Shown: positions 1 through 64,000 of the stretch, one piece after another
Numbering within the stretch: the first letter of the stretch is position 1
Layout of the letters: each line of letters begins with the position of its first letter
Origin: Bacteroidales bacterium
GTDB taxonomy: Bacteria > Bacteroidota > Bacteroidia > Bacteroidales > Marinilabiliaceae
NCBI GenBank assembly: GCA_015061285.1
Contig: SUWW01000009.1
Location: 1-64,000 of the forward strand
Direction: 5' to 3'
Length of the DNA: 64,000 nt
Notes under the pieces: model-generated
Told to the model about the DNA's origin: nothing
The model's database searches: none
The model's input: the letters and a program-made list of their open reading frames with translations, nothing else
Position numbers and translations under genes: made by a program

Positions 1-76
1 TTTTTTCAATGTTTTTTTCGCCCTTCTTCGCTTCTCGCTGTCGCTCTGCTACTTACAACTGTGTTAACGTTGGTTA

Positions 77-132
77 AACGGAAAATTGAAAATTGACAAT
101 TGAAAATTGACAATTGAGAATTCATAATTGAA
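77..132. repeat. AATTGA-type short-word repeat
   Basis: Tandem near-copies of the words AAATTGA and CAATTGA. The same words recur in other intergenic gaps of the window (near 41005-41035, 49939-49967 and 50093-50110), always outside genes. No coding capacity. Confidence 0.6.
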
Positions 133-165
133 TTTCGCTAGCTGAGCTTGTAGAAGTCCGTTCAG

Positions 166-350
166 GCGGATTTCAAATCCGCAGTTCATGAATGCCCCAC
201 TGTCATTTTTTGCGGCAGGGGTTTACACCCCAGCCTAAGTTATGTCGCCACTCCGTGGCTATGCATAACACCGAAGGTGTGAAATATCTTAGCCATAGGT
301 GTGAACCTATGGCGATTTGGCAATTCGTTTTTTCGGACGCACGCGGTGCG
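166..350. repeat. Array of short palindromes in non-coding DNA
   Basis: Five short hairpin-forming palindromes follow one another: GCGGATTTCAAATCCGC (166-182), GCCACTCCGTGGC (247-259), CACCGAAGGTG (269-279), arms CCATAGG/CCTATGG (293-312) and arms CGCAC/GTGCG (338-350). Open frames across this stretch have no family resemblance and are taken as chance. The first palindrome recurs at 53126-53142. Confidence 0.6.
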
Positions 351-500
351 CCCCTACATGCGGTTGATGGGTTTCGTAGGTTTCAGGTTCAGGCGGATTT
401 CGATGGATTCGATGGGCGGTTTAAGTAGCAAATGGACTTTATGCAATAAAACACGTTTGCATGCGATAAGATGTCAAATGACGCCAATTGATGTCAAATG

Positions 501-612
501 ATGCGCTTATGTGCTCTACGTCGCTACAAAATGCAATATGGTGCGCTATATGGCCTTTATGCGGCATTATGCTTGCGAGGGGCTTACGCGAGGCTTACAA
601 GGGGCTTATGCG
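501..612. repeat. Dispersed 112-bp module, copy A
   Basis: Related to 52892-53003 and of exactly the same length. Both start at ATGCGCTT and end in several spaced copies of the word GGGCTTA(C/T) followed by TGCG. An open frame across each copy would encode a similar short peptide (AR-G-L then A-Y-x-G-L-M-R), which reflects the DNA repeat and not a recognised protein. The rest of the gap, 613-812, shows nothing further. Confidence 0.6.
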
Positions 613-812
613 ATTGTCTGAAATTCATGGAACATTAACTACGAAATGCGCGAATGTATTTCGTTGCTTTGATGGTTCTCGTTGCTTTTTGCCCAATTGC
701 TTAGGCTGCAACAATATTCAGTACGTAAATATGATATGCACAAAGAACAAAAAAGATAGTCCATTAACGATAGGACAGCTCATATGCATACACGCTAAAA
801 ACATATTTATAC

Positions 813-849
813 AAAAAAAACGTTCTCGATGCTAAAGCACCAAGAACGC
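813..849 (-). terminator. Intrinsic terminator of the rubrerythrin gene
   Basis: On the minus strand the arms CGTTCT and AGAACG enclose a second pairing TGCT/AGCA and are followed by a run of eight T. It lies 24 bp after the rubrerythrin stop. Confidence 0.85.
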
Positions 850-872
850 TAATTGTAGCAAAGAGTGATTTA

Positions 873-1415
873 TCAATAATTCTCTTTTTTCAGTTCAAAG
901 AAGCTCTGTGGATGGTCGCATACGGGGCAGACTTTCGGAGCTTCTTTGCCAACAACGATATGTCCGCAGTTGCGGCATTGCCAGATGCAATCGCCATCGC
1001 GCGAGAATACTACTTTATCATCGATGTTCTTGAGGAGTTTGCGGTAGCGCTCTTCGTGCTCTTTTTCGATTTGAGCTACACCTCGCATCTGCGCTGCTAT
1101 CTCTGGAAAACCTTCAGCCTCAGCTTCGCGCGCCATACGCTCATACATATCGGTCCACTCCTGATTTTCGCCATCGGCAGCATCATTAAGATTATCAATA
1201 GTCGAAGGAACGGCTCCTCCATGCAGATGTTTGAACCAGAGTTTTGCGTGTTCTTTCTCATTAGCTGCAGTCTCTTCAAAAATGGCAGCTATCTGCTCGT
1301 AACCATCTTTCTTAGCCTTCGATGCATAGTAGCTATACTTATTGCGAGCCATTGATTCACCCGCAAAAGCTTCCCAGAGATTCTTCTCGGTTTTTGTCCC
1401 TTTTAGATTTTTCAT
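873..1415 (-). CDS. rbr: Rubrerythrin
   Basis: Non-haem iron peroxidase that reduces hydrogen peroxide in the cytoplasm of anaerobes. The 180 residues match the usual length. The N-terminal four-helix ferritin-like domain carries the di-iron ligand motifs E-x-x-A-x-x-E-K-E-H near residue 50 and I-E-K-E-H-E near residue 117. The C-terminal rubredoxin-like domain has two Cys-x2-Cys knuckles (CRNC and CPVC) near residues 145-165. It stands alone, divergent from greA, with its own strong terminator. The ATG is preceded by an A/T-rich stretch without a clear Shine-Dalgarno site. Confidence 0.96.
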
Positions 1416-1739
1416 ACTTATTTATTTCGTTATAGTTGAACGCAATGAAAATAGTATGTTTCAAATGATTTATTACAACCTCTTAGTTAATACATAAGGA
1501 TTATAAATAAGCATATTGTAGGTCACACCGTCGGAATAGTCTATCGCAGATGAGAACAAACCAAACATCTCTCATAGTATCTGAAACAAATTTTATTATT
1601 GTAAGCATAATATACTTATTAACATGTCACAAGGAAACGTCTGCAAGGTATTAGACATCACCGACTAATTTTCACTATAACAAGGATTTTATTTTACACT
1701 GCTCGGTAGCACAACAAAATGAGCCTCCAAAACAATCGG
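1416..1739. other. Intergenic region between rubrerythrin and greA
   Basis: A/T-rich spacer between divergent genes. Apart from the greA promoter at its right end I see no gene, repeat or convincing RNA structure. The rubrerythrin promoter should lie near 1420-1470 but no clean TAnnTTTG box was found there. Confidence 0.5.
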
Positions 1740-1770
1740 TTTGGTTTGATAACAAAATTTAATACCTTTG
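1740..1770 (+). promoter_or_regulatory. Promoter of greA
   Basis: TTTG at 1740-1743, a 19-nt spacer and TACCTTTG at 1763-1770 match the Bacteroides primary sigma consensus TTTG-N19-TAnnTTTG. The inferred transcript start is near 1777, giving a leader of about 110 nt. Confidence 0.75.
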
Positions 1771-1888
1771 CCATCGTCATAGTTGAAAGTGAATGGGGAT
1801 CCTGAGAGAAATTTTCAGGGTTCTTCTTTTTTTACGCTATGCAAGACCAAAACCAATACAAAAAAACAAACGATTTGGAGGAAAAAAT

Positions 1889-2359
1889 ATGGCAGTAAAT
1901 TATGTAACCGAAGCTGGTTTGAAAAAGCTAAAAGATGACTTGGCGTACTTGGAAGGCGTTGAACGTCCGAACGTAATTAATCAAATAGCCGAGGCTCGAG
2001 ACAAGGGCGACTTGTCGGAGAACGCAGAATATGATGCAGCCAAAGAAGCTCAAGGTCATTTGGAAGCCAAGATTGCTCAGCTAAAGGCTACTATAGCTAA
2101 TAGCCGCATATTAGACGAATCGAAAATCGACATTTCGCAAGTGCAGATACTCACCAAGGTTACTATACGCAACCCCAAGAACAATGCACAGATGACCTAC
2201 ACCATAGTGCCAGACACCGAAGCCGACCTCAAGAGCGGCAAAATAGCCGTTTCGACACCTATTGCTCAAGGCCTACTCGGCAAAAAAGTTGGTGAATCGG
2301 CCGAAATAAAAGTGCCATCGGGATTGATGACTTTCGAAATAGTAAACATCTCATTATAA
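1889..2359 (+). CDS. greA: Transcription elongation factor GreA
   Basis: Binds RNA polymerase and stimulates cleavage of the nascent RNA to rescue backtracked complexes. The 156-residue product has the N-terminal coiled coil (about residues 10-75) with the D-L-S-E-N-A-E-Y-D-A-A-K tip motif and a C-terminal FKBP-like domain. An in-frame ATG exists at 1793, but the start at 1889 gives the family N terminus (MAVNYVT) and has a good ribosome site (GGAGG) 7 nt upstream. The HIT gene follows after 5 bp, so the two are co-transcribed. Confidence 0.97.
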   Translation: MAVNYVTEAGLKKLKDDLAYLEGVERPNVINQIAEARDKGDLSENAEYDAAKEAQGHLEAKIAQLKATIANSRILDESKIDISQVQILTKVTIRNPKNNAQMTYTIVPDTEADLKSGKIAVSTPIAQGLLGKKVGESAEIKVPSGLMTFEIVNISL

Positions 2360-2364
2360 ATAAT

Positions 2365-2760
2365 ATGGCTACTATTTTTAGTAAAATCATAAATGGTGAT
2401 ATACCATCGTACAAAGTGGCAGAGAGCGACAAGTTTTATGCTTTTCTGGATATAAATCCTCTTGCAGAGGGACACACGTTGGTAGTGCCTAAAGTAGAGA
2501 CCGATTATCTGTTTGACCTCGACCCAGCAATGCTTGGCGAGATGATGCAATTTGCACAAAAAGTGGCTAAGGCGCAGAAAAAAGCTATAGACTGTGTGCG
2601 AGTTGGCGTGGCAGTGCTTGGATTCGATGTGCCACATGCCCACATACACCTTGTGCCATTGCAAAGCGAAGCTCAGATGAATTTCAAAAATGAGCGCGTG
2701 AAACTTAGCGACGAACAGTTCAAGACAATTGCACAGAAAATTGCTGCTGAAGTGAAATAA
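2365..2760 (+). CDS. HIT family hydrolase (histidine triad)
   Basis: Small HINT/Fhit-type nucleotide-binding protein of 131 residues, likely a phosphoramidase or nucleotidyl hydrolase. The N terminus (S-K-I-I-N-G-D-I-P-S-Y) and the C-terminal triad H-A-H-I-H-L near residues 92-97 are typical. It lies directly downstream of greA, probably under the greA promoter, and ends at a terminator. The physiological substrate cannot be read from the sequence. Confidence 0.93.
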   Translation: MATIFSKIINGDIPSYKVAESDKFYAFLDINPLAEGHTLVVPKVETDYLFDLDPAMLGEMMQFAQKVAKAQKKAIDCVRVGVAVLGFDVPHAHIHLVPLQSEAQMNFKNERVKLSDEQFKTIAQKIAAEVK

Positions 2761-2784
2761 TTTATTCCACATACCACAAAACAC

Positions 2785-2817
2785 AAAGGCAACCCCATTT
2801 CTGGAGTTGCCTTTTTT
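2785..2817 (+). terminator. Terminator of the greA-HIT operon
   Basis: Nine-base arms AAAGGCAAC/GTTGCCTTT followed by T6, 24 bp after the HIT stop and between converging transcripts. Confidence 0.85.
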
Positions 2818-2824
2818 GTTGCAC

Positions 2825-2853
2825 ATAAAAAAATAGTGAACAATATACTATTT
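2825..2853 (-). terminator. Terminator of the mannan locus
   Basis: On the minus strand AAATAGT and ACTATTT form arms followed by T7. The upstream arm overlaps the stop codon of the MFS transporter, the last gene of the PUL. Confidence 0.7.
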
Positions 2854-4200
2854 CTTTATTGGATACAGGCGAAGTAGCAGCACTATAAGGCCTGCCATGA
2901 TAGCAGGGAAGAGAGAGAAAAGCAGCCAAACCATAGTGCGAACCGATTCTTCGTCGGTGATGGTTATGACAGTTTCGCCAGCGTCGTTGGTGCCCGAGAT
3001 GAAGCCTGCCAAGCCAAGAAGCAACGCCACAAGTGAGCCCGAAATAGCAGTTCCAAATTTCTGAGCCATGGTGCCCGACGAGAAAATCAGCCCCGTCGAC
3101 GATGTGCCATTCTTCTCGGTGGCATAGTCGGCAACATCGGCATACATAGACCAAAGAAGAGGCGAATAGAGTCCCACGCCTATAGATGTTAGAATGACTA
3201 TACCTACCATCAACCATATATATGCATGATTCATAGGTATGAAAAAGAATAGTACTGAAGTAACAGCACAAATAATGGCTGCAATGGCAAAAGCTCGGCT
3301 CTTGGAACCAACCATCTGCGTAAATTTCGGAGACAATCCGCCGAATATCATACATGTGACTTCACCAAAGGTCATAAACACGGTGTAATTAATTATGAGG
3401 CCGCTCACCGTGACATCGCCACCAAGACAGTATGTAATCATATATCCTGCTACGGCATAGCGGAACCCATTGAAGAAGTTGGTACAAACGCCAATGAGTG
3501 TGAGATAAATCCAGGGTTTATTCTTCACGAGATCGGCAAAAGGTTTGAAGGAGAACTTCTCGGCACGCTTTGGTTGCAAGCGTTCTTTGGTGAGCAAGCC
3601 ACAAGCGAGTGTCATGATAGCGGCAAGTCCACCGAGACAAGCTCCGAGCACCGAATATTGATGAGCCTCCGAGCCACCTACCATTTTTTGTAAGTATGGA
3701 AACGATAGAAGCGTTATGAAGCCCATAGCATAGGCTCCCACCATGCGGAACGATGAGAATTTATTCTTCTCGTTATCGTCGTCGGTCATCACGCCGAGCA
3801 GCGAGCCATAAGGGACGTTCACTGCGGTGTAGGCAGCCATCATAAGTAGATACAATACGTATGCATATATACGTTTCCCCACAGGACCGAAGTCGGGAGT
3901 ATGCAGCAAGAGAGCAAATATTAGTCCGAGAGGGACGGCACCCAAGATAAGCCAAGGGCGATATGTGCCCCACCTCGAACGCGTGCGATCGGCAAGACTT
4001 CCCATTAGCGGGTCGGTGACAACGTCGAACATACGCGCAATAAGCATCAAAGTGGCGGTGTCGGCAACGGTGAGGCCAAACACATTGGTGAAAAATAGTG
4101 GGAAGGCTATCGACATCACTTTCCACGTGATGCCACCTGCCGCAGCATCGCCAAGAGCATAGCCAATTTTTTCTCTAAGAGCAATTTTTTCAGTAGACAT
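2848..4200 (-). CDS. MFS sugar/cation symporter, probable mannobiose importer
   Basis: Twelve-helix inner-membrane transporter of the glycoside-pentoside-hexuronide:cation symporter family (450 residues). The start M-S-T-E-K-I-A-L-R-E-K-I-G-Y-A-L-G-D and the loop D-P-L-M-G-S-L-A-D-R-T near residues 62-72 are characteristic. It is the last PUL gene, 6 bp after the alpha-galactosidase. In the Bacteroides fragilis mannan cluster a homologous symporter sits with the epimerase and phosphorylase, so import of beta-1,4-mannobiose from the periplasm is the likely role. Substrate is inferred from context only. Confidence 0.88.
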   Translation of the reverse strand: MSTEKIALREKIGYALGDAAAGGITWKVMSIAFPLFFTNVFGLTVADTATLMLIARMFDVVTDPLMGSLADRTRSRWGTYRPWLILGAVPLGLIFALLLHTPDFGPVGKRIYAYVLYLLMMAAYTAVNVPYGSLLGVMTDDDNEKNKFSSFRMVGAYAMGFITLLSFPYLQKMVGGSEAHQYSVLGACLGGLAAIMTLACGLLTKERLQPKRAEKFSFKPFADLVKNKPWIYLTLIGVCTNFFNGFRYAVAGYMITYCLGGDVTVSGLIINYTVFMTFGEVTCMIFGGLSPKFTQMVGSKSRAFAIAAIICAVTSVLFFFIPMNHAYIWLMVGIVILTSIGVGLYSPLLWSMYADVADYATEKNGTSSTGLIFSSGTMAQKFGTAISGSLVALLLGLAGFISGTNDAGETVITITDEESVRTMVWLLFSLFPAIMAGLIVLLLRLYPIKK

Positions 4201-4206
4201 GATAGT

Positions 4207-5442
4207 TTATTTGGTAACAGACAAGCGGAATACAACAATATCGTGACCAGGCACATCGCGCTTGAGCGGAGTAGCAGTAGTGCCTACATCTTTATGGGCA
4301 AAAAGATCGCGGAGTTTGTAGGTGTCGCGCGAGAAGTTCATTTCGCGATTGAACAGACCATCTTTTATATACACACGCGACCAGTCGTAGTTGAGAGAGC
4401 GAGTGTTTTCGGTCATATTAACAAAAGCGACAGCCCAATCGCCCTTGTCGAGCGGCTTCACCCATATTTCGAAACCGTTATCGTTGATATATCGAAAACC
4501 CTGAATGCCAAGTGGATCCTGATCGACAGCAATAAGTTCTTTGTTGGTTACGAGTTCGAGAGTCTCTTTCGACATTTTGCGTATGTCGTTGCCAAGCATA
4601 AGAGGCGATGCGAGCATACACCACATAGCAAAATGGACTCGATCTTCGTTTGGTGCCATACCATTACCGACCTCGAGCATATCGAAATCGTTCCAATGAT
4701 CGGGGCCAGAATATTGACGAATATTAGGATGCAAACGAATAATCTTCCAAATGCCGAGCGACGCCCAACCTCCATAGCTTTGCTCGCAATCCCAACAGTG
4801 AGCAATATCGCCAGAGACGCGCCACATATTACCTACTTCGGCGCCCCAGAGCCAAGGTTGATTGTCGCCCCACTCGCAGATGCTGAAGAGTATCGGACGT
4901 CCAGCTTTGCGAAGTGCGTCGCGCATGATAGAATAGGAAGCGCGGGCATCTTGCTGATAGCTAAATCCACCATTGCCAGCGCCTGTTGAGCACCAATCGT
5001 ACTTTAGAAAATCGACACCCCACGCAGCGTATTGCTTAGCATCGAGAAATTCGTAGCCACGAGTGCCAGGATAGCCACCACACGTGAGCACACCTGCACA
5101 GTTGTATATACCAAACTTGAGGCCTTTAGAATGCACATAATCGGCAAGAGTTTTTATGCCATTGGGAAATTTTTTCTTGTCGGGCACGAGGAGAAGCGTT
5201 TCTGGGTCGCGCTGCATTTCCATCCAGCCATCATCTATAACTACATATTGATACCCAGCGTCTTTCAAACCAAGTTTTATAAACAAGTCGGCTGTTTCGC
5301 GAACAACATTTTCGCTGATGTCGCAGCCAAACGTATTCCATGAATTCCAACCCATAGGCGGAGTTGGAGCCAGGCCTTCAAATTTTTGCGCATTTGCACT
5401 GACGACAAGAAGCGAGACAAAGGCCAAAATTGATTTTTTCAT
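4207..5442 (-). CDS. GH27 alpha-galactosidase, secreted
   Basis: Removes alpha-1,6-galactosyl branches from galactomannan. A signal peptide (about residues 1-18, ending S-A-N-A) is followed by the GH27 opening P-P-M-G-W-N-S-W-N. The nucleophile is Asp149 in K-Y-D-W-C and the acid/base is Asp254 in D-F-D-M-L-E-V-G. A C-terminal beta-sandwich completes the 411 residues. No lipobox, so a periplasmic enzyme is expected. It lies 12 bp after the CE2-type esterase gene in the PUL operon. Confidence 0.94.
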   Translation of the reverse strand: MKKSILAFVSLLVVSANAQKFEGLAPTPPMGWNSWNTFGCDISENVVRETADLFIKLGLKDAGYQYVVIDDGWMEMQRDPETLLLVPDKKKFPNGIKTLADYVHSKGLKFGIYNCAGVLTCGGYPGTRGYEFLDAKQYAAWGVDFLKYDWCSTGAGNGGFSYQQDARASYSIMRDALRKAGRPILFSICEWGDNQPWLWGAEVGNMWRVSGDIAHCWDCEQSYGGWASLGIWKIIRLHPNIRQYSGPDHWNDFDMLEVGNGMAPNEDRVHFAMWCMLASPLMLGNDIRKMSKETLELVTNKELIAVDQDPLGIQGFRYINDNGFEIWVKPLDKGDWAVAFVNMTENTRSLNYDWSRVYIKDGLFNREMNFSRDTYKLRDLFAHKDVGTTATPLKRDVPGHDIVVFRLSVTK

Positions 5443-5454
5443 ACGATAAATTTT

Positions 5455-6573
5455 TTAGTTATTAATCAAAGTTGAACTTACATATTCTATTAACTCATTG
5501 GCAATTAGCGAATGTTCCTCTACATCGGGATGGTCGGCACCACCACTATTGTAGCTACGCGAGAAGAAAAATGTGCGAACTTCTATCGAACGTTGTTTGC
5601 ATAGGTCGACAACCTTTGGCAAAACAGCGTGCTGATATTCAACAAGTTCATCATTAGCCATTGGACTCGACAAAAGCACAATTTGGGCATCGGGCGAATG
5701 TTGCTGAACGAAAGCTACAAAGTCGGCGTAATTATTTACAAACTCATCTACGGGCTGAATGCCATCGTTTTGACCAAGACAAATAAACACAAAGTCGGGA
5801 TTGAAGCTGAAATCGTAAGTTATTTTATTGTCGCGCAAATTAATCTTGTCGTAGACCATAGGCATGGTTATATCCATGTCGCAGCAAGAGTGCATAAGAC
5901 CAATGCCCGACACCGACGTAAGCATATATTGCGCTCCAAACGCACGAGCGGTAAGAGCTCCGTAGCTGCAAGCAGCTCTATGCCAATCGCCCCAACGATA
6001 GTTTGCCGACGTTGTAGAGGTTGTGTCGGCCTCGGCACCACACGTGATGGAGTTGCCAATGAACTCGAAGCGATATTTATCTTCGGGTTGCCATTTGCGA
6101 ACATCTTCAGCTTCTACACTCAGCAGACGCGTATAGCCCATCGACGACTCAGTGTCGCGAATCACCATAACTTCATGATTGCCAGCACTTATATCGCTGT
6201 GTACATATACATAATTAATGCTATCGGCACTCTGTTTCGGAGCAGAACCAATAATTATAGTATTGTAGCGTCCAACGGTACGGAAACGCACAGGCTCCAG
6301 CGTGTCGACAACAACTTCCAAATAATTATAGCCATCACCATAATGATTTTCGTCTTCAATATTTATCAGACAATAGTCGCCATCGTAAGCAAAAGTAAAA
6401 TATGCCCCAGAAGCCCAAATGCGCGGTCCTTGCACTTCGCTCGAATCCACACGACCCACAATGGATATGACATCGCTGTAGCCATCTACTACAACGCTAT
6501 GCTTACACGATGCGAACATAAGCACTAATGATATGATTATTAATATTTTACGTATATACATAAGAGTAATCAT
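5455..6573 (-). CDS. CE2-type SGNH acetylesterase lipoprotein
   Basis: Probable carbohydrate acetylesterase acting on acetylated (gluco)mannan. The architecture fits CE2: an N-terminal jelly-roll domain (about residues 30-150) and a C-terminal SGNH hydrolase domain. Block I is F-I-G-N-S-I-T-C-G with Ser175; block III is L-G-Q-N-D; the C-terminal dyad is D-H-P-D-V-E-E-H. The lipobox F-A-S-C gives Cys23, so it should be membrane-anchored. Its ATG overlaps the TGA of the epimerase gene (ATGA, 6570-6573), which implies translational coupling. A second in-frame ATG at 6561 would also leave an intact lipoprotein signal. Confidence 0.88.
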   Translation of the reverse strand: MITLMYIRKILIIISLVLMFASCKHSVVVDGYSDVISIVGRVDSSEVQGPRIWASGAYFTFAYDGDYCLINIEDENHYGDGYNYLEVVVDTLEPVRFRTVGRYNTIIIGSAPKQSADSINYVYVHSDISAGNHEVMVIRDTESSMGYTRLLSVEAEDVRKWQPEDKYRFEFIGNSITCGAEADTTSTTSANYRWGDWHRAACSYGALTARAFGAQYMLTSVSGIGLMHSCCDMDITMPMVYDKINLRDNKITYDFSFNPDFVFICLGQNDGIQPVDEFVNNYADFVAFVQQHSPDAQIVLLSSPMANDELVEYQHAVLPKVVDLCKQRSIEVRTFFFSRSYNSGGADHPDVEEHSLIANELIEYVSSTLINN

Positions 6574-7751
6574 TTTATGCGTTCAAGAACTTCAGCAATA
6601 GCACGCGAATTGTGGTACGGGCATTTCCAAAAACCAGCTTTGCAATCGTTGTAGACATCGCGGCCATCTTTATCGACACGCCAAAGCCACTCGCCATATT
6701 TTCTATCAATCAACTTATCGCTAATGAAACGCCACACAAGCTGCATTTTGCGTAAGTATTCCTCATCGCCAGTCAGACGCCACGTATCGGTGAGCCCAAC
6801 AAGCGTTTCAGCCTGCGGCCACCAATGTTTATCGGTATCGACCTTACCATCAACTTTTTCGTAGTAGATGGAATCGCCACACCAAGCTTCGGCAAGAGTG
6901 ACATCTGTCAGTCGTTTGCAGATGGGGCGAAGTTTATCAACCCATTTTTCGCTTCCAATCACTTCGGCAGCTTCCATAAGTAGCCAAGCGCCTTCTATGT
7001 CGTGTCCGTAGGAATCGATATTACTCTTCAGAGTCCAATCGACATCGAAAAAGAGTTGAAAATGACCCGTTTGAGTATCAATAATTTTTTCGGTAAAAAT
7101 GTGCAACAAATGATCGATAGCATCATAGAGTTCGAGCGATGGTGCCACACGATAGAGATTAGCGTATGGCTCAATAATGTGCAGATGGGTGTTCATCGAT
7201 TTGGGAGTGTTTTCGTCCTTATCGCTGAGGCGCACATCGTCAAGCGGCGACCAATCGGCAGCGAGAGCTTCGATATAACCACCATATTGGCTATCGCGAA
7301 AATGCTTTTCGATAACATGAAAAGTTTCAACGGCCAAGTCGATAGCAAGCTGATTGCCAGTGGCACGTGCATATTCCGACAAGCCATAAATACAAAAGCC
7401 TAAAGCATAGGCTTGCTTTTTGGTGTCGAGGGGCGAACCGTCGGCATTGAGCGACCAAAAGAAACCACCATTCTTAGCGTCGTAGAAATATGTAGTGAGG
7501 TAATCGAAGGCGCGATCGGCAGCTTTGCGATATTCAGGCTTACCAAAGATGCGGGTAGCAGTGGCAAAAGACCAAAGCATACGCCCATTAAGAATGCAAC
7601 CTTTTGGTGCATTGGGCACAAGAGTGTTGTGCTTATCGCGCTCGCCATAGAAGCCACCCAATTGTTCGTCTGGCATTTGGGTTATCCAATAGCTCATTAT
7701 GCGGTCATATTCGGCCGTCATTTCGCTTTTTATTTGTTGCAATTCACTCAT
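6570..7751 (-). CDS. Mannobiose 2-epimerase (AGE/cellobiose 2-epimerase family)
   Basis: Cytoplasmic enzyme that converts beta-1,4-mannobiose to 4-O-beta-mannosyl-glucose. The 393 residues form an (alpha/alpha)6 barrel typical of the N-acylglucosamine/cellobiose 2-epimerase superfamily. Conserved histidines are visible in N-T-H-L-H near residue 190, G-H-D-I-E-G near 250 and P-Y-H-N-S-R near 382. There is no signal peptide. The adjacent GH130 phosphorylase uses the product, which supports mannobiose rather than cellobiose as substrate. Coupled by a 4-bp overlap to the esterase downstream. Confidence 0.92.
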   Translation of the reverse strand: MSELQQIKSEMTAEYDRIMSYWITQMPDEQLGGFYGERDKHNTLVPNAPKGCILNGRMLWSFATATRIFGKPEYRKAADRAFDYLTTYFYDAKNGGFFWSLNADGSPLDTKKQAYALGFCIYGLSEYARATGNQLAIDLAVETFHVIEKHFRDSQYGGYIEALAADWSPLDDVRLSDKDENTPKSMNTHLHIIEPYANLYRVAPSLELYDAIDHLLHIFTEKIIDTQTGHFQLFFDVDWTLKSNIDSYGHDIEGAWLLMEAAEVIGSEKWVDKLRPICKRLTDVTLAEAWCGDSIYYEKVDGKVDTDKHWWPQAETLVGLTDTWRLTGDEEYLRKMQLVWRFISDKLIDRKYGEWLWRVDKDGRDVYNDCKAGFWKCPYHNSRAIAEVLERIK

Positions 7752-7757
7752 TATTAT

Positions 7758-7838
7758 ACAATTATGAATTACGAATTACGAGTTCCGATTCACTAAAACG
7801 GAGATAACCTCGTAATTCATAATTTGGAATTCGTAATT
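7758..7838. repeat. Inverted repeat between GH26 and epimerase genes
   Basis: The words ATTATGAATTACG and GAATTACGAG at the left are matched by CTCGTAATTCATAAT and ATTCGTAATT at the right, so the transcript can form an A/U-rich hairpin. The same words occur near 24151-24240 and 34640. It spans the 65-bp gap and the last codons of the GH26 gene. Confidence 0.55.
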
Positions 7839-8851
7839 AAGTTGAGTTCTTCGAGTGTAATAGTTAAGTCGCTATTATATATAGCATTACGCGAATCCCA
7901 ATCGTTGGCAACTTCGAGAAATTCGCTCCAACACATGAACCAACTCCAATTGGGTTGATTCTTAAGTATTTTCGGAGTAGGCAACTTGCCGCACTCGCCA
8001 ATAGCTATGATTTTTCCATTAGCAAGTTTTGTAAGTTTCTCATAGTCATCAATCTGATATCCATTGCGATAGAAATCGGTAGCAAGAATATCCACCACAT
8101 CGTGTCCAGGGAAGAAATCGACATACTGTCCCACATTGGGCGAACCGAGCTCGTTGGCGTTGAATGTCCATAGTAAATTATTGATATGATGATAATTAAC
8201 CAATCTATCGTAGAGCATGCGATAGAGAGCACGATAGCCACCATTGCCAGGGCGAGCACCCCACCAAAACCAATCGCCGTTCATCTCGTGGTATGGGCGC
8301 CAAATGACAGGAATTTTTTCGTCTTGCAACTGCTTCAAAAAGAAAGCAATGACGTCAACTTGAGCCTTCCATCGGTTATTTATTTCAGTGCCTTCGGTGA
8401 GAAGTTGTTTCCACTGCTCGTCGGTGAGTTTGCTCTGAACTCCGTTAACGCCTTGCCATGTGGTGAAATTTTCTTCACTTGTAGGTGGCACGGCATGCCA
8501 CATAAGCGTGATGATGGCACCTTTAGCATGCCACTTTATAGCATTGTCGATGGTGCGCTGGCGAAAATTGATGCCATCGAGCGAGTTGGGTTTTGAGTAG
8601 CCAAAATCTTGTCCAAAAACCACTGGATGCGAGCCATTTGTAAGATTTTCGACGCGCTCCATATATATATCAGAAAATAGTGGATAGCTATGCTGACCAG
8701 TCAGAACACCTTTACCACGCTGACTATACAGAAACTCGAGTAGAGCCTTAGCTTCGGGCGTAGCATTGGGATTTACGGGCGACAATTGTGCTGTAGCATA
8801 AGTAGAAAAGACTAACAGCACAGCACAGAAATAGAGAAGTCGATTTTTCAT
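7817..8851 (-). CDS. GH26 beta-mannanase, periplasmic, probably mannobiose-forming
   Basis: 344-residue glycoside hydrolase with a cleavable signal peptide (ending T-Y-A-T-A) and no lipobox, so periplasmic. The acid/base Glu189 lies in R-P-Y-H-E-M and the nucleophile Glu286 in A-I-G-E-C-G; the aromatic platform W-F-W-W-G follows the acid/base. It resembles the B. fragilis exo-acting GH26 that releases mannobiose for the epimerase pathway, and it lies directly before the epimerase gene. Exo action is inferred from context and cannot be read from the sequence alone. Confidence 0.93.
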   Translation of the reverse strand: MKNRLLYFCAVLLVFSTYATAQLSPVNPNATPEAKALLEFLYSQRGKGVLTGQHSYPLFSDIYMERVENLTNGSHPVVFGQDFGYSKPNSLDGINFRQRTIDNAIKWHAKGAIITLMWHAVPPTSEENFTTWQGVNGVQSKLTDEQWKQLLTEGTEINNRWKAQVDVIAFFLKQLQDEKIPVIWRPYHEMNGDWFWWGARPGNGGYRALYRMLYDRLVNYHHINNLLWTFNANELGSPNVGQYVDFFPGHDVVDILATDFYRNGYQIDDYEKLTKLANGKIIAIGECGKLPTPKILKNQPNWSWFMCWSEFLEVANDWDSRNAIYNSDLTITLEELNLITNSKL

Positions 8852-8885
8852 TGCTTTTGTGTTACAGATTGGATATTACTTAAGT

Positions 8886-8991
8886 CGTCGAATTGAACGA
8901 ATTGATACTAAAGAGATTAGGTCTATTCGCAGAATGAATTAGTAGCGAATTGTCAATCGTAAAAAATTGGCTTCATTCGTTCAATTCGGCG
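8886..8991. repeat. Inverted repeat in the PUL (SGNH esterase to GH26 gap)
   Basis: Arms 8886-8902 (CGTCGAATTGAACGAAT) and 8975-8991 (ATTCGTTCAATTCGGCG) pair over 17 bp with one mismatch around a loop of about 70 nt. It occupies most of the 150-bp gap 8852-9001. A related arrangement lies at 49974-50088. Confidence 0.65.
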
Positions 8992-9001
8992 ATAATAATT
9001 A

Positions 9002-10390
9002 TCAAAAGTCATCGGCCGTAATAAAGCTCGAGGCCTGCACACCAGCGGCATTGCGCAGATTAGGCATTGCCGTGTCGCTCCATGCATAGCGAACATTCAC
9101 GGGCGTAGCTACGCCTTTGGCAGAGAGCTCTACCCTACCATCTTTCAAAATTTTGGCAGAGGCAGGCACATATTTTCCATCAGCGCCAGCAACCTCGAAC
9201 CAGTCGGGGGCTTTGCCGTCGGAGGTGCACAAACCTTCGGCGTTGTCGAAAGTTATGTAGGCCTTATTTTTCACCACATCCATTTTTTTGAATAGAGGTG
9301 CAGCATATTTATACTCCTTCTTGCCATACACAGTATTGAGCACAGCATTGGCAAAGCGTTCGGCAGCCTCCATCTTGTATGCAGGATGAATATTCACGGT
9401 ATCGGAGAGTTCGCCAATCACAACCATTGCAGTGTTAGGGATGTCGAGAGCACGACGTTGACGTTCGCGAATGGCAACGCCATTGCCCGAATTGTAGTGA
9501 TATGCCCCAATCTGCGCATAGACAATAGGCAAGTTGGCGCCAAAGAGTTCGCGCATCGAATTAGCCCACGAGAACATCATATCGGTGTAGGCATACTGGT
9601 TATCGACATTGGCTTCGCCTTGATACCACGCGATGCATGAAAATTTGAAACCTTCGAGTGGTGCTATCATGGCATTGTAGGCAGAGCCTGGTTTCTGCGG
9701 GCCCCAAATATTTTTAGGCAATGTTTCGTTGGCCGTACGTAGGTAATCGCAAAATTCATACGCAGTAGGGTTGGTCCATACTTCGATAGGCGTTCCCCCC
9801 CAACTTGAGTTTACCACGCCCACAACCACATTGAGCACCTCGCTGAGTTTGCAAGCCATCAAGTAGCCAATGGCCGAAAAATTACCTATCGTCTGTGTAT
9901 TAGCCACTTCCCATTTACCAGTAACATCGTGCGAAACTACTTCTGCAGTGCGATAGTCTACGTTGAACATACGTACGTCGGGGCGATAGATGTTTTTCAT
10001 CACCTCTTGGCGACCACGAAAACCTGCATTCACAGTCCATTCCATATTGCTCTGTCCTGAGCAAAGCACAACTTCGCCAATGCCTACATTGTGAATACTT
10101 AGGCTGTTATAACCAATAATATCAATGGTATAGCTATCGTGCGAGCCCGCAGGCGTATGCAATTGCACACTCCATTTGGCATTTGTATCGGCAACGGCGC
10201 GAATTGTATCCGATGCATTCCACGAAGCCACCACAGCAATAGGCTCACGCGTTTTGCCCCATCCCCAGATAGTGACTACTGAATTTTGCTCAAGCACCAT
10301 GTTGTCGGAAAAAATAGCGGGTAGCGTGACCGCCCAACTCGACAACGATGCAAATGCAATCAATGCTATTGATAATATTATTCGTTTCAT
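9002..10390 (-). CDS. SGNH acetylesterase, sialate O-acetylesterase-like
   Basis: 462-residue secreted esterase. After the signal peptide (about residues 1-20) comes the family opening L-P-A-I-F-S-D-N-M-V-L-Q/E-Q. The catalytic Ser114 is in C-S-G-Q-S-N-M-E-W, W-Y-Q-G-E-A-N follows near residue 260, and the Asp/His pair is in N-I-H-P-A-Y-K. The family is annotated as sialate O-acetylesterase, but such genes in plant-glycan PULs act on hemicellulose acetyl groups (for example CE20-like enzymes). In a mannan locus, deacetylation of acetyl-mannan is more likely than action on sialic acid. Its ATG abuts the stop of the GH130 gene (10390/10391). Confidence 0.86.
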   Translation of the reverse strand: MKRIILSIALIAFASLSSWAVTLPAIFSDNMVLEQNSVVTIWGWGKTREPIAVVASWNASDTIRAVADTNAKWSVQLHTPAGSHDSYTIDIIGYNSLSIHNVGIGEVVLCSGQSNMEWTVNAGFRGRQEVMKNIYRPDVRMFNVDYRTAEVVSHDVTGKWEVANTQTIGNFSAIGYLMACKLSEVLNVVVGVVNSSWGGTPIEVWTNPTAYEFCDYLRTANETLPKNIWGPQKPGSAYNAMIAPLEGFKFSCIAWYQGEANVDNQYAYTDMMFSWANSMRELFGANLPIVYAQIGAYHYNSGNGVAIRERQRRALDIPNTAMVVIGELSDTVNIHPAYKMEAAERFANAVLNTVYGKKEYKYAAPLFKKMDVVKNKAYITFDNAEGLCTSDGKAPDWFEVAGADGKYVPASAKILKDGRVELSAKGVATPVNVRYAWSDTAMPNLRNAAGVQASSFITADDF

Positions 10391-11575
10391 TTAGTGCAAA
10401 TATTGTATGTTATTATCAATCAACTCGTTAATTCGTTTTACAGAAGCAGCAGAGGTAAACTCATCTTCGGGCGTATTTATGCAATAGTCGAGCAGTTTAT
10501 CTACACTCGATTCTGCCACATGCATACGAGTGTCGCTCGAAGCGTAGTAGATGAGTATGCGGCCGTCGTCATCTTTGATCCAACCATTAGAGAATACCAC
10601 ATTGCTGACATCGCCTAAGCGCTCGGAGCCTGCAGGAGCAAGGAAATAGCCCGCTGGTTTATGTGTCACAACCCAAGGGCGCTCGAGGTCGGTGAGAAAC
10701 ATATACAAAACATAGCGCAGGCCAGCAGCAGTGTTACGTACACCATGAGCAAGATTGAGCCACCCCTTGTCGGTTTTGATAGGTGCAGGCCCCATACCAT
10801 TCTTAACTTCGTAGATAGTGTGGTATGTCTTAGCATCGATGATGAGTTCGTCGTCTACTTCGGCATGAGTGATGTCGTCGCAGAGGCCCCAACCTATACC
10901 GCCGCCACTTCCCGTATCGATGAAGCCATCTTGCGGACGAGTGAAGAATGCATATTTACCATTTACAAAATGTGGGAAGAGCACCACATTGCGTTGCTGC
11001 CCAGCATGCGAAATAAGGTCGGGCAAGCGTTCCCACGTTTTCAAATCTTTGGTGCGCGCAATGCCAGCAGCAGCCACGGCGCTACTTGTGTCGCCCGCGG
11101 GTGCATTAGGATCTTTGCGCTCGGTGCAGAACACGCCATATATATAGCCATCATCGTGTTGAGTGAGGCGCATGTCGTAGACGTTGGTGTCGGGGTTGCC
11201 TTCTATTTGTGGCATAGTGATAGGACGCGACCAAAAACGGAAATTGTCGACGCCATTAGGGCTTTCTGCCACAGCAAAAAACGATTTTCTATCGACACCT
11301 TCTACGCGCACTACAAGCAAATAGCGGCCATCGAGCTTTATGGCACCTGCGTTGAATGCTGCATTGTAGCTAATACGCTCCATAAATAGCGGATTAGTCT
11401 TTTCGTTGAAGTCGTAGCGCCAAGTCAAAGGGATATGCTCGCGAGTGATGATTGGATTGCGATAGCGTTTATAATACCCATTTTCAGAAAATGTGAGTTC
11501 GTTTTTCTGCGTAACAAGTCTTTCATATCTATCGATAATCGCGTTTTTTCTGTCTCTGAAATGTGATTCTGACAT
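10391..11575 (-). CDS. GH130 4-O-beta-mannosyl-glucose phosphorylase
   Basis: Cytoplasmic phosphorylase splitting mannosyl-beta-1,4-glucose with phosphate into mannose-1-phosphate and glucose. The 394-residue five-bladed beta-propeller carries the general-acid Asp, about residue 134, in N-V-Y-D-M-R-L, and the start R-Y-x-x-L-x-x-x-K-N is typical of the mannosylglucose subgroup. No signal peptide. It acts directly after mannobiose 2-epimerase. It lies in the PUL operon downstream of the exonuclease gene (39-bp gap) and adjoins the esterase gene. Confidence 0.94.
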
Positions 11576-11614
11576 ATTGTTTTTTTCTATCTGGTTATTT
11601 TCAATTTAATCTAT

Positions 11615-12373
11615 TTACGAACGAGGCGCATCTTTGTGTACCACATCTACCGATTGGTCGATAAGCGGCAAATTGTTCAAGCGTAAATATACTTGAGCTG
11701 TGGCCAAAATATCTTTTTCGCAATATATAGCTATGCGCTTTAGAGCCTCTTCGTGAGGTTGTTCGGTGTAGTATACGCCAAATACTTGCGAGCCATCGAT
11801 GTCGTCTTTTGGAGTAGGTATGCCAAGAACATATGTAAGCAAATTGAGCGATGTATAGTTTTTGTAATCGCCAAATCGCCATAGTTCGAGAGTGTCGATG
11901 AGTTCGTTTTCCCAAGGCTTTTTGCCAGTAAGATTCATTTTGGCAGGAATGGGAACGTTGTTTATAATCATTCTTCTACATATGTATGGCACATCGAATT
12001 CCTTCACATTGTGGCCGCAGATGGTGCCAGAAGGCGACTTTTCGAAAAACGAAGTTACCATAGTAGCGAAATCGGCGAGCAGATGGCATTCATCGTCGTC
12101 GAAATAGGAAGTGCTTACAAAGACATTGCGACCTTCGCGCTGACGCACAAAGCCAACCGAGATACAGACAATCTTACCAAATTCGGCATATATACCAGCG
12201 CGATCGTAGATGGCATCGGGCGTAGGCTTTTCGCCATCAATAGTGGGAGCAATCTTTTCGGCTTTCGCGTTCCACAGGTGTTTGCCTCTCTCATCAACAT
12301 CGGCATAAGTGGCGCATTGCGGCACAGTTTCAATGTCGAGAAACATTATTTTATCTACATCGATATTTTTCAT
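11615..12373 (-). CDS. PolB-type 3'-5' exonuclease (DnaQ-like fold)
   Basis: 252-residue predicted 3'-5' exonuclease related to the proofreading domain of family B DNA polymerases. ExoI is F-L-D-I-E-T-V near residue 11, ExoII is G-H-N-V-K-E-F-D near residue 118, and ExoIII is Y-C-E-K-D near residue 215; all catalytic acids are present. It has no signal peptide and no link to glycan use, yet it lies between the lipoprotein GH26 gene (93-bp gap) and GH130 (39-bp gap) on the same strand, so it should be co-transcribed with the PUL. Confidence 0.9.
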   Translation of the reverse strand: MKNIDVDKIMFLDIETVPQCATYADVDERGKHLWNAKAEKIAPTIDGEKPTPDAIYDRAGIYAEFGKIVCISVGFVRQREGRNVFVSTSYFDDDECHLLADFATMVTSFFEKSPSGTICGHNVKEFDVPYICRRMIINNVPIPAKMNLTGKKPWENELIDTLELWRFGDYKNYTSLNLLTYVLGIPTPKDDIDGSQVFGVYYTEQPHEEALKRIAIYCEKDILATAQVYLRLNNLPLIDQSVDVVHKDAPRS

Positions 12374-12466
12374 TTCTCATTTACTATTTGACAAAATGCA
12401 AATTTCAACATCGAATGTAATAAATCTCTATCCTCAATCGTCAAATTCTAATTATCAACTATCATC

Positions 12467-13858
12467 TTACCATTGAGGTAAATCGTCGCGCCACAAGATA
12501 TTTGCACAATTGGCAGCATCGGTCCACCAAGCGGTGTTGGCGTGTTCGCTATCTTCGAGTTTTGTAAGGTTATAGGTATACCAAGGCATGAAGAAGCTCC
12601 ATTTGGCACCTGCATTGAGTTGTTCGCTTATGTTGCCTACCGAACCGCATTCGCTAAGCGTAACAATTTTGTGGGCCCAGCATTCACTAAGTAGTTCATA
12701 CATCTTGGCGCACTGAGCATAGGTGCGATTATATATATCTACACTAATAATGTCGACATACTCATCGCCTGGATACCACACTTCGTCGCATTTAGTGATA
12801 TCATTGTCGATACCTGCCGTCCATACCCAAATGAGATTATCGAGGCCTTTGTCTTTATAGTAGTTGAACATATATTTCCACAAAGCCACATACGTTTCTG
12901 GACCATCGTAGCCCCACCAGAACCAAGCATCGCCACCGCCGTTTAGATAATTACCCGAAGCTTCGTGCAAAGGACGGAAGATGACGGGAATGCCAGCCTC
13001 TTTATATTTCAACAGATAAGTAGCACCATCGTCGAGCATAGCCTTGAAAAATGCGTTTTCCCATGTGCCATCTGCGATAGCATTCTTAGCGCTGAAGCCA
13101 TGAGTGTTGTAGCTCCAATCATCTTGGGTTGAGGCATTAGCTTCGCTCGAAGGCACCATCATGTGCCAACTGGCAGCCACAAGACCACGGTTTTGCCAAT
13201 GCGTTTGGTAGGTATTTATGTTGTCGTAGTTCGACTTTCCCCACGAATATTGTAGATGTATGAGGTCGATAGTATATATGGCAGGATATTTTCCCACAGC
13301 ATTGTATACAAGATTAGCCTCGTTAACTTGTGTAGAGACATTCGCCATGGCGCCCGAAATGGTTTTCTGTCCATATTGCGATGCAAGATAGTCGTAGACC
13401 TTTTGCGCTTGCGCATTACCATTGACGAGCGTAGCGGTAATGGTAGGCTCGGCTGCAGCTATGGTAGAAAACGTTACAGAATGTTCGGCAACGGCAGCAC
13501 CTCCGTTTTTGCTAACGAAAAATCCTTCTGGGATAGTCAGTTTGTAGGTTTTGCCTTTTTTCAAAGGTTCGGGAATGGAGAACGTAAGCGTCTTGCCATC
13601 GCGCGCGAAAGCAGAAAAGCCACACGCAGTACCATTGAAATCGGCATTGAGCGTAGTTTTGAAGTTAACCTCATCGCTATACGTAAGTATGATTTGAGTA
13701 GTATTTATGTCAATGTCGGTAGCGCCATCGGCAGGTTGCGAACTAACGAATGTGGGCACAACGTCAGTTTCTGTTTTTTCATCGTCGCCACAAGCCATAA
13801 GTAGCACCGGAGAAAGCAGCGCCAACATAAGTAAAATGCCTAATTTCCTTTTCATCAT
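12467..13858 (-). CDS. GH26 endo-beta-mannanase, surface lipoprotein
   Basis: 463-residue lipoprotein with lipobox L-L-M-A-C (Cys23) followed by G-D-D-E, acidic residues that resemble surface-export signals of Bacteroidetes. An SbsA-like Ig domain (about residues 35-135, P-A-D-G-A-T-D-I) precedes the GH26 catalytic domain. Acid/base Glu299 is in R-P-L-H-E-A and nucleophile Glu403 in T-L-S-E-C-G. It probably cuts mannan at the cell surface to feed SusCD. A second ATG three bases into the gene would give a product one residue shorter. Confidence 0.92.
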   Translation of the reverse strand: MMKRKLGILLMLALLSPVLLMACGDDEKTETDVVPTFVSSQPADGATDIDINTTQIILTYSDEVNFKTTLNADFNGTACGFSAFARDGKTLTFSIPEPLKKGKTYKLTIPEGFFVSKNGGAAVAEHSVTFSTIAAAEPTITATLVNGNAQAQKVYDYLASQYGQKTISGAMANVSTQVNEANLVYNAVGKYPAIYTIDLIHLQYSWGKSNYDNINTYQTHWQNRGLVAASWHMMVPSSEANASTQDDWSYNTHGFSAKNAIADGTWENAFFKAMLDDGATYLLKYKEAGIPVIFRPLHEASGNYLNGGGDAWFWWGYDGPETYVALWKYMFNYYKDKGLDNLIWVWTAGIDNDITKCDEVWYPGDEYVDIISVDIYNRTYAQCAKMYELLSECWAHKIVTLSECGSVGNISEQLNAGAKWSFFMPWYTYNLTKLEDSEHANTAWWTDAANCANILWRDDLPQW

Positions 13859-13876
13859 CTATCTTATTGTTTATCA

Positions 13877-13923
13877 ATAAAAAGAATCATCGCACAGATA
13901 ATGTTTCATACCTATGCGATGAT
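13877..13923 (-). terminator. Hairpin with T-run inside the PUL operon
   Basis: On the minus strand ATCATCGCATAG pairs with CTGTGCGATGAT (12 bp, one G-U) and is followed by TCTTTTTAT. It lies in the 79-bp gap after the second glycan-binding protein and before the surface GH26 gene. It looks like a partial terminator or an RNA stabiliser. Confidence 0.7.
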
Positions 13924-13937
13924 GCTAAACAAAAAAA

Positions 13938-16316
13938 CTACTTTATAGCGACCTTGGTCAAGGTATAATTCTGACCAGTAATGATAAGACCATTGTTAGC
14001 TACCAAATCGTCCAAAATATCTTTTGTGAGTTCTATCTCGTAGCTTGTAGTAACTGTACCACTACCGAGATCGACTTGCTTGTATGCATCGCCAGGCAAG
14101 TTACCCCAGCCATCACCATGACGGAGCGAGAAGCAATACCAGCCATTGTCGTCGTCCGATGTGAAATAGAGATATAGCGTCTGACCTGCAGAAACCGACG
14201 ACCAGTCGAAACCACCATTAGCAAGAGCTGCCAATGACTTTTCAGATTCTTCGCCACCCCAATTGATGTGTTGTGAACCTTCCCAAATAGTTTTAGGTGC
14301 TGAATAGTCAACAATAACACTCACCTTTGAGAATATGAGGTCGCTACCTTGAATTATCAAAGCTGCGCCTTCAAAATCGCCATCTGTTGCATGATTATCG
14401 CCTAAATGTTGAAGAACTTCACTTGTAAGCGTGATGTCGTAGTAATGCTCTTCAGCGGCACCGCCATTCCACCATTGGTATTCTTCAATGTCGGAAGGAA
14501 CGAGCGTACCAAGAAACTCTTTATTCCATGAGCCATCATTGAGTTGAGCTTGTGCCCAAACGCCATCTTTGCCATTGAAATAGAGGCGCAAAGTGCTACC
14601 AGAAGGAATATTGGCAAGGTCGTTCCAATTAACAACTACTCTACCGCCATCAGACCAAGTAATCTCAAGTGGACCAGTCCAAAGTGTTGTCTCTATCACT
14701 CCTGATGCTACTACCGAAACCGTATAATCGACCTTTGTTTCGCCCGACACAAGTGTAATGGTTTGTGTGCCCACAGAAGTACCGACATATACATATAGCG
14801 TTTCGCCCGTGAGCAGATATTTGGTATCGTTGCCATTGAGCAAGACGTTGGTCAGGTTTCCGCCATTAATCACCTTAGCAGCAGCAAGATTATCAACCGT
14901 TACATTTTGTGATTCAAAGGCTACAGCATCAGCAAAAGCACAGAATGTGAAGCCGTTGACAGTAAAGCTTTCCGACAAAACGACCTCTTCACCGTTGTCC
15001 ATAATAGCCACCACTTTGCAACCATTTTCGGCAAGCAGAGGAACAACCACACTGAAGCCCGTTTCGGTTGCCTCAGGTGTAGCTTCGATGTCGCCAAACT
15101 TAATGGTGGTTATGCGCGTTGCGAGCGTTGCGGTGACGTTGAGTTTGTCGAGTGGAGTTGCACTCGCAGGGAAGTCACTTGCGACGGGTTTTGTAGTTAC
15201 AAAGCCACTGACAGCAATGGTTTGACCATTTTTGAGAGTCAAAGTTATATTGCCACTCTTAGCAGCGGCCGACACGGTAAGGCTTATTGTGCCATCACTT
15301 GCAAGAGAGACTGCCGTAGATTCCGATTCGCCATCGAAAGCAGCCGAAGCCACAAGGTCGAGGTCAGTGCCACTGAGCACCACTTTATCATCTACGCCAT
15401 ACGATTCTTTTGCATCTTTTATACTTACAACGGGCTGCTTAATAGCAATTGCTTCTGTTGCATACTCATCACCAGCGTAAGAAATAAGAGTAACCACACC
15501 ATCGATAGCCGTTGCTGGGACAGTAACGGAAATTGAGGTGAGTTCTTTGTAAAGTTCGTTGTTGGCTATAGCTATACCTTCTGCGCCATTGAATCTCACA
15601 TATTGTATTTGATTTAGTTGAGTACCCTCAATAGTTAGAGATTCGCCACTCTTAATGGTAGTAGCAGAAACTTTGGTGATGGTAGGAGCCGTAACGGTCA
15701 ATTCAGTTTCTGATACTATGCCAGTAAATTCAGAAGTAGAATCGGTCAAACTAAGCATATAACCAGCCACCACACTACCTGTTTTAGCCCAGATAGGGAC
15801 AATCACCTTCACTTCATAGCGCGAAGCAGAAGTAACTTCAGTGTTGGCACCATTGAACTCCACATGAGTAACATTAGCGAGATATGTACCCTTAATAGTC
15901 AACTCATCGCCAGGCTTTACTGTTTCGGGTGCCAGAGAGGTTATTGTTGTTGGCTCAGTGAAAGCAATATCGTCAGTTTCGAGCACTTTAGAGCCACCGC
16001 CGTAGACGAGTTGCACTTTACCAACAACAGCATCTTCGGGCACTATGCATCGAATGGTGTATTGGTCGACCACTTCGATATTCGAAACAGACACATTGTC
16101 GGGGAAGATGATGGTTTCAATCTGATTGAGACCGCTACCCTTGAACACCATGTAGCCGCCGCGCGTCAGTTGCAGTTGAGCAGCCGTGAGCGAAACACCA
16201 CCTTTTATCTGATTGGTGTCATAGTCATCGTCATCGTTGCAAGAGGTGAAAACTCCACCCATTGCTATAGAAAGGCTCATGACGAATAACAATATATATT
16301 TTCTGAAATCTTTCAT
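13938..16316 (-). CDS. Surface glycan-binding lipoprotein with IPT/TIG repeats
   Basis: 792-residue protein in the position of SusE/F or SGBP genes. The ATG at 16316 is preferred; the frame extends to a TTG at 16340. The lipobox V-F-T-S-C (Cys26 from this start) is followed by N-D-D-D-D-Y-D. At least two clear IPT/TIG Ig-like modules occur (P-T-I-T-S-L-A-P and P-T-I-T-K-V-S-A) among several beta-rich repeats. The C terminus holds two similar modules of about 120 residues, each opening T-x-W-x-G and each ending in a K-V strand motif, likely carbohydrate-binding. Predicted to hold mannan at the surface together with SusD. Confidence 0.82.
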   Translation of the reverse strand: MKDFRKYILLFVMSLSIAMGGVFTSCNDDDDYDTNQIKGGVSLTAAQLQLTRGGYMVFKGSGLNQIETIIFPDNVSVSNIEVVDQYTIRCIVPEDAVVGKVQLVYGGGSKVLETDDIAFTEPTTITSLAPETVKPGDELTIKGTYLANVTHVEFNGANTEVTSASRYEVKVIVPIWAKTGSVVAGYMLSLTDSTSEFTGIVSETELTVTAPTITKVSATTIKSGESLTIEGTQLNQIQYVRFNGAEGIAIANNELYKELTSISVTVPATAIDGVVTLISYAGDEYATEAIAIKQPVVSIKDAKESYGVDDKVVLSGTDLDLVASAAFDGESESTAVSLASDGTISLTVSAAAKSGNITLTLKNGQTIAVSGFVTTKPVASDFPASATPLDKLNVTATLATRITTIKFGDIEATPEATETGFSVVVPLLAENGCKVVAIMDNGEEVVLSESFTVNGFTFCAFADAVAFESQNVTVDNLAAAKVINGGNLTNVLLNGNDTKYLLTGETLYVYVGTSVGTQTITLVSGETKVDYTVSVVASGVIETTLWTGPLEITWSDGGRVVVNWNDLANIPSGSTLRLYFNGKDGVWAQAQLNDGSWNKEFLGTLVPSDIEEYQWWNGGAAEEHYYDITLTSEVLQHLGDNHATDGDFEGAALIIQGSDLIFSKVSVIVDYSAPKTIWEGSQHINWGGEESEKSLAALANGGFDWSSVSAGQTLYLYFTSDDDNGWYCFSLRHGDGWGNLPGDAYKQVDLGSGTVTTSYEIELTKDILDDLVANNGLIITGQNYTLTKVAIK

Positions 16317-16342
16317 TTCCGTAATGTTTTTACGTTTCAATA

Positions 16343-17656
16343 TTACTTATATGGCACTGCGCGAAGGTTGTCGAGTTTGAGAATTGGCGCACAAGCCGTA
16401 CCAGCTACGCCACCACCGTTAACCCACAAAATGAGGCTCGCAAATGCATCAGGCTCAAGCGTTTGTGCAGTAACCTTGCTTCCATCGTAGTTGTATACAA
16501 ACTCGCTGAATGGAATAGTTACCGTAATCCATTCGTCATTGGTATCGAACGAACCTGTAGCTTCCCACGGACGATAGATACCACGTGAAAGGTCTTTACC
16601 ACCATTGGCCGAGGTCTGTATATACGTATTATTTTGCCAAGTGTCGTTAGCGCAATCGGCAGCACTCGCAAACACCACTTGCAATGCGCCAGCCATCCAC
16701 GGATTGCTCTTTGGCACACATAGTTCAAACTTGAATGCCATATTCTTCCAATCGGTGAAATCGATGACGTTGCATATAGGTACACCTACGCCCGACGTAA
16801 TTCCCATTGGATTTCCGTTCCACGTGCCGCACCAGAAAGGAAGTTTGTAGTTCTCGTTCCACGATGCATTTTCATCGAGATCTTCCGGACCAAGTATTGC
16901 ATACTTACCAGTAATGCCTTCATCTTCGGATTGATATTTAGGCACATTCCAGCCTTGCGGAACAATGTCGGTTGTACCATCGAAGTCGGTGATGAGGCCG
17001 CGATCATCATTGAAGTTGAAACGAGTCGATTTCGTTGCGCCATACTTAGATGTAACGGTGATTGCGCCTGCTTGAGTGCAACCATCGGGCACAACGAACG
17101 AAACGGCCGTCTTGGTGCACGACTTGAATTCGGTAATTGTAGTTCCATCGGGCATAACTATCGTGAGAGGCGAATCTTCGTAATCGAGCAAATAGTCGCC
17201 ATTGATAGTAGCTATTTCGCCAGGTTTGAGCATTTCGCATGTCATACTATTCAACACTGGAGCTGGAATTCTGACAACGAAATCATACTTAGTAGTATCG
17301 CCACAGGAATTAACCATATAGATAATGTTCGACGAGTGGGAAGGCAGGTCGTTTGGCACAGTGCATATCAAAGTATGATCTGTTATAAGACTTGAATTGA
17401 GCACTGCCTCTACATCGTTGAAATAGAGTTTCGTTATAGAACGTAGATTGTTACCTATGAGAACCACAAGTTTTCCCATGAAGGCCTCGGTGATGAGCGA
17501 GTCTGAATTTGCTGGCGTAGTTATATATATAACTTCTGGAGAGCCACTTGCAACTTCATATTTATCTGGCTCATCTTCGCATGCTACAAATGCTACAGCA
17601 GCAAAAACTGAGAGCATTAACGATGCTGTTATCTTAAACATATTTCGTGTATTCAT
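16343..17656 (-). CDS. Surface glycan-binding lipoprotein, SGBP-B-like
   Basis: 437-residue lipoprotein immediately after SusD. The signal peptide ends in a lipobox (F-V-A-C near residue 26) followed by E-D-E-P. An N-terminal IPT/TIG-type domain (about residues 40-120) and a second Ig domain precede a C-terminal domain of about 210 residues resembling the binding domain of Bacteroides SGBP-B proteins (many Trp; ends D-N-L-R-A-V-P-Y-K). It probably binds mannan beside SusD. The gap to the next gene start is 26 bp. Confidence 0.83.
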   Translation of the reverse strand: MNTRNMFKITASLMLSVFAAVAFVACEDEPDKYEVASGSPEVIYITTPANSDSLITEAFMGKLVVLIGNNLRSITKLYFNDVEAVLNSSLITDHTLICTVPNDLPSHSSNIIYMVNSCGDTTKYDFVVRIPAPVLNSMTCEMLKPGEIATINGDYLLDYEDSPLTIVMPDGTTITEFKSCTKTAVSFVVPDGCTQAGAITVTSKYGATKSTRFNFNDDRGLITDFDGTTDIVPQGWNVPKYQSEDEGITGKYAILGPEDLDENASWNENYKLPFWCGTWNGNPMGITSGVGVPICNVIDFTDWKNMAFKFELCVPKSNPWMAGALQVVFASAADCANDTWQNNTYIQTSANGGKDLSRGIYRPWEATGSFDTNDEWITVTIPFSEFVYNYDGSKVTAQTLEPDAFASLILWVNGGGVAGTACAPILKLDNLRAVPYK

Positions 17657-17672
17657 CTTCTAATTGCTTTTT

Positions 17673-19445
17673 CTATTCATATGTATACTGCGAAACATCC
17701 TGATTTTGAGGCTCTTCATTTAAGTGAGGATTAGAGAGCTTGTCGGTATCAGGGAAAGGAAGTGTAAATATCGATTTGTCGTATGATATAGCAGGAGCTT
17801 CGGTATATGCAGCGCTACTTACGTTCCATGAGGAATAACCACTCTCGAAGTAGGTTTTGTAGGCTTTGTCTAAGCCATCATAAGTACCACGTTTCTGAGA
17901 TTTCAGTTCTTCGATAGCTCTATCAGCATTGTAGTACGAAAGGCGCACAAAATCGTACCAGCGATCGCCTTCGAGAGCAAACTCCAAACGACGTTCCTTC
18001 CAAATCTTCTCCCACGTAATAGAGGTCTCTTCTACGTATGAGCAAGAGCGATTATGAACGGCATTGAAAGCCTCGAGAGCCTCGGCATTTGATGTCGTAC
18101 CTCCATCGAGAAGAGCTTGAGCCTCGGCAAGAACCAAGTAGACATCAGCGAGTCGCAAAATGTGTGTAGCCAACGATGTGCCCATGCGAACCATTGACAC
18201 TCCACAGCCATAAGGACCTTCGTTGTGGTCATACATATCACCTACAAGATGTTTCACATTGTGTGCGCCAGTTTGGAATGCAGGATTACCTTTGAGTTTA
18301 TTGCGCGATTTGATTGTAGCGGCATCTTCGTTGTAGCAGAAGTCGAGAACCTCAAAGCCGCCTTTAGAGAAAGTAGATAAATGGTCGGCCCAGAAATAAT
18401 CATACACATCGTTAGGCATCATCAACGTAGATTTACGACGAGCATCAACATTCTGGCGAGTTTCTGACAGTGGCGAGTCGCCAAATGCCTCAATCAAATC
18501 CACCGACGGACTTGCCCATTCGCCCCAAATATCGCCAATCTCCGAAAAGCCAGTGATGCCGAGGTCACTTTGAAGCGTGTTCTGTCGTGTCCAGTTGCCA
18601 CCTGCTGTTGTAGCTGCAGTCCATCGCCAAGCTATGAGACTTTCGTCGCATGTATTGCCCGTCAGACGGAAAATACGCCAAAAGTCAGGCTCAAGTTCGC
18701 GCCCTGAGTTATTCTTAACATCCGTAGCATACTCAACAGCCTTTTGCAAATCTTCTTTGTTGAGTGTGCCTGTCACGCCAGCTTTTGTGAGATAGACTTT
18801 AGCAAGCAAGCCTTTTGCGCAATATTTATCTATGCGTCCTGCTTCTGACGGTTTAGAAGGCAACCACTCAATGGCTTTCTTCAGCGTAAGTATTATATAA
18901 TCATAAACATTCTCTGGCGTAGCACGGTAGACATCATTATAGTTACCGGCAGCAATCATTGCCGTGTTGTCGTGAATGATTGGCACACCGCCAAACGAAC
19001 GAACGAGATAGAAATAGGCCATAGCCTTCCACACGAGGGCTTCACCCTTCACTTCGTTGCGAACAGCCTCAGTGGTAGCAGCACCTGCCAATTCGTCTAC
19101 ATTCTTCAAGAGCACATTAGCGTATGCATTCACACTCCAAAGCGATGCCGACATATTCACAAGGTCCTCGTCCGTACCATTCACAGTAAGAGTCAAATAT
19201 GGAGATGAACCCCAGTAGTAGTTGCCTGCCATGACCTCACCAACTTTGAAGAAACCTCGTTGGAAATCGTACCAAGGTGAATTGTAAAGCGTGGCAGAAG
19301 TAGAATGCAACTGAGCATCTGTCTTATAATATGTTTGGGTTGTGAAAGCATCTTCGGTAGGACGATCGAGGAAATCATCGCACGAAGAAAAACCTATCAT
19401 AGAGCCCATAGCAAGAGCTATATATTTTATATTATTTGTTTTCAT
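17673..19445 (-). CDS. SusD/RagB-family glycan-binding lipoprotein
   Basis: 590-residue outer-membrane lipoprotein that forms the lid of the SusCD transporter. Lipobox G-F-S-S-C (Cys23) followed by D-D-F-L-D, the usual SusD opening. TPR-like helices hold the fold, and the C-terminal SusD motif W-K-E-R-R-L-E-F-A-L-E-G-D-R is present near residue 485. It lies 28 bp after susC. Ligand specificity is inferred from the neighbouring mannan enzymes. Confidence 0.95.
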   Translation of the reverse strand: MKTNNIKYIALAMGSMIGFSSCDDFLDRPTEDAFTTQTYYKTDAQLHSTSATLYNSPWYDFQRGFFKVGEVMAGNYYWGSSPYLTLTVNGTDEDLVNMSASLWSVNAYANVLLKNVDELAGAATTEAVRNEVKGEALVWKAMAYFYLVRSFGGVPIIHDNTAMIAAGNYNDVYRATPENVYDYIILTLKKAIEWLPSKPSEAGRIDKYCAKGLLAKVYLTKAGVTGTLNKEDLQKAVEYATDVKNNSGRELEPDFWRIFRLTGNTCDESLIAWRWTAATTAGGNWTRQNTLQSDLGITGFSEIGDIWGEWASPSVDLIEAFGDSPLSETRQNVDARRKSTLMMPNDVYDYFWADHLSTFSKGGFEVLDFCYNEDAATIKSRNKLKGNPAFQTGAHNVKHLVGDMYDHNEGPYGCGVSMVRMGTSLATHILRLADVYLVLAEAQALLDGGTTSNAEALEAFNAVHNRSCSYVEETSITWEKIWKERRLEFALEGDRWYDFVRLSYYNADRAIEELKSQKRGTYDGLDKAYKTYFESGYSSWNVSSAAYTEAPAISYDKSIFTLPFPDTDKLSNPHLNEEPQNQDVSQYTYE

Positions 19446-19473
19446 TGTATTAAGATTTTCCGTTCGACTTAGA

Positions 19474-22400
19474 TTACCAGGTAATATTCAAACCAAAAGA
19501 ACAAGTAGAAGGCGATGGGTATCGTCCGTTGTCGAGTCCATACACATTAGCCGAAGCCGACGAAGCACCTATTTCTGGGTCGTAGCCAGTGTATTTAGTG
19601 ATGGTGAATACATTTTGGATATTTACGTAAGCACGCACATTCTCCAAACCTATTTTTGAAACGAGATCTTTAGGCAAAGTATAGCCGAGCGTGAGGTTCT
19701 TCAAACGTAAGTATGAACCATCTTCAATGTATCGATCGGAGATACGGTCGTTGTCGTTAGGGTCGTTGATGGTGGCGCGAGGAAGTTTTCCGCCTCCATT
19801 GACCACACGCACGTTGGTTACGTCTTGATACCAAACCCAAGCTATATATGAGCCATCGCCATAAACATCAACACCGTTTGAGTAATCTTTGTTTGGATCG
19901 ATAGCTTCGAGGCGTGTACGGTCATTGACGGAAGTTTGCTGATTGGCCCACGCAGAATTCATGTGCGTAGTCTTCATATTCAGATAGTTGAAAATCTTAT
20001 TACCATACGATCCGTTGAAGAACAAGGTAAGGTCGAAGCCTTTGTAGCGGAAGGTGTTTGTCCAGCCGAAGGTGAATTTAGGCATTGGAGAGCCGATGTT
20101 CACTTTGTCGTTTTCGTCTATTACTTTATCACCATTAACATCTACGTATTTCTGGTCGCCCACCCATGTGTTTTGGTATACATTAGGGTACAATCTGTCT
20201 TTATTATCAACTACACCATCTTTATTTACATCTTGATCTGTCGGTTGCCCTACTCTATGGTTAACTGTTTTATCCAATGGCGAGTTGATAATGTCATCAT
20301 AATCTTTGTATACACCATTGCACTTATAACCATAGAAATTATAAAGACTCTCACCAACCGTAGAACGCGACACTACATCGCTCCACTGACCATAGCCTTC
20401 AATTGCAGGTCCATCATACTCTTTGAGTTTGTTGCGGTTGAACGAAATTTGGAATTCAGAATCCCAAGAGAACTCACCTTCAAACGGATGTACGCCAAGT
20501 GTAATTTCGAGACCTTTGTTCTCTATAGTACCATAGTTACCGTATGGCGCAGCCAATGCCGATGAGCCATTACCTCGAGTGCCCATGTATGATGGCATTT
20601 GAAGTTGTGCAAGCATATCTTCAGACGTCTTCTTATATATGTCGACGGTAAGAGTTACTTTCTCGTGCAAGAAGCCTAAGTCAAGACCAAAGTTCCACTG
20701 CTCCTGAGTCTCCCATTTAACGGAAGAATTTGGTATGTTGGTAGGACGTTGACCCACGCCAAAGCCTGTCTCCATTTTCGACATCGAAGCACCCCACTTG
20801 TAGCCACCAATCGATGAGTTACCTGTTTGACCCCAACCTACGCGAATCTTGGCATTGGTCCAAATTTCAGAAGTTGGAAGGTTCTCCCAAAAGCTCTCAT
20901 TTGAAGCTCGCCACGATGCAGCTGCTGCATGGAATCCTGCCCAACGTTTATCTGGTCCGAAATTCGATGAACCATCGCGACGATATGTATATGTGAGATT
21001 GTAGCGATTGTCGTAGCTATATGTCAATCGACCGAACATAGATACCATCGACGAAGAGCCAAAACCATTTCCAATAGAGGGATCGTTGGTTCCCAAGGCT
21101 GGATTGTGAATCTCATCCGACTCCAAGCCTGTGTTCATAACAGAGATATAATCATATTTCGACTCCCAAGCCTCATGACCAACCATCAATGTATAGTTAT
21201 GCACATCGGCAATCACGTCATTCCACGTGATGTAGTTCTTCGACATCCAGAATGTATTGTTATTGCGCTGATTAGATGCTTCGTTTGACGCGCGAGTCCA
21301 AGTGCCAAGACTTACCATAGGCTCATAATGCTGCGCACGTGATGTTCCCCAATCGAAGCCAAATTCGGTATGCCAAACGAGTCTTTCGATAGGCTTAACC
21401 TCAGCAAATATGGCTCCATTGAGTTTTGTTCGGTCGAGCAGATTATCCTCGAGCAATGCCAATGCTATTGGATTAGGATTGGTAAAGCCTTCTTTTGATA
21501 CACTTGAATATGAACCATCGATATTATAAATAGGAATATCTGGTGGTGTAGTAAGAGAATACATAATTACGCCCTCATCTTGATCGGCCTTAAGCAAACG
21601 CTCTTTGGTGAACGAATACATAGCCGTAAGACCAAGTTTCAACCATTTGTTGAGCTGTGCATCGAGGTTCGAACGCAATGACAGACGTTTGAATTTAGAA
21701 CCAATGATAGTACCCTCTTGATTCATAAATCCGCCCGATACGTAGTACTGCACCTTCTCCGAACCACCTTGAGCCGATAGCTGATGTTGATGCTGGAATG
21801 CGGTGCGGAATATTGCGTCTTGCCAATTTGTACCCTTGCCAAGAATTGAAGGATTAGAATAGTAGCTGCTCTCTTCGGTAAACGAGCCTTCGCCGCTTTT
21901 GCCAAGGTCGTTGAGATATTCGGCAAACTCGCGGAGGTCCATAATATCGAGTTTCTTCATCTGTTTGCTCCAAGCCACCATTCCGTCGTAGGTAAACTTA
22001 GCGTCGCCAGCTTTACCGCGTTTTGTGGTTATGAGCACAACGCCATTAGCACCTTGCGCACCATAGATGGCTGTTGCCGACGCATCTTTCAAGATTTCCA
22101 TACTTACGATGTCGGCTGGGTTGATGGTTGAGAGTGGCGAAATGGTCGAAACCGAGCCATTACCAAGAGCATCGCCCAAACCATAATCGGCGCCCGACTG
22201 TCCTTGCGACTGAACTATCACACCATCAATCACATACAATGGCTCGGCATTGGCATTGATAGTAGCCTGACCACGCACTCGAATTGACGATGATGAACCC
22301 GGAGCACCTGAGTTGTTAACCGACTGCACACCAGCAGCACGGCCTTGCAACGATTGGTCGAGGTTTGTTATCACCGAACCTTTGATTGCTTCTTCTCCCA

Positions 22401-22779
22401 CCGAGACCGATGCTCCCGATAGATCCGACTTCTTCATAGTACCATAACCAACCACCACAACCTCATCTACTTCTCGAGATTCTGGTTGAAGCGATACGTT
22501 TATTGTACCTCCATTGCCAACATTCTGACTCTGGGCTACATAACCAATAAACGAAAATGTTAATTCACTCCCCTGAGGAGCGCTAAACGAATAATTACCA
22601 TCGAAATCGGTAATTGTTCCATTGGTAGTGCCCGACACAACTACATTCACTCCTGGTAACGGTTGATTTGTGTCGTCGGTCACTCTACCTGTCACCTTCA
22701 CATTGTTCTGAGCCCACACCGACTGTATCAGCACTGTGCTACACAACAACAAAAGCATCACATGCAAAACGTTCTTCAT
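19474..22779 (-). CDS. SusC/RagA-family TonB-dependent outer-membrane transporter
   Basis: 1101-residue receptor that imports oligosaccharides with SusD. After a signal peptide come a carboxypeptidase-D-like domain (G-R-V-T-D-D, P-L-P-G-V-N-V), the segment V-D-E-V-V-V-V-G-Y-G-T-M-K-K, a plug domain with A-S-A-T-A-I-Y-G-A-Q-G-A-N-G-V, and a 22-strand barrel ending in F-G-L-N-I-T-W. First gene of the PUL, behind a promoter at 22842-22849. Expected substrates are manno-oligosaccharides. Confidence 0.96.
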   Translation of the reverse strand: MKNVLHVMLLLLCSTVLIQSVWAQNNVKVTGRVTDDTNQPLPGVNVVVSGTTNGTITDFDGNYSFSAPQGSELTFSFIGYVAQSQNVGNGGTINVSLQPESREVDEVVVVGYGTMKKSDLSGASVSVGEEAIKGSVITNLDQSLQGRAAGVQSVNNSGAPGSSSSIRVRGQATINANAEPLYVIDGVIVQSQGQSGADYGLGDALGNGSVSTISPLSTINPADIVSMEILKDASATAIYGAQGANGVVLITTKRGKAGDAKFTYDGMVAWSKQMKKLDIMDLREFAEYLNDLGKSGEGSFTEESSYYSNPSILGKGTNWQDAIFRTAFQHQHQLSAQGGSEKVQYYVSGGFMNQEGTIIGSKFKRLSLRSNLDAQLNKWLKLGLTAMYSFTKERLLKADQDEGVIMYSLTTPPDIPIYNIDGSYSSVSKEGFTNPNPIALALLEDNLLDRTKLNGAIFAEVKPIERLVWHTEFGFDWGTSRAQHYEPMVSLGTWTRASNEASNQRNNNTFWMSKNYITWNDVIADVHNYTLMVGHEAWESKYDYISVMNTGLESDEIHNPALGTNDPSIGNGFGSSSMVSMFGRLTYSYDNRYNLTYTYRRDGSSNFGPDKRWAGFHAAAASWRASNESFWENLPTSEIWTNAKIRVGWGQTGNSSIGGYKWGASMSKMETGFGVGQRPTNIPNSSVKWETQEQWNFGLDLGFLHEKVTLTVDIYKKTSEDMLAQLQMPSYMGTRGNGSSALAAPYGNYGTIENKGLEITLGVHPFEGEFSWDSEFQISFNRNKLKEYDGPAIEGYGQWSDVVSRSTVGESLYNFYGYKCNGVYKDYDDIINSPLDKTVNHRVGQPTDQDVNKDGVVDNKDRLYPNVYQNTWVGDQKYVDVNGDKVIDENDKVNIGSPMPKFTFGWTNTFRYKGFDLTLFFNGSYGNKIFNYLNMKTTHMNSAWANQQTSVNDRTRLEAIDPNKDYSNGVDVYGDGSYIAWVWYQDVTNVRVVNGGGKLPRATINDPNDNDRISDRYIEDGSYLRLKNLTLGYTLPKDLVSKIGLENVRAYVNIQNVFTITKYTGYDPEIGASSASANVYGLDNGRYPSPSTCSFGLNITW

Positions 22780-22841
22780 AAAATACTTGTCTGTTTTCGT
22801 TAGTACTCAACAACTCACTTTTTCATAAATTGTGATAGTGT

Positions 22842-22849
22842 CAAATTTA
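22842..22849 (-). promoter_or_regulatory. -7 box of the mannan PUL promoter
   Basis: TAAATTTG on the minus strand, matching TAnnTTTG, about 63 bp before the susC ATG. No good -33 TTTG is seen at the expected distance, which is common for activator-dependent promoters. Confidence 0.6.
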
Positions 22850-23020
22850 CACCAACAGAAACATATTATATTGATACTATCTTGTCATGCTATTGTTATT
22901 TATTATCAATCCTTAACTTTTATTAACCCGACGAGTAGACGCATGGGGGCTTCTTAGTTTTTGGTTTTACCAACAATAGATTTCCCATTCGCACTGCATA
23001 TCTACGCCTCGTAATAGAAC

Positions 23021-23055
23021 AAAAAAAAGGTCGACCTCTACTCGAAGCCGACCTT
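23021..23055 (-). terminator. Terminator of the ROK kinase gene
   Basis: Minus-strand arms AAGGTCG/CGACCTT followed by a T-run, 21 bp after the ROK stop. It separates this gene from the PUL transcript. Confidence 0.8.
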
Positions 23056-23075
23056 ATATACAATAAGAATAATGA

Positions 23076-24065
23076 TTAATTCTTTTCTGCCTCTTTCCAA
23101 ACCAAAGCCGAAGCACCTACTATTGCAGCATCGCCAAGTTTCAATTGAGAAGGAACAATCTTAACTGTGCCTTTGAACGTAGGCAATAGGTATTTATCAA
23201 GATTTCGACGAATTGGCTCAAAAAGAATCTCACCAGCAGCCGTAGGGCCACCGAACAAGAAAATTGCTTCGGGCGCAGTGTGATGAATGGTGTCTGCCAT
23301 GCCGCGAGCGAGGTAATCGCCAGTGCGTTCAAACACCTCAAGTGCTATTTTATCGCCATTCTGGGCAGCTATGCATACATCTTTGGCAGTCAACTCGTTG
23401 AACGATTTGTTTGCGAGTTCACTATCCGTTGCATTATAGTATGCAAGGAGTTCGAATGCTGTACGTTTGATACCACCAGCCGAACAATACGATTCCAAGT
23501 GTCCATTGATGCCACAGCCGCAAGCACGACCGCCAGGAACCAACATTGTGTGACCGCATTCGCCAGCAAAGCCATTGAATCCGTAGACCAAGTCGCCATT
23601 AACTATTATGCCACTGCCTACACCCGTGCCAAGCGTATACATAACGAAATCTTTCATGCCCTTCGCTCCGCCGTAAATCATTTCGCCCATTGCGGCTGCA
23701 TTTGCATCGTTGGTGAGTGCAATGTGGGAGAGTTCAGGAAATTCCGTTTTGAGCATATTCACAAGCGGAACAACACCTTTGAACGAAAGGTTTGGCGCAT
23801 GCTCAATATTTCCAGTATAATAGTTTGCATTAGGAGCACCGATACCAATGCCGAGAACGTTAATGTCGGAATTGAGTTGCTTCACGTCGTGAATCAGCTC
23901 GCGAATAGTCTCGGCCATAGAAGCCACGTAGCGAGCAGCATCGCCATGCTTCGGTGTCTCAATGGATTTCTTTATCAACACATTACCAGCTTCGTCGACA
24001 ACGCCTATTGCGGTATTCGTACCGCCAATGTCGATACCAAGAGCCAATTGCTTTTCTTTACTCAT
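23076..24065 (-). CDS. ROK-family sugar kinase, probable glucokinase
   Basis: Cytoplasmic ATP-dependent hexose kinase of 329 residues. The phosphate-binding motif G-I-D-I-G-G-T-N is near residues 11-18, the catalytic Asp is in T-N-D-A-N-A-A near residue 120, and the zinc-type ROK signature C-G-C-G-I-N-G-H-L-E lies near residue 183. No DNA-binding domain, so it is an enzyme and not a ROK repressor. Glucose released by the GH130 phosphorylase could be its substrate; mannose or fructose cannot be excluded. Confidence 0.9.
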   Translation of the reverse strand: MSKEKQLALGIDIGGTNTAIGVVDEAGNVLIKKSIETPKHGDAARYVASMAETIRELIHDVKQLNSDINVLGIGIGAPNANYYTGNIEHAPNLSFKGVVPLVNMLKTEFPELSHIALTNDANAAAMGEMIYGGAKGMKDFVMYTLGTGVGSGIIVNGDLVYGFNGFAGECGHTMLVPGGRACGCGINGHLESYCSAGGIKRTAFELLAYYNATDSELANKSFNELTAKDVCIAAQNGDKIALEVFERTGDYLARGMADTIHHTAPEAIFLFGGPTAAGEILFEPIRRNLDKYLLPTFKGTVKIVPSQLKLGDAAIVGASALVWKEAEKN

Positions 24066-24150
24066 TGTTTTAGTTTTATTTCGGTTGTTTGATGATTGGT
24101 TTATTTCTCAAAGCGCGCAATATTAACCAATTTTTACTTTTCGACGACAA

Positions 24151-24240
24151 TAATTAAGTACGAATTCATAATTACGATTTCGAAATCATCTAATTACGAG
24201 ACACCATCGCTCTCGCTATTCGCAACTCGTAATTAATTGT
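24151..24240. repeat. Degenerate inverted A/T words (ACGAATT/TAATTACGAG)
   Basis: The gap between the ROK and DUF3109 genes holds AATTAAGTACGAATTC, ATAATTACG, TAATTACGAG and CTCGTAATTAATT, partly inverted copies of one word. The same words are found at 7758-7838. Non-coding. Confidence 0.45.
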
Positions 24241-24827
24241 CATTTTCTTGAACCGAAACTGCGTTCAACTTCTGGTGCAGCTATTTCAAGTTGGTGATAG
24301 AATTCCTCTCCATACTTACGAATAAGAGGCTCACGAAGAAATTTATATACAGGCAAACCAAGCTTTTCGCCGAGTTTCTTAGCTGCTTTACATACTGCCC
24401 AGTCGTGAACGTTGAGAGCTTCATAAGATGTGTATTTCGTGACTCTTATTGGGTAAAGATGACACGAGATGGGCTTATAGAAATCTATTTTCCCCTCGCG
24501 ATAGGCACGTTCTATGGCGCATTTCCAACAACCATCTTCATCACGATAAGTATACACACACTCACGACCATTAATTATGGGCGTAACCTTGTCGCCGTCC
24601 TCGTCGATCACCCATTTGCCTTGGCGAGCTATCTCTGCGCGCTCTTTTTCGTTAAGATAAGGCTCCACAATCGGATAAATTTTTTCAAGTATTTCTGTTT
24701 CGGCATCATCGAGCGGTGCACCCGAATCGCCTTCTACGCAGCATTCTCCTGCACATTTACTGAGGTCGCAGCAATACTTACGTAGAAAAACATCGCTACT
24801 TATAATCTTATCATCGATTTGTATCAT
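24240..24827 (-). CDS. DUF3109 family protein
   Basis: 195-residue cytoplasmic protein of unknown function, widespread in Bacteroidetes. It is rich in cysteine: Y-C-C-D-L-S-K-C-x3-C-C-V near residues 17-29, a further Cys in G-R-E-C-V-Y, G-C-W-K-C-A-I and S-C-H-L-Y-P-I, a pattern suggesting an Fe-S cluster or zinc site. The open frame runs upstream to 25079, but that part overlaps the neighbouring gene and a terminator, so the ATG at 24827 (M-I-Q-I-D-D) is chosen. Confidence in function is low. Confidence 0.85.
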   Translation of the reverse strand: MIQIDDKIISSDVFLRKYCCDLSKCAGECCVEGDSGAPLDDAETEILEKIYPIVEPYLNEKERAEIARQGKWVIDEDGDKVTPIINGRECVYTYRDEDGCWKCAIERAYREGKIDFYKPISCHLYPIRVTKYTSYEALNVHDWAVCKAAKKLGEKLGLPVYKFLREPLIRKYGEEFYHQLEIAAPEVERSFGSRK

Positions 24828-24837
24828 ACTTATGATG

Positions 24838-24868
24838 CTAAAAAAAGAGGCCGCCCAATGGCAGCCCC
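24838..24868 (-). terminator. Terminator after the zinc-ribbon protein gene
   Basis: Minus-strand GGCTGCC and GGCGGCC pair around ATTG (one G-U) and are followed by T7. It lies 10 bp upstream of the DUF3109 start, so that gene may depend on readthrough. Confidence 0.75.
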
Positions 24869-24897
24869 CACACACATACTTAAAACTTCTTCTGAAT

Positions 24898-25695
24898 CTA
24901 TTTTGATGCTTCTCTAACAGCCTCAAGATCAGCCATTGGAGTGTCAATATCATTATCAACCAAGATGCGACCGCAATACTCGCAAACAATGAGTTTTTTG
25001 CGGAGGCGAATATCAAGTTGACGTTGAGGTGGAATCTTGTTGAAGCAGCCACCGCAAGCGCCACGACTAACAGTAACAACAGCTAAACCATTGCGGGCAT
25101 TGCCACGAATGCGGTTAAATGATGCGAGTTCGCGTTCGTTGATACCTTCGCTAATTTTAGCAGCTTCGGCAAGGAGTCTATCCTCGTCTTGCTTGGTATC
25201 AGCTACAATGGAATCGAGCTCCGAACGCTTAACCTGCAAGTCTGATTTGCGCTCAGCTATGCGAACTTTAGCGTCTTCAGAGAGTTGTTTCTTTCTCTCA
25301 AGTTCAGCGGTGTATTCACGAATACGTTTTTCGCAAAGTTGTTTCTCAAGATTCTGATATTCAATCTCTTTAGAGATTGCGTCATATTCACGATTGTTAC
25401 GAACGGTGTTCTGCTGCTCTTCATATTTCTTGATAGCAGCTTCGGCGTCCTTTATCTCGTGTTTCTTATTAGCAATATCGGCATTTAGTTTGTCGATTTC
25501 ATCATCGAAGTTAGCAATACGAGTTTCCAAACCGGCAATCTCATCTTCGAGGTCCTGCACTTCGAGAGGAAGTTCACCTCTAAGAGTTCTGATTTTGTCG
25601 ATTTCGGTGCTTACTTTTTGCAAGTCGTAAAGAGCTCTGAGACGTTCCTCTACAGATGCCTCTTTGGCTGTTGCTTTTGTTTCAGTAGATGCCAT
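24898..25695 (-). CDS. Coiled-coil protein with C-terminal C4 zinc ribbon (COG1579)
   Basis: 265 residues. A long antiparallel coiled coil (about residues 20-190) is followed by a zinc ribbon with two knuckles, C-G-G-C and C-E-Y-C-G, near residues 207-240. The family is conserved in many bacteria without a settled function; nucleic-acid binding has been suggested. The frame opens at a TTG (25710) that overlaps the Nif3 stop; ATG 25695 (M-A-S-T) is the likelier start. Part of a run with nif3 and merR. Confidence 0.88.
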   Translation of the reverse strand: MASTETKATAKEASVEERLRALYDLQKVSTEIDKIRTLRGELPLEVQDLEDEIAGLETRIANFDDEIDKLNADIANKKHEIKDAEAAIKKYEEQQNTVRNNREYDAISKEIEYQNLEKQLCEKRIREYTAELERKKQLSEDAKVRIAERKSDLQVKRSELDSIVADTKQDEDRLLAEAAKISEGINERELASFNRIRGNARNGLAVVTVSRGACGGCFNKIPPQRQLDIRLRKKLIVCEYCGRILVDNDIDTPMADLEAVREASK

Positions 25696-25706
25696 ATATC
25701 TATTAA

Positions 25707-26492
25707 TCAAATGTATTTTATAGGGTTAGAGCATTGGCTCATTTTACAGCGCGCGAAGTTAGATAATTTCCCTGATAATAAATCATAAAAAAGTTGTTTG
25801 GTCATTTGTTCGCTTTCCCAATGACCTATATCAGCAATAACTATGCGCTCTCCAGCCTCTGCCATCTGATGATATTTTACGTCAGCGGTTATATATGCAT
25901 CGGCAGCACTCTTCACGGCATTGCCAACGAACTCCGAGCCACTTCCTGTGCATATAGCCACACGCGAGACTCTATCTGAATTGCCACTCATACGTATGCT
26001 GCTACAACCAACTTTCTCCTTAACATATGCAGCAAATTCGCCAACCGACATAGCCATAGGCAACTCGCCAACTACGCCATAACCAATACTTCCATCAGCT
26101 TCGGGCACCAATATTTCGCAGTGCTGCATATTGAGTATTTGCGCAAGTCGCGCACTGGTGCCTTGCCGGCTCTTATCGCAGCAGGTGTGCGATGCATACA
26201 GTGCAATGCCTCGTTGAATGGCCTTCATTATTACTCGCTGCTCGCCTGTGGCGCCAACAAGACGCTTCACGCCACGAAACATTAGTGGATGATGTGCCAC
26301 AATCATATTACACCCTTCTGCAATGGCCTCGTCGACTACGTCTTCAGTAATATCTACAGATGTAAGTACGCCAGTAACTTTGTCGCTACGGCAACCCACG
26401 AGCAATCCGCTATTATCCCACGCGTCTTGCGTCGATTCTGGGTATTGCATATTTATTATGTCGGCTATTTCGCCTACTGTAATGCTACTCAT
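25707..26492 (-). CDS. Nif3-like dinuclear metal-centre protein
   Basis: 261-residue member of the Nif3/YbgI family (GTP cyclohydrolase I type 2 fold), hexameric in homologues with a two-metal site. Ligands are visible: A-H-H-P near residue 65, H-T-C-C-D near residue 100 and G-H-W-E-S-E near residue 224. The usual H-T-N-x-D is altered to H-T-C-C-D, and the following loop K-S-R-Q-G is unlike the common A-P-G-G. The start overlaps the end of merR by 8 bp. Confidence 0.88.
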   Translation of the reverse strand: MSSITVGEIADIINMQYPESTQDAWDNSGLLVGCRSDKVTGVLTSVDITEDVVDEAIAEGCNMIVAHHPLMFRGVKRLVGATGEQRVIMKAIQRGIALYASHTCCDKSRQGTSARLAQILNMQHCEILVPEADGSIGYGVVGELPMAMSVGEFAAYVKEKVGCSSIRMSGNSDRVSRVAICTGSGSEFVGNAVKSAADAYITADVKYHQMAEAGERIVIADIGHWESEQMTKQLFYDLLSGKLSNFARCKMSQCSNPIKYI

Positions 26493-26841
26493 TTTGTTTG
26501 TTTTTCAGCAAATTGACAATACCCACAAGTTTACTACGAACATCTTCAAGGCGCTTTACCACTTCAATATTATTAATGGTATCCTGACGATTGTCTTGCA
26601 GTTTTTTCTTCACACCAGCTATGGTCAGACCACGTTCACGCACCAAGATAAAAATCATGCGCAAGTTGTCGATGTCGCGCTGAGTGAAGAGTCGATTACC
26701 CTTCTTGTTGCGTTGCGGTTTAAGAATATCAAACTCGTTCTCCCAATAGCGAATAAGCGACACTTTTACATTGAACATTTCAGCCACTTCGCCTATGGTG
26801 TAGAATAGTTTGTTATTTTTCTTCTCTTGAGTGCTTTCCAT
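26485..26841 (-). CDS. MerR-family transcriptional regulator
   Basis: 118-residue DNA-binding protein with an N-terminal winged helix (Y-T-I-G-E-V-A-E-M-F-N-V, I-R-Y-W-E-N-E-F) and a short coiled coil. There is no C-terminal ligand domain, as in the small MerR proteins common in Bacteroidetes. It overlaps nif3, so co-translation is likely. Target genes unknown. Confidence 0.88.
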   Translation of the reverse strand: MESTQEKKNNKLFYTIGEVAEMFNVKVSLIRYWENEFDILKPQRNKKGNRLFTQRDIDNLRMIFILVRERGLTIAGVKKKLQDNRQDTINNIEVVKRLEDVRSKLVGIVNLLKNKQNE

Positions 26842-26872
26842 AGCTATAGTTTAACAGTTTATCGACACTTCA

Positions 26873-27082
26873 TTAGTCAAACAACGAAGGATAATCTTCG
26901 ACAAGACGCCCCATAACATAGCGCACAGCACTTTCTCGAATCGTTGCCGCACGGCTCGACTTACGATGCTTCCGAGCATAATCATCGATAATTTTCAATT
27001 CCTTATCCGAGAGACGTATTGTGACTTTATGTTCTCGAATTTCGCTGATGTTATTCTGTATCTTGTGTCGATTTTTCTGCAT
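26873..27082 (-). CDS. Small ribbon-helix-helix-like protein
   Basis: 69 residues with a beta strand H-K-V-T-I-R-L-S followed by D-K-E-L-K-I-I-D-D-Y-A and a second helix around S-S-R-A-A-T-I-R-E-S-A-V-R-Y-V, the layout of MetJ/Arc/CopG-like DNA-binding proteins. Basic N terminus. It starts 5 bp after the S41 protease stop and 31 bp before merR, so it belongs to the same transcript. It could be an antitoxin-type repressor, but no toxin gene is seen beside it. Confidence 0.7.
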   Translation of the reverse strand: MQKNRHKIQNNISEIREHKVTIRLSDKELKIIDDYARKHRKSSRAATIRESAVRYVMGRLVEDYPSLFD

Positions 27083-27087
27083 ATCAT

Positions 27088-28527
27088 TTATCGATTCATA
27101 ATAGCGCCCTTGATTCCAAGGCCTTTATGTTCAAGTATCTCTACCTCTTGCAACTTAGCAGTCTTTTTAGTTGTTACATTGCCTGTGGTAATATACTCAA
27201 TGGCTGCTGCAGTGAGAGGCTCATCGTCAAAACCAATTTCTCCCATGTCGGAGTTTTGGTATTCATTTATAACATAATCTGGCGAGATACCTTTGGTAGG
27301 ATCGAATGTTTGGTCGTTTGCATTGTAGTATTCTGCAACAATAGGCGCTATCAGCCAGTTGTCGATGCTCTTGCTGAATACTCGAGTAGACACGCCGCGA
27401 GCATTTGTTTCAGTAAACAAATCAGGAGTCATTACGAACATTGTAGAGTTTTTACCACCTGTAGTATTACCAATTAGCGTAACATTCATATATGGCTTAA
27501 GCGCCATGATGGTAGCCTCTGAAGCGGAATAGGTACTGCGACCTGTAATTATTACAATGTCGCTAAGGTTGAGATTGTTAGAAACAGTTTTATCGAAAGT
27601 AACATTATTATTCTTACGCGAATATGCTTCGATGCTGCTCATAATCTCGTTGTATTTATAATACAATATCTCTTTCCCGCTTGTCACGTCAGCTTCTGGA
27701 GCAATAAGACTGCAAAGGTGTTGAAAAGCAGTCATAGCGCCACCCGTGTTGTAGCGCAAGTCGAGAATAAGTTTATTTACATTGTTCTCTTTGAAATACT
27801 GAAACGCCACATCAAGGTCTTCATCAAAATCTTCTATATAGCTGGTATACATAAGATAGCCGATATTATTACCATCTTTTTCGAAGGTTGTATAATTATA
27901 TACAGGATTTTCTGTCAACTCAATAGCAGTAAGAGCCACATCGTCAATTTGGGAATACCTACCTGCTGATGCATCATAGCGAAGCACACTGTAGGTAGCA
28001 CTTGTCTTGTTAATAAGGGATGAATAATTAGATTCCGTCATATACTCGCCATCTACTTTATACACCACATCGCCACGACGAATTCCACCCTCTTTGGCAG
28101 GCGAATCTGGATAAACAAGGTTTATAATGGCACCTATGTGTTTATCATCATCTATATATGTAAGGATTATATCCCAACCCATTGTGGTGCTGATGCCCGA
28201 GAGTTCATTTTCGGTTTCGTTAGCGTCGTCGGAGATAAAACTGAATCTATCTTTATCCGAGAGAATATTGTAGAAATACTCTTCAGTGTCGGTTTGCGTT
28301 CGATAATCTATTTTAGGATCTGAGTACTTTACTGTATCGTTGAACATCTCTTTGTTCCAATAGTAATAGTTACTCATGATGCTATAGACAAAATAATTAG
28401 CTTCAAGGGTTTCATCGCTAATAGATTCTTCGATTTCGTTTTCTTCAGTATTGTCGCTATCGCTGTCTTTGCACGAAGCCAAAGCAACCATAGCCAAGGT
28501 AAGCATAGAATAAATAAGTTTTTTCAT
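27088..28527 (-). CDS. S41-family C-terminal processing peptidase, lipoprotein
   Basis: 479-residue lipoprotein protease. Lipobox A-L-A-S-C (Cys19) followed by an acidic linker (K-D-S-D-S-D). An N-terminal helical region leads to a PDZ domain (G-A-I-I-N-L-V-Y-P-D-S-P-A near residue 135) and the S41 catalytic domain. Catalytic Ser is in S-T-Y-S-A-S-E near residue 330 and Lys in T-T-G-G-K-N near residue 355. Likely in the periplasm or on the outer membrane. It leads an operon with the small RHH gene. Confidence 0.9.
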   Translation of the reverse strand: MKKLIYSMLTLAMVALASCKDSDSDNTEENEIEESISDETLEANYFVYSIMSNYYYWNKEMFNDTVKYSDPKIDYRTQTDTEEYFYNILSDKDRFSFISDDANETENELSGISTTMGWDIILTYIDDDKHIGAIINLVYPDSPAKEGGIRRGDVVYKVDGEYMTESNYSSLINKTSATYSVLRYDASAGRYSQIDDVALTAIELTENPVYNYTTFEKDGNNIGYLMYTSYIEDFDEDLDVAFQYFKENNVNKLILDLRYNTGGAMTAFQHLCSLIAPEADVTSGKEILYYKYNEIMSSIEAYSRKNNNVTFDKTVSNNLNLSDIVIITGRSTYSASEATIMALKPYMNVTLIGNTTGGKNSTMFVMTPDLFTETNARGVSTRVFSKSIDNWLIAPIVAEYYNANDQTFDPTKGISPDYVINEYQNSDMGEIGFDDEPLTAAAIEYITTGNVTTKKTAKLQEVEILEHKGLGIKGAIMNR

Positions 28528-28549
28528 TGTAGCATTTGAAATTATTCGT

Positions 28550-28557
28550 CAAATGTA
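28550..28557 (-). promoter_or_regulatory. -7 box of the S41 protease gene
   Basis: TACATTTG on the minus strand, 22 bp before the ATG. Confidence 0.55.
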
Positions 28558-28591
28558 ATGAGATAAAGTATTGTGTAAGAATTTTTTTCTA

Positions 28592-30067
28592 TCAAATCTT
28601 ACCTAAAATCTGCATAGCGGCATTTCTTGCCGTTGCAAGGGCGACAGGAACACCGCCTCCAGCTTCTATCCAATGCCCTGCAAAAAGCAGGTTCCGAACA
28701 CCTTTTATTTTATTAGATACTGGTGATGGGGTTAACAAATTGCGTCGTGGCGACCAGCCTTGAGAACTCCCCCTGTAATTCATTGTGTATCTGTAGTATG
28801 TAGCTGGCGTTGTCAAATCGGACACTTCTATATCGTGTGCAAAATCGCTTCCAAAATATTTACAAAGACGACTAATAATTTCGTTCGTAAATTGTTGCTT
28901 AACTGCTATATATTTTTCGTAATTATCGCGCCGCAGATTAATCCAAAAATCGCCTTCGCGCGTAGGAAAATTCACATTCATGCTACAACAACCTTCAGGA
29001 GCGAGCGTATTATCATAGTTATACACATCAACCTCAACTTGCTGATATTCTGTTCCATCAGGTGATATAATATTTTCATTGATACGAAAGAAATGCGTCA
29101 CATCGGTCATCGGGCGACGAACGCCAAGCACAAGCATACAGTATGAATAGAAAATATCATCGTGGGCTGGCTTGCTCAATTTTGTCAATGATGACGGAAG
29201 ATATTGCTGCCCAATAGCACTAAAGGCTGTCCAATGCCAGTCGGCTGCCGAAATAACATAATCGGCGTCGGTCGATTCTCCATTTTCGAGTTCAAGGCCT
29301 ACAGCAACTCTATTCTCTATCCTTATTCTTTTGACCGCAGTATTCATTCGCAACTCACCTCCAGACGAATTGTAACTCTCTATAAGCTTTTGAGTTACCG
29401 CTTGCGAACCTCCCATAGGATAACCAGCCACACGTTTGGCAGCATAAGCTTGTGCAAACACAAGCACCGACAAGCCTATTTCATATTGATATAAGTTCAT
29501 AAGCGCATCGCGCAACCAAGGCGAGCAAAATTTATTTGCAAACGTCCGGTTCGTATATCGACTACTACGAGCTACAAAGACTAGCACTGGCAACAGACGC
29601 CACATGCGCATCTTTAGCGCTAAATCGTGCTTGAAATTACCATTGAACACTGGAGGCAGATAGTCGAGATGAGGCATCACCATTCGCACCCAACCCATCC
29701 AACGGCGTATAAGTTTTGCATCTTCGGGCGCATTCTCGAGCAAATAGCGCTCAAAACGGTCAATATCATTATAAAAAACAAACTCTTTGCCGCAAGCATC
29801 AAATCGAACCCGCTCATCGTGATAGACAAAATGCAAGGCATCAATATCTATTATTTCGCGCCAAAAAGCATTGAAAGAGATACCCTTAGCAGAGCCCAAA
29901 AGCCAATGTAGGCAGCCATTAAACGAATAGCGACCTCGATGCCAGCCCGTCATCAGCCCTCCCACAGAAGCCGAGCGCTCGTATATAGTAGTCTGCACTC
30001 CATGCTTCTGCAAATAAATGCCAGCCGCCAGTCCTGCCACTCCACTGCCTATAATATCTACTTTCAT
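28592..30067 (-). CDS. Phytoene desaturase-like FAD-dependent oxidoreductase
   Basis: 491-residue flavoprotein of the carotenoid desaturase/isomerase (CrtI/CrtN-like) family. The Rossmann motif I-G-S-G-V-A-G-L-A-A-G is near residues 5-15, Y-E-R-S-x-x-x-G-G follows, and the C-terminal FAD-binding G-H-W-I-E-A-G-G-G-V-P is near residue 470. The frame opens at a TTG (30070); the ATG at 30067 follows at once. No carotenoid genes are nearby, so the substrate is open. Confidence 0.87.
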   Translation of the reverse strand: MKVDIIGSGVAGLAAGIYLQKHGVQTTIYERSASVGGLMTGWHRGRYSFNGCLHWLLGSAKGISFNAFWREIIDIDALHFVYHDERVRFDACGKEFVFYNDIDRFERYLLENAPEDAKLIRRWMGWVRMVMPHLDYLPPVFNGNFKHDLALKMRMWRLLPVLVFVARSSRYTNRTFANKFCSPWLRDALMNLYQYEIGLSVLVFAQAYAAKRVAGYPMGGSQAVTQKLIESYNSSGGELRMNTAVKRIRIENRVAVGLELENGESTDADYVISAADWHWTAFSAIGQQYLPSSLTKLSKPAHDDIFYSYCMLVLGVRRPMTDVTHFFRINENIISPDGTEYQQVEVDVYNYDNTLAPEGCCSMNVNFPTREGDFWINLRRDNYEKYIAVKQQFTNEIISRLCKYFGSDFAHDIEVSDLTTPATYYRYTMNYRGSSQGWSPRRNLLTPSPVSNKIKGVRNLLFAGHWIEAGGGVPVALATARNAAMQILGKI

Positions 30068-30241
30068 CAAAAATGCTATGTTTGTATATCACAAAAATAT
30101 ACTACTAAAAACGTTTTACACACTACACTCGCGCAGTTATCATATTTCATATTGATAGTAAAAAATGCATAGCTAATTACAACTCATAAGTATTTAACTT
30201 GTTTTACTACTATTTTGTAATAATCATATCCACTAAAAACA

Positions 30242-30249
30242 TAAATTTG
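30242..30249 (+). promoter_or_regulatory. -7 box of the beta-barrel protein gene
   Basis: TAAATTTG, 44 bp before the ATG at 30294; a TTTG lies upstream at 30214, further than the usual spacing. Confidence 0.5.
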
Positions 30250-30293
30250 CAACCATAATTCAATTCAGAAAAAACATAAACACTAAATATTAC

Positions 30294-31019
30294 ATGATTA
30301 TGAGAACAATTAAGACAACTATTTTGATGGTATTAGCATTGCTTGGAGTGTCAACGTATACGATGGCGCAGGACGCAGAAGAGCGCGAAGCTTTTTCAGT
30401 CACACCAAGCGTTGATGTTGTAAACAAATACATATTTCGTGGTGCATATCAAGGAGGAGGAGCAAGCATACAGCCATCACTTTCGCTTGAATGGGGTTGC
30501 GGAATATCGCTTAGCGCGTGGGGAAGCACCTCAATAGCAGATTTTGGAAACAAAGAGATCGATCTATCAATCAGCTACAACATAGGTGGTTTCACCGCTT
30601 ACTTATACGACATGTGGTGGGAAGGCGAAGGCGCCAAATACGGACACTATAAAGACGACCATTATTTCGACCTCGAACTCGAATACTGCTTTGGCGAAAA
30701 AGTTCCACTAACCATTCTGTGGTCAACTTTCCTTTTCGGCGGCGAGTCCGCAGAACTTGACGAAGATGGCAAGCGCATGTATACCTCATACCTCAACTTG
30801 TCATACGATTTCGACGTAAAAGGCGTAGCTCTCACCCCATCGATTGGCATCAATCCGTGGAAGAGCCAAATGCATGACGAATTTGGCGTACTCGAAATAG
30901 GCCTAAAGGCGAGCAAAGAGATTGAATTAACAGATAAATTTTCGCTTCCACTTTTTACACAACTAATAATTTCACCAGCTTATGACGACGTGCACTTCGT
31001 TGTAGGATTGACATTCTGA
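30294..31019 (+). CDS. Outer-membrane beta-barrel protein, unknown function
   Basis: 241 residues with a signal peptide (ending Y-T-M-A) and amphipathic strands rich in aromatic residues, ending in F-V-V-G-L-T-F, a terminal Phe typical of outer-membrane barrels. The segment S-V-D-V-V-N-K-Y-I-F-R-G near residue 40 resembles small barrel families such as TorF-like porins. A second ATG at 30300 is possible. It stands alone between a divergent oxidoreductase gene and a small lipoprotein gene. Confidence 0.72.
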   Translation: MIMRTIKTTILMVLALLGVSTYTMAQDAEEREAFSVTPSVDVVNKYIFRGAYQGGGASIQPSLSLEWGCGISLSAWGSTSIADFGNKEIDLSISYNIGGFTAYLYDMWWEGEGAKYGHYKDDHYFDLELEYCFGEKVPLTILWSTFLFGGESAELDEDGKRMYTSYLNLSYDFDVKGVALTPSIGINPWKSQMHDEFGVLEIGLKASKEIELTDKFSLPLFTQLIISPAYDDVHFVVGLTF

Positions 31020-31183
31020 CGACTGTTTTATGTATAAATAATACTTAAATATCGTATACATATAAACAATATAAATAGCTGAAAATGTGCAACAAACAGA
31101 AACAGCCACTCTAATGCATTTATATACAATTGTTAAATATGTTTTTTACGATATTTTTGAGTATCAACGTATTCAATAAAGCG

Positions 31184-31191
31184 TAACTTTG
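31184..31191 (+). promoter_or_regulatory. -7 box of the small lipoprotein gene
   Basis: TAACTTTG, 62 bp before the ATG at 31254. Confidence 0.55.
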
Positions 31192-31253
31192 TGCTGTCAA
31201 AAAAATGACACAAGAACGATTACAAGATTTTATAATTATAAAACGCTCTAAAA

Positions 31254-31451
31254 ATGAAGAAGTTATTTGCAATCGCAGCTGTTGCTGCAATGTTTGTTGC
31301 TTGCTCAGGTAATTCTAACTCAGCATGTTGTAACGAAAAAGCATGCGCTGATTCTGCTGCTGTTGTAGCTGATTCTACCGCTGCTGATTCTGCTGCTGTT
31401 GCTGACTCAACTGTAGCTGATTCTGCTGCTGTTGAAAACGCTGCTGAATAA
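31254..31451 (+). CDS. Small Ala/Ser/Asp-rich lipoprotein
   Basis: 65 residues. A signal peptide with lipobox (F-V-A-C, Cys17) is followed by a Cys-Cys pair and then repeated A-D-S-A/T blocks to the end. The mature part has almost no basic or aromatic residues and is predicted disordered and acidic. Own promoter and own strong terminator, so it is a separate, probably well-expressed transcript. No family recognised; a periplasmic spacer or coat protein is possible. Confidence 0.75.
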   Translation: MKKLFAIAAVAAMFVACSGNSNSACCNEKACADSAAVVADSTAADSAAVADSTVADSAAVENAAE

Positions 31452-31498
31452 TCAGTAGAACAGCATAGCGCTGAAGACAGTGCTGAACTAAGCAATAT

Positions 31499-31531
31499 AA
31501 AGAGCCCCGATTCTTTGAGTCGGGGCTTTTT
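31499..31531 (+). terminator. Terminator of the small lipoprotein gene
   Basis: Eight-base arms AGCCCCGA/TCGGGGCT followed by T5, 50 bp after the stop. Confidence 0.9.
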
Positions 31532-31566
31532 ATGTACATATTTATACATAATTACCCTCACCAAAC

Positions 31567-34059
31567 ATGCTCGACATCAATCAATACAATTTGCCAGTGG
31601 CAGAAATTGTCGAAGAGACAAAAACAAAACTCAACGACAATAATGCTCTCATTATTACAGCACCTCCTGGAGCAGGAAAAAGCACATTACTTCCGTTAGC
31701 TCTACTCGATTGTCATTGTGCAAAAGGCAAAAAAATATTGATGCTCGAGCCTCGCCGACTTGCTGCACGCCAAATAGCCATACGTATGGCAGAAATGCTT
31801 GGCGAACCGATTGGTAAAACTGTAGGTTATCGCATTCGCTTCGAAACGAAAGTGTCGGCAGAAACTCGCATTGAAGTCCTTACCGAGGGCATTCTTACAC
31901 GTATGTTGCAATCCGACAACACATTGGAAGATGTTGGGATAGTCATTTTCGATGAATTCCACGAACGAAGTCTTTTTGCCGATGTTGCATTAGCGTTCAC
32001 TCGTGAATGTCAACAAATAGTACGGCCCGACTTGCGCATAATAATTATGTCGGCAACTATTGATGTGGAGAATCTATCGAACAAACTCAACGCTCCTATA
32101 ATAGAGAGCCAAGGTCGTATGCACAAAGTAGACATCAACTACTGCGATGAATGCGACGAGCGAACGGTTGCCGACGTTGCAGCCCACGTAATACGCGAAG
32201 CACATACAAAAGACAGCGGCGACATATTGGCATTTTTGCCTGGCGAAGCTGAGATCTCTCGCTGCGAAGAGCTTTTGCGAGGCAAATTGGGCGACACCAA
32301 AGTAATGCCACTCTATGGTATGCTTCCGCAAAACGCGCAAAGAGCAGCTATACTTCCAGACCCAAAAGGGAAACGGAAAATCGTATTAGCAACACCAATA
32401 GCCGAGACATCATTAACAATAGAGGGTGTAAGGATTGTTGTCGATTCTGGATTGTATCGTCGTCTGAGATTCGACCCTACATCAGGGCTATCACACTTGG
32501 AAACAGCTCGCATCTCGATGGATATGGCTACACAACGTACAGGACGCGCAGGACGATTGACCGAAGGCGTTTGTTACCGACTTTGGACCAAAGCCACCGA
32601 AGCCCGTATGCGACTTCATCGAGAGCCAGAGATTGTACAAGCAGATCTTAGTCAACTTGTGCTCGACCTCGCACGTTGGGGCGAAACTAATGCAGAAAAC
32701 ATGACGTGGCTAACTCCCCCACCCCGCGAAAATATCCTACAAGCCAAAGAACTACTCAACATGCTCGACGCCATCGACGACGACGACAGAATAACCGAAC
32801 ATGGATTAGAAATATCAAATTTGCCATGCCACCCTCGCATCGCACAAATGCTCCTTGCCGCCGAAGATGACGAACAAAAATCGCAAGCTTGCGACATTGC
32901 AGCTCTTATGGAAGAACGAGACCCTCTCGGACGCGAAGCTGGCATTGACATAAATATCCGCATTGAAGCTCTGCGTAGAAACAGAGCCCAACACCTACAT
33001 AATAGAAAACTCGACAGAATAGAAAAAATTGCCGAGCAATACCGAAAAATCATCGGAGCCGAAATCAACAACGAGCCTTTCGACAGTTATGTCACTGGCT
33101 ACTTGATAGCTGCTGCATACCCAGAACGAATAGCATCGGCACACGCAGGTAACAACGCACAATTCTTATTGTCGAATGGCAACCTTGCGCAAACATCACA
33201 CAACGACGACTTGGCACATGAACCTTGGCTCGCTATTTCGCATGTTGACGCCCGAGAAGGTGTCGGGAAAATATTTCTCGCCTCGCCTATAGACCCCACC
33301 GACCTTCGGAGTCACATACGCGAGCGCGATGTAGTAAAATGGGACAGAGAAACCAAAAGGGTTGTTGCAAATCACGAAATGCGCATCGGGAGACTGCTGC
33401 TGAACTCGAAACCTATCCACAATTGCAAACGCGAACTTATCGATAAGGCAATACTTACAGAACTGAAACTAAATGGCAAACAGATGCTAAACTTCGACAA
33501 TGTAGAGCAACTCCAAAACCGCATTGCATCGATAGCCATTTGGCACAATGACGAAGAGTGGCCACACGTCGACACCGATAATTTACTGGCATCGGTGGAC
33601 GATTGGCTATCTCCATACATACAACATGTGAACACTGCCGCCGACTTGGAAAAGATTGATATAAAGAGTATTATAACATCTTCACTTAGCTACGAACAGC
33701 AGCAAGCGCTTAACAAATTAGCACCCGAAAGCATAAAAGTGCCAAGCGGCTCAATGATACGCTTACAATATTTTGCCGATGGACGTCCGCCAATTTTAGC
33801 CGTTCGCCTACAAGAGATGTTCGGTTTGGCTGATACTCCAACGATTGACGGCGGTCGTATGCCCGTACTTATACATCTGCTTTCGCCTGGATTCAAAGCC
33901 GTACAAGTCACTCAAGACCTCAGAAGTTTTTGGAACAATGCTTATTTCGAAGTTCGCAAAGAGCTACGTATGCGCTACCCAAAGCATGTTTGGCCCGAAG
34001 ATCCATGGAACGAGCCAGCTATAAAAGGTGTAAAGAAGAAAACTCAACGATCTTCGTGA
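31567..34059 (+). CDS. hrpB: ATP-dependent DEAH-box helicase HrpB
   Basis: 830-residue superfamily 2 RNA helicase-like protein. Motif I A-P-P-G-A-G-K-S-T is near residue 32, motif II D-E-F-H-E-R-S near residue 125, motif III S-A-T near residue 164 and motif VI Q-R-T-G-R-A-G-R near residue 322. The helicase-associated region and the HrpB-specific C terminus follow (ending P-K-H-V-W-P-E-D-P, typical). Cellular role not established. The end overlaps the converging queH gene by 16 bp. Confidence 0.95.
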   Translation: MLDINQYNLPVAEIVEETKTKLNDNNALIITAPPGAGKSTLLPLALLDCHCAKGKKILMLEPRRLAARQIAIRMAEMLGEPIGKTVGYRIRFETKVSAETRIEVLTEGILTRMLQSDNTLEDVGIVIFDEFHERSLFADVALAFTRECQQIVRPDLRIIIMSATIDVENLSNKLNAPIIESQGRMHKVDINYCDECDERTVADVAAHVIREAHTKDSGDILAFLPGEAEISRCEELLRGKLGDTKVMPLYGMLPQNAQRAAILPDPKGKRKIVLATPIAETSLTIEGVRIVVDSGLYRRLRFDPTSGLSHLETARISMDMATQRTGRAGRLTEGVCYRLWTKATEARMRLHREPEIVQADLSQLVLDLARWGETNAENMTWLTPPPRENILQAKELLNMLDAIDDDDRITEHGLEISNLPCHPRIAQMLLAAEDDEQKSQACDIAALMEERDPLGREAGIDINIRIEALRRNRAQHLHNRKLDRIEKIAEQYRKIIGAEINNEPFDSYVTGYLIAAAYPERIASAHAGNNAQFLLSNGNLAQTSHNDDLAHEPWLAISHVDAREGVGKIFLASPIDPTDLRSHIRERDVVKWDRETKRVVANHEMRIGRLLLNSKPIHNCKRELIDKAILTELKLNGKQMLNFDNVEQLQNRIASIAIWHNDEEWPHVDTDNLLASVDDWLSPYIQHVNTAADLEKIDIKSIITSSLSYEQQQALNKLAPESIKVPSGSMIRLQYFADGRPPILAVRLQEMFGLADTPTIDGGRMPVLIHLLSPGFKAVQVTQDLRSFWNNAYFEVRKELRMRYPKHVWPEDPWNEPAIKGVKKKTQRSS

Positions 34060-34622
34060 GGTTGCATAGAAAATTCGCAGCCGCAATAAGTCTGATTGTA
34101 AAAATTATATTCACGAAGAAGTGCAGCACGACGCTCCGTGAGACCATCTTTACGCCAATTCTGTTGCCAATACGTAACACCTTCAGTCGATTCGGCATAA
34201 ACGCCAGCCTCGTCAATTTGCGCTTGACTTTTCCACCGCGACGAAGCCAATGTGGTAGTTATGCAGCCGTAGTGCATCTCACGCGCCTTAGCTGCCGTGA
34301 CCGCCATACGAAATTTGAAACATTTCAAGCATCGCGAACCACGCTCGGGCTCGTTTTCAAGTCCTTTGACAGCTTCAAGCCACGCTTGATGATTATATTC
34401 ACCTTCTATCCATTGCAATCCGAGTGCCTCCGCATGTCGACGGCTTTCGTCACGACGAATGGCATACTCTTCATAGGGATAAATATTCGGATTGAAATAG
34501 AAGATTGTCGGGCGAATCTCATGCTGGAGCATCCACTCGACAATAGCCCCCGAACAAGGCGCGCAGCATGCATGTAGCATAACAGGCTCTGAGGGCGGAA
34601 GTGTTAACGTTGGCTTTTTCAT
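34044..34622 (-). CDS. queH: Epoxyqueuosine reductase QueH
   Basis: Last step of queuosine synthesis: reduces epoxyqueuosine in tRNA. 192 residues with the QueH cysteine signature: H-A-C-C-A-P-C near residue 18, R-C-L-K-C-F near residue 98 and Y-C-G-C-E near residue 180, binding an Fe-S cluster and a metal. A -7 box lies directly before the ATG, so the mRNA may be leaderless. A second possible start is Met15. No other queuosine genes are in view. Confidence 0.93.
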   Translation of the reverse strand: MKKPTLTLPPSEPVMLHACCAPCSGAIVEWMLQHEIRPTIFYFNPNIYPYEEYAIRRDESRRHAEALGLQWIEGEYNHQAWLEAVKGLENEPERGSRCLKCFKFRMAVTAAKAREMHYGCITTTLASSRWKSQAQIDEAGVYAESTEGVTYWQQNWRKDGLTERRAALLREYNFYNQTYCGCEFSMQPHEDR

Positions 34623-34626
34623 AACG

Positions 34627-34634
34627 CAAAGTTA
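34627..34634 (-). promoter_or_regulatory. -7 box immediately before queH
   Basis: TAACTTTG on the minus strand ends 5 bp before the ATG, so transcription would begin at or next to the start codon. Confidence 0.5.
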
Positions 34635-34682
34635 CAAGGATAATTACGAGTTATGAGTTATGATATTCAATCCGTAGCATTT

Positions 34683-35885
34683 CTAATACAATAGTCCGAA
34701 AGTCCAAAGCGGAATGCGGTTGTGGTGGCCAACTTCAGTATCGTCGACAGCCAAATAGCTATTCGGAACATCTTTTATCTGCTCGAAAGTTTTATTCTTG
34801 CCGCCAACCTCGAATAGGTACATATTATCTACGTAAAAATCGCCACGCTTAGGATAGACCACATTAGCCACATTCGATAGCTGATTGAAAAAAAACGCTT
34901 CGCGCAACGTTCCTTTGTCGGCTACAATGGACAGCGCATACATAATATTGGTATTGTTGGGCAAGATTTTATCGGGCTTAGCAAGCTGCTTCATATTTTT
35001 AGACTCACTACACAACAAATTCAAGATGCCCGCACGCTCCAAGAAACCCAGCATACGCAAGCCCTGCTCTCTATTCGTTTCGAGCTGACGAAATAGTTCT
35101 GCCATATTAGGCGTCTGCGGCACACGCTCGGCCAGAATCATCATCATGCGCTCAACCTTCTGTATAGTAGGGTACGTAACCTCCTCTACCGCAGGCAAAT
35201 CTTCATTCAAAATCTGACGAATGACCGACTGCAAACGAAAATCGTACCCCACTGCATCGCGCTTGTAGAATGGATAATAACCACACTTCAAATACTTCTC
35301 GAAAAGCGGCTGAATTTTTACCTTGTCTGCATACGACACCGCAATAGCCTGATGACGATCAAGCAATTCTGGCAACGACACCGCCGCATCAACTTCGACG
35401 CCCTCAAACTGCATAAACTCTCTGAACGACAAACCATTAAGCGTATACACCACCTGACGACGCGACAAATCACCTTCGTTGTAGTCAATTTTCAACATCG
35501 AAGAACCAGTATACACAACATACAAATCGGGATATTCGTCGGTAATATTTTTTATCAGCGTCTGCCAATGCGGATACTTATGCACCTCATCAATAAAAAG
35601 ATGCGTTCCTCCGTGATTATAGTGATATTCAACAACTTCGGTAAGCGAATGCGTGGTAAACCAAAAATTATCGAGCGATATATACAACGCAGCATCCTGC
35701 AACGCACTCTCCTTTATGCGCTGCAACATAAGTGTAGTTTTCCCCACACCTCGCGCCCCTTTTATAGCTATCAGATGACTACTCCAATTAATCTTATCGA
35801 GTAAGTAGCGTCTAATTTTTGTATTTACAAGCCGCGCCAATCTCGAAGAGGTCTTATAGAGCGACTCAATTGTATTCTCTTCCAT
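34683..35885 (-). CDS. ATP-binding protein, AAA_14/DUF4143 type
   Basis: 400-residue ATPase. Walker A G-A-R-G-V-G-K-T-T is near residue 45, Walker B L-F-I-D-E-V-H near residue 97, and the sensor Y-T-G-S-S near residue 125. The C-terminal DUF4143 part carries the nuclease-like segment with F-E-V-G-G-K-N-K near residue 368. This family is abundant and often duplicated in Bacteroidales; its role is unknown. The tandem repeat at 35926-36018 lies upstream. Confidence 0.88.
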   Translation of the reverse strand: MEENTIESLYKTSSRLARLVNTKIRRYLLDKINWSSHLIAIKGARGVGKTTLMLQRIKESALQDAALYISLDNFWFTTHSLTEVVEYHYNHGGTHLFIDEVHKYPHWQTLIKNITDEYPDLYVVYTGSSMLKIDYNEGDLSRRQVVYTLNGLSFREFMQFEGVEVDAAVSLPELLDRHQAIAVSYADKVKIQPLFEKYLKCGYYPFYKRDAVGYDFRLQSVIRQILNEDLPAVEEVTYPTIQKVERMMMILAERVPQTPNMAELFRQLETNREQGLRMLGFLERAGILNLLCSESKNMKQLAKPDKILPNNTNIMYALSIVADKGTLREAFFFNQLSNVANVVYPKRGDFYVDNMYLFEVGGKNKTFEQIKDVPNSYLAVDDTEVGHHNRIPLWTFGLLY

Positions 35886-35925
35886 AATATCAGCTATTTA
35901 CAATAGCTACAAATATAAATAATTA

Positions 35926-36018
35926 GACTATACAAGATTGTTTTTAGACAAAAAAAAGACTGTACAAGATTGTTTTTTAGATAAAAAAAAGACTCTGCAA
36001 GATTGTTTTTGGACTATA
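35926..36018. repeat. 32-33-bp tandem repeat, three copies
   Basis: Units 35926-35957, 35958-35990 and 35991-36018 share GACT-x-T-x-CAAGATTGTTTTT and an A-rich tail. It sits in the 295-bp gap between the divergent ATPase and rpsO genes. Confidence 0.75.
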
Positions 36019-36120
36019 GAAAACACGAATTTATACTTACTCAAAAAGATTCAAAAGCAGCAGAATTGGCTCCTATATTTAGACAGAAGCAGAATTTTTG
36101 ATTTTTTAGAATAGAAACAC

Positions 36121-36150
36121 TTGTGAATGAGGCAAAAGAATGTACCTTTG
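36121..36150 (+). promoter_or_regulatory. Promoter of rpsO
   Basis: TTG at 36121-36123, a 19-nt spacer and TACCTTTG at 36143-36150; the leader is about 25 nt. Confidence 0.75.
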
Positions 36151-36180
36151 CGCCGCTTTATAAACATAATTATTACGAAT

Positions 36181-36450
36181 ATGTACCTGACAAAAGAAAA
36201 GAAGCAAGAACTCTTCGGCAATTACGGAAAGTCTAACACTGACACTGGTTCAGCAGAAAGCCAGATAGCATTGTTTTCATACCGTATTGCTCACTTGACG
36301 GATCACCTCAAGGAAAACAAGAAGGATAAAAACACAGGTTTCGCATTGCGTAAGTTGATTGGTAAACGTCGTGCTTTGCTCGACTATCTCAAAGACCGCG
36401 ATATTAATCGTTATCGTGCAATTATTGAGAAACTCAACCTTCGTAAGTAA
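36181..36450 (+). CDS. rpsO: 30S ribosomal protein S15
   Basis: 89 residues, exactly the family length, with the conserved core T-G-S-A-E-S-Q-I-A and the C-terminal R-R-A-L-L-D-Y-L-K. Binds 16S rRNA in the central domain. The frame is open from 36127, but that extension would cover the promoter, so ATG 36181 (M-Y-L-T-K-E-K-K) is the start. Monocistronic with its own promoter and terminator. Confidence 0.98.
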   Translation: MYLTKEKKQELFGNYGKSNTDTGSAESQIALFSYRIAHLTDHLKENKKDKNTGFALRKLIGKRRALLDYLKDRDINRYRAIIEKLNLRK

Positions 36451-36474
36451 TCTGAAACGCTTCGAAAAGAGACG

Positions 36475-36505
36475 AACCTTGATCAGCAATGGTCAAGGTT
36501 TTTTT
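36475..36505 (+). terminator. Terminator of rpsO
   Basis: Arms AACCTTGA/TCAAGGTT, extended inside by a G-U and a G-C pair, followed by T7; it lies between converging genes. Confidence 0.85.
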
Positions 36506-36519
36506 GTATATAATAAAAA

Positions 36520-37215
36520 TCAGCGTAACCAAATGTACGTACCAAGACGTTCATTGGTGTTTGTGCGACGCCACGAAGGCCATTGCCGATTGTGGAATGT
36601 GCAATCGTCATTAGATTCTATTTGGCAGACACCAGCAGATGTCAATTGCGCTTTGTTTGCCAAGCCTAAGTCGAGAAGCGGCTTGCCGCATAGGCTTTCG
36701 CCACACACATATTCTGTACCTATTGCATCGACAACTTCGCTGCCTACTTCAAAACATTTACCGCAAATATGAGGTCCTACAACAGCTTCTATGTCACATG
36801 GAACAGAATTGAATACAGAAGTCATCTTTTCGATTGTATGCACGACAATTTGCATAGCTGTGCCACGCCATCCGGCATGAATTGCGGCAATAACTTTCTG
36901 GCGTTTGTCATATAGCACTATTGGCACGCAATCGGCAGTGAGAATGAGTAGACAAACACCCCTAAGGTTGGTAACAAGAGCATCTGTTGATGGTATGCGC
37001 GAGTTGAGCAATTGCGAACCACAACCAACAAGCATCTCGTCAACGACTGCAACATTGCATCCATGCACTTGTTCGGCAGACGTAAGTTTTGCAACATCAA
37101 ATCCGAATTGCTTGGCTATTTCTTTTCGGTTACGAGCGCCATTGTCGGTGACAAGAGACACATTCACCGGCGACGAGAATGCGCATACCCATTCATTATC
37201 AAGATGATAACGCAT
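36520..37215 (-). CDS. pgeF: Peptidoglycan editing factor PgeF (laccase-domain)
   Basis: 231-residue YfiH-family protein. In other bacteria PgeF removes wrongly inserted amino acids from muropeptide precursors. Metal ligands fit A-D-C-V-P near residue 104, H-A-G-W-R-G near residue 121 and G-P-H-I-C near residue 148. Last gene of a five-gene run headed by recR, 6 bp after the TPR gene. Confidence 0.92.
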   Translation of the reverse strand: MRYHLDNEWVCAFSSPVNVSLVTDNGARNRKEIAKQFGFDVAKLTSAEQVHGCNVAVVDEMLVGCGSQLLNSRIPSTDALVTNLRGVCLLILTADCVPIVLYDKRQKVIAAIHAGWRGTAMQIVVHTIEKMTSVFNSVPCDIEAVVGPHICGKCFEVGSEVVDAIGTEYVCGESLCGKPLLDLGLANKAQLTSAGVCQIESNDDCTFHNRQWPSWRRTNTNERLGTYIWLR

Positions 37216-37221
37216 TAGCTA

Positions 37222-38682
37222 CTACTGATTTTCCATTTTATCTATCTGGCGCGTAGTGAGAGCTATACGCTGATCAATCTCTTTCGAAAATTCACCATTG
37301 TTGAGTTGACGAGCAGTCTTTATATATGCCCTGGCCGCATCAAGTTTGTTTTGTTTTATCATTTCGTCGGCAGCATATACAGCAGAATATGGGCCAAAAT
37401 AGCGCTTGTCGTTAGCTGCCCAAGAAATGGCTCTATCGTAGTTAGCAAGAGCGTGAGTAACATCGCCCATAAGATGCTGAGCGCGAGCATAGCGAAATAT
37501 GTATTCAATGCGGTGCTGCTCGGGCATTTTGTAGCCACGCAAAGTAGAAAGCGACTCATAAAAATTGCCATATTCAAACTGCATGCGAACGCGCAACAAC
37601 GTACGATCTGTTTCGGGCACACGTTCCGCATCGGCCAAAGTTCTTTTATCGACATCGGACTTTGCTGCGAGTTTTACACATTGAGCGGCAAGTTCGTTGG
37701 CTTTGGCACTATTTCCATCGAGCAAATAAGCATAGGCTTTTATTAGGTAAGCATCATTGCGGCATGCCATACCATCGTATACTCTAATGAAATCGTCGGC
37801 TGCAGCAATAGCGTCGCGGGTACGCAAACCGCGAAGAGCAAACTTTGCCTTCTGATGATAAAAGAGCGGGAAAACGTTATAGAATCTTGCTGGCAATGCG
37901 GCAATCACCTTTTCTGCTTCAGAGCCATGATACTTACGACCCATACTCAATAAGTATACATATTGAACCACAGGCGATTGCGACAATTTCATTTGATTTG
38001 CAAGTTCGTCTGAAACAACTTGTTCGTGCGAGAGAAATATATTAGCAAAAGATAGAAGCAATGATTCGTTGAAAGCGCCAGGTACACCATTCATACGCCT
38101 ACGATAATCTTCGATACATTCAAATCCTTTTGCTAAATCGCCACCGTCAAAACCAAGGAACCCTGCTATGCCTTTCCATTTTTCGGGAATCTGCGAAAGA
38201 AGGATATTGAATATGCCACGAAGCATAATCTGACCTTCGTATTCGGGATATTGTTTTTCGCCAGCTTTGAATTCGCGATATGCTTTCCAAAACTGCATAC
38301 CACCACCTATAAGAGAGCCGTTGCTCATTTCAACTAAACAACGATGTAGCAGCAAGTTGCAATGAAGCGTATGTCCATATTTATGCGCATCGACAACTTT
38401 GAGAGCCGCATCGCTCGCCGTCATATATTTATTGTAATTATCCTTATTGTTTGTGGCAGTATAGTTCATAACGGCCATATACTCTTCTAAATATCGGCGC
38501 ATGGCTTCATCTTTCACAAGAGCATTTTGAGCCACAAAAGATTCATTATCAATATTATATACGCATTCGAATGCCTTACTAATAGTTTTATCGGCAAACA
38601 GAGAGCGCTGAGCATTACATGCATAGGCAAATAGAGCCAACAACACAGCGGCTGCGTACCGCTTAATATTAACCAAACGCAT
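37222..38682 (-). CDS. Secreted TPR-like protein, unknown function
   Basis: 486 residues with a signal peptide (ending A-C-N-A) and helical repeat units resembling tetratricopeptide repeats over the rest of the protein, clearest at residues 340-460. No lipobox Cys in the usual position beyond Y-A-C-N, so lipidation is possible but uncertain. In a tight run between a HAD gene and pgeF. No enzymatic motif seen. Confidence 0.78.
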   Translation of the reverse strand: MRLVNIKRYAAAVLLALFAYACNAQRSLFADKTISKAFECVYNIDNESFVAQNALVKDEAMRRYLEEYMAVMNYTATNNKDNYNKYMTASDAALKVVDAHKYGHTLHCNLLLHRCLVEMSNGSLIGGGMQFWKAYREFKAGEKQYPEYEGQIMLRGIFNILLSQIPEKWKGIAGFLGFDGGDLAKGFECIEDYRRRMNGVPGAFNESLLLSFANIFLSHEQVVSDELANQMKLSQSPVVQYVYLLSMGRKYHGSEAEKVIAALPARFYNVFPLFYHQKAKFALRGLRTRDAIAAADDFIRVYDGMACRNDAYLIKAYAYLLDGNSAKANELAAQCVKLAAKSDVDKRTLADAERVPETDRTLLRVRMQFEYGNFYESLSTLRGYKMPEQHRIEYIFRYARAQHLMGDVTHALANYDRAISWAANDKRYFGPYSAVYAADEMIKQNKLDAARAYIKTARQLNNGEFSKEIDQRIALTTRQIDKMENQ

Positions 38683-38688
38683 TATTGT

Positions 38689-39099
38689 TTATTTGGAAAA
38701 AATCCGTTTTATGAAGGATTTCGAAGATTTGTGAATAACAGTTTGTTGATCTTGAGGACAAAGTTGTTGATATATTTCACCCCAACTTGGGATACCACCC
38801 AAATTGCGATCATCTATAAAAATATCGGCCGTAAGCTTACGCACAGCAATAGAAGTATCTTCACCTGGATAATTGCTATTTATAGCATAAAACTCCACAC
38901 CGCCTTTTCGGCAAAACTCCACAGCTTCGTCAAGCAGTTTACCAGTTCTACATGTCCAAAGAATGAGTAGAAAGCCCTTTTTCTGTAGGGCTTGCAACGT
39001 ACGTAGAGCAAACGGGCGTTCTTTACCCATTTGCGGATAACGGTTTTCTACTATCGTACCATCGAAGTCGACGGCTATTGTACGCGATTCCTCAATCAT
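38689..39099 (-). CDS. HAD-like hydrolase (BT0820-type)
   Basis: 136-residue phosphatase-like protein. Motif I is A-V-D-F-D-G-T-I-V near residue 10, motif II L-W-T-C-R-T near residue 48 and motif III I-F-I-D-D-R-N near residue 93. Small C0-type HAD without a cap; related to a Bacteroides thetaiotaomicron protein of known structure and unclear substrate. Overlaps the upstream membrane-protein gene by 8 bp. Confidence 0.88.
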   Translation of the reverse strand: MIEESRTIAVDFDGTIVENRYPQMGKERPFALRTLQALQKKGFLLILWTCRTGKLLDEAVEFCRKGGVEFYAINSNYPGEDTSIAVRKLTADIFIDDRNLGGIPSWGEIYQQLCPQDQQTVIHKSSKSFIKRIFSK

Positions 39100-39517
39100 T
39101 GTCGCGGTTTTGAGCTGTAAATACGAAACTACGAGTAGGATATGAAAGCAGTATGACTATCGTGACGATAGCAAAGAGGTAGCAGCAGCCTTTTTCTAAC
39201 GTGAGCACATAGAGCGGGCCACATAAATACGAAATGATATTCAGGGTAAAAAGTCGTATGCGATAAGCACGATTGTATGTAGCAACTTGATCTTGTTCAG
39301 AAAGTCCTGCACATTTATTCACAGCCCTACGCATTATAAACGACGACACTGGCACCGACACGAGGGCTAATATATATATTACAATAAGTATGTAATATCG
39401 TGTTTGTTCCAACACAAGAGGCTCGTCGGCAGCAAAGTAGCATAACGCAAACACTGCTAATGCAGGCGTCGAGAGAAGCATATAGAAACGCTTTAGTTGA
39501 ATGAGAAAATTCTCCAT
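39092..39517 (-). CDS. Small integral membrane protein, four helices
   Basis: 141 residues with hydrophobic segments near 12-30, 42-62, 90-106 and 109-127. No family recognised with certainty. Lies 25 bp after recR and overlaps the HAD gene, so it belongs to the recR transcript. Confidence 0.75.
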   Translation of the reverse strand: MENFLIQLKRFYMLLSTPALAVFALCYFAADEPLVLEQTRYYILIVIYILALVSVPVSSFIMRRAVNKCAGLSEQDQVATYNRAYRIRLFTLNIISYLCGPLYVLTLEKGCCYLFAIVTIVILLSYPTRSFVFTAQNRDND

Positions 39518-39542
39518 GGGAATAGGATGTTATCTATTGTTT

Positions 39543-40169
39543 TTATACTGCTATTGTTTTGTTGAATGGCACGCGATTAACGATGGAGCGTCCAAGAGTC
39601 ACCTCATCGGCATATTCGAGTTCGTCGCCTACAGCAACGCCACGAGCAATAGTGGTGATATTTACTCCATATTTATCGAGTCGCTTATATAGGTACAAGT
39701 TTGTAGTGTCGCCTTCGAGCGTGGTGCTGAGCGCAAGAATAACTTCATCGGCTTCGCCAGATATTAGTCTATTTTCGAGCGAACTAATATTCAAATCGTC
39801 GGGACCAATGCCGTCCATAGGCGAAATGACACCGCCAAGCACATGATAAACACCACGATACTGATGAGTGTTTTCAATCGCCATGACGTCGCGGATATTC
39901 TCCACCACACAAATGGTTCGATGATCGCGCTCTGCATTGGCGCAGATGTCGCAAACTTCGTTATCTGAAATGTTGTTACAGATTTTACAATAACAAATGT
40001 CGCTTCGCACGGCGCGCACAGCATCGACAAACTGAAGGACATCGTTTTGATCTTCGCGTAGGAGGTGCAACACCAATCGCAATGCGGTTCGGCGGCCAAT
40101 GCCCGGCAGTGTAGCGAACTGATTTACAGCATTGTCGAGCAATCGAGAAGAGTATTGACTTCTTTCCAT
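39543..40169 (-). CDS. recR: Recombination protein RecR
   Basis: 208 residues. Helix-hairpin-helix L-P-G-I-G-R-R-T-A near residue 20, C4 zinc finger (C-x2-C-x9-C-x2-C near 58-74) and Toprim domain with C-V-V-E-N near 86. Loads RecA at gaps with RecF/RecO. A -7 box ends 8 bp before the ATG, so the leader is very short. Confidence 0.97.
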
Positions 40170-40177
40170 ACGAAGTG

Positions 40178-40185
40178 CAAAATTA
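40178..40185 (-). promoter_or_regulatory. -7 box of the recR operon
   Basis: TAATTTTG on the minus strand; expected start of transcription is about 3 nt before the ATG. Confidence 0.5.
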
Positions 40186-40250
40186 ATCTTTTATTTCACT
40201 CTAGCGTTCGTGGAGCGTGGGAATATGGACGTGCGATAACGACATATTTA

Positions 40251-40324
40251 TGTCATTCTGAGCGCAGCGAAGAATCTCTGAATGTTAAGCGCAAAGGAGT
40301 TCCTTCGCTTCGCTCAGGATGACA
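40251..40324. repeat. 74-bp palindromic intergenic repeat
   Basis: Arms TGTCATTCTGAGCGCAGCG and its near-complement CGCTTCGCTCAGGATGACA enclose a short loop. The GTCATTCTGAGCGAAGCGAAG word is a widely dispersed bacterial intergenic repeat. It lies in the 210-bp gap between rnhB and recR. A degraded copy is at 53044-53090. Confidence 0.8.
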
Positions 40325-40380
40325 CTTGGGAGTTCTTCGCATATTACCTAAAAGACCGCACGTAGTTATACAACAACGAC

Positions 40381-40992
40381 CTATTCCCCAAAATCAAAAG
40401 ACAGCTGAGGATCTACGAGTTGAAATGTCATGCGATGATATTTGGTAGCACCAACGCGTTCAATAGCCTTTCGGTGTTCAACGGTGGGATAGCCTTTGTT
40501 CTTAGCCCAATTGTAGTCAGGGAATTCGTTGTGGAGCTGCTTCATAAGGTCGTCACGGTAAGTTTTGGCCAAAACTGAAGCCGCAGCTATCGACATATAC
40601 TTACCATCGCCCTTTACTATGGTCTGATGTGGCACATCGCGATATTTCTTGAACTTGTTGCCATCGACAATCACAAATTGCGGTCGCTCAGTAAGTTTAT
40701 CGAGAGCACGATGCATAGCCAAAATAGAGGCATTCAGGATATTTATTTCATCAATTTCGACATTGCTAACCTCAGCCACAGCCCACGCTATAGCTTTTTC
40801 TTCAATAATTGGTCGAAGTTTATATCGTTGTCGTTCGGTGAGTTGCTTCGAGTCGTTAAGCAACTCATTATCGAAATCGTGAGGTAGAATGACAGCCGCA
40901 GCCACCACAGGACCAGCCAAGCAGCCGCGTCCTGCCTCATCGCAACCAGCTTCGATGAGATCGGCGTTTAGATATGGGAGCAACTTACTCAT
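40381..40992 (-). CDS. rnhB: Ribonuclease HII
   Basis: 203 residues. Cleaves RNA in RNA-DNA hybrids, including single ribonucleotides. Active-site motif C-D-E-A-G-R-G near residue 17, further acids in V-D-G-N near 105 and S-V-L-A-K near 127. The frame opens at a TTG (41013); ATG 40992 (M-S-K-L-L-P-Y) is the preferred start. Downstream of the M28 peptidase gene. Confidence 0.96.
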
Positions 40993-41000
40993 TTGACGAT

Positions 41001-41036
41001 TTTCAACTTTCAATTCTCAATTTTCAATTTTGAATT
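41001..41036. repeat. TCAATTTTCAA-type short-word repeat
   Basis: Complement of the AATTGA words seen at 77-132 and 49939-49967; fills the gap between rnhB and the M28 peptidase gene. Confidence 0.5.
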
Positions 41037-42023
41037 TTATCGTTCGTTATATACTACATATAAAACAGTTTCGCCCACTGCGCTAAGAGTCTGACGATCG
41101 ATAATATCCATATTATCATTATGAGTATGCCAGAATGCGCCAAAACTGCTACCTGTAGAGTTATCGTATTGAATAATATCTATGCATGGCACATTGGCGT
41201 TGGTATTTACATAATAATGATCGTCGGTGATGTATGCGCCATCGGCATCGGGAAAGTTCGACTTGTGGTCGGTTGCTGCAGCGGCGCTCCACACTTTGTC
41301 TACAATATTTTTGGCATACATAACTGAATATTGCTCGCGATAGAATTGAGCTCCCGTGGCACCAACCATATCGAGCAAAATGCCAAAGCGTGCTTGACAA
41401 TCTTTACCCAAATTGCTCAACGACCAATACTGGCTACCGACGCACCAAGAATCGTGGCGATATTCCACATCGTTTTTGTGACTTGGGGTACCTCCATCTT
41501 CGGTATCGAAAAGTATTATATCTACACCAATATTAGGAGCTTTCATCTGCAACTGACGAGCTATCTCCATAAGTACGCCAACGCCACTTGCACCATCGCA
41601 AGCACCATCAATAGGCATATCGCGCTTAGATGGGTCGGAATCTTGGTCTGCAAACGGACGACTATCCCAATGGGCGCAGAGAATTATGCGATTTGCTTTT
41701 TGCGGCAAAATATGTGCAATAATATTATTTACGGGAACTATTGAACCATCATACGCTTCGCCTTCTCCATTCTGAACCTCCACAGTGGCGCCCAAGCGCG
41801 TAAGAGTATTGGTAAGATATGCAAGACAAGCCTCATGACTGGCTGAGTTGGGCACACGAGGCCCAAAAGCCACTTGTTCGGCTATGTATTTATAGGCAGA
41901 GTCGGCATCAAAATTTATTTGCACGGTAGGAGTATCGAATGTCTTCTCGTTTGTCACATTGGCATGGCATGCGCAAAGAAGCGAAGTTGCCAGCGAAGCT
42001 GCTATAAGTATGTTATTGCTCAT
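41037..42023 (-). CDS. M28-family metallopeptidase or glutaminyl cyclase, lipoprotein
   Basis: 328 residues with lipobox L-L-C-A-C (Cys19). Zinc ligands are visible in A-H-W-D-S-R-P near residue 116, D-G-A-S-G-V near 143 and F-D-T-E-D-G near 172. Similar Bacteroidetes proteins are annotated glutaminyl-peptide cyclotransferases, which share the M28 fold; the two activities cannot be told apart here. Extracytoplasmic. Own -7 box at 42044-42051. Confidence 0.88.
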   Translation of the reverse strand: MSNNILIAASLATSLLCACHANVTNEKTFDTPTVQINFDADSAYKYIAEQVAFGPRVPNSASHEACLAYLTNTLTRLGATVEVQNGEGEAYDGSIVPVNNIIAHILPQKANRIILCAHWDSRPFADQDSDPSKRDMPIDGACDGASGVGVLMEIARQLQMKAPNIGVDIILFDTEDGGTPSHKNDVEYRHDSWCVGSQYWSLSNLGKDCQARFGILLDMVGATGAQFYREQYSVMYAKNIVDKVWSAAAATDHKSNFPDADGAYITDDHYYVNTNANVPCIDIIQYDNSTGSSFGAFWHTHNDNMDIIDRQTLSAVGETVLYVVYNER

Positions 42024-42043
42024 TTTCGTATGATAGTTTTCTA

Positions 42044-42051
42044 CAAAAATA
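42044..42051 (-). promoter_or_regulatory. -7 box of the M28 peptidase gene
   Basis: TATTTTTG on the minus strand, 20 bp before the ATG. Confidence 0.5.
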
Positions 42052-42104
42052 ATCGACTATTGCTAATAGGCTGCGCTTGTTTTGTTGGTTATGTAGAGGA
42101 AATT

Positions 42105-43406
42105 TCAAGTAAACACCTCAATAATTTCATCGAAGTTTGTGGTGAAGCACTTCGACATGTGCTCGCGGCGGAGATTATAGTTGAATATTGGCGATGTTTG
42201 CGTGTCTTTATTGTTTACCTCGGCAGGTTGTTGCGAAGCAAGATGTACAGCATCGCGACCATTTTTATTATTTATTTTATCTACGACAGCCATAAGGCGA
42301 TCATTGCGCAAGCGTTGCTCACTGGCAGTGTCGAATATTGAAGTTTGCACAGCATGGTTTGGCGTAATGCTACTAAGCACCACGCCAGCTTTTTTGTAGC
42401 TAACGCCCTTCTTATATATACTGTGCATAGCGTTAATAGCAGCTTTCACTATTTCTGGAGTGTTCGATGCTGCCACATCGAGTATGGTAGTGGCAGCATT
42501 GGCATATTGCTCCATATCGTCACGGAAACGATTCGACGACACGAACACCGTCACCGCTTGTGCTACCGATTGCTGTTGACGCAATTTCATCGCACATTGA
42601 GCAGCAAAATTTGATACGTGTGTAAGCAACTGCTCTTCGGTACTGACCATTTCGGCAAACGAACGCGATGTACAAATACTCTGTTTCGTGTCATGTTCTT
42701 CGGCTTTAGCTACCGATATGCCATTAAGTTCTTTCCATGTGCGCACACCATTGATACCAAATTGTCGTTTCACTTGCACTTCTTCGAGTTTGGTATAATC
42801 ATACGCTGTAACTATGCCCATAGCTTTCATGCGAGGTAGGTTTCTACGACCTATTCCCCACACATCTCCAATATCGATATTTTGAATAGCCTTCTGGCGT
42901 TTGACATCATTGTCGATGAGGCAAGCTCCGTGATATCCTTTCACTTTTTTGGCATATCTACAAGCAACTTTTGCTAACGTCATTGTAGGCGCAACACCAA
43001 CACTCACTGGAATCCCCGTATACTTTTGAATCTTGGCTGACAGCTGCGATGCTCTCTCGTGCGAAAAGTTAGCGAAGCTATCCACTGCGAAAAACGACTC
43101 ATCTATAGAGTATGGAATAATGTTTCCAACTTCGCTTGCTAATAGCTGCATCACCCGATGCGACATGTCGGCATACAATGTATAATTGGAGGAAAATGGA
43201 GTAACCCGTTTTTCAACATCAAACTCACGCAATTTGAAGAATGGCATTCCCATTGGTATGCCCATCTGCTTGGCTTCGTTGCTGCGCGACACTACACATC
43301 CATCGTTGTTCGACAGCACCACAACGGGTTTTGTGGCAAGATCGGGGCGAAAAACTCGCTCACACGACACAAAAAAGTTATTGCAATCGACCAAACCGAA
43401 CGGCAT
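42105..43406 (-). CDS. umuC: Y-family DNA polymerase V catalytic subunit UmuC
   Basis: 433-residue error-prone polymerase for translesion synthesis. Motifs L-V-D-C-N-N-F-F near residue 6, Y-S-I-D-E-S-F near residue 98, and a little-finger domain with the UmuC C terminus ending near the beta-clamp region. Starts 3 bp after umuD, so the pair is one operon. Confidence 0.95.
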   Translation of the reverse strand: MPFGLVDCNNFFVSCERVFRPDLATKPVVVLSNNDGCVVSRSNEAKQMGIPMGMPFFKLREFDVEKRVTPFSSNYTLYADMSHRVMQLLASEVGNIIPYSIDESFFAVDSFANFSHERASQLSAKIQKYTGIPVSVGVAPTMTLAKVACRYAKKVKGYHGACLIDNDVKRQKAIQNIDIGDVWGIGRRNLPRMKAMGIVTAYDYTKLEEVQVKRQFGINGVRTWKELNGISVAKAEEHDTKQSICTSRSFAEMVSTEEQLLTHVSNFAAQCAMKLRQQQSVAQAVTVFVSSNRFRDDMEQYANAATTILDVAASNTPEIVKAAINAMHSIYKKGVSYKKAGVVLSSITPNHAVQTSIFDTASEQRLRNDRLMAVVDKINNKNGRDAVHLASQQPAEVNNKDTQTSPIFNYNLRREHMSKCFTTNFDEIIEVFT

Positions 43407-43409
43407 AGG

Positions 43410-43856
43410 CTATTGATGTTTACAACGTTTTTTTATTGTATATGTAACTACTCCCCAAACCATAAATTGCTCTTCGGGATGAACCTCAATGTCGGAATAA
43501 TTATTATTGGCAGCGCAGAGAAATAGGCGATTATCTTTATATCGAATGAACTTTAGTGCAAATTCACCATCGACGAAGCAAACAGCCATGTCGCCATCGT
43601 GCGGCTCAATAGATTTGTCGATGACCAAGATGTCGCCAGAATCGATTCCTGCATCTATCATTGAATCGCCAACAACACGCCCATAAAAAGTGCTCGAAGG
43701 ATGCTTAACCAATTCGCGGTTTAGGTCGATGCCATTCTCAATATAATCCTGCGCAGGGCTCGGGAAACCCGCGTGAATGCCAGCACCAGCGAGAGCAATT
43801 TGCATCTCGTTAGTCAAATCGGCAACATGTATGTCTATTTGATTTTTGTTCTGCAT
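43410..43856 (-). CDS. umuD: SOS protein UmuD (S24 self-cleaving)
   Basis: 148-residue LexA-like protein. The self-cleavage site is A-G in I-H-A-G-F near residue 29, the catalytic Ser is in V-G-D-S-M-I near residue 64 and Lys is in F-A-L-K-F near residue 101. RecA-stimulated cleavage activates polymerase V. No SOS box was recognised upstream. Confidence 0.95.
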   Translation of the reverse strand: MQNKNQIDIHVADLTNEMQIALAGAGIHAGFPSPAQDYIENGIDLNRELVKHPSSTFYGRVVGDSMIDAGIDSGDILVIDKSIEPHDGDMAVCFVDGEFALKFIRYKDNRLFLCAANNNYSDIEVHPEEQFMVWGVVTYTIKKRCKHQ

Positions 43857-43909
43857 TGGACGGTAAATATCGTACTTTTTGTGTCGTTATTTTCTGCAAC
43901 CTCATTCGA

Positions 43910-43947
43910 CAATAAAAAAGGTCGGTATTCATTTTCTGAAACCGACC
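43910..43947 (-). terminator. Terminator of yebC
   Basis: Minus-strand arms GGTCGGT/ACCGACC followed by T6, 27 bp after the yebC stop. Confidence 0.85.
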
Positions 43948-43973
43948 TCATAGTTGTATGTAGTTCGTTTTGT

Positions 43974-44708
43974 TTATTCTGCAAAATCGTCTGCATTGCC
44001 AATGGTGTGGAACACTTGCGTTACATCTTCGTCTTCCTCGAGTTTATTGAGAAGTTTCTCAATCTCGGCCCATTGTTCTGCTGTAACATCTTTTGTATCG
44101 GTTGGAATACGTTCAAACTCGGCGCTAATAATCTCAAGACCGTTTTCTTCGAGATATTTTTGAATTGGGCCAAACGATTCGTATTCACCATAAATATTTA
44201 TAACGCCCTCGTCGTCGACAAAAAGTTCCGAAACGCCGAAATCAATCATCTCAAGTTCAAGATTCTCAAGATCGAGGCCCTCTTTGTTGTTGATTTTGAA
44301 TACACATTTGTGCTCAAAGAGGTATTCTACAGAGCCACTTGTTCCGAGAGAACCGCCAAACTTGTTGAAATAGCTGCGAACATTAGCAACAGTACGAGTT
44401 GGGTTATCGGTAGCAGTTTCAACCAAAACAGCTATACCATAAGGTGCACGACCTTCGTATACCAATTCTTTGTAATCTGTTTGATCTTTGCTTGTTGCCT
44501 TCTTTATTGCACGCTCTATATTTTCTTTGGGCATGTTGGCAACCTTTGCGTTTTGAATTAGCACACGCAATTTTGAGTTTGAGTGCGGATCAGGGCCACC
44601 GGCTTTTACTGCATTGATAATCTCCTTACCTATTTTGGTAAAAGTTTTAGCCATATTGCCCCAGCGCTTCAATTTGCGGGCTTTTCGATATTCAAAGGCT
44701 CTTCCCAT
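43974..44708 (-). CDS. YebC/PmpR family protein
   Basis: 244 residues; N terminus M-G-R-A-F-E-Y-R-K-A-R-K-L-K-R-W typical of the Bacteroidetes form. Three-domain YebC fold with acidic C terminus. The family was named as transcription regulators, and more recent work assigns ribosome-associated roles in relieving stalls (TACO1/YebC), so the exact role is open. Monocistronic, with -7 box at 44751-44758 and a terminator. Confidence 0.94.
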   Translation of the reverse strand: MGRAFEYRKARKLKRWGNMAKTFTKIGKEIINAVKAGGPDPHSNSKLRVLIQNAKVANMPKENIERAIKKATSKDQTDYKELVYEGRAPYGIAVLVETATDNPTRTVANVRSYFNKFGGSLGTSGSVEYLFEHKCVFKINNKEGLDLENLELEMIDFGVSELFVDDEGVINIYGEYESFGPIQKYLEENGLEIISAEFERIPTDTKDVTAEQWAEIEKLLNKLEEDEDVTQVFHTIGNADDFAE

Positions 44709-44750
44709 CTATCTGTTATTTAGAATGTTTATGTTAATATTTACGGGCGG

Positions 44751-44758
44751 CAAAGGTA
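44751..44758 (-). promoter_or_regulatory. -7 box of yebC
   Basis: TACCTTTG on the minus strand, 42 bp before the ATG. Confidence 0.6.
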
Positions 44759-44791
44759 TCTTTTTTCATTGATATGATAAAAAGTACCATG

Positions 44792-45910
44792 TCAAAATTT
44801 ACTACCCACTATATCGATAATAACTATTTCTGAAATTGTACCTACGCGCGCACGTGGTCCCCATGTGCCAAATCCGCTCGTGACGATGGCTACTGTATGT
44901 CCTCCGTCGGCCGTAGAATATATTTTTTTACCATAATCAAGATCGTAGATAGCGCTTGTTGCGAAATTCATAGGGAACACTTGTCCTGCGTGAGTATGAC
45001 CACTAAGATGCAGCAAAGCCCCAATCTTCACCGACTCGTCGATAGCTGCCGGCTGATGGTCTACTACGATGGCAGGCAGCGAATCGGTTAGCGCATCAAG
45101 GTTAGCTCGCTTAATGCCCATTCGTCCGATGGAGAGATCGTCTCGCCCAATGATGCGGAAACCTGCTACGTCGACAGCCGAATCTTTTAGCACTACGATT
45201 CCTTTTTGCTGCAGATAGGCAACCACTTCGGCATTCTGGGCCATATAGTCGTGATTACCAACCACGCCATACGTACCATACTTACAATTGATTCTACTCA
45301 TCGGTGCAGCCAAATCGTTATCAATCACTGTGCGAGTGTCGCCATCGAAAAAGTCACCACCGATAAGACAGATGTCGGCATTGGCATCGTTGATAAGTTT
45401 CACAAGGCGCTCAGAATCGTCTTGGCGAATGGCAAGTCCCAGATGCAAATCGGAGACAAACGCCACACGAATGGTGTCACCACGCTGCATGCTATTGTCG
45501 ACAACGGTGTAATGCGTTGTATGCGTAGAATATGCATTGTAGGTGCCTACACCTATAATTAGTGCTAAAGCAATAGTTAGTGCCACTACTGTGCCTCTGT
45601 TTAGTGGCGCTATGTCGCGATCGCATTTCTTTGCTATGTATCGCGCCAAGAGCAATAGTGCCATAAGTATGTCGGCGTAGAGAATCACCACCAACCAAGT
45701 GCAACCTACAACATATATCACACGGTTGACTATATCGGGGAGGAAACCGCTAACTGCTCTACCTATAAAAAATAGATATGAGAGCAATCCCCAACCTACG
45801 TAAAATGCTACACGATTGATCTTTTTAGCTATAGTTTTTCCTATATATATGGCAGTAAAAAATGCCAATAGGCTATAGACTGCAACTACTACAAAGAAAA
45901 TTATAACCAT
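44792..45910 (-). CDS. Membrane-anchored metallophosphoesterase
   Basis: 372 residues. Four to five N-terminal membrane helices (about residues 1-135) lead to a calcineurin-like domain: V-S-D-L-H-L-G near 155, G-G-D-F-F-D-G near 188, V-G-N-H-D-Y near 220, and L-S-G-H-T-H-A-G near 304. The frame opens at 45994, but this would overlap prfA; ATG 45910 (M-V-I-I-F-F) is chosen. It follows prfA by 23 bp. Resembles YkuE/LpxH-like enzymes; substrate unknown. Confidence 0.87.
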   Translation of the reverse strand: MVIIFFVVVAVYSLLAFFTAIYIGKTIAKKINRVAFYVGWGLLSYLFFIGRAVSGFLPDIVNRVIYVVGCTWLVVILYADILMALLLLARYIAKKCDRDIAPLNRGTVVALTIALALIIGVGTYNAYSTHTTHYTVVDNSMQRGDTIRVAFVSDLHLGLAIRQDDSERLVKLINDANADICLIGGDFFDGDTRTVIDNDLAAPMSRINCKYGTYGVVGNHDYMAQNAEVVAYLQQKGIVVLKDSAVDVAGFRIIGRDDLSIGRMGIKRANLDALTDSLPAIVVDHQPAAIDESVKIGALLHLSGHTHAGQVFPMNFATSAIYDLDYGKKIYSTADGGHTVAIVTSGFGTWGPRARVGTISEIVIIDIVGSKF

Positions 45911-45933
45911 ACTTATAGCACAAACTACAAATC

Positions 45934-47043
45934 CTACAATTGGCTCTCTTTCATGCGTTCTGCATTTTCGGCTACTATTAAGTGGTCGATGCAATCTTGA
46001 ATATCGCCATCCATAAACGCATTGAGGTTATAGATGGTATAGTTTATACGGTGGTCGGTGATGCGACCTTGTGGATAGTTGTATGTACGAATCTTAGCAG
46101 ATCGGTCGCCAGTAGAGACCATAGTCTTACGTTTCGATGCAATATCGTCGATATACTTTTGATGCTCCTTGTCGTAGATAAATGTACGCAAGCGGCTCAA
46201 AGCGCGCTCTTTGTTCTTTGGTTGGTCGCGGGTTTCGGTACACTCAATGAGTATTTCCTCCACAACGCCAGTATTCGGGTTTTTCCAGTTGTAGCGCAAA
46301 CGCACACCCGATTCCACTTTATTTACATTTTGTCCACCAGCACCGCTGCTTCGGAAGGTATCCCATTTTATCTCGCCTTCGTTGATTTCTACATCGAAAG
46401 GCTCGGCTTCTGGCAATATAGCCACCGAGGCGGCCGAAGTATGTACGCGACCTTGAGTTTCGGTAGCCGGCACACGCTGCACGCGGTGTACGCCAGATTC
46501 GTATTTCAAAGTGCCATAGACCTTCTCGCCCGTCACAGAGCAAATAATCTCTTTGAAACCACCAGCAGAGCCTTCGCTAAAACTTGAGATGGTAAGATTC
46601 CAACCCTTACTTTCGCAATATTTTGAATACATACGGAAGAGGTCGCCAGCAAACAATGCAGCTTCGTCGCCACCCGTACCACCACGAATTTCAAGAATCA
46701 CATTTCTATCGTCTTGCGGATCGGATGGGATAAGTAGAAGTTTTATCTCTTCTTCGAGTTGAGGGATAAGAGCTTCGCAAGTAGAGACCTGTTCGCGAGC
46801 CATTTCTCGCATTTCAGGATCGCTCTCCGAACTAAGCAAATCTTTGGCCTCATCTAACCCTTTGAGAGCTTCTACATATTTCTTTCTCACAGCCAATATG
46901 CTGCTGAGGTCTTTATATTCTTTGGTTAGTTTTATAAATCTGCGCTGGTCAGCAATTACGTTTGGGTCGGTAATGAGAGTCGACACTTCATCGAATCGGG
47001 AGCGTAGACCTTCCAATCGCTCTAAAATTGTATTGTTTGCCAT
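45934..47043 (-). CDS. prfA: Peptide chain release factor 1
   Basis: 369 residues. Reads UAA/UAG stops; the anticodon-like P-A-T is in V-P-A-T-E near residue 190 and the catalytic G-G-Q in G-A-G-G-Q-N near residue 240. In an operon with the metallophosphoesterase. -7 box at 47064-47071. Confidence 0.97.
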   Translation of the reverse strand: MANNTILERLEGLRSRFDEVSTLITDPNVIADQRRFIKLTKEYKDLSSILAVRKKYVEALKGLDEAKDLLSSESDPEMREMAREQVSTCEALIPQLEEEIKLLLIPSDPQDDRNVILEIRGGTGGDEAALFAGDLFRMYSKYCESKGWNLTISSFSEGSAGGFKEIICSVTGEKVYGTLKYESGVHRVQRVPATETQGRVHTSAASVAILPEAEPFDVEINEGEIKWDTFRSSGAGGQNVNKVESGVRLRYNWKNPNTGVVEEILIECTETRDQPKNKERALSRLRTFIYDKEHQKYIDDIASKRKTMVSTGDRSAKIRTYNYPQGRITDHRINYTIYNLNAFMDGDIQDCIDHLIVAENAERMKESQL

Positions 47044-47063
47044 TTCGTTTTTCTATTACGCGG

Positions 47064-47071
47064 CAAAAGTA
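47064..47071 (-). promoter_or_regulatory. -7 box of prfA
   Basis: TACTTTTG on the minus strand, 20 bp before the ATG. Confidence 0.55.
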
Positions 47072-47181
47072 GTTCATTTTCTACAAGCTACGACGTATTA
47101 CAAACAGCAAAAGAGCATGAAGATGCCAGGTGTTAAATCATAAAAAAAACTAATTGATAAAAAAAACGCTAATAATATTGC

Positions 47182-47209
47182 TTGGAATTATAAACTCGTT
47201 GTATTTTTG
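47182..47209 (+). promoter_or_regulatory. Promoter facing into the prfA-nucleotidyltransferase gap
   Basis: TTG at 47182-47184 and the exact box TATTTTTG at 47202-47209, spacer 17 nt. It points away from prfA into a stretch that has no plus-strand gene. Confidence 0.65.
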
Positions 47210-47216
47210 CCCCTGT

Positions 47217-47415
47217 CGAATAATGCTAATGCAAGCTAACACGCACTTGTGATTTTTATAGTATTATAGATAACAACGTGACATGTTCGGCGATAGCATA
47301 AGTATTTTTGATTATACAAGGATTATGTTACGAGAGGGATAAAACCTGATTGTTAACATGGATTTTTGGAGACTGGAAATTCTGTACGTGTTGCAATAGA
47401 GTGCAACATTTTTTT
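47217..47415 (+). ncRNA. Candidate small RNA, about 200 nt
   Basis: Bounded by a good promoter and a T-run hairpin. The ends can pair (AACACG near 47238 with CGTGTT at 47387-47392), and an inner hairpin has arms ATGTTA/TAACAT near 47325-47360 around AGG/CCT. Only tiny frames are present (19 codons at 47283 and 13 codons at 47358). The length and closed-end layout would suit a 6S-like RNA, but I do not recognise the sequence and the assignment is open. Confidence 0.45.
47390..47415 (+). terminator. Terminator of the candidate small RNA
   Basis: Arms GTTGCA/TGCAAC with a 6-nt loop followed by T7. Confidence 0.7.
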
Positions 47416-47431
47416 CATAGTGTGTGTTTTG

Positions 47432-47470
47432 GCGCCATTCCCGATGTGATATCAGGTTGGCGCTTTTTTT
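47432..47470 (+). terminator. Second T-run hairpin
   Basis: Arms GCGCCA/TGGCGC with a loop of about 20 nt followed by T7. It acts as a second stop for plus-strand transcripts and overlaps the stop codon of the converging nucleotidyltransferase gene. Confidence 0.65.
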
Positions 47471-48629
47471 ATTTCTCTATATTTCTACTCGCAGCTGCTG
47501 CTCGCCCATCTACAGAATAGTATCGCATAAATCTTTTCGCTCCTACACGTCCCATAATTATTTGAAAAAACTTGTGCAATAGCTCGGATGTTACTTCGGT
47601 GTGCGATAGTGCAAAAGCTTGCAAACGCCGTTTCAGATATAGGTCATACACATTATGAATGATAGATATATTCTTATGCTCAAGGTCTTTACCGAAATTA
47701 CCTGTTTCTTCTACCATTTGCCACAGTTTCTGAGCAAGTTTTTTCTCCCACGACGACAACGGCATACCATCAAGAGCAAGTTCACTCCATTGAAAATCAA
47801 GATATTTTATAGCAAAATAGTATAGCACACGAAAAGTGCGCATTGCATGAGTTCCTCCTAATATTGCATGAAGCAGAGTCCAATCGACATCACATTTATA
47901 ACAATTCCAACATAATGCCCAATCGTATATATGCCGCAAGCCAATGCCGCTACTCATAAAATGTTTCCTGATATGCAACGTATGCGACAATATTTCAACC
48001 TCGGGAGGAAGAATATTTACCTGAGTATTAAGTATTTGTATCTGCGGAATTGTAATATTGGGATTATCGAAATGGTCCGTCATAAAACGCAAAAGTCTAT
48101 GTTTCGACAAACACCAATATGTATTCTGAAGTATTTTATGTAGCTCTACTTCGAACTCTCCATTTTTATAAATCGTGTGAATTGGGAAATCCTCAATCAT
48201 GGTGTAACCAAGGTTTCTCATCAATTCGCAAGCTTTAGCAAAGCTATTAGGAGATACGTATATATCAATATCACCAATCTTGCGATGAGTAGGTACTGCG
48301 TAATGCGATGCGCTACATTGCCCCTTGAGCAAAGCATAGCGAACGTTAGCCATAGCGAATGTGTTGGCTATACGCGCTATTTCGATATTATGAGTATTGT
48401 GTAGTTTTTCAAGTGCTACAATCGAAGCAGCCCATTGAGCAAACAAGGCTCTATCGGTAGGCAATAGTAGTGTATGAAGAGGAATGTCGGCCAATAGACC
48501 ATCGACAGTTTGACGACGTGCACAATTGAGTACCGCTCCAAAATTCAATATCTGAATATCAGAGGCTATAGGCTTAGAATGAATAGCGCTATTGACAAGT
48601 GAAACAACAATTTGGAACGTCGATTTCAT
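47469..48629 (-). CDS. Nucleotidyltransferase-family protein (NTP_transf_5-like)
   Basis: 386 residues. The catalytic-type motif is L-L-K-G-Q near residue 100 followed by K-I-G-D-I-D-I-Y-V near residue 117, with a further acidic residue in E-V-E-L-H-K near 155, the pattern of uncharacterised nucleotidyltransferases often found near surface polysaccharide genes. The C-terminal half is helical. No glycan genes adjoin it. The -7 box is immediately before the ATG. Confidence 0.82.
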   Translation of the reverse strand: MKSTFQIVVSLVNSAIHSKPIASDIQILNFGAVLNCARRQTVDGLLADIPLHTLLLPTDRALFAQWAASIVALEKLHNTHNIEIARIANTFAMANVRYALLKGQCSASHYAVPTHRKIGDIDIYVSPNSFAKACELMRNLGYTMIEDFPIHTIYKNGEFEVELHKILQNTYWCLSKHRLLRFMTDHFDNPNITIPQIQILNTQVNILPPEVEILSHTLHIRKHFMSSGIGLRHIYDWALCWNCYKCDVDWTLLHAILGGTHAMRTFRVLYYFAIKYLDFQWSELALDGMPLSSWEKKLAQKLWQMVEETGNFGKDLEHKNISIIHNVYDLYLKRRLQAFALSHTEVTSELLHKFFQIIMGRVGAKRFMRYYSVDGRAAAASRNIEK

Positions 48630-48635
48630 ACTCTA

Positions 48636-48643
48636 CAAAAGTA
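48636..48643 (-). promoter_or_regulatory. -7 box immediately before the nucleotidyltransferase gene
   Basis: TACTTTTG on the minus strand ends 6 bp before the ATG; the mRNA may be leaderless. Confidence 0.5.
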
Positions 48644-48683
48644 TCGAAACGAACGATTTACGATGTAGCAAGCTATGAGAAAT

Positions 48684-49934
48684 TTACCGCTTTATAATCT
48701 CCACATCGTAAACTCTGATGTCGCGCTTTGGACGATCGCCATCAACCTCAACAGCCGCTATGCGATCCACTACATCCATTCCTGCCGTGACGTAGCCAAA
48801 CACAGTGTAGTCGCCATCAAGATATGGAGCACCGCCAATTGTGGTGTATGCCTCGCGTTGAGCGGCGCTGAAGTGTTTGTGGTACTCCTTTTCTATGTCG
48901 TCGAGGTCCTTATTGGAGAATTTTCGTCCTGAAATGATAAAAAATTGAGAACCGTCTGAACGGTTGCTGGCGTTGTGGTCTTCGGGCAGTTTAGAAGCGC
49001 AGACCGCGCCACGCTTACAGAAAAGACCTTTTGCACGTTCCATTGGCAGCGTGTAGCCCGGACCTTGCCAACCTACAAGGTCGTCTTTCTTAGCATGGCG
49101 ACTATCGGCTGCTCCGCTCTGTATCAGATAGTTAGGAAGCACACGATGGACAAGCAAAGAATCGTAGAAATCGTCACAAACAAGGCGGATAAAATTGTCG
49201 CGGTATGTTGGCGTTTGGTTGTAGAGTGCAATGTTGATATTGCCCATGCTTGTACGTATGCGAAAACCGCTAATCGTCTTGTAGCTCGGATAAACCTTGT
49301 TGCTCTTCAGTCTGAGTGAATAGAGATTCTCGTGGTTCTCGCCACAATTTTTAGCCAGGTTGCTAATTATTTTGCTGCTAATCACGCGCTTATCTTTGTC
49401 GGCAATGCCACGCAAGTTGCCCGCTTCATCGAAAATTGCAGAGCCAATGGCAAGGTCGGTTTGCAAACCATCGTCGGTAATGTTTATGGTGGTCTTGTTT
49501 ATGTTATTACGCTTATAATCAAGCGTATGCAGTGTGTCTGCGGTGCTAATTATGGCGGTGTCGATAGGCACGATAGCATCTTTCTGACGGCGAGCCACAC
49601 GCAGCGCCACCAAACCTTCGTCGAGGTCAACGGCAACGAAACCAAACACGTTGTATGCCTGACGATTTTTCATCGTATTTATCTTGGCAGAGAATGCGCC
49701 CTTTATCCAGGCAAGAGGCGTAACTACAACATCTTTAGATATATATACACCTTGTGCTTCGGCAATTTTCTGCCCGTAGAAATCGTACGACGTTATGCGT
49801 ACCATGTTGTCGATATTTCGAGCATAATACGTAGGCTTAGCAGTGGTTGTGCTCGCTTTAGTTTTTGTTGCTTTCTCTTCGGAACAACCTGCTATGCAGA
49901 TGATTATCGTAAGTATGTATAGGAGCTTTATCAT
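48684..49934 (-). CDS. Lipoprotein cyclophilin fused to a degenerate trypsin-like domain
   Basis: 416 residues. Lipobox C-I-A-G-C (Cys17). Residues about 40-210 resemble a trypsin/DegP fold: G-V-Y-I-S-K-D-V-V-V-T-P-L-A-W-I-K-G-A stands where proteases have V-V-T-x-x-H-V, D-L-D-E-G-L-V-A-L-R-V matches the Asp-strand, and A-I-G-S-A-I-F-D-E-A-G-N-L-R-G-I matches the Ser loop. The catalytic His is gone, so it is probably inactive. Residues about 220-416 are a cyclophilin peptidyl-prolyl isomerase (V-H-R-V-L-P-N-Y-L-I-Q-S-G, Y-T-V-F-G-Y-V). Extracytoplasmic folding factor or binding protein. Confidence 0.82.
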   Translation of the reverse strand: MIKLLYILTIIICIAGCSEEKATKTKASTTTAKPTYYARNIDNMVRITSYDFYGQKIAEAQGVYISKDVVVTPLAWIKGAFSAKINTMKNRQAYNVFGFVAVDLDEGLVALRVARRQKDAIVPIDTAIISTADTLHTLDYKRNNINKTTINITDDGLQTDLAIGSAIFDEAGNLRGIADKDKRVISSKIISNLAKNCGENHENLYSLRLKSNKVYPSYKTISGFRIRTSMGNINIALYNQTPTYRDNFIRLVCDDFYDSLLVHRVLPNYLIQSGAADSRHAKKDDLVGWQGPGYTLPMERAKGLFCKRGAVCASKLPEDHNASNRSDGSQFFIISGRKFSNKDLDDIEKEYHKHFSAAQREAYTTIGGAPYLDGDYTVFGYVTAGMDVVDRIAAVEVDGDRPKRDIRVYDVEIIKR

Positions 49935-49938
49935 TTAG

Positions 49939-50111
49939 AAAATTGAAAATTGAGAATTGACAATTGAAAAATCATCACCGAATGAACACGAATTGAGCCG
50001 AATGCGGTTCGTGTCAATTCGTAGGGAAGGCAACCTCAATACGAATGAAACGAATCTCCGTTAGTATTAATTCGTTCAATTAGGTGATCTATTCAATTGA
50101 AAATTGAAAAT
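49939..50111. repeat. Composite intergenic repeat between cyclophilin genes
   Basis: AATTGA words at 49939-49967 and 50093-50110 flank an imperfect inverted repeat: ATCACCGAATGAAC (from 49974) against GTTCAATTAGGTGAT (to 50088). A related inverted repeat with the core GAATTGAACGAAT is at 8886-8991. Confidence 0.55.
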
Positions 50112-50141
50112 TCGTAACTCATAACTAGTAATTGAACGAAA

Positions 50142-50945
50142 CTATTTCTCAATCACCTCAATGCGAATGATTTTCACGTCCTCCAATGGGCGTTCGTTTT
50201 TGTCGGTCTTTTGCTTATTTATGCGTTGAACTACATCGATACCACTTGTAACTTGTCCAAACACAGTGTATTCGTTGTCGAGTTCGGGAGTGCCACCAAT
50301 GGTGGTGTAGGCTTCGCGTTGCTCGGGCGTAAACTCCTTGTGGTCCGATATGGAGTACTCAAAATCCATTTTGTCGCGAATCTCCTTGGCGAGGGCGTTG
50401 TATGCCACCTTGTCGGTTGCTTTTAGCTCTGCAAGACGCTCTTTATTAGGTAGATAGTAGAGCTTGCGCAGCTGCTTTTTTATAGGAATATTTATCGATT
50501 TCTCAATCTTATCGAGAATGCTGTCGGGATATACTTTGCCGCAAACGATGTAAAACTGCGATATGTCGCTCGTTTTCAGCATATTGATTTTATCGGGCTG
50601 ACGTGGTGCACAGAGAGCACCACGCTTATGAAAGTGCTTCTTGGTGAATTCGGAATCGATGTTAACAGCTTCGTCGCCATAGCCAATATGTTTGCCTGCT
50701 GGGGCATTGCGCGAATCGCTCGAACCGCCTTGAATGACGAAATCGCGCACCGAACGATAGAAAAGCGTACCATTGAAATGTCCAGCACGAGCAAGGCGCA
50801 CAAACTCGTTGCGATGGCGCGGCGTGTCGTCGAAAAGTTCCGCACGTATATCTCCTTTATTCGTATGTATAACTACGCTATAGGTCTGCGCCATACTTGA
50901 CGCAAAAAGGGTAAAAACGACGAGCGATGCAAACAACTTTTTCAT
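50142..50945 (-). CDS. Secreted cyclophilin-type peptidyl-prolyl isomerase
   Basis: 267 residues with signal peptide (ending S-M-A). Core motifs F-Y-R-S-V-R-D-F-V-I-Q-G-G near residue 62 and S-Q-F-Y-I-V near 128, then an insertion of about 75 charged residues before Y-T-T-I-G-G and Y-T-V-F-G-Q. The usual F-H-R is F-Y-R here. Follows the next cyclophilin gene by 9 bp, so the two are co-transcribed. Acts on periplasmic protein folding. Confidence 0.92.
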   Translation of the reverse strand: MKKLFASLVVFTLFASSMAQTYSVVIHTNKGDIRAELFDDTPRHRNEFVRLARAGHFNGTLFYRSVRDFVIQGGSSDSRNAPAGKHIGYGDEAVNIDSEFTKKHFHKRGALCAPRQPDKINMLKTSDISQFYIVCGKVYPDSILDKIEKSINIPIKKQLRKLYYLPNKERLAELKATDKVAYNALAKEIRDKMDFEYSISDHKEFTPEQREAYTTIGGTPELDNEYTVFGQVTSGIDVVQRINKQKTDKNERPLEDVKIIRIEVIEK

Positions 50946-50954
50946 AACACTACC

Positions 50955-51785
50955 CTATTCGTCAATACTATTGCTTACGGTCATACTAAAACGTACGTCG
51001 TCAACTGGTCGCTGAGTGTTGATATTCACCATCACATGAGCTATCGAATCTACCACGTCCATACCACGCACAACCTGACCAAACACCGTATAGCCACCAT
51101 CGAGATGAGGAGCACCACCTTCGCGCTTGTATACCTCGCGCACTTCATCCGGGTAGTGAAATTCGCCCGACTCCTTCACGCGTGCTTCTATCTCGCCCAT
51201 AGCCGTAATTTGCAGATTGACAAGCTGTTCTTGCATACCATGCTTTTGGTAGTAAGCAAGTGAATCTTGATATTTGGGTTGTATTTCGTAGAAGATTTTC
51301 TGACGCAACTTCTGCATATGCATCTCTTCAGCTTCATTCACTTCGTAGTCGGCAAGAGGTCCATTGCCTTGCACAATATAGAATTGCGAGCCCGACGATT
51401 TTCGCTCGGGATTGCTACTGTCGCCATTGCGAGCAGCTGCCACGGCTCCTCGTCTATGAAAATGCTTAGGGAATAGAATTTCGGCATCAATTTTTGAGCC
51501 TATTTCGTTGTGACCAAGTTCGTCGTAGGCTCCAGCGTTACGCGAATCGGGGTCACCACCTTGTATCATAAATCCATTTATAACTCGATGGAATAGCAAA
51601 GAATCATACTGACCAGAGGCCGCAAGATTGGCAAAGTTGCGACTATGATTGGGCGTATCGTCAAAGAGTTCAATAACTATATCGCCATACGTAGTATGTA
51701 TAGTAACGTATTTATAGTCAGCACCTTGCGAACAAGATATAAGCATAAGTGCAAATATCGATATTGCAAACAGGATTTTTTTCAT
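50955..51785 (-). CDS. Lipoprotein cyclophilin-type peptidyl-prolyl isomerase
   Basis: 276 residues. Lipobox L-I-S-C (Cys18). Motifs F-H-R-V-I-N-G-F-M-I-Q-G-G-D near residue 62 and G-S-Q-F-Y-I-V-Q-G near 133, with a long helical insertion (about residues 145-220) before Y-T-V-F-G-Q-V. First of the two-gene operon with 50142-50945. The complete F-H-R and Q-x-F motifs suggest an active isomerase. Confidence 0.93.
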   Translation of the reverse strand: MKKILFAISIFALMLISCSQGADYKYVTIHTTYGDIVIELFDDTPNHSRNFANLAASGQYDSLLFHRVINGFMIQGGDPDSRNAGAYDELGHNEIGSKIDAEILFPKHFHRRGAVAAARNGDSSNPERKSSGSQFYIVQGNGPLADYEVNEAEEMHMQKLRQKIFYEIQPKYQDSLAYYQKHGMQEQLVNLQITAMGEIEARVKESGEFHYPDEVREVYKREGGAPHLDGGYTVFGQVVRGMDVVDSIAHVMVNINTQRPVDDVRFSMTVSNSIDE

Positions 51786-51823
51786 AACAGATGGAATATT
51801 AACTAATTAGGCAAAAAAGGACT

Positions 51824-52750
51824 CTAAAAAAAGTCTCGTTTGCGCATCCATAGATACATAATTACACTCAGAATTATGGCTGCACCAATTATGTAGAAGA
51901 ACGCGAACGGGTTAGATTCGAGATAGTTAGGCACATTCATTCCATACAAACTCGCAACCAATGTAGGCAACATCATTATTAGGGTGATGCTGGTGAGTTT
52001 CTTCATGGTTTGGTTGATATTGTTGGAGATGACCGATGAATAACTCGTTGACATTGAGTGGATAATGTTACGATAGATGGAGGTAGTCTCCTCGGCCTGC
52101 TTCAGCTCGATTTCTACATCCTCGAGCAGGTCTTCGTCACAGACATCAGCAATGTTTTTGGAATGAGCCATACGATAGAAAAGCACGTCGTTACCCTTCA
52201 ACGATGTGAAGAAGAACACGAGAGAGTTCTCGATGCGCTGCAGTTCAAGAATCTGCTTATTTCGCACCGAACGTTGCATGTCGGCCTCTACACTCTTTAT
52301 ATGTATATTGATGTGTTTCAGATATTTCAGAAACCAAACCGATGTCGACAAAAGCAAACGAAGCACAAGTTCGTAACTACTGTTCACGTTGATTTGCTTA
52401 CGTATGGTGTAGACCACAAAGTCGTCGAGCATCTCAATTTTGTAGTTGCAGATGGTTACGAAGATGTCGTCTTTCATAATTATACCTAATGGAACGGTGG
52501 TATAATCGATGCGGCTCTCATTCTTTCGCCAAGGAGCACGAATGACAAAGAGTTGCCAGCCTTCGTCCTCCTCGCGGCGCGCACGTTCGTCGGTATCTTC
52601 TACGTCGGAAAGAAACGACTCCGGCACTCCTAATCCATCAAGTAAGTAATTACGCTCCTCGGCCGTAGGATTTTCTACGCTCACCCAGCAGCCCGACACC
52701 CAGCGCTCCGAAACCTCGAAGCCTTTATTATTGACGTAAAAGGTCATCAT
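51824..52750 (-). CDS. corA: CorA-family magnesium/divalent cation channel
   Basis: 308 residues. Long N-terminal cytoplasmic domain with helices, two C-terminal membrane helices, and the pore signature Y-G-M-N near residue 269 between them, followed by the acidic loop and a basic tail K-R-D-F-F. Forms a pentameric channel. An ATG codon doublet marks the start. Alone between the cyclophilin genes and a repeat-rich gap. Confidence 0.94.
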   Translation of the reverse strand: MMTFYVNNKGFEVSERWVSGCWVSVENPTAEERNYLLDGLGVPESFLSDVEDTDERARREEDEGWQLFVIRAPWRKNESRIDYTTVPLGIIMKDDIFVTICNYKIEMLDDFVVYTIRKQINVNSSYELVLRLLLSTSVWFLKYLKHINIHIKSVEADMQRSVRNKQILELQRIENSLVFFFTSLKGNDVLFYRMAHSKNIADVCDEDLLEDVEIELKQAEETTSIYRNIIHSMSTSYSSVISNNINQTMKKLTSITLIMMLPTLVASLYGMNVPNYLESNPFAFFYIIGAAIILSVIMYLWMRKRDFF

Positions 52751-52782
52751 GGCGATTAATTGTTTTACTTGTTTTCGAAGGG

Positions 52783-52790
52783 CAAAAGTA
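52783..52790 (-). promoter_or_regulatory. -7 box of corA
   Basis: TACTTTTG on the minus strand, 32 bp before the ATG. Confidence 0.55.
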
Positions 52791-52891
52791 AACTTTACAA
52801 AAGAGAAAAAGGCATGACTAACAAATAGGATTTGCGAAAAAACACTTTTGCACGTGAAAAAGAGTCAAAAAACGCGTTAGCACGCCAAAAG

Positions 52892-53003
52892 ATGCGCTTG
52901 TGTGTGATACGTTGCGTTGTAATGCGATACGTTGCGCTATTCGGCCTAATCCTTTGAAAATCATTGCGAGGGGCTTACTCGGGGCTTACGATGGGCTTAT
53001 GCG
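52892..53003. repeat. Dispersed 112-bp module, copy B
   Basis: Counterpart of 501-612 with the same length, the same start ATGCGCTT and the same GGGCTTA-type spaced words near its end. The frame it opens (52900-53121) is regarded as non-coding. Confidence 0.6.
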
Positions 53004-53043
53004 GGGATTACAGCATTGTCATTGGCTTCGCCGAACTTCGTTT

Positions 53044-53090
53044 CTGAGCGCGGTGAAGAATCCCATACGCGAGGAGATCCTTCGCTCCTG
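53044..53090. repeat. Degraded copy of the 74-bp palindromic repeat
   Basis: CTGAGCGCGGTGAAGAATCCC and GAGGAGATCCTTCGCTCCTG match the arms of the element at 40251-40324, with substitutions and lost ends. Confidence 0.5.
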
Positions 53091-53095
53091 TTGGA

Positions 53096-53172
53096 GGGGA
53101 TTTGCAATCCCCGACTACTGAGTTTGCGGATTTCAAATCCGCGATTCACAGACGGCGGATTGCAAATCCGCC
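53096..53172. repeat. Three GATTtgcAATC-type palindromes
   Basis: GGGGATTTGCAATCCCC (53096-53112), GCGGATTTCAAATCCGC (53126-53142) and GGCGGATTGCAAATCCGCC (53154-53172). The middle one is identical to 166-182. Confidence 0.65.
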
Positions 53173-53205
53173 TGAACGAAAATTAATAATTATAAACGCT
53201 CGTAA

Positions 53206-53237
53206 TTTGGATTTCGTAATTCTTCTTGCAACCTTTG
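53206..53237 (+). promoter_or_regulatory. Probable promoter of the 2108-residue protein gene
   Basis: TTTG at 53206-53209, a 20-nt spacer and AACCTTTG at 53230-53237 (consensus TAnnTTTG with the T replaced). Confidence 0.5.
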
Positions 53238-53243
53238 CTCACA

Positions 53244-53491
53244 CTCCTTCGTAATAGGAGCATGATTGACACATAATAATTACACATTCAAATTATCGTA
53301 CATACCTATGAATAACAATCATTCATACATGCGTAACTCATTGACAATCACCTGCCCCAGCTGGGCGAGGGTAGGATTGTTATCCATATTACCACCATAG
53401 CAGGCTGTGCTTTCTCGGCGCACGAGAGGGCATCACCTGCGTGCGTTTTGTTATACATACACAAGATTATAAACACATAAAATAAATCAAT
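53244..53491 (+). promoter_or_regulatory. Long structured leader of the giant gene
   Basis: About 248 nt of 5' leader. CCTGC near 53351 can pair with GCAGG near 53401, CCCAGCTGGG lies inside, and CGCACG/CGTGCG arms near 53420-53448 form a hairpin followed by TTTTGTT. This arrangement resembles an attenuator or riboswitch, but no known class was recognised. Confidence 0.4.
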
Positions 53492-56400
53492 ATGAATAAA
53501 CACATTTCTAAATTTTTGCTCAGCCTCACTATGGTGCTGGGGCTGACTTTAGGGCTTAGTCCGACGGCGTATGCGAGTGAGGCCGTAACGGAGGTTGATA
53601 ATATCGATGAGTTCGTTAATGCTGTCGCGAATGGCGGTTATGTGAAGCTGGTAGAGAATTTTAACGGTTCTATTGATGTTTTGAGATTTGAGAAAGAAAC
53701 AACAATAGACTTGAATGGACATACGATGTCTGTAAAAGTTGGTAATGTTTCTCATTTTTATATCAGAGCTCATCTAACGATAAAAGATGGATCGTCAGAT
53801 GGAAATGGAACACTTATTTTCGATAACTACTCAGCTCCGTTCTTAATATATGATATTGGCTCGTTGACGTTAGAAAGCGGCACTCTGTCTTTTACTGACA
53901 GCAGGTCGTATGGTATTGATGTATATCAAGGTCCATTTACGATGACGGGTGGTAAAATCGAAAGTGCTGGTTATTCTATCTGGCGTGATGGTGCGAATGT
54001 TTCGATTAGCGGAGGTACAATCATTGGAAACTTCCAAAAAAATTCCGGAGAAATAAACATTACTGGAGGCAAATTCAGCTTCGACCCATCGGACTTGCTG
54101 AAAAACGGGTATACCGCATATAAGAGCGGAGACTTTTGGGAAGTGAAAGCTCCGCCTGTTGCCAGCGTAACCATTGGAGATGCTACAACAGAATACGCAT
54201 CACTTACCGATGCCCTCGCAGCATGTGAAGGTGGTAGTACGCTGACGCTTCTCAAAGATGTTGAGCATACTGGTGACATTACTGTTTCGAGTGATGCGAC
54301 GCTGACTATCCCCGAAGGCGTGACACTGACGGTTAAGGGTGATGCTTCTACAGCAAAAGATGAATATTCTTATGATTCTTGTGGTGCTTTCACCATAGGA
54401 GAAAACTGTACTCTGCATATCACAGGAGGCGGAACGTTAGAGGTAATCGGCGTTGATGGATACCATAATGGTGATGGTGAAAATGCCATTTACCTTAGTG
54501 GTACGCTTATAGTAGAAAGTTCTACGGTTGTTAATGCCACTGGCGGCAGAAAAACAGACGGTAGCAGTGGTATGGGTGGTTTTGGCATTCATGGTAGTGG
54601 GAACAATTTGCATAATGCTACGGGATCTAACGTTATTGTTGACGGCGGAATTGTGAATGCTACTGCTGGTTGGGGCGACGGCGCACCAGGACTCGGTTAT
54701 TGCAACATCATAGTTAAGAGTGGTATATTAGCAACAGGCGCCGCCGACGAATATGGCAAAGCTTTCTATTCGTCAACAGTTTCCTCTGGCAAAATCTATC
54801 AAAGCGACGACGGCAGTAGTTGGGCTGAGGTTTCCGGCGAACCTTCCGCAAAATATGTCAAGGTCGTGGTAGCCCACACCCACAACTTCATCTATTCTGC
54901 CGAAGGTGCGACCATCACGGCTACCTGTAGTGAGGCGGATTGTCCGCTGACAGATAGCAAAACGACGCTGACAATAGAAGCTCCAGAGATGACCGTCAGC
55001 GGCTCGGCGAAGAACCCCGCAGCTACACTTACGGGGCTCGATGACTTCAATAGAGCCACCGGTCTTGCTGTCGATGCTACCGCCATCAGGTACGTCTACT
55101 ACAGCAACAGCGATGACTCGTTCGAAACGGAAAACGCTCCATTCAGTGGAGGTCAACACACCGCCAAAATTACGGTCGAGGAGCAGACGGCAAGCGTGGA
55201 TTATGAAATTATCGGTTACACTGATTTCGCCTTGTCGAGCAACAATGATGAGTGGGGAACTGTGGAGATTTTGAATAGTGGAAAGTCAATTCAGTGGTCA
55301 TCATATGGTAAATCAGATTGGGACAATAGCGCAACTCAAAATACGTTTGATGGCATTACATTGGAGACAAGTAGTGCGGGCAATCCTGAATGGAACGATT
55401 GGGGGTGGAGCTTCAGCAGCGGTGCTAAAATCAAGTTTATTTCCGATGGAGAACCTTTCAGAAAAATAAGAATAAATGGCGAATATGTTTCGTCTGTTAC
55501 TCCAGGGAATGGATGGGTTTTCCTTGCGATTAATGGCAACTATCAAGGAGATTTAGTATGGGAAGGAAATTCCAACGAAGTTACCTTGCCTGATTGCCAA
55601 ATGTCTGCAACCCCGATCATTTTCACTCTTGGCGAGTCGAATATTGTTGCGTATAATACTATGAGGGCTTCCGTTCTCCCTGGCACTGAGGTGACTGTGA
55701 AGGCTACACCTGTCGAGGGCTACGTCTTGAAGAGATGGAGTGAAGGTGTTGAAGTGAAGGACAATGACGACGGCACCTACACGCTGACGATGCCAAAGAC
55801 GGATCGCCTTGACCTCGAAGCCTACTTCGAGAATGCTCACACCCACAACTTCATCTATTCTGCCGAAGGTGCTACAATAACGGCCACATGCAGTGCTGAC
55901 GAATGCAACTTGACTGAAAGCAAGGCTACGCTGACCATTGCAGCGCCGACAAACCTCGCATATAATGGCACAGCAAAGGCTGCAACGGTAGAGAATAACA
56001 TACCTGACGTTACTACTGCGCCGAGCATCGTCTACACAAAAGACGGCACTACGATAGATGCGGAAAACGTCGCAGAGCCTGGAACATATACTGCTACCGT
56101 TACGTTGGCAGACGTAAAAACTGGTGAGAATACCACAGGTGAAGTCACTGCCTCGGTAGAGTTCACCATCACCAACAATCCTATGCCCGTGGCACTCACT
56201 TCGTCTGGCAATGGCGGAACGGCTTTGCTGCTGAACGATTCATACAACGAGGTCAACTCACTGAACAAAAAAGTGGGCGAGAAATTCATTTTGCGCGTCA
56301 ACAACGACGATGGGTACAACTTTGCTATCTCGTTCAACACAGACGACGTAAGCACAACGGAATTCACCTCCGATGAATATAAAGCTTACATCGAATACGC

Positions 56401-59400
56401 TACCGAGAACAATATTTATGTGCCTGCTAACACGGTTTTGCTTTGGGGCACTATGCCATACATTGAAAGTGGAAACCTAACGGCAACAGTCACTTTCGCA
56501 AAGACGAAAACCTTCACCGTGTTGTATCAGCCTCAAGACGGGGCAAATCCTGATGTGGTATTTTGCAAGATTGCCAAAACAGAGGGGGCTAACGAGGTTG
56601 TTGGCTATACACCAATGAATCATGGAGCTACCATGGGCAATACGGTGGTATGGTCGTTGGCGATGACTTCAGCCTTTGACCCGACAAAGGTTGCTTTTGT
56701 TGCAGCTAACACTCCTTCGACCGATGAAGAGAAGATTGCCTTGATGACAAATATTGAAAATGTGGCTTTGAGCACCGCCATTGTCAGTCAGAATGTGGAA
56801 TGGACAGATGTTTCAAGCGGCAAATATGCCATCATCGGCGGTAATGCCAAAGTAGTAGTTGCGTCATTTGTGTCAGACGCAAACAATATCACTACCTATA
56901 AAGACAATACGCTCTCCGAAGCCGAATCGGGCGATGGTGTGACGTATCAGTTTGCAGTGTGCAAAACAGATGAAAGCGGCGTAGTAACCGAAGCGGGTAC
57001 TGTCAAAGTCCCAGCAAACACCTTAGTAAAAGACGGATATGATTTTGCTGGTTGGAGAGGATTTGAAGGCACAGCCTCAGAGCAGACGGAGAAAATCTAC
57101 AGTGCTGGTGACGAAATCACTATCAGTGAAAACACCATACTGAATGCCATCTGGAACCGCAGAAACTTCACCATCGCGTTGGATCTGAACGGAGGTACGG
57201 GCAGCAGCAGTGTCAATCCCGTAGCATACGGCACGACTCTGACAATTGCGGCTAATCCTACAAGAAAAGGCTATGCCTTCGATGGTTGGACTGTTGGCGA
57301 GGCTGTCACAGAGAACGGCATATACTTTGCCAAGAGTTCTGCATTTGACCTCAGTACGCCTATCACCAATAATCTAAAACTGACGGCACAGTGGAAGCAC
57401 GTGCACAACTACACATGCTATAAAATCAGCGCCTTCGGTAGCCAATTGGAAAAATATAAGAAGTATGAATCATCCCTTCATATTGCGGTATGCGGCTGCG
57501 ACGATGTTGAGGTGGAATCGCACTCATTCGGTGCTAACGGCAAGTGCGCCTGTGGCTTAACAGATCCGTCAATACCTACGACGGTGACGCTCGATGTCTC
57601 TTACGGGCAGTGGTCAAACGGCACATACTCCGAGAGAATGTTGGAATTCCCTCAGGAGGCGAAGAAGAATCAGGAGGTTTCCATTGATGCTCCGCACAAC
57701 TGGGGTAACCTACAATTCTCCAAGTGGCAGTACAGCACTAACAACGGTGCTTCATGGTACGATCTGACGGCATACGAAATAGTGTCGTTCATCATTCCTT
57801 GCAGCATGAAGGTGCGCGCTCTCTACGTCAATCCTGTTACGTCACCAACGTTGGAACTGAGTGCCCGTCAATATGATGACCATGCGGAAGTCAATGGTAA
57901 GACCTATACGATGGACAATATCCTGTTCCAAATGAACTACAAGCTCCCCGACGGCTACAGCTTTGTGGACGGCGGCATCAAGCTCGGCGACAACAACGGC
58001 ATTTCATATTATAATATTCAGGAAGTAAAAGTGTCGTACGATAATGAATGCAAGGGCATAATTGCTGGTATGGGGGCCGCACTGGGAGCAGTGAGCTTCT
58101 TTACCAGTGGAGGATGGGATGCCATCACATCATTCAATGATGTCGCAAAACACATGAATGATAAAGCTACCACATACAATTATGTTGAAACCGAGGAGAA
58201 TGTCTTGAACAAAATGGATGCAACGCAATTAGCGAAATGTATGTATAAAGGCACGCCAATTAACGTTGAAAAATATTCTCCAATATACTGGGTTGCCAAT
58301 GCAAAAACCAAGAGCATGAGCGGCTCAATGGCTACGCTGCCACCGCTGCGTTTCGCCCAGAAGAACAATGGCAACCACTATATTTATGGTATCGGCTGGA
58401 TGACATTCAAGACAAGAAGTGGAGCAATCTATACTATTTATACCGACGCGCTTGCCGCAACTATTAATAATATTCCTACCAAATCTGTCAAGAAGGCAGC
58501 ACCAATTAATATTGGTACGGTTGGATATGATAACGAATCAGAAGAAGGTAAGCTCGATATGAGCCTCGTCTTTGCCCCAGAAACACAATTGAATGTCTAT
58601 GTTGACGGTGAGTGGTCGGCTGACCTTTCTGGCAGCTACGGTTTCGGCGACAAGGCCACCATCAGTGCTCCAGAAGTGAGCGGCAAGACCTTCTCATATT
58701 GGGAAGCCGACGGACGACCAGTGAGCAGCAGCAATCCGCTGACGCTGACAATGAACGCCCACACCACACTCCGCGCTGTGTATGATGGTAGCGCAGTGAG
58801 TGCCAAAGTAGGCTTCACCTCCATTACTCGCACCAACGACAAGATTTCGTTCCAAGCCATTGCCGATGCGCAGGCAACAGCCGTAGGTATCATCTATAGC
58901 ACAACCGCCACTGGCGATGCATTGACTCTCAATGGTGAAGGCGTGATACAGGCGGCTGCCGAGCGCCTCACCGACGCCACCACCACAATGCCTGTCAGTG
59001 TGCTTGATGACAACAACTGCTGGATGCTGAAAATCGCCCCAGAAGACGAGAACACCATCTATCATGCTCGTGTTTATGCTATTATCGATGGCAACACAAT
59101 CTTCAGCGATGTACGCGACGTGAAGTTTGCCGATCTACAGAGCGGTATTATGAGCATTGCTAACTTAGACGGCTTCGAGGAGGGTATCGACGAGGCTCTG
59201 ACAGAGTTGCTGAAGAGCGGTGAGGCTGTAGCTCGTTACAGCGTAACCGTTAGCGGCACCGAACTCGATGAGACAGAAGCTAATATGTGGAGCATCCAAC
59301 CTGAAGGTGGCGCAGCTTCGGGAGAGACTGTCACCATCAGTTACAACGGCACCCGCAAGGTGAAGAGCCTGACGAACGACGATGTCAACCCGATATGGAA

Positions 59401-59818
59401 CGCCGAGACAAAGGAGGCCACCTTCACAATGCCCGACTACAACGTAGAACTAAAGGTTGTCTACTACACGCAGGAAGAAACTGACCAAGCAGCCGCTGAT
59501 GCTGTAGTTGCGTTGATTGACGCGCTTCCAACAGAAGTTGCAACAACCGACGAGGCAGCAATCACCGCAGCAAGAACAGCCTACGACGCTCTGACCGAGG
59601 CTCAAAAGGCTAAAGTTTCAGCCGAAGAGTTTGCAAAACTGACTGCTGCGGAATCGGCTCTTGCAGCAATAAACGAAAAACCGACTCCTGTTGTTAACAT
59701 AAACGCCGACAACAAACAAACTGATGTCTGGCACGACCTCAGCGGTCGTCGCCTCCAAGGCAAACCAACAACGCCGGGACTTTACATCAACAACAACCAA
59801 AAGGTTTTAGTGAAGTAG
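53492..59818 (+). CDS. Giant secreted repeat protein, probable surface adhesin
   Basis: 2108 residues. Signal peptide 1-28 (A-Y-A). Residues about 35-460 are G/S/T-rich beta-helix-like repeats. The segment H-T-H-N-F-I-Y-S-A-E-G occurs at residues 462 and 783, with near-identical DNA. Residues about 1170-1310 hold Listeria-Bacteroides-type repeats (G-Y-A-F-D-G-W). About 1310-1370 is Cys-rich. A segment at 1997-2067 resembles Gram-positive three-helix repeats (A-A-R-T-A-Y-D-A-L-T). The tail D-L-S-G-R-R-L-Q-G-K followed by P-G-L-Y-I is typical of Bacteroidales secreted proteins. No enzymatic motif seen. Confidence 0.85.
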   Translation: MNKHISKFLLSLTMVLGLTLGLSPTAYASEAVTEVDNIDEFVNAVANGGYVKLVENFNGSIDVLRFEKETTIDLNGHTMSVKVGNVSHFYIRAHLTIKDGSSDGNGTLIFDNYSAPFLIYDIGSLTLESGTLSFTDSRSYGIDVYQGPFTMTGGKIESAGYSIWRDGANVSISGGTIIGNFQKNSGEINITGGKFSFDPSDLLKNGYTAYKSGDFWEVKAPPVASVTIGDATTEYASLTDALAACEGGSTLTLLKDVEHTGDITVSSDATLTIPEGVTLTVKGDASTAKDEYSYDSCGAFTIGENCTLHITGGGTLEVIGVDGYHNGDGENAIYLSGTLIVESSTVVNATGGRKTDGSSGMGGFGIHGSGNNLHNATGSNVIVDGGIVNATAGWGDGAPGLGYCNIIVKSGILATGAADEYGKAFYSSTVSSGKIYQSDDGSSWAEVSGEPSAKYVKVVVAHTHNFIYSAEGATITATCSEADCPLTDSKTTLTIEAPEMTVSGSAKNPAATLTGLDDFNRATGLAVDATAIRYVYYSNSDDSFETENAPFSGGQHTAKITVEEQTASVDYEIIGYTDFALSSNNDEWGTVEILNSGKSIQWSSYGKSDWDNSATQNTFDGITLETSSAGNPEWNDWGWSFSSGAKIKFISDGEPFRKIRINGEYVSSVTPGNGWVFLAINGNYQGDLVWEGNSNEVTLPDCQMSATPIIFTLGESNIVAYNTMRASVLPGTEVTVKATPVEGYVLKRWSEGVEVKDNDDGTYTLTMPKTDRLDLEAYFENAHTHNFIYSAEGATITATCSADECNLTESKATLTIAAPTNLAYNGTAKAATVENNIPDVTTAPSIVYTKDGTTIDAENVAEPGTYTATVTLADVKTGENTTGEVTASVEFTITNNPMPVALTSSGNGGTALLLNDSYNEVNSLNKKVGEKFILRVNNDDGYNFAISFNTDDVSTTEFTSDEYKAYIEYATENNIYVPANTVLLWGTMPYIESGNLTATVTFAKTKTFTVLYQPQDGANPDVVFCKIAKTEGANEVVGYTPMNHGATMGNTVVWSLAMTSAFDPTKVAFVAANTPSTDEEKIALMTNIENVALSTAIVSQNVEWTDVSSGKYAIIGGNAKVVVASFVSDANNITTYKDNTLSEAESGDGVTYQFAVCKTDESGVVTEAGTVKVPANTLVKDGYDFAGWRGFEGTASEQTEKIYSAGDEITISENTILNAIWNRRNFTIALDLNGGTGSSSVNPVAYGTTLTIAANPTRKGYAFDGWTVGEAVTENGIYFAKSSAFDLSTPITNNLKLTAQWKHVHNYTCYKISAFGSQLEKYKKYESSLHIAVCGCDDVEVESHSFGANGKCACGLTDPSIPTTVTLDVSYGQWSNGTYSERMLEFPQEAKKNQEVSIDAPHNWGNLQFSKWQYSTNNGASWYDLTAYEIVSFIIPCSMKVRALYVNPVTSPTLELSARQYDDHAEVNGKTYTMDNILFQMNYKLPDGYSFVDGGIKLGDNNGISYYNIQEVKVSYDNECKGIIAGMGAALGAVSFFTSGGWDAITSFNDVAKHMNDKATTYNYVETEENVLNKMDATQLAKCMYKGTPINVEKYSPIYWVANAKTKSMSGSMATLPPLRFAQKNNGNHYIYGIGWMTFKTRSGAIYTIYTDALAATINNIPTKSVKKAAPINIGTVGYDNESEEGKLDMSLVFAPETQLNVYVDGEWSADLSGSYGFGDKATISAPEVSGKTFSYWEADGRPVSSSNPLTLTMNAHTTLRAVYDGSAVSAKVGFTSITRTNDKISFQAIADAQATAVGIIYSTTATGDALTLNGEGVIQAAAERLTDATTTMPVSVLDDNNCWMLKIAPEDENTIYHARVYAIIDGNTIFSDVRDVKFADLQSGIMSIANLDGFEEGIDEALTELLKSGEAVARYSVTVSGTELDETEANMWSIQPEGGAASGETVTISYNGTRKVKSLTNDDVNPIWNAETKEATFTMPDYNVELKVVYYTQEETDQAAADAVVALIDALPTEVATTDEAAITAARTAYDALTEAQKAKVSAEEFAKLTAAESALAAINEKPTPVVNINADNKQTDVWHDLSGRRLQGKPTTPGLYINNNQKVLVK

Positions 59819-59893
59819 TAAAAGAGTAGAGAGTAAAGGGTAGAGAGTAGTGTAGAAACACTACGCTTTACGCTCTCCTCTCTCAACTAAAAC

Positions 59894-59926
59894 AAGGGCT
59901 GCTCCGGTTTGGGGCGGCCCTTTTTT
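59894..59926 (+). terminator. Terminator of the giant gene
   Basis: Twelve-pair stem AAGGGCTGCTCC/GGGGCGGCCCTT with two G-U pairs and T6. Confidence 0.9.
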
Positions 59927-60093
59927 ACGTTCAGGCGGCGGAGAAAAGTCAGTAACCGATTTTCGATAGTTTATTTCTATTTCAAGGCGAAAATTGCAGT
60001 GTTTTATAGAATTGTAATCTATATCAGCATGTATATATAGATATATTATCTATTGTTTGATAGAATATACCAAACGTTAGTTATATGGTGTTG
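59927..60093. other. Intergenic stretch before the C-S lyase genes
   Basis: A/T-rich spacer between the giant gene terminator and the next promoter. No gene, repeat or recognisable riboswitch seen. Confidence 0.4.
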
Positions 60094-60101
60094 TAAATTT
60101 G
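60094..60101 (+). promoter_or_regulatory. -7 box of the PLP-enzyme operon
   Basis: TAAATTTG; the leader to the ATG at 60184 is about 75 nt. Confidence 0.6.
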
Positions 60102-60183
60102 CAGGCAGAAAATAAATACTTATTCCAATGACGCAAGTGCTAAAACCTTGTCATTATCGATGTTGTAACCCTTATTTATAATT

Positions 60184-61356
60184 ATGGAAAAACGAACAAT
60201 AGCTATCGATTGTAAATTCTCTCGTCGTGATGCATACGACGCGCTAAGTATGCCCATTTATCACACCGCAGCCTACGAATTCGACAACGCTGCCGCCATG
60301 AGCGACGCTTTCTGCGGGCGTGTAGAAGTCCCCGATTATTCCCGCGTGATGAACCCAACAGTAAAATATTTTGAGGATAAAGTGAAAGCCATCACTAAAG
60401 CCGCCAATGTGGTAGCTCTCAATAGTGGTATGGCTGCCATAAGCAACACCCTACTTGCGCTGGCTTCGCAGGGGAAAAATATTGTCACTTCTAAGCATCT
60501 TTTCGGTAATACATATTCACTAATAACCAAGTCGTTGGCGCGTTTTGGTGTGGAGGTGCGTCTTGTCGATTTGACCGACCTCGAGGCCGTAGAGAAAACC
60601 GTAGATACCAACACGTGCTGCCTCTTCTTGGAGATTGTCACCAATCCGCAGATGGAAGTGGCTGATTTGCAGGCTATTAGTAATATCATACATAAGAAAA
60701 ACATTCCGCTCGTGGCCGACTCAACCATAATACCATTTACACGATTCTCTGCTCACACATTGGGCGTCGATATTGAGGTGGTTTCGAGCACTAAATATGT
60801 ATCAGGCGGTGCCACTTCGCTTGGAGGTCTAATTATCGACTATGGCACTTTGCCTGAATTTAGCGAACGCATAAAAAACGAAATGCTATTCAACTTTGGT
60901 GCATACATGACACCGCACGTAGCTTATATGCAGAGCCTCGGTTTGGAATTGCTCGAAACACGTTATGCAGCGCTGAGTAGCAATGCGCAGCAACTTGCCG
61001 AACACCTACTTACATTGTCACAAATTAAGCGTGTAAACTACAATGGTCTACCCGACAATCCATTTCACGAAATCGCCAAGCGCCAATTCAACAATACTTA
61101 TGGTGCAATGATAACCATCGATTTGGCAGACGAGCAGAGCTGCTATCGTTTCATTGATAGATTGAAACTTATACGCCGTGCCACCAATTTATTCGACAAC
61201 AAAACGCTCGCTATTCACCCCGCAAGCACTATTTTTGGTTCGTTTACTGACGACCAACGCCGCTCGATGGATGTGTTGCCAACCACAATTCGCTTATCTA
61301 TTGGTCTGGAGGCCGTTGAGGACATTTTCGACGATATAAAACAAGCTTTACAATAG
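60184..61356 (+). CDS. PLP-dependent Cys/Met metabolism enzyme (trans-sulfuration family)
   Basis: 390 residues of the cystathionine gamma-synthase/methionine gamma-lyase family. Y-S-R-V-M-N-P-T near residue 52, S-G-M-A-A-I near 82, the PLP-Asp in A-D-S-T near 180 and the Lys in S-S-T-K-Y near 202. The usual A-D-N-T is A-D-S-T here. Could be a methionine gamma-lyase, an O-acetylhomoserine sulfhydrylase or a cystathionine lyase; sequence reading alone does not decide. 7 bp before a second PLP gene. Confidence 0.88.
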   Translation: MEKRTIAIDCKFSRRDAYDALSMPIYHTAAYEFDNAAAMSDAFCGRVEVPDYSRVMNPTVKYFEDKVKAITKAANVVALNSGMAAISNTLLALASQGKNIVTSKHLFGNTYSLITKSLARFGVEVRLVDLTDLEAVEKTVDTNTCCLFLEIVTNPQMEVADLQAISNIIHKKNIPLVADSTIIPFTRFSAHTLGVDIEVVSSTKYVSGGATSLGGLIIDYGTLPEFSERIKNEMLFNFGAYMTPHVAYMQSLGLELLETRYAALSSNAQQLAEHLLTLSQIKRVNYNGLPDNPFHEIAKRQFNNTYGAMITIDLADEQSCYRFIDRLKLIRRATNLFDNKTLAIHPASTIFGSFTDDQRRSMDVLPTTIRLSIGLEAVEDIFDDIKQALQ

Positions 61357-61363
61357 AGACAGT

Positions 61364-62536
61364 ATGTACGATTTCAACAAACTAATAGACCGCAGCAACT
61401 CTGATTCGTTTAAGTGGGGTGCAGTAGAGCAACGATTCAAAAAGCCAAACTTGCTCCCTCTTTGGGTGGCCGACATGGACTGGGAAACGCCAGACTTCGT
61501 TATGGATGCACTAAAACATCGTTTAGAGCACCCCGTCTTGGGATATACCCTCGATCCTAACGATTATTGGCCTGCTGTTATAGATTGGGTACAGAGTCAC
61601 CACAATTGGTCGATAAAGCGCGATTGGCTGACGTACATACCTGGCGTGGTGAAAGGTATCGGTTTTGCCATAAACGTATTTACAAATCCGAGCGACAAGG
61701 TGATAATTCAACCGCCTGTATATCATCTTTTTAGACACGTAACGAATGGCCTCAATCGTACGCTCGTAAACAATCCGCTCAAACGCGTAGAAGGCGGTCT
61801 ATATGAAATGGATTTTGAAAATCTCGAGCGTGTGGCCGATGGCGCTAAGTTGCTTGTACTCAGCAATCCACACAATCCTGGCGGTGTGGTATGGAGTCCG
61901 CAGGTGCTCGAACGTCTTGCGCATTTCTGCTATACGCACGACATAATTGTAGTTAGCGACGAAATCCACTGCGACCTTGTTCTTAGTGGATATAAACATA
62001 CGCCATTTGCTACCGTATCGCCCGAGGCTGAGGAGATTTCCATCACCTTGCAAGCGCCTACCAAGACGTTCAACTTTGCCGGCATTGTAAGTAGCTATGC
62101 CATTGTGCCTAACGAAGTCCTGCGCAAGCAATATTTCAGATGGCTTAGCGCTATGGAACTCAACGAACCAAACATGTTTGCTCCAATTGCCACCACAGCA
62201 GCATTTCGAAAGGGCGAACCATGGCGCAAAGAGCTCTTGAAAGCCATTGAGTCCAACATCGATTATGTGGCAGATTTTTGCGAACACAACATTCCGCAAA
62301 TAAAAGTTCTACGTCCACAAGCTTCGTTCCTCGTTTGGCTCGACTGTCGCGGGCTGAAACTTAGCCACCGCCAACTTGTGTCACTCTTTGTCGACAAGGC
62401 AGGCTTGGCTCTCAACGACGGTGCTTTGTTTGGCGAAGAGGGTGCTGGTTATATGAGACTGAACATTGGATGTCCTCAACAAACCATCGAAGAGGCTCTT
62501 ACGCGTCTACAAAAGGCCATCGACAATAATAGCTAA
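61364..62536 (+). CDS. MalY/PatB-type PLP C-S lyase
   Basis: 390-residue fold-type I aminotransferase-like enzyme, typically cystathionine beta-lyase. N terminus F-K-W-G-A-V-E, N-P-H-N-P-G-G near 168, S-D-E-I-H-C-D near 202 and PLP-Lys in A-P-T-K-T-F near 234. Co-transcribed with the preceding PLP enzyme, which supports a role in sulfur amino acid turnover. Converges on the pfkB gene with a 7-bp gap. Confidence 0.91.
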   Translation: MYDFNKLIDRSNSDSFKWGAVEQRFKKPNLLPLWVADMDWETPDFVMDALKHRLEHPVLGYTLDPNDYWPAVIDWVQSHHNWSIKRDWLTYIPGVVKGIGFAINVFTNPSDKVIIQPPVYHLFRHVTNGLNRTLVNNPLKRVEGGLYEMDFENLERVADGAKLLVLSNPHNPGGVVWSPQVLERLAHFCYTHDIIVVSDEIHCDLVLSGYKHTPFATVSPEAEEISITLQAPTKTFNFAGIVSSYAIVPNEVLRKQYFRWLSAMELNEPNMFAPIATTAAFRKGEPWRKELLKAIESNIDYVADFCEHNIPQIKVLRPQASFLVWLDCRGLKLSHRQLVSLFVDKAGLALNDGALFGEEGAGYMRLNIGCPQQTIEEALTRLQKAIDNNS

Positions 62537-62543
62537 CGATTCC

Positions 62544-63446
62544 TCATCGTTTTGCAATATAATTTTCAAGTGACATACAAACCTCAGTCGAAAATTCAAT
62601 ACCACTTGCTATTGAGTCGACAAGAGGTTTGTAATCGGCTCGTTGTATATTTTTATGTGTATAATTACGCTTCACAAGACCTGAAATGAAGCCTGCATTG
62701 AAGCTATCGCCTGCGCCAACGGTACTCACTGGAGTTATCCTATTAGCATCTATATGTACATGCCCATCAGGGAACATAATATCAACACCATTGGCACCTT
62801 GCGTACATATACATACAGGGCAATATGGCATCACTTCTCTGCGATAGATTTCCTGCCAATCAGAAGAGCCAAAAAGCAAACGAAAATCCTCATCCGAACC
62901 TTTTACGATGTCGGACATTTGAAAATTCTCTTTTATCGAACCCATCAGAGCTTGGCGCTCATCTATATGATTGGCTCTGAAGTTAATATCGTAATATATC
63001 AAAAGGTTATGAGCACGCGCCTCAGCTATAATATCCTTTGTTCGACTGCGCAACACTGGATTTATAACAAAATAGGAGCCCATAAGAAAAATATCATCCT
63101 CCAACATATCAGGCAGCACAACTTGCAAGCGCTGCGAGGGATAATCTTTATAGAATGTATAGTGAGCATTGCTGTCAGCGTCGAGAAAAGCAAGCGCTAA
63201 GGGACTTTTACCATCAGGAAACACACAAACTGCCGAATCGCCTACTCCATTTACTCGCATAAAATTGCGAATGATTTCTCCCACATGATCGTTGCCAACC
63301 TCACTAACAAACTCACACTCTACGCCACTGCGAGCAAGCGAAATGAGGGCATTGAACACCGAACCTCCCGGATGTGCACTACACGGTTGATTGTCTGTGC
63401 CGAATATTATATCGAAAACTGTTTCTCCTATTCCTATAACCTTCAT
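62544..63446 (-). CDS. PfkB-family sugar kinase, probable fructokinase
   Basis: 300 residues of ribokinase fold. Early substrate motif H-P-G-G-S-V-F-N near residue 26 and the ATP/anion-hole motif V-G-A-G-D-S-F-N-A-G near residue 243 with catalytic Asp. Cytoplasmic. Fructose is the usual substrate of close relatives, but no fructan genes adjoin it. Confidence 0.87.
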   Translation of the reverse strand: MKVIGIGETVFDIIFGTDNQPCSAHPGGSVFNALISLARSGVECEFVSEVGNDHVGEIIRNFMRVNGVGDSAVCVFPDGKSPLALAFLDADSNAHYTFYKDYPSQRLQVVLPDMLEDDIFLMGSYFVINPVLRSRTKDIIAEARAHNLLIYYDINFRANHIDERQALMGSIKENFQMSDIVKGSDEDFRLLFGSSDWQEIYRREVMPYCPVCICTQGANGVDIMFPDGHVHIDANRITPVSTVGAGDSFNAGFISGLVKRNYTHKNIQRADYKPLVDSIASGIEFSTEVCMSLENYIAKR

Positions 63447-63477
63447 ACCTATGAATAGTAAATTCTAAAGCGTCGTT

Positions 63478-63783
63478 TTATTTTTTTGCCTCCAATTCAT
63501 CATATATAGCATTCACCACCGAAGCAAGGAGCTTTCTATCAGAAATATCGTCAACACGAAGCATCTTTTTTGCGCCTTCGTAGGGAATATCCATTTCAGC
63601 ATCGGGAAGCAACATTAGTGCAGATTTTAGAGGTTTTATAAGGAATCTATCATCATATACACCACCTATCACCACACCACGATAATAGAGAATGTATTCG
63701 CCCATCATTTTGCGGTATGTTATATCGCGCAAATTGGAAAGGTTATCGAGTACATATAAAAGGAAATTGTGACTTGACGGCAT
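63478..63783 (-). CDS. TfoX/Sxy N-terminal domain protein
   Basis: 101 residues covering only the TfoX N domain (K-M-M-G-E-Y-I-L-Y near 25, F-L-I-K near 46, I-P-Y-E-G-A-K near 68). Full-length TfoX regulates competence in Gammaproteobacteria; the short form is common in Bacteroidetes with no known role. Confidence 0.87.
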   Translation of the reverse strand: MPSSHNFLLYVLDNLSNLRDITYRKMMGEYILYYRGVVIGGVYDDRFLIKPLKSALMLLPDAEMDIPYEGAKKMLRVDDISDRKLLASVVNAIYDELEAKK

Positions 63784-63870
63784 AGCTTAGCTATATTTCA
63801 TAATAAGAACACACAAATATAGCACTATATAAAAACACAAAAGCCCTCTCAGGCGGAGAAGGCATTCGAG

Positions 63871-63942
<72 letters not shown>

Positions 63943-63951
63943 AACATTAAG

Positions 63952-64000
<49 letters not shown>

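Follow-up and report, generated by a model that had tools for sequence, protein, structure and literature searches.

A Bacteroidales lipoprotein that joins a degenerate HtrA-type protease domain to a cyclophilin

Domains of the HtrA fold can be retained after catalysis is lost, as in the HtrA pseudoproteases of magnetotactic bacteria, where MamO, a degenerate HtrA homologue, promotes proteolysis by MamE and binds metal (PMC4794232). The S1C domain of RsgI9 is described as protease-like and able to bind cellulose (PMC12203970). Bacterial cyclophilins with large additions to the PPIase domain are also on record, namely the AquaCyps (PMC4898713). Here we describe a gene that joins a degenerate trypsin-like domain of the S1C (HtrA) type to a complete cyclophilin in a single lipoprotein, in a window of 64,000 nucleotides (the whole stretch of DNA analysed) from a Bacteroidales genome of 3.55 Mb. 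Each domain belongs by homology to a known family, but their combination, a dead HtrA domain together with a cyclophilin, seems not to have been described: no account of such a fusion turned up in the literature searched, which covered a minority of subscription papers, in agreement with the preliminary description, which knew of no protein of this layout.

The open reading frame occupies exactly positions 48684–49934 on the minus strand and encodes 416 amino acids, a layout that recurs in full-length homologues; the closest public record is a sheep-rumen metagenome-assembled genome, at 94% identity. The protein begins with a lipoprotein signal peptide (residues 1–17, 49884–49934) that ends in ...IICIAGC17, with IAGC17 as lipobox by sequence and column count, and the lipobox cysteine is present in 50 of 50 aligned members. 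A flexible stretch (residues ~18–35) separates Cys17 from the trypsin-like domain, which profile comparisons place at residues ~36–205 (49320–49829), within the somewhat wider limits of 30–215 first proposed for it. A conserved interdomain linker of about LYSLRLKSNKVYPSYKTIS follows (residues 206–223, 49266–49319), and the cyclophilin (residues 224–412, 48699–49265) completes the protein. The PF00160 match, the lipobox and the family profiles together bear out the earlier proposal of a trypsin-like half and a cyclophilin in one lipoprotein, and we regard this anatomy of a pseudoprotease–cyclophilin fusion as close to certain. In the homologue alignment, read by eye, residues after the lipobox cysteine vary freely and no conserved surface-export signal of the kind found in Bacteroidetes lipoproteins is seen behind it, which favours a lipoprotein that faces the periplasm, with the outer membrane as the most likely site of its anchor.

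Taken singly, the window sequence matched no trypsin model in Pfam, so that a family of homologues was required to establish the fold of the N-domain. A profile of 28 aligned N-domains from homologues in relatives, compared with PDB sequences, gave the RsgI9 S1C domain (7sjy) as best match (E 1.5e-11), then the serine protease Jep (9s74, E 9e-5) and DegP-like proteases. With a wider profile of 18 more diverse rows the RsgI9 match rose to E 8.7e-17, matches spanned positions 26–197 of 219, and DegP-like proteases, HtrA2, SplE and a mycobacterial membrane-associated serine protease were found at E below 0.004; all matches at E <= 1 were trypsin-like proteases or relatives of that fold. Unaided, 8 of the 28 members matched Pfam Trypsin_2 (best 2e-5) and 11 matched the MarP family model. 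When the N-domain profile was aligned by hhalign with eight intact S1C-type proteases, the genome's own DegP included, the probability was 98.8% (E 1.1e-15, 189 columns), against a best of 3.2% for 30 column-shuffled control profiles. A KilA-N match of the N-domain in Pfam (E 0.014, under the cut-off) was rejected, since the family profile gives only proteases.

Profile alignment equates VVTPLAWIKGA with the loop of the catalytic histidine (xTNxHVVxGA), DLDEGLVALRV with the aspartate strand (D-LALLKV) and GSAIFDEAGNLRGI with the segment after the serine (SGGPLFDxxGxxxGI); these are the three motifs from which a trypsin-like strand order had been read, and they proved to be the right ones. Structure prediction, proposed earlier as the check, was of less help. 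AlphaFold, run from only four sequences, reached a pLDDT of 33 with the full-length protein and of 45 with the N-domain, and although Foldseek with this low-confidence N-domain model did return trypsin-like folds at the top (RsgI9 S1C, Deg9, Deg5 and DegS), the TM scores were ~0.3; the fold assignment therefore rests on sequence profiles. That the likeness to trypsin is due to chance, the N-domain having another beta-rich fold, could be argued from the poor models and from the missing Pfam match of the single sequence, but with family profiles that reach E 8.7e-17 and recover PA-clan relatives only, and with shuffled controls that fail, we consider it extremely improbable. By its profiles the N-domain thus descends from the chymotrypsin fold of the PA clan, with the HtrA/S1C proteases as its nearest group, and the pseudoprotease reading survives, at the level of sequence profiles, the first condition set for its refutation, that of an unrelated fold.

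All three residues of the catalytic triad are lost in the window protein. In the alignment columns the histidine is replaced by Ala75 (49710–49712), the aspartate by Gly107 (49614–49616) and the serine by Ile163 (49446–49448), so that the loss of the histidine noticed at first sight extends to its two partners. A census of 78 cyclophilin-fused members from three families found no intact triad (0/78); one member is cut off before the His column. The His column holds Ser in 39 and Asp in 18, otherwise E, A, N, R, T, K or G, and His itself in two members, each with Asn at the Asp column and without the serine; the Asp column is divided between D (38), N (36) and G (4); and the Ser column holds 18 different residues, with S in nine members and never together with His. 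Gly164, directly after the Ser column, is invariant in the 50 aligned members, and the GNSGG oxyanion motif is lost in the fused members.

It is conceivable that the N-domain remains an active protease that uses other residues, for example the Ser or Asp that stands at the His column in 57 of the 78 members, and the aspartate is retained at its own column in 38. We rate this as very improbable, because the diversity at the Ser column leaves no invariant nucleophile and the oxyanion motif is gone. More distant fused members with an intact domain were also considered as candidates and rejected on the same count of 0/78, and the pseudoprotease reading thereby survived the comparison with homologues of the same fusion that had been put forward as its refutation. 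A profile search of 396 genomes of the class recovered separate secreted proteases in Bacteroidia (E down to 1e-27) that retain H-D-S; the loss therefore belongs to the fused clade and not to one genome. The closest intact relatives of the dead domain are S1C-like proteases of ~330–480 amino acids from other Bacteroidia (L102–L106, L132), which carry uncharacterised C-terminal parts.

The cyclophilin half matches PF00160 with E 9.3e-29 over residues 224–412, covering profile positions 2–158 of 159, and is complete, as the preliminary description had it; after the N-domain it is the sole Pfam match in the protein, and no PDZ domain was found. Among 50 aligned members the catalytic equivalents are R at Arg55 and Q at Gln63 in every case, and F or Y at Phe113. 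In CypA numbering we take Arg55, Gln63, Phe113 and Leu122 to be kept as R264, Q272, F332 and L372, and Trp121 and His126 to be replaced by Y371 and Y376; the Trp121 position is Tyr or His in nearly all of the 50. By analogy with known cyclophilins, the conserved Arg/Gln/Phe-Tyr set makes isomerase activity likely and the replacement of Trp121 makes cyclosporin sensitivity doubtful.

Both halves are under purifying selection. When the window is compared with its 94% relative (L001), the N-domain gives a dN/dS of 0.062 and the cyclophilin one of 0.037; a second close pair gives 0.21 and 0.04, respectively, and most other pairs are saturated. Conservation is much weaker in the N-domain than in the cyclophilin, over long times the N-domain drifts faster, and the best-kept part of the N-terminal half is the linker, with a mean commonest-residue fraction of 0.68 as compared with 0.36–0.64 in the N-domain. 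Column by column, the N-domain showed no group of strongly conserved residues such as a binding site would leave, and no conserved His/Cys/acidic cluster.

Within the host's family, 53 of 55 genomes carry the fusion; in another Bacteroidales family it occurs in ~40 of the 60 genomes sampled, and in a third family in two of three. It was not seen in other families among 393 sampled Bacteroidales genomes, nor among the best class-level loci read from 396 genomes of the class, and one query of viral contigs found no relative. In an unrooted tree of 77 domains the fused domains form one group, by one change (SH-aLRT 86), apart from both the intact proteases and a second set of degenerate domains. 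Since the tree is unrooted, a single origin of the fusion is the simplest reading rather than a proof. Two genomes of one genus in the host's family, each of ~3 Mb (L151/G048 and L152/G056), have the first two cyclophilins of the locus described below but not the fusion; one of these genomes is a single contig. The fusion is thus dispensable there, and as natural losses the two genomes should be useful for comparison.

In the genomes read, the fusion gene is usually the third of a tandem trio, after two other exported cyclophilin genes. In the window these are, on the same minus strand, a cyclophilin lipoprotein (50955–51785) and an exported cyclophilin with a Sec-type signal (50142–50945), both identified by Pfam and by conserved order, which for the second gene was followed in L076, L070 and L097–L100. 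The trio is conserved in at least three Bacteroidales families. Bacteroidales without the fusion have a single short cyclophilin that gives the best match to the C-terminal half of the fusion protein and that, in seven of eight neighbourhoods, adjoins a gene that we take, by eye from its sequence, to be pheS; in L076 and L099 the trio, too, has pheS nearby. These neighbours suggest that an ancestral pheS-linked cyclophilin acquired the S1C domain and was joined by two sister genes. A different route, in which a separate protease beside the single cyclophilin was later fused to it, was not seen in the eight neighbourhoods, the neighbour being pheS in seven. A scan for promoters and terminators gave nothing above chance. 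Downstream, on the same strand, lies a gene of the uncharacterised nucleotidyltransferase family PF14907 (47469–48629), which was not seen beside the trio in the other genomes read, and 53492–59818 on the plus strand encodes a 2108-residue exported protein rich in repeats.

What might a dead protease domain contribute to a prolyl isomerase? A former HtrA/S1C domain, its triad lost, may have been retained as a binding module, which a conserved linker joins to a cyclophilin predicted to be catalytically competent. The module would bind unfolded or extended segments of envelope proteins, much as the former S1C domain bound substrate, or else a partner protein, and would in this way deliver prolyl-containing clients to the membrane-anchored isomerase; other clients, or free ones, would be left to the two sister cyclophilins. 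On this view the grip on extended polypeptides would have outlived the ability to cut them, and the isomerase would act on whatever the module holds. The holdase or client-recruiting function first suggested for the protein is in this sense plausible. Against it speak the weak conservation of the N-domain with no marked cluster of conserved residues, the two genomes that do without the gene and the low confidence of the AlphaFold models. Taken by itself, the step in which the dead domain recruits clients or partners to the isomerase is one we hold tentatively, at somewhat short of even. The statement as a whole, of a lipoprotein on the periplasmic side in which a dead S1C binding module recruits clients to a competent cyclophilin, we consider evenly balanced between right and wrong.

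Two other roles for the domain have to be set beside client recruitment. The protein could be a regulatory pseudoenzyme whose dead S1C domain docks on an active HtrA, such as the cell's own DegP, and switches or targets it while the cyclophilin works on the same clients. In oligomeric HtrAs, like pairs with like, and the genome encodes a DegP-like protease with a GNSGG motif (L084) that could serve as such a partner; a precedent exists in MamO: MamE proteolysis requires it, but does not require the triad of MamO itself (PMC4794232). However, the gene shows no linkage to a protease, its neighbours in the trio being cyclophilins and, in some genomes, pheS, and we judge this role unlikely. Much the same weight, again on the unlikely side, we give to a domain that serves solely as an anchor or ligand module, binding glycan, peptidoglycan or metal through the S1C fold and fixing the cyclophilin in place with no handling of clients. 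The RsgI9 S1C domain, the nearest relative with a solved structure, has been described as able to bind cellulose (PMC12203970) and MamO binds metal (PMC4794232), yet the N-domain lacks a visible conserved His/Cys/acidic cluster, and the lipid anchor already fixes the protein.

To our knowledge, the periplasmic folding machinery of Bacteroidales is little studied. At least two Bacteroidales families carry the fusion as a regular part of their gene content, and it is no curiosity of a single genome. It shows clearly a protease fold that was kept for a non-cutting use and that can be set beside intact relatives from its own class, and it points to a three-gene cyclophilin unit in the Bacteroidales envelope. 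It may even represent a novel type of envelope folding factor that is common across the order: an HtrA-type domain that no longer cuts would receive clients or regulate a protease, would be covalently linked to a prolyl isomerase, and would form with the two sister cyclophilins a periplasmic unit dedicated to folding. We lean against this broader proposal.

Compared with known systems, the N-domain is by profile comparison the same domain, over its whole length, as that of the S1C proteases (HtrA/DegP, Trypsin_2 PF13365) and of RsgI9 (7sjy), and the motifs round the three catalytic positions align; unlike S1C proteases, the window family has no triad (0/78) and no PDZ domain, is fused to a cyclophilin and is a lipoprotein. 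With exported bacterial cyclophilins such as PpiA it shares a complete PF00160 domain and the catalytic Arg/Gln/Phe-Tyr set, and it differs from them by its long N-terminal pseudoprotease and its usual place as third of a tandem trio; relative to CypA, Trp121 is Tyr or His and His126 is Tyr in the fusion family. MamO resembles the fusion in keeping an HtrA-fold domain after catalysis was lost, but it comes from a different lineage, carries no isomerase and has a biomineralisation and metal-binding role (PMC4794232). The AquaCyps belong to marine Alphaproteobacteria and differ in that their additions are described as extensions and insertions and not as a trypsin-like domain (PMC4898713). A similar design occurs in proteins of other Bacteroidales families (L046–L053, L055–L057) in which a His-less Trypsin_2 domain is likewise followed, in the same order, by a second domain, here TPR repeats instead of a cyclophilin, as confirmed by Pfam in those of the exported proteins that were checked. 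The TPR-fused and cyclophilin-fused domains occupy separate places in the tree, which argues for apparently independent losses of catalysis, and dead trypsin domains thus seem to have been reused more than once in Bacteroidales.
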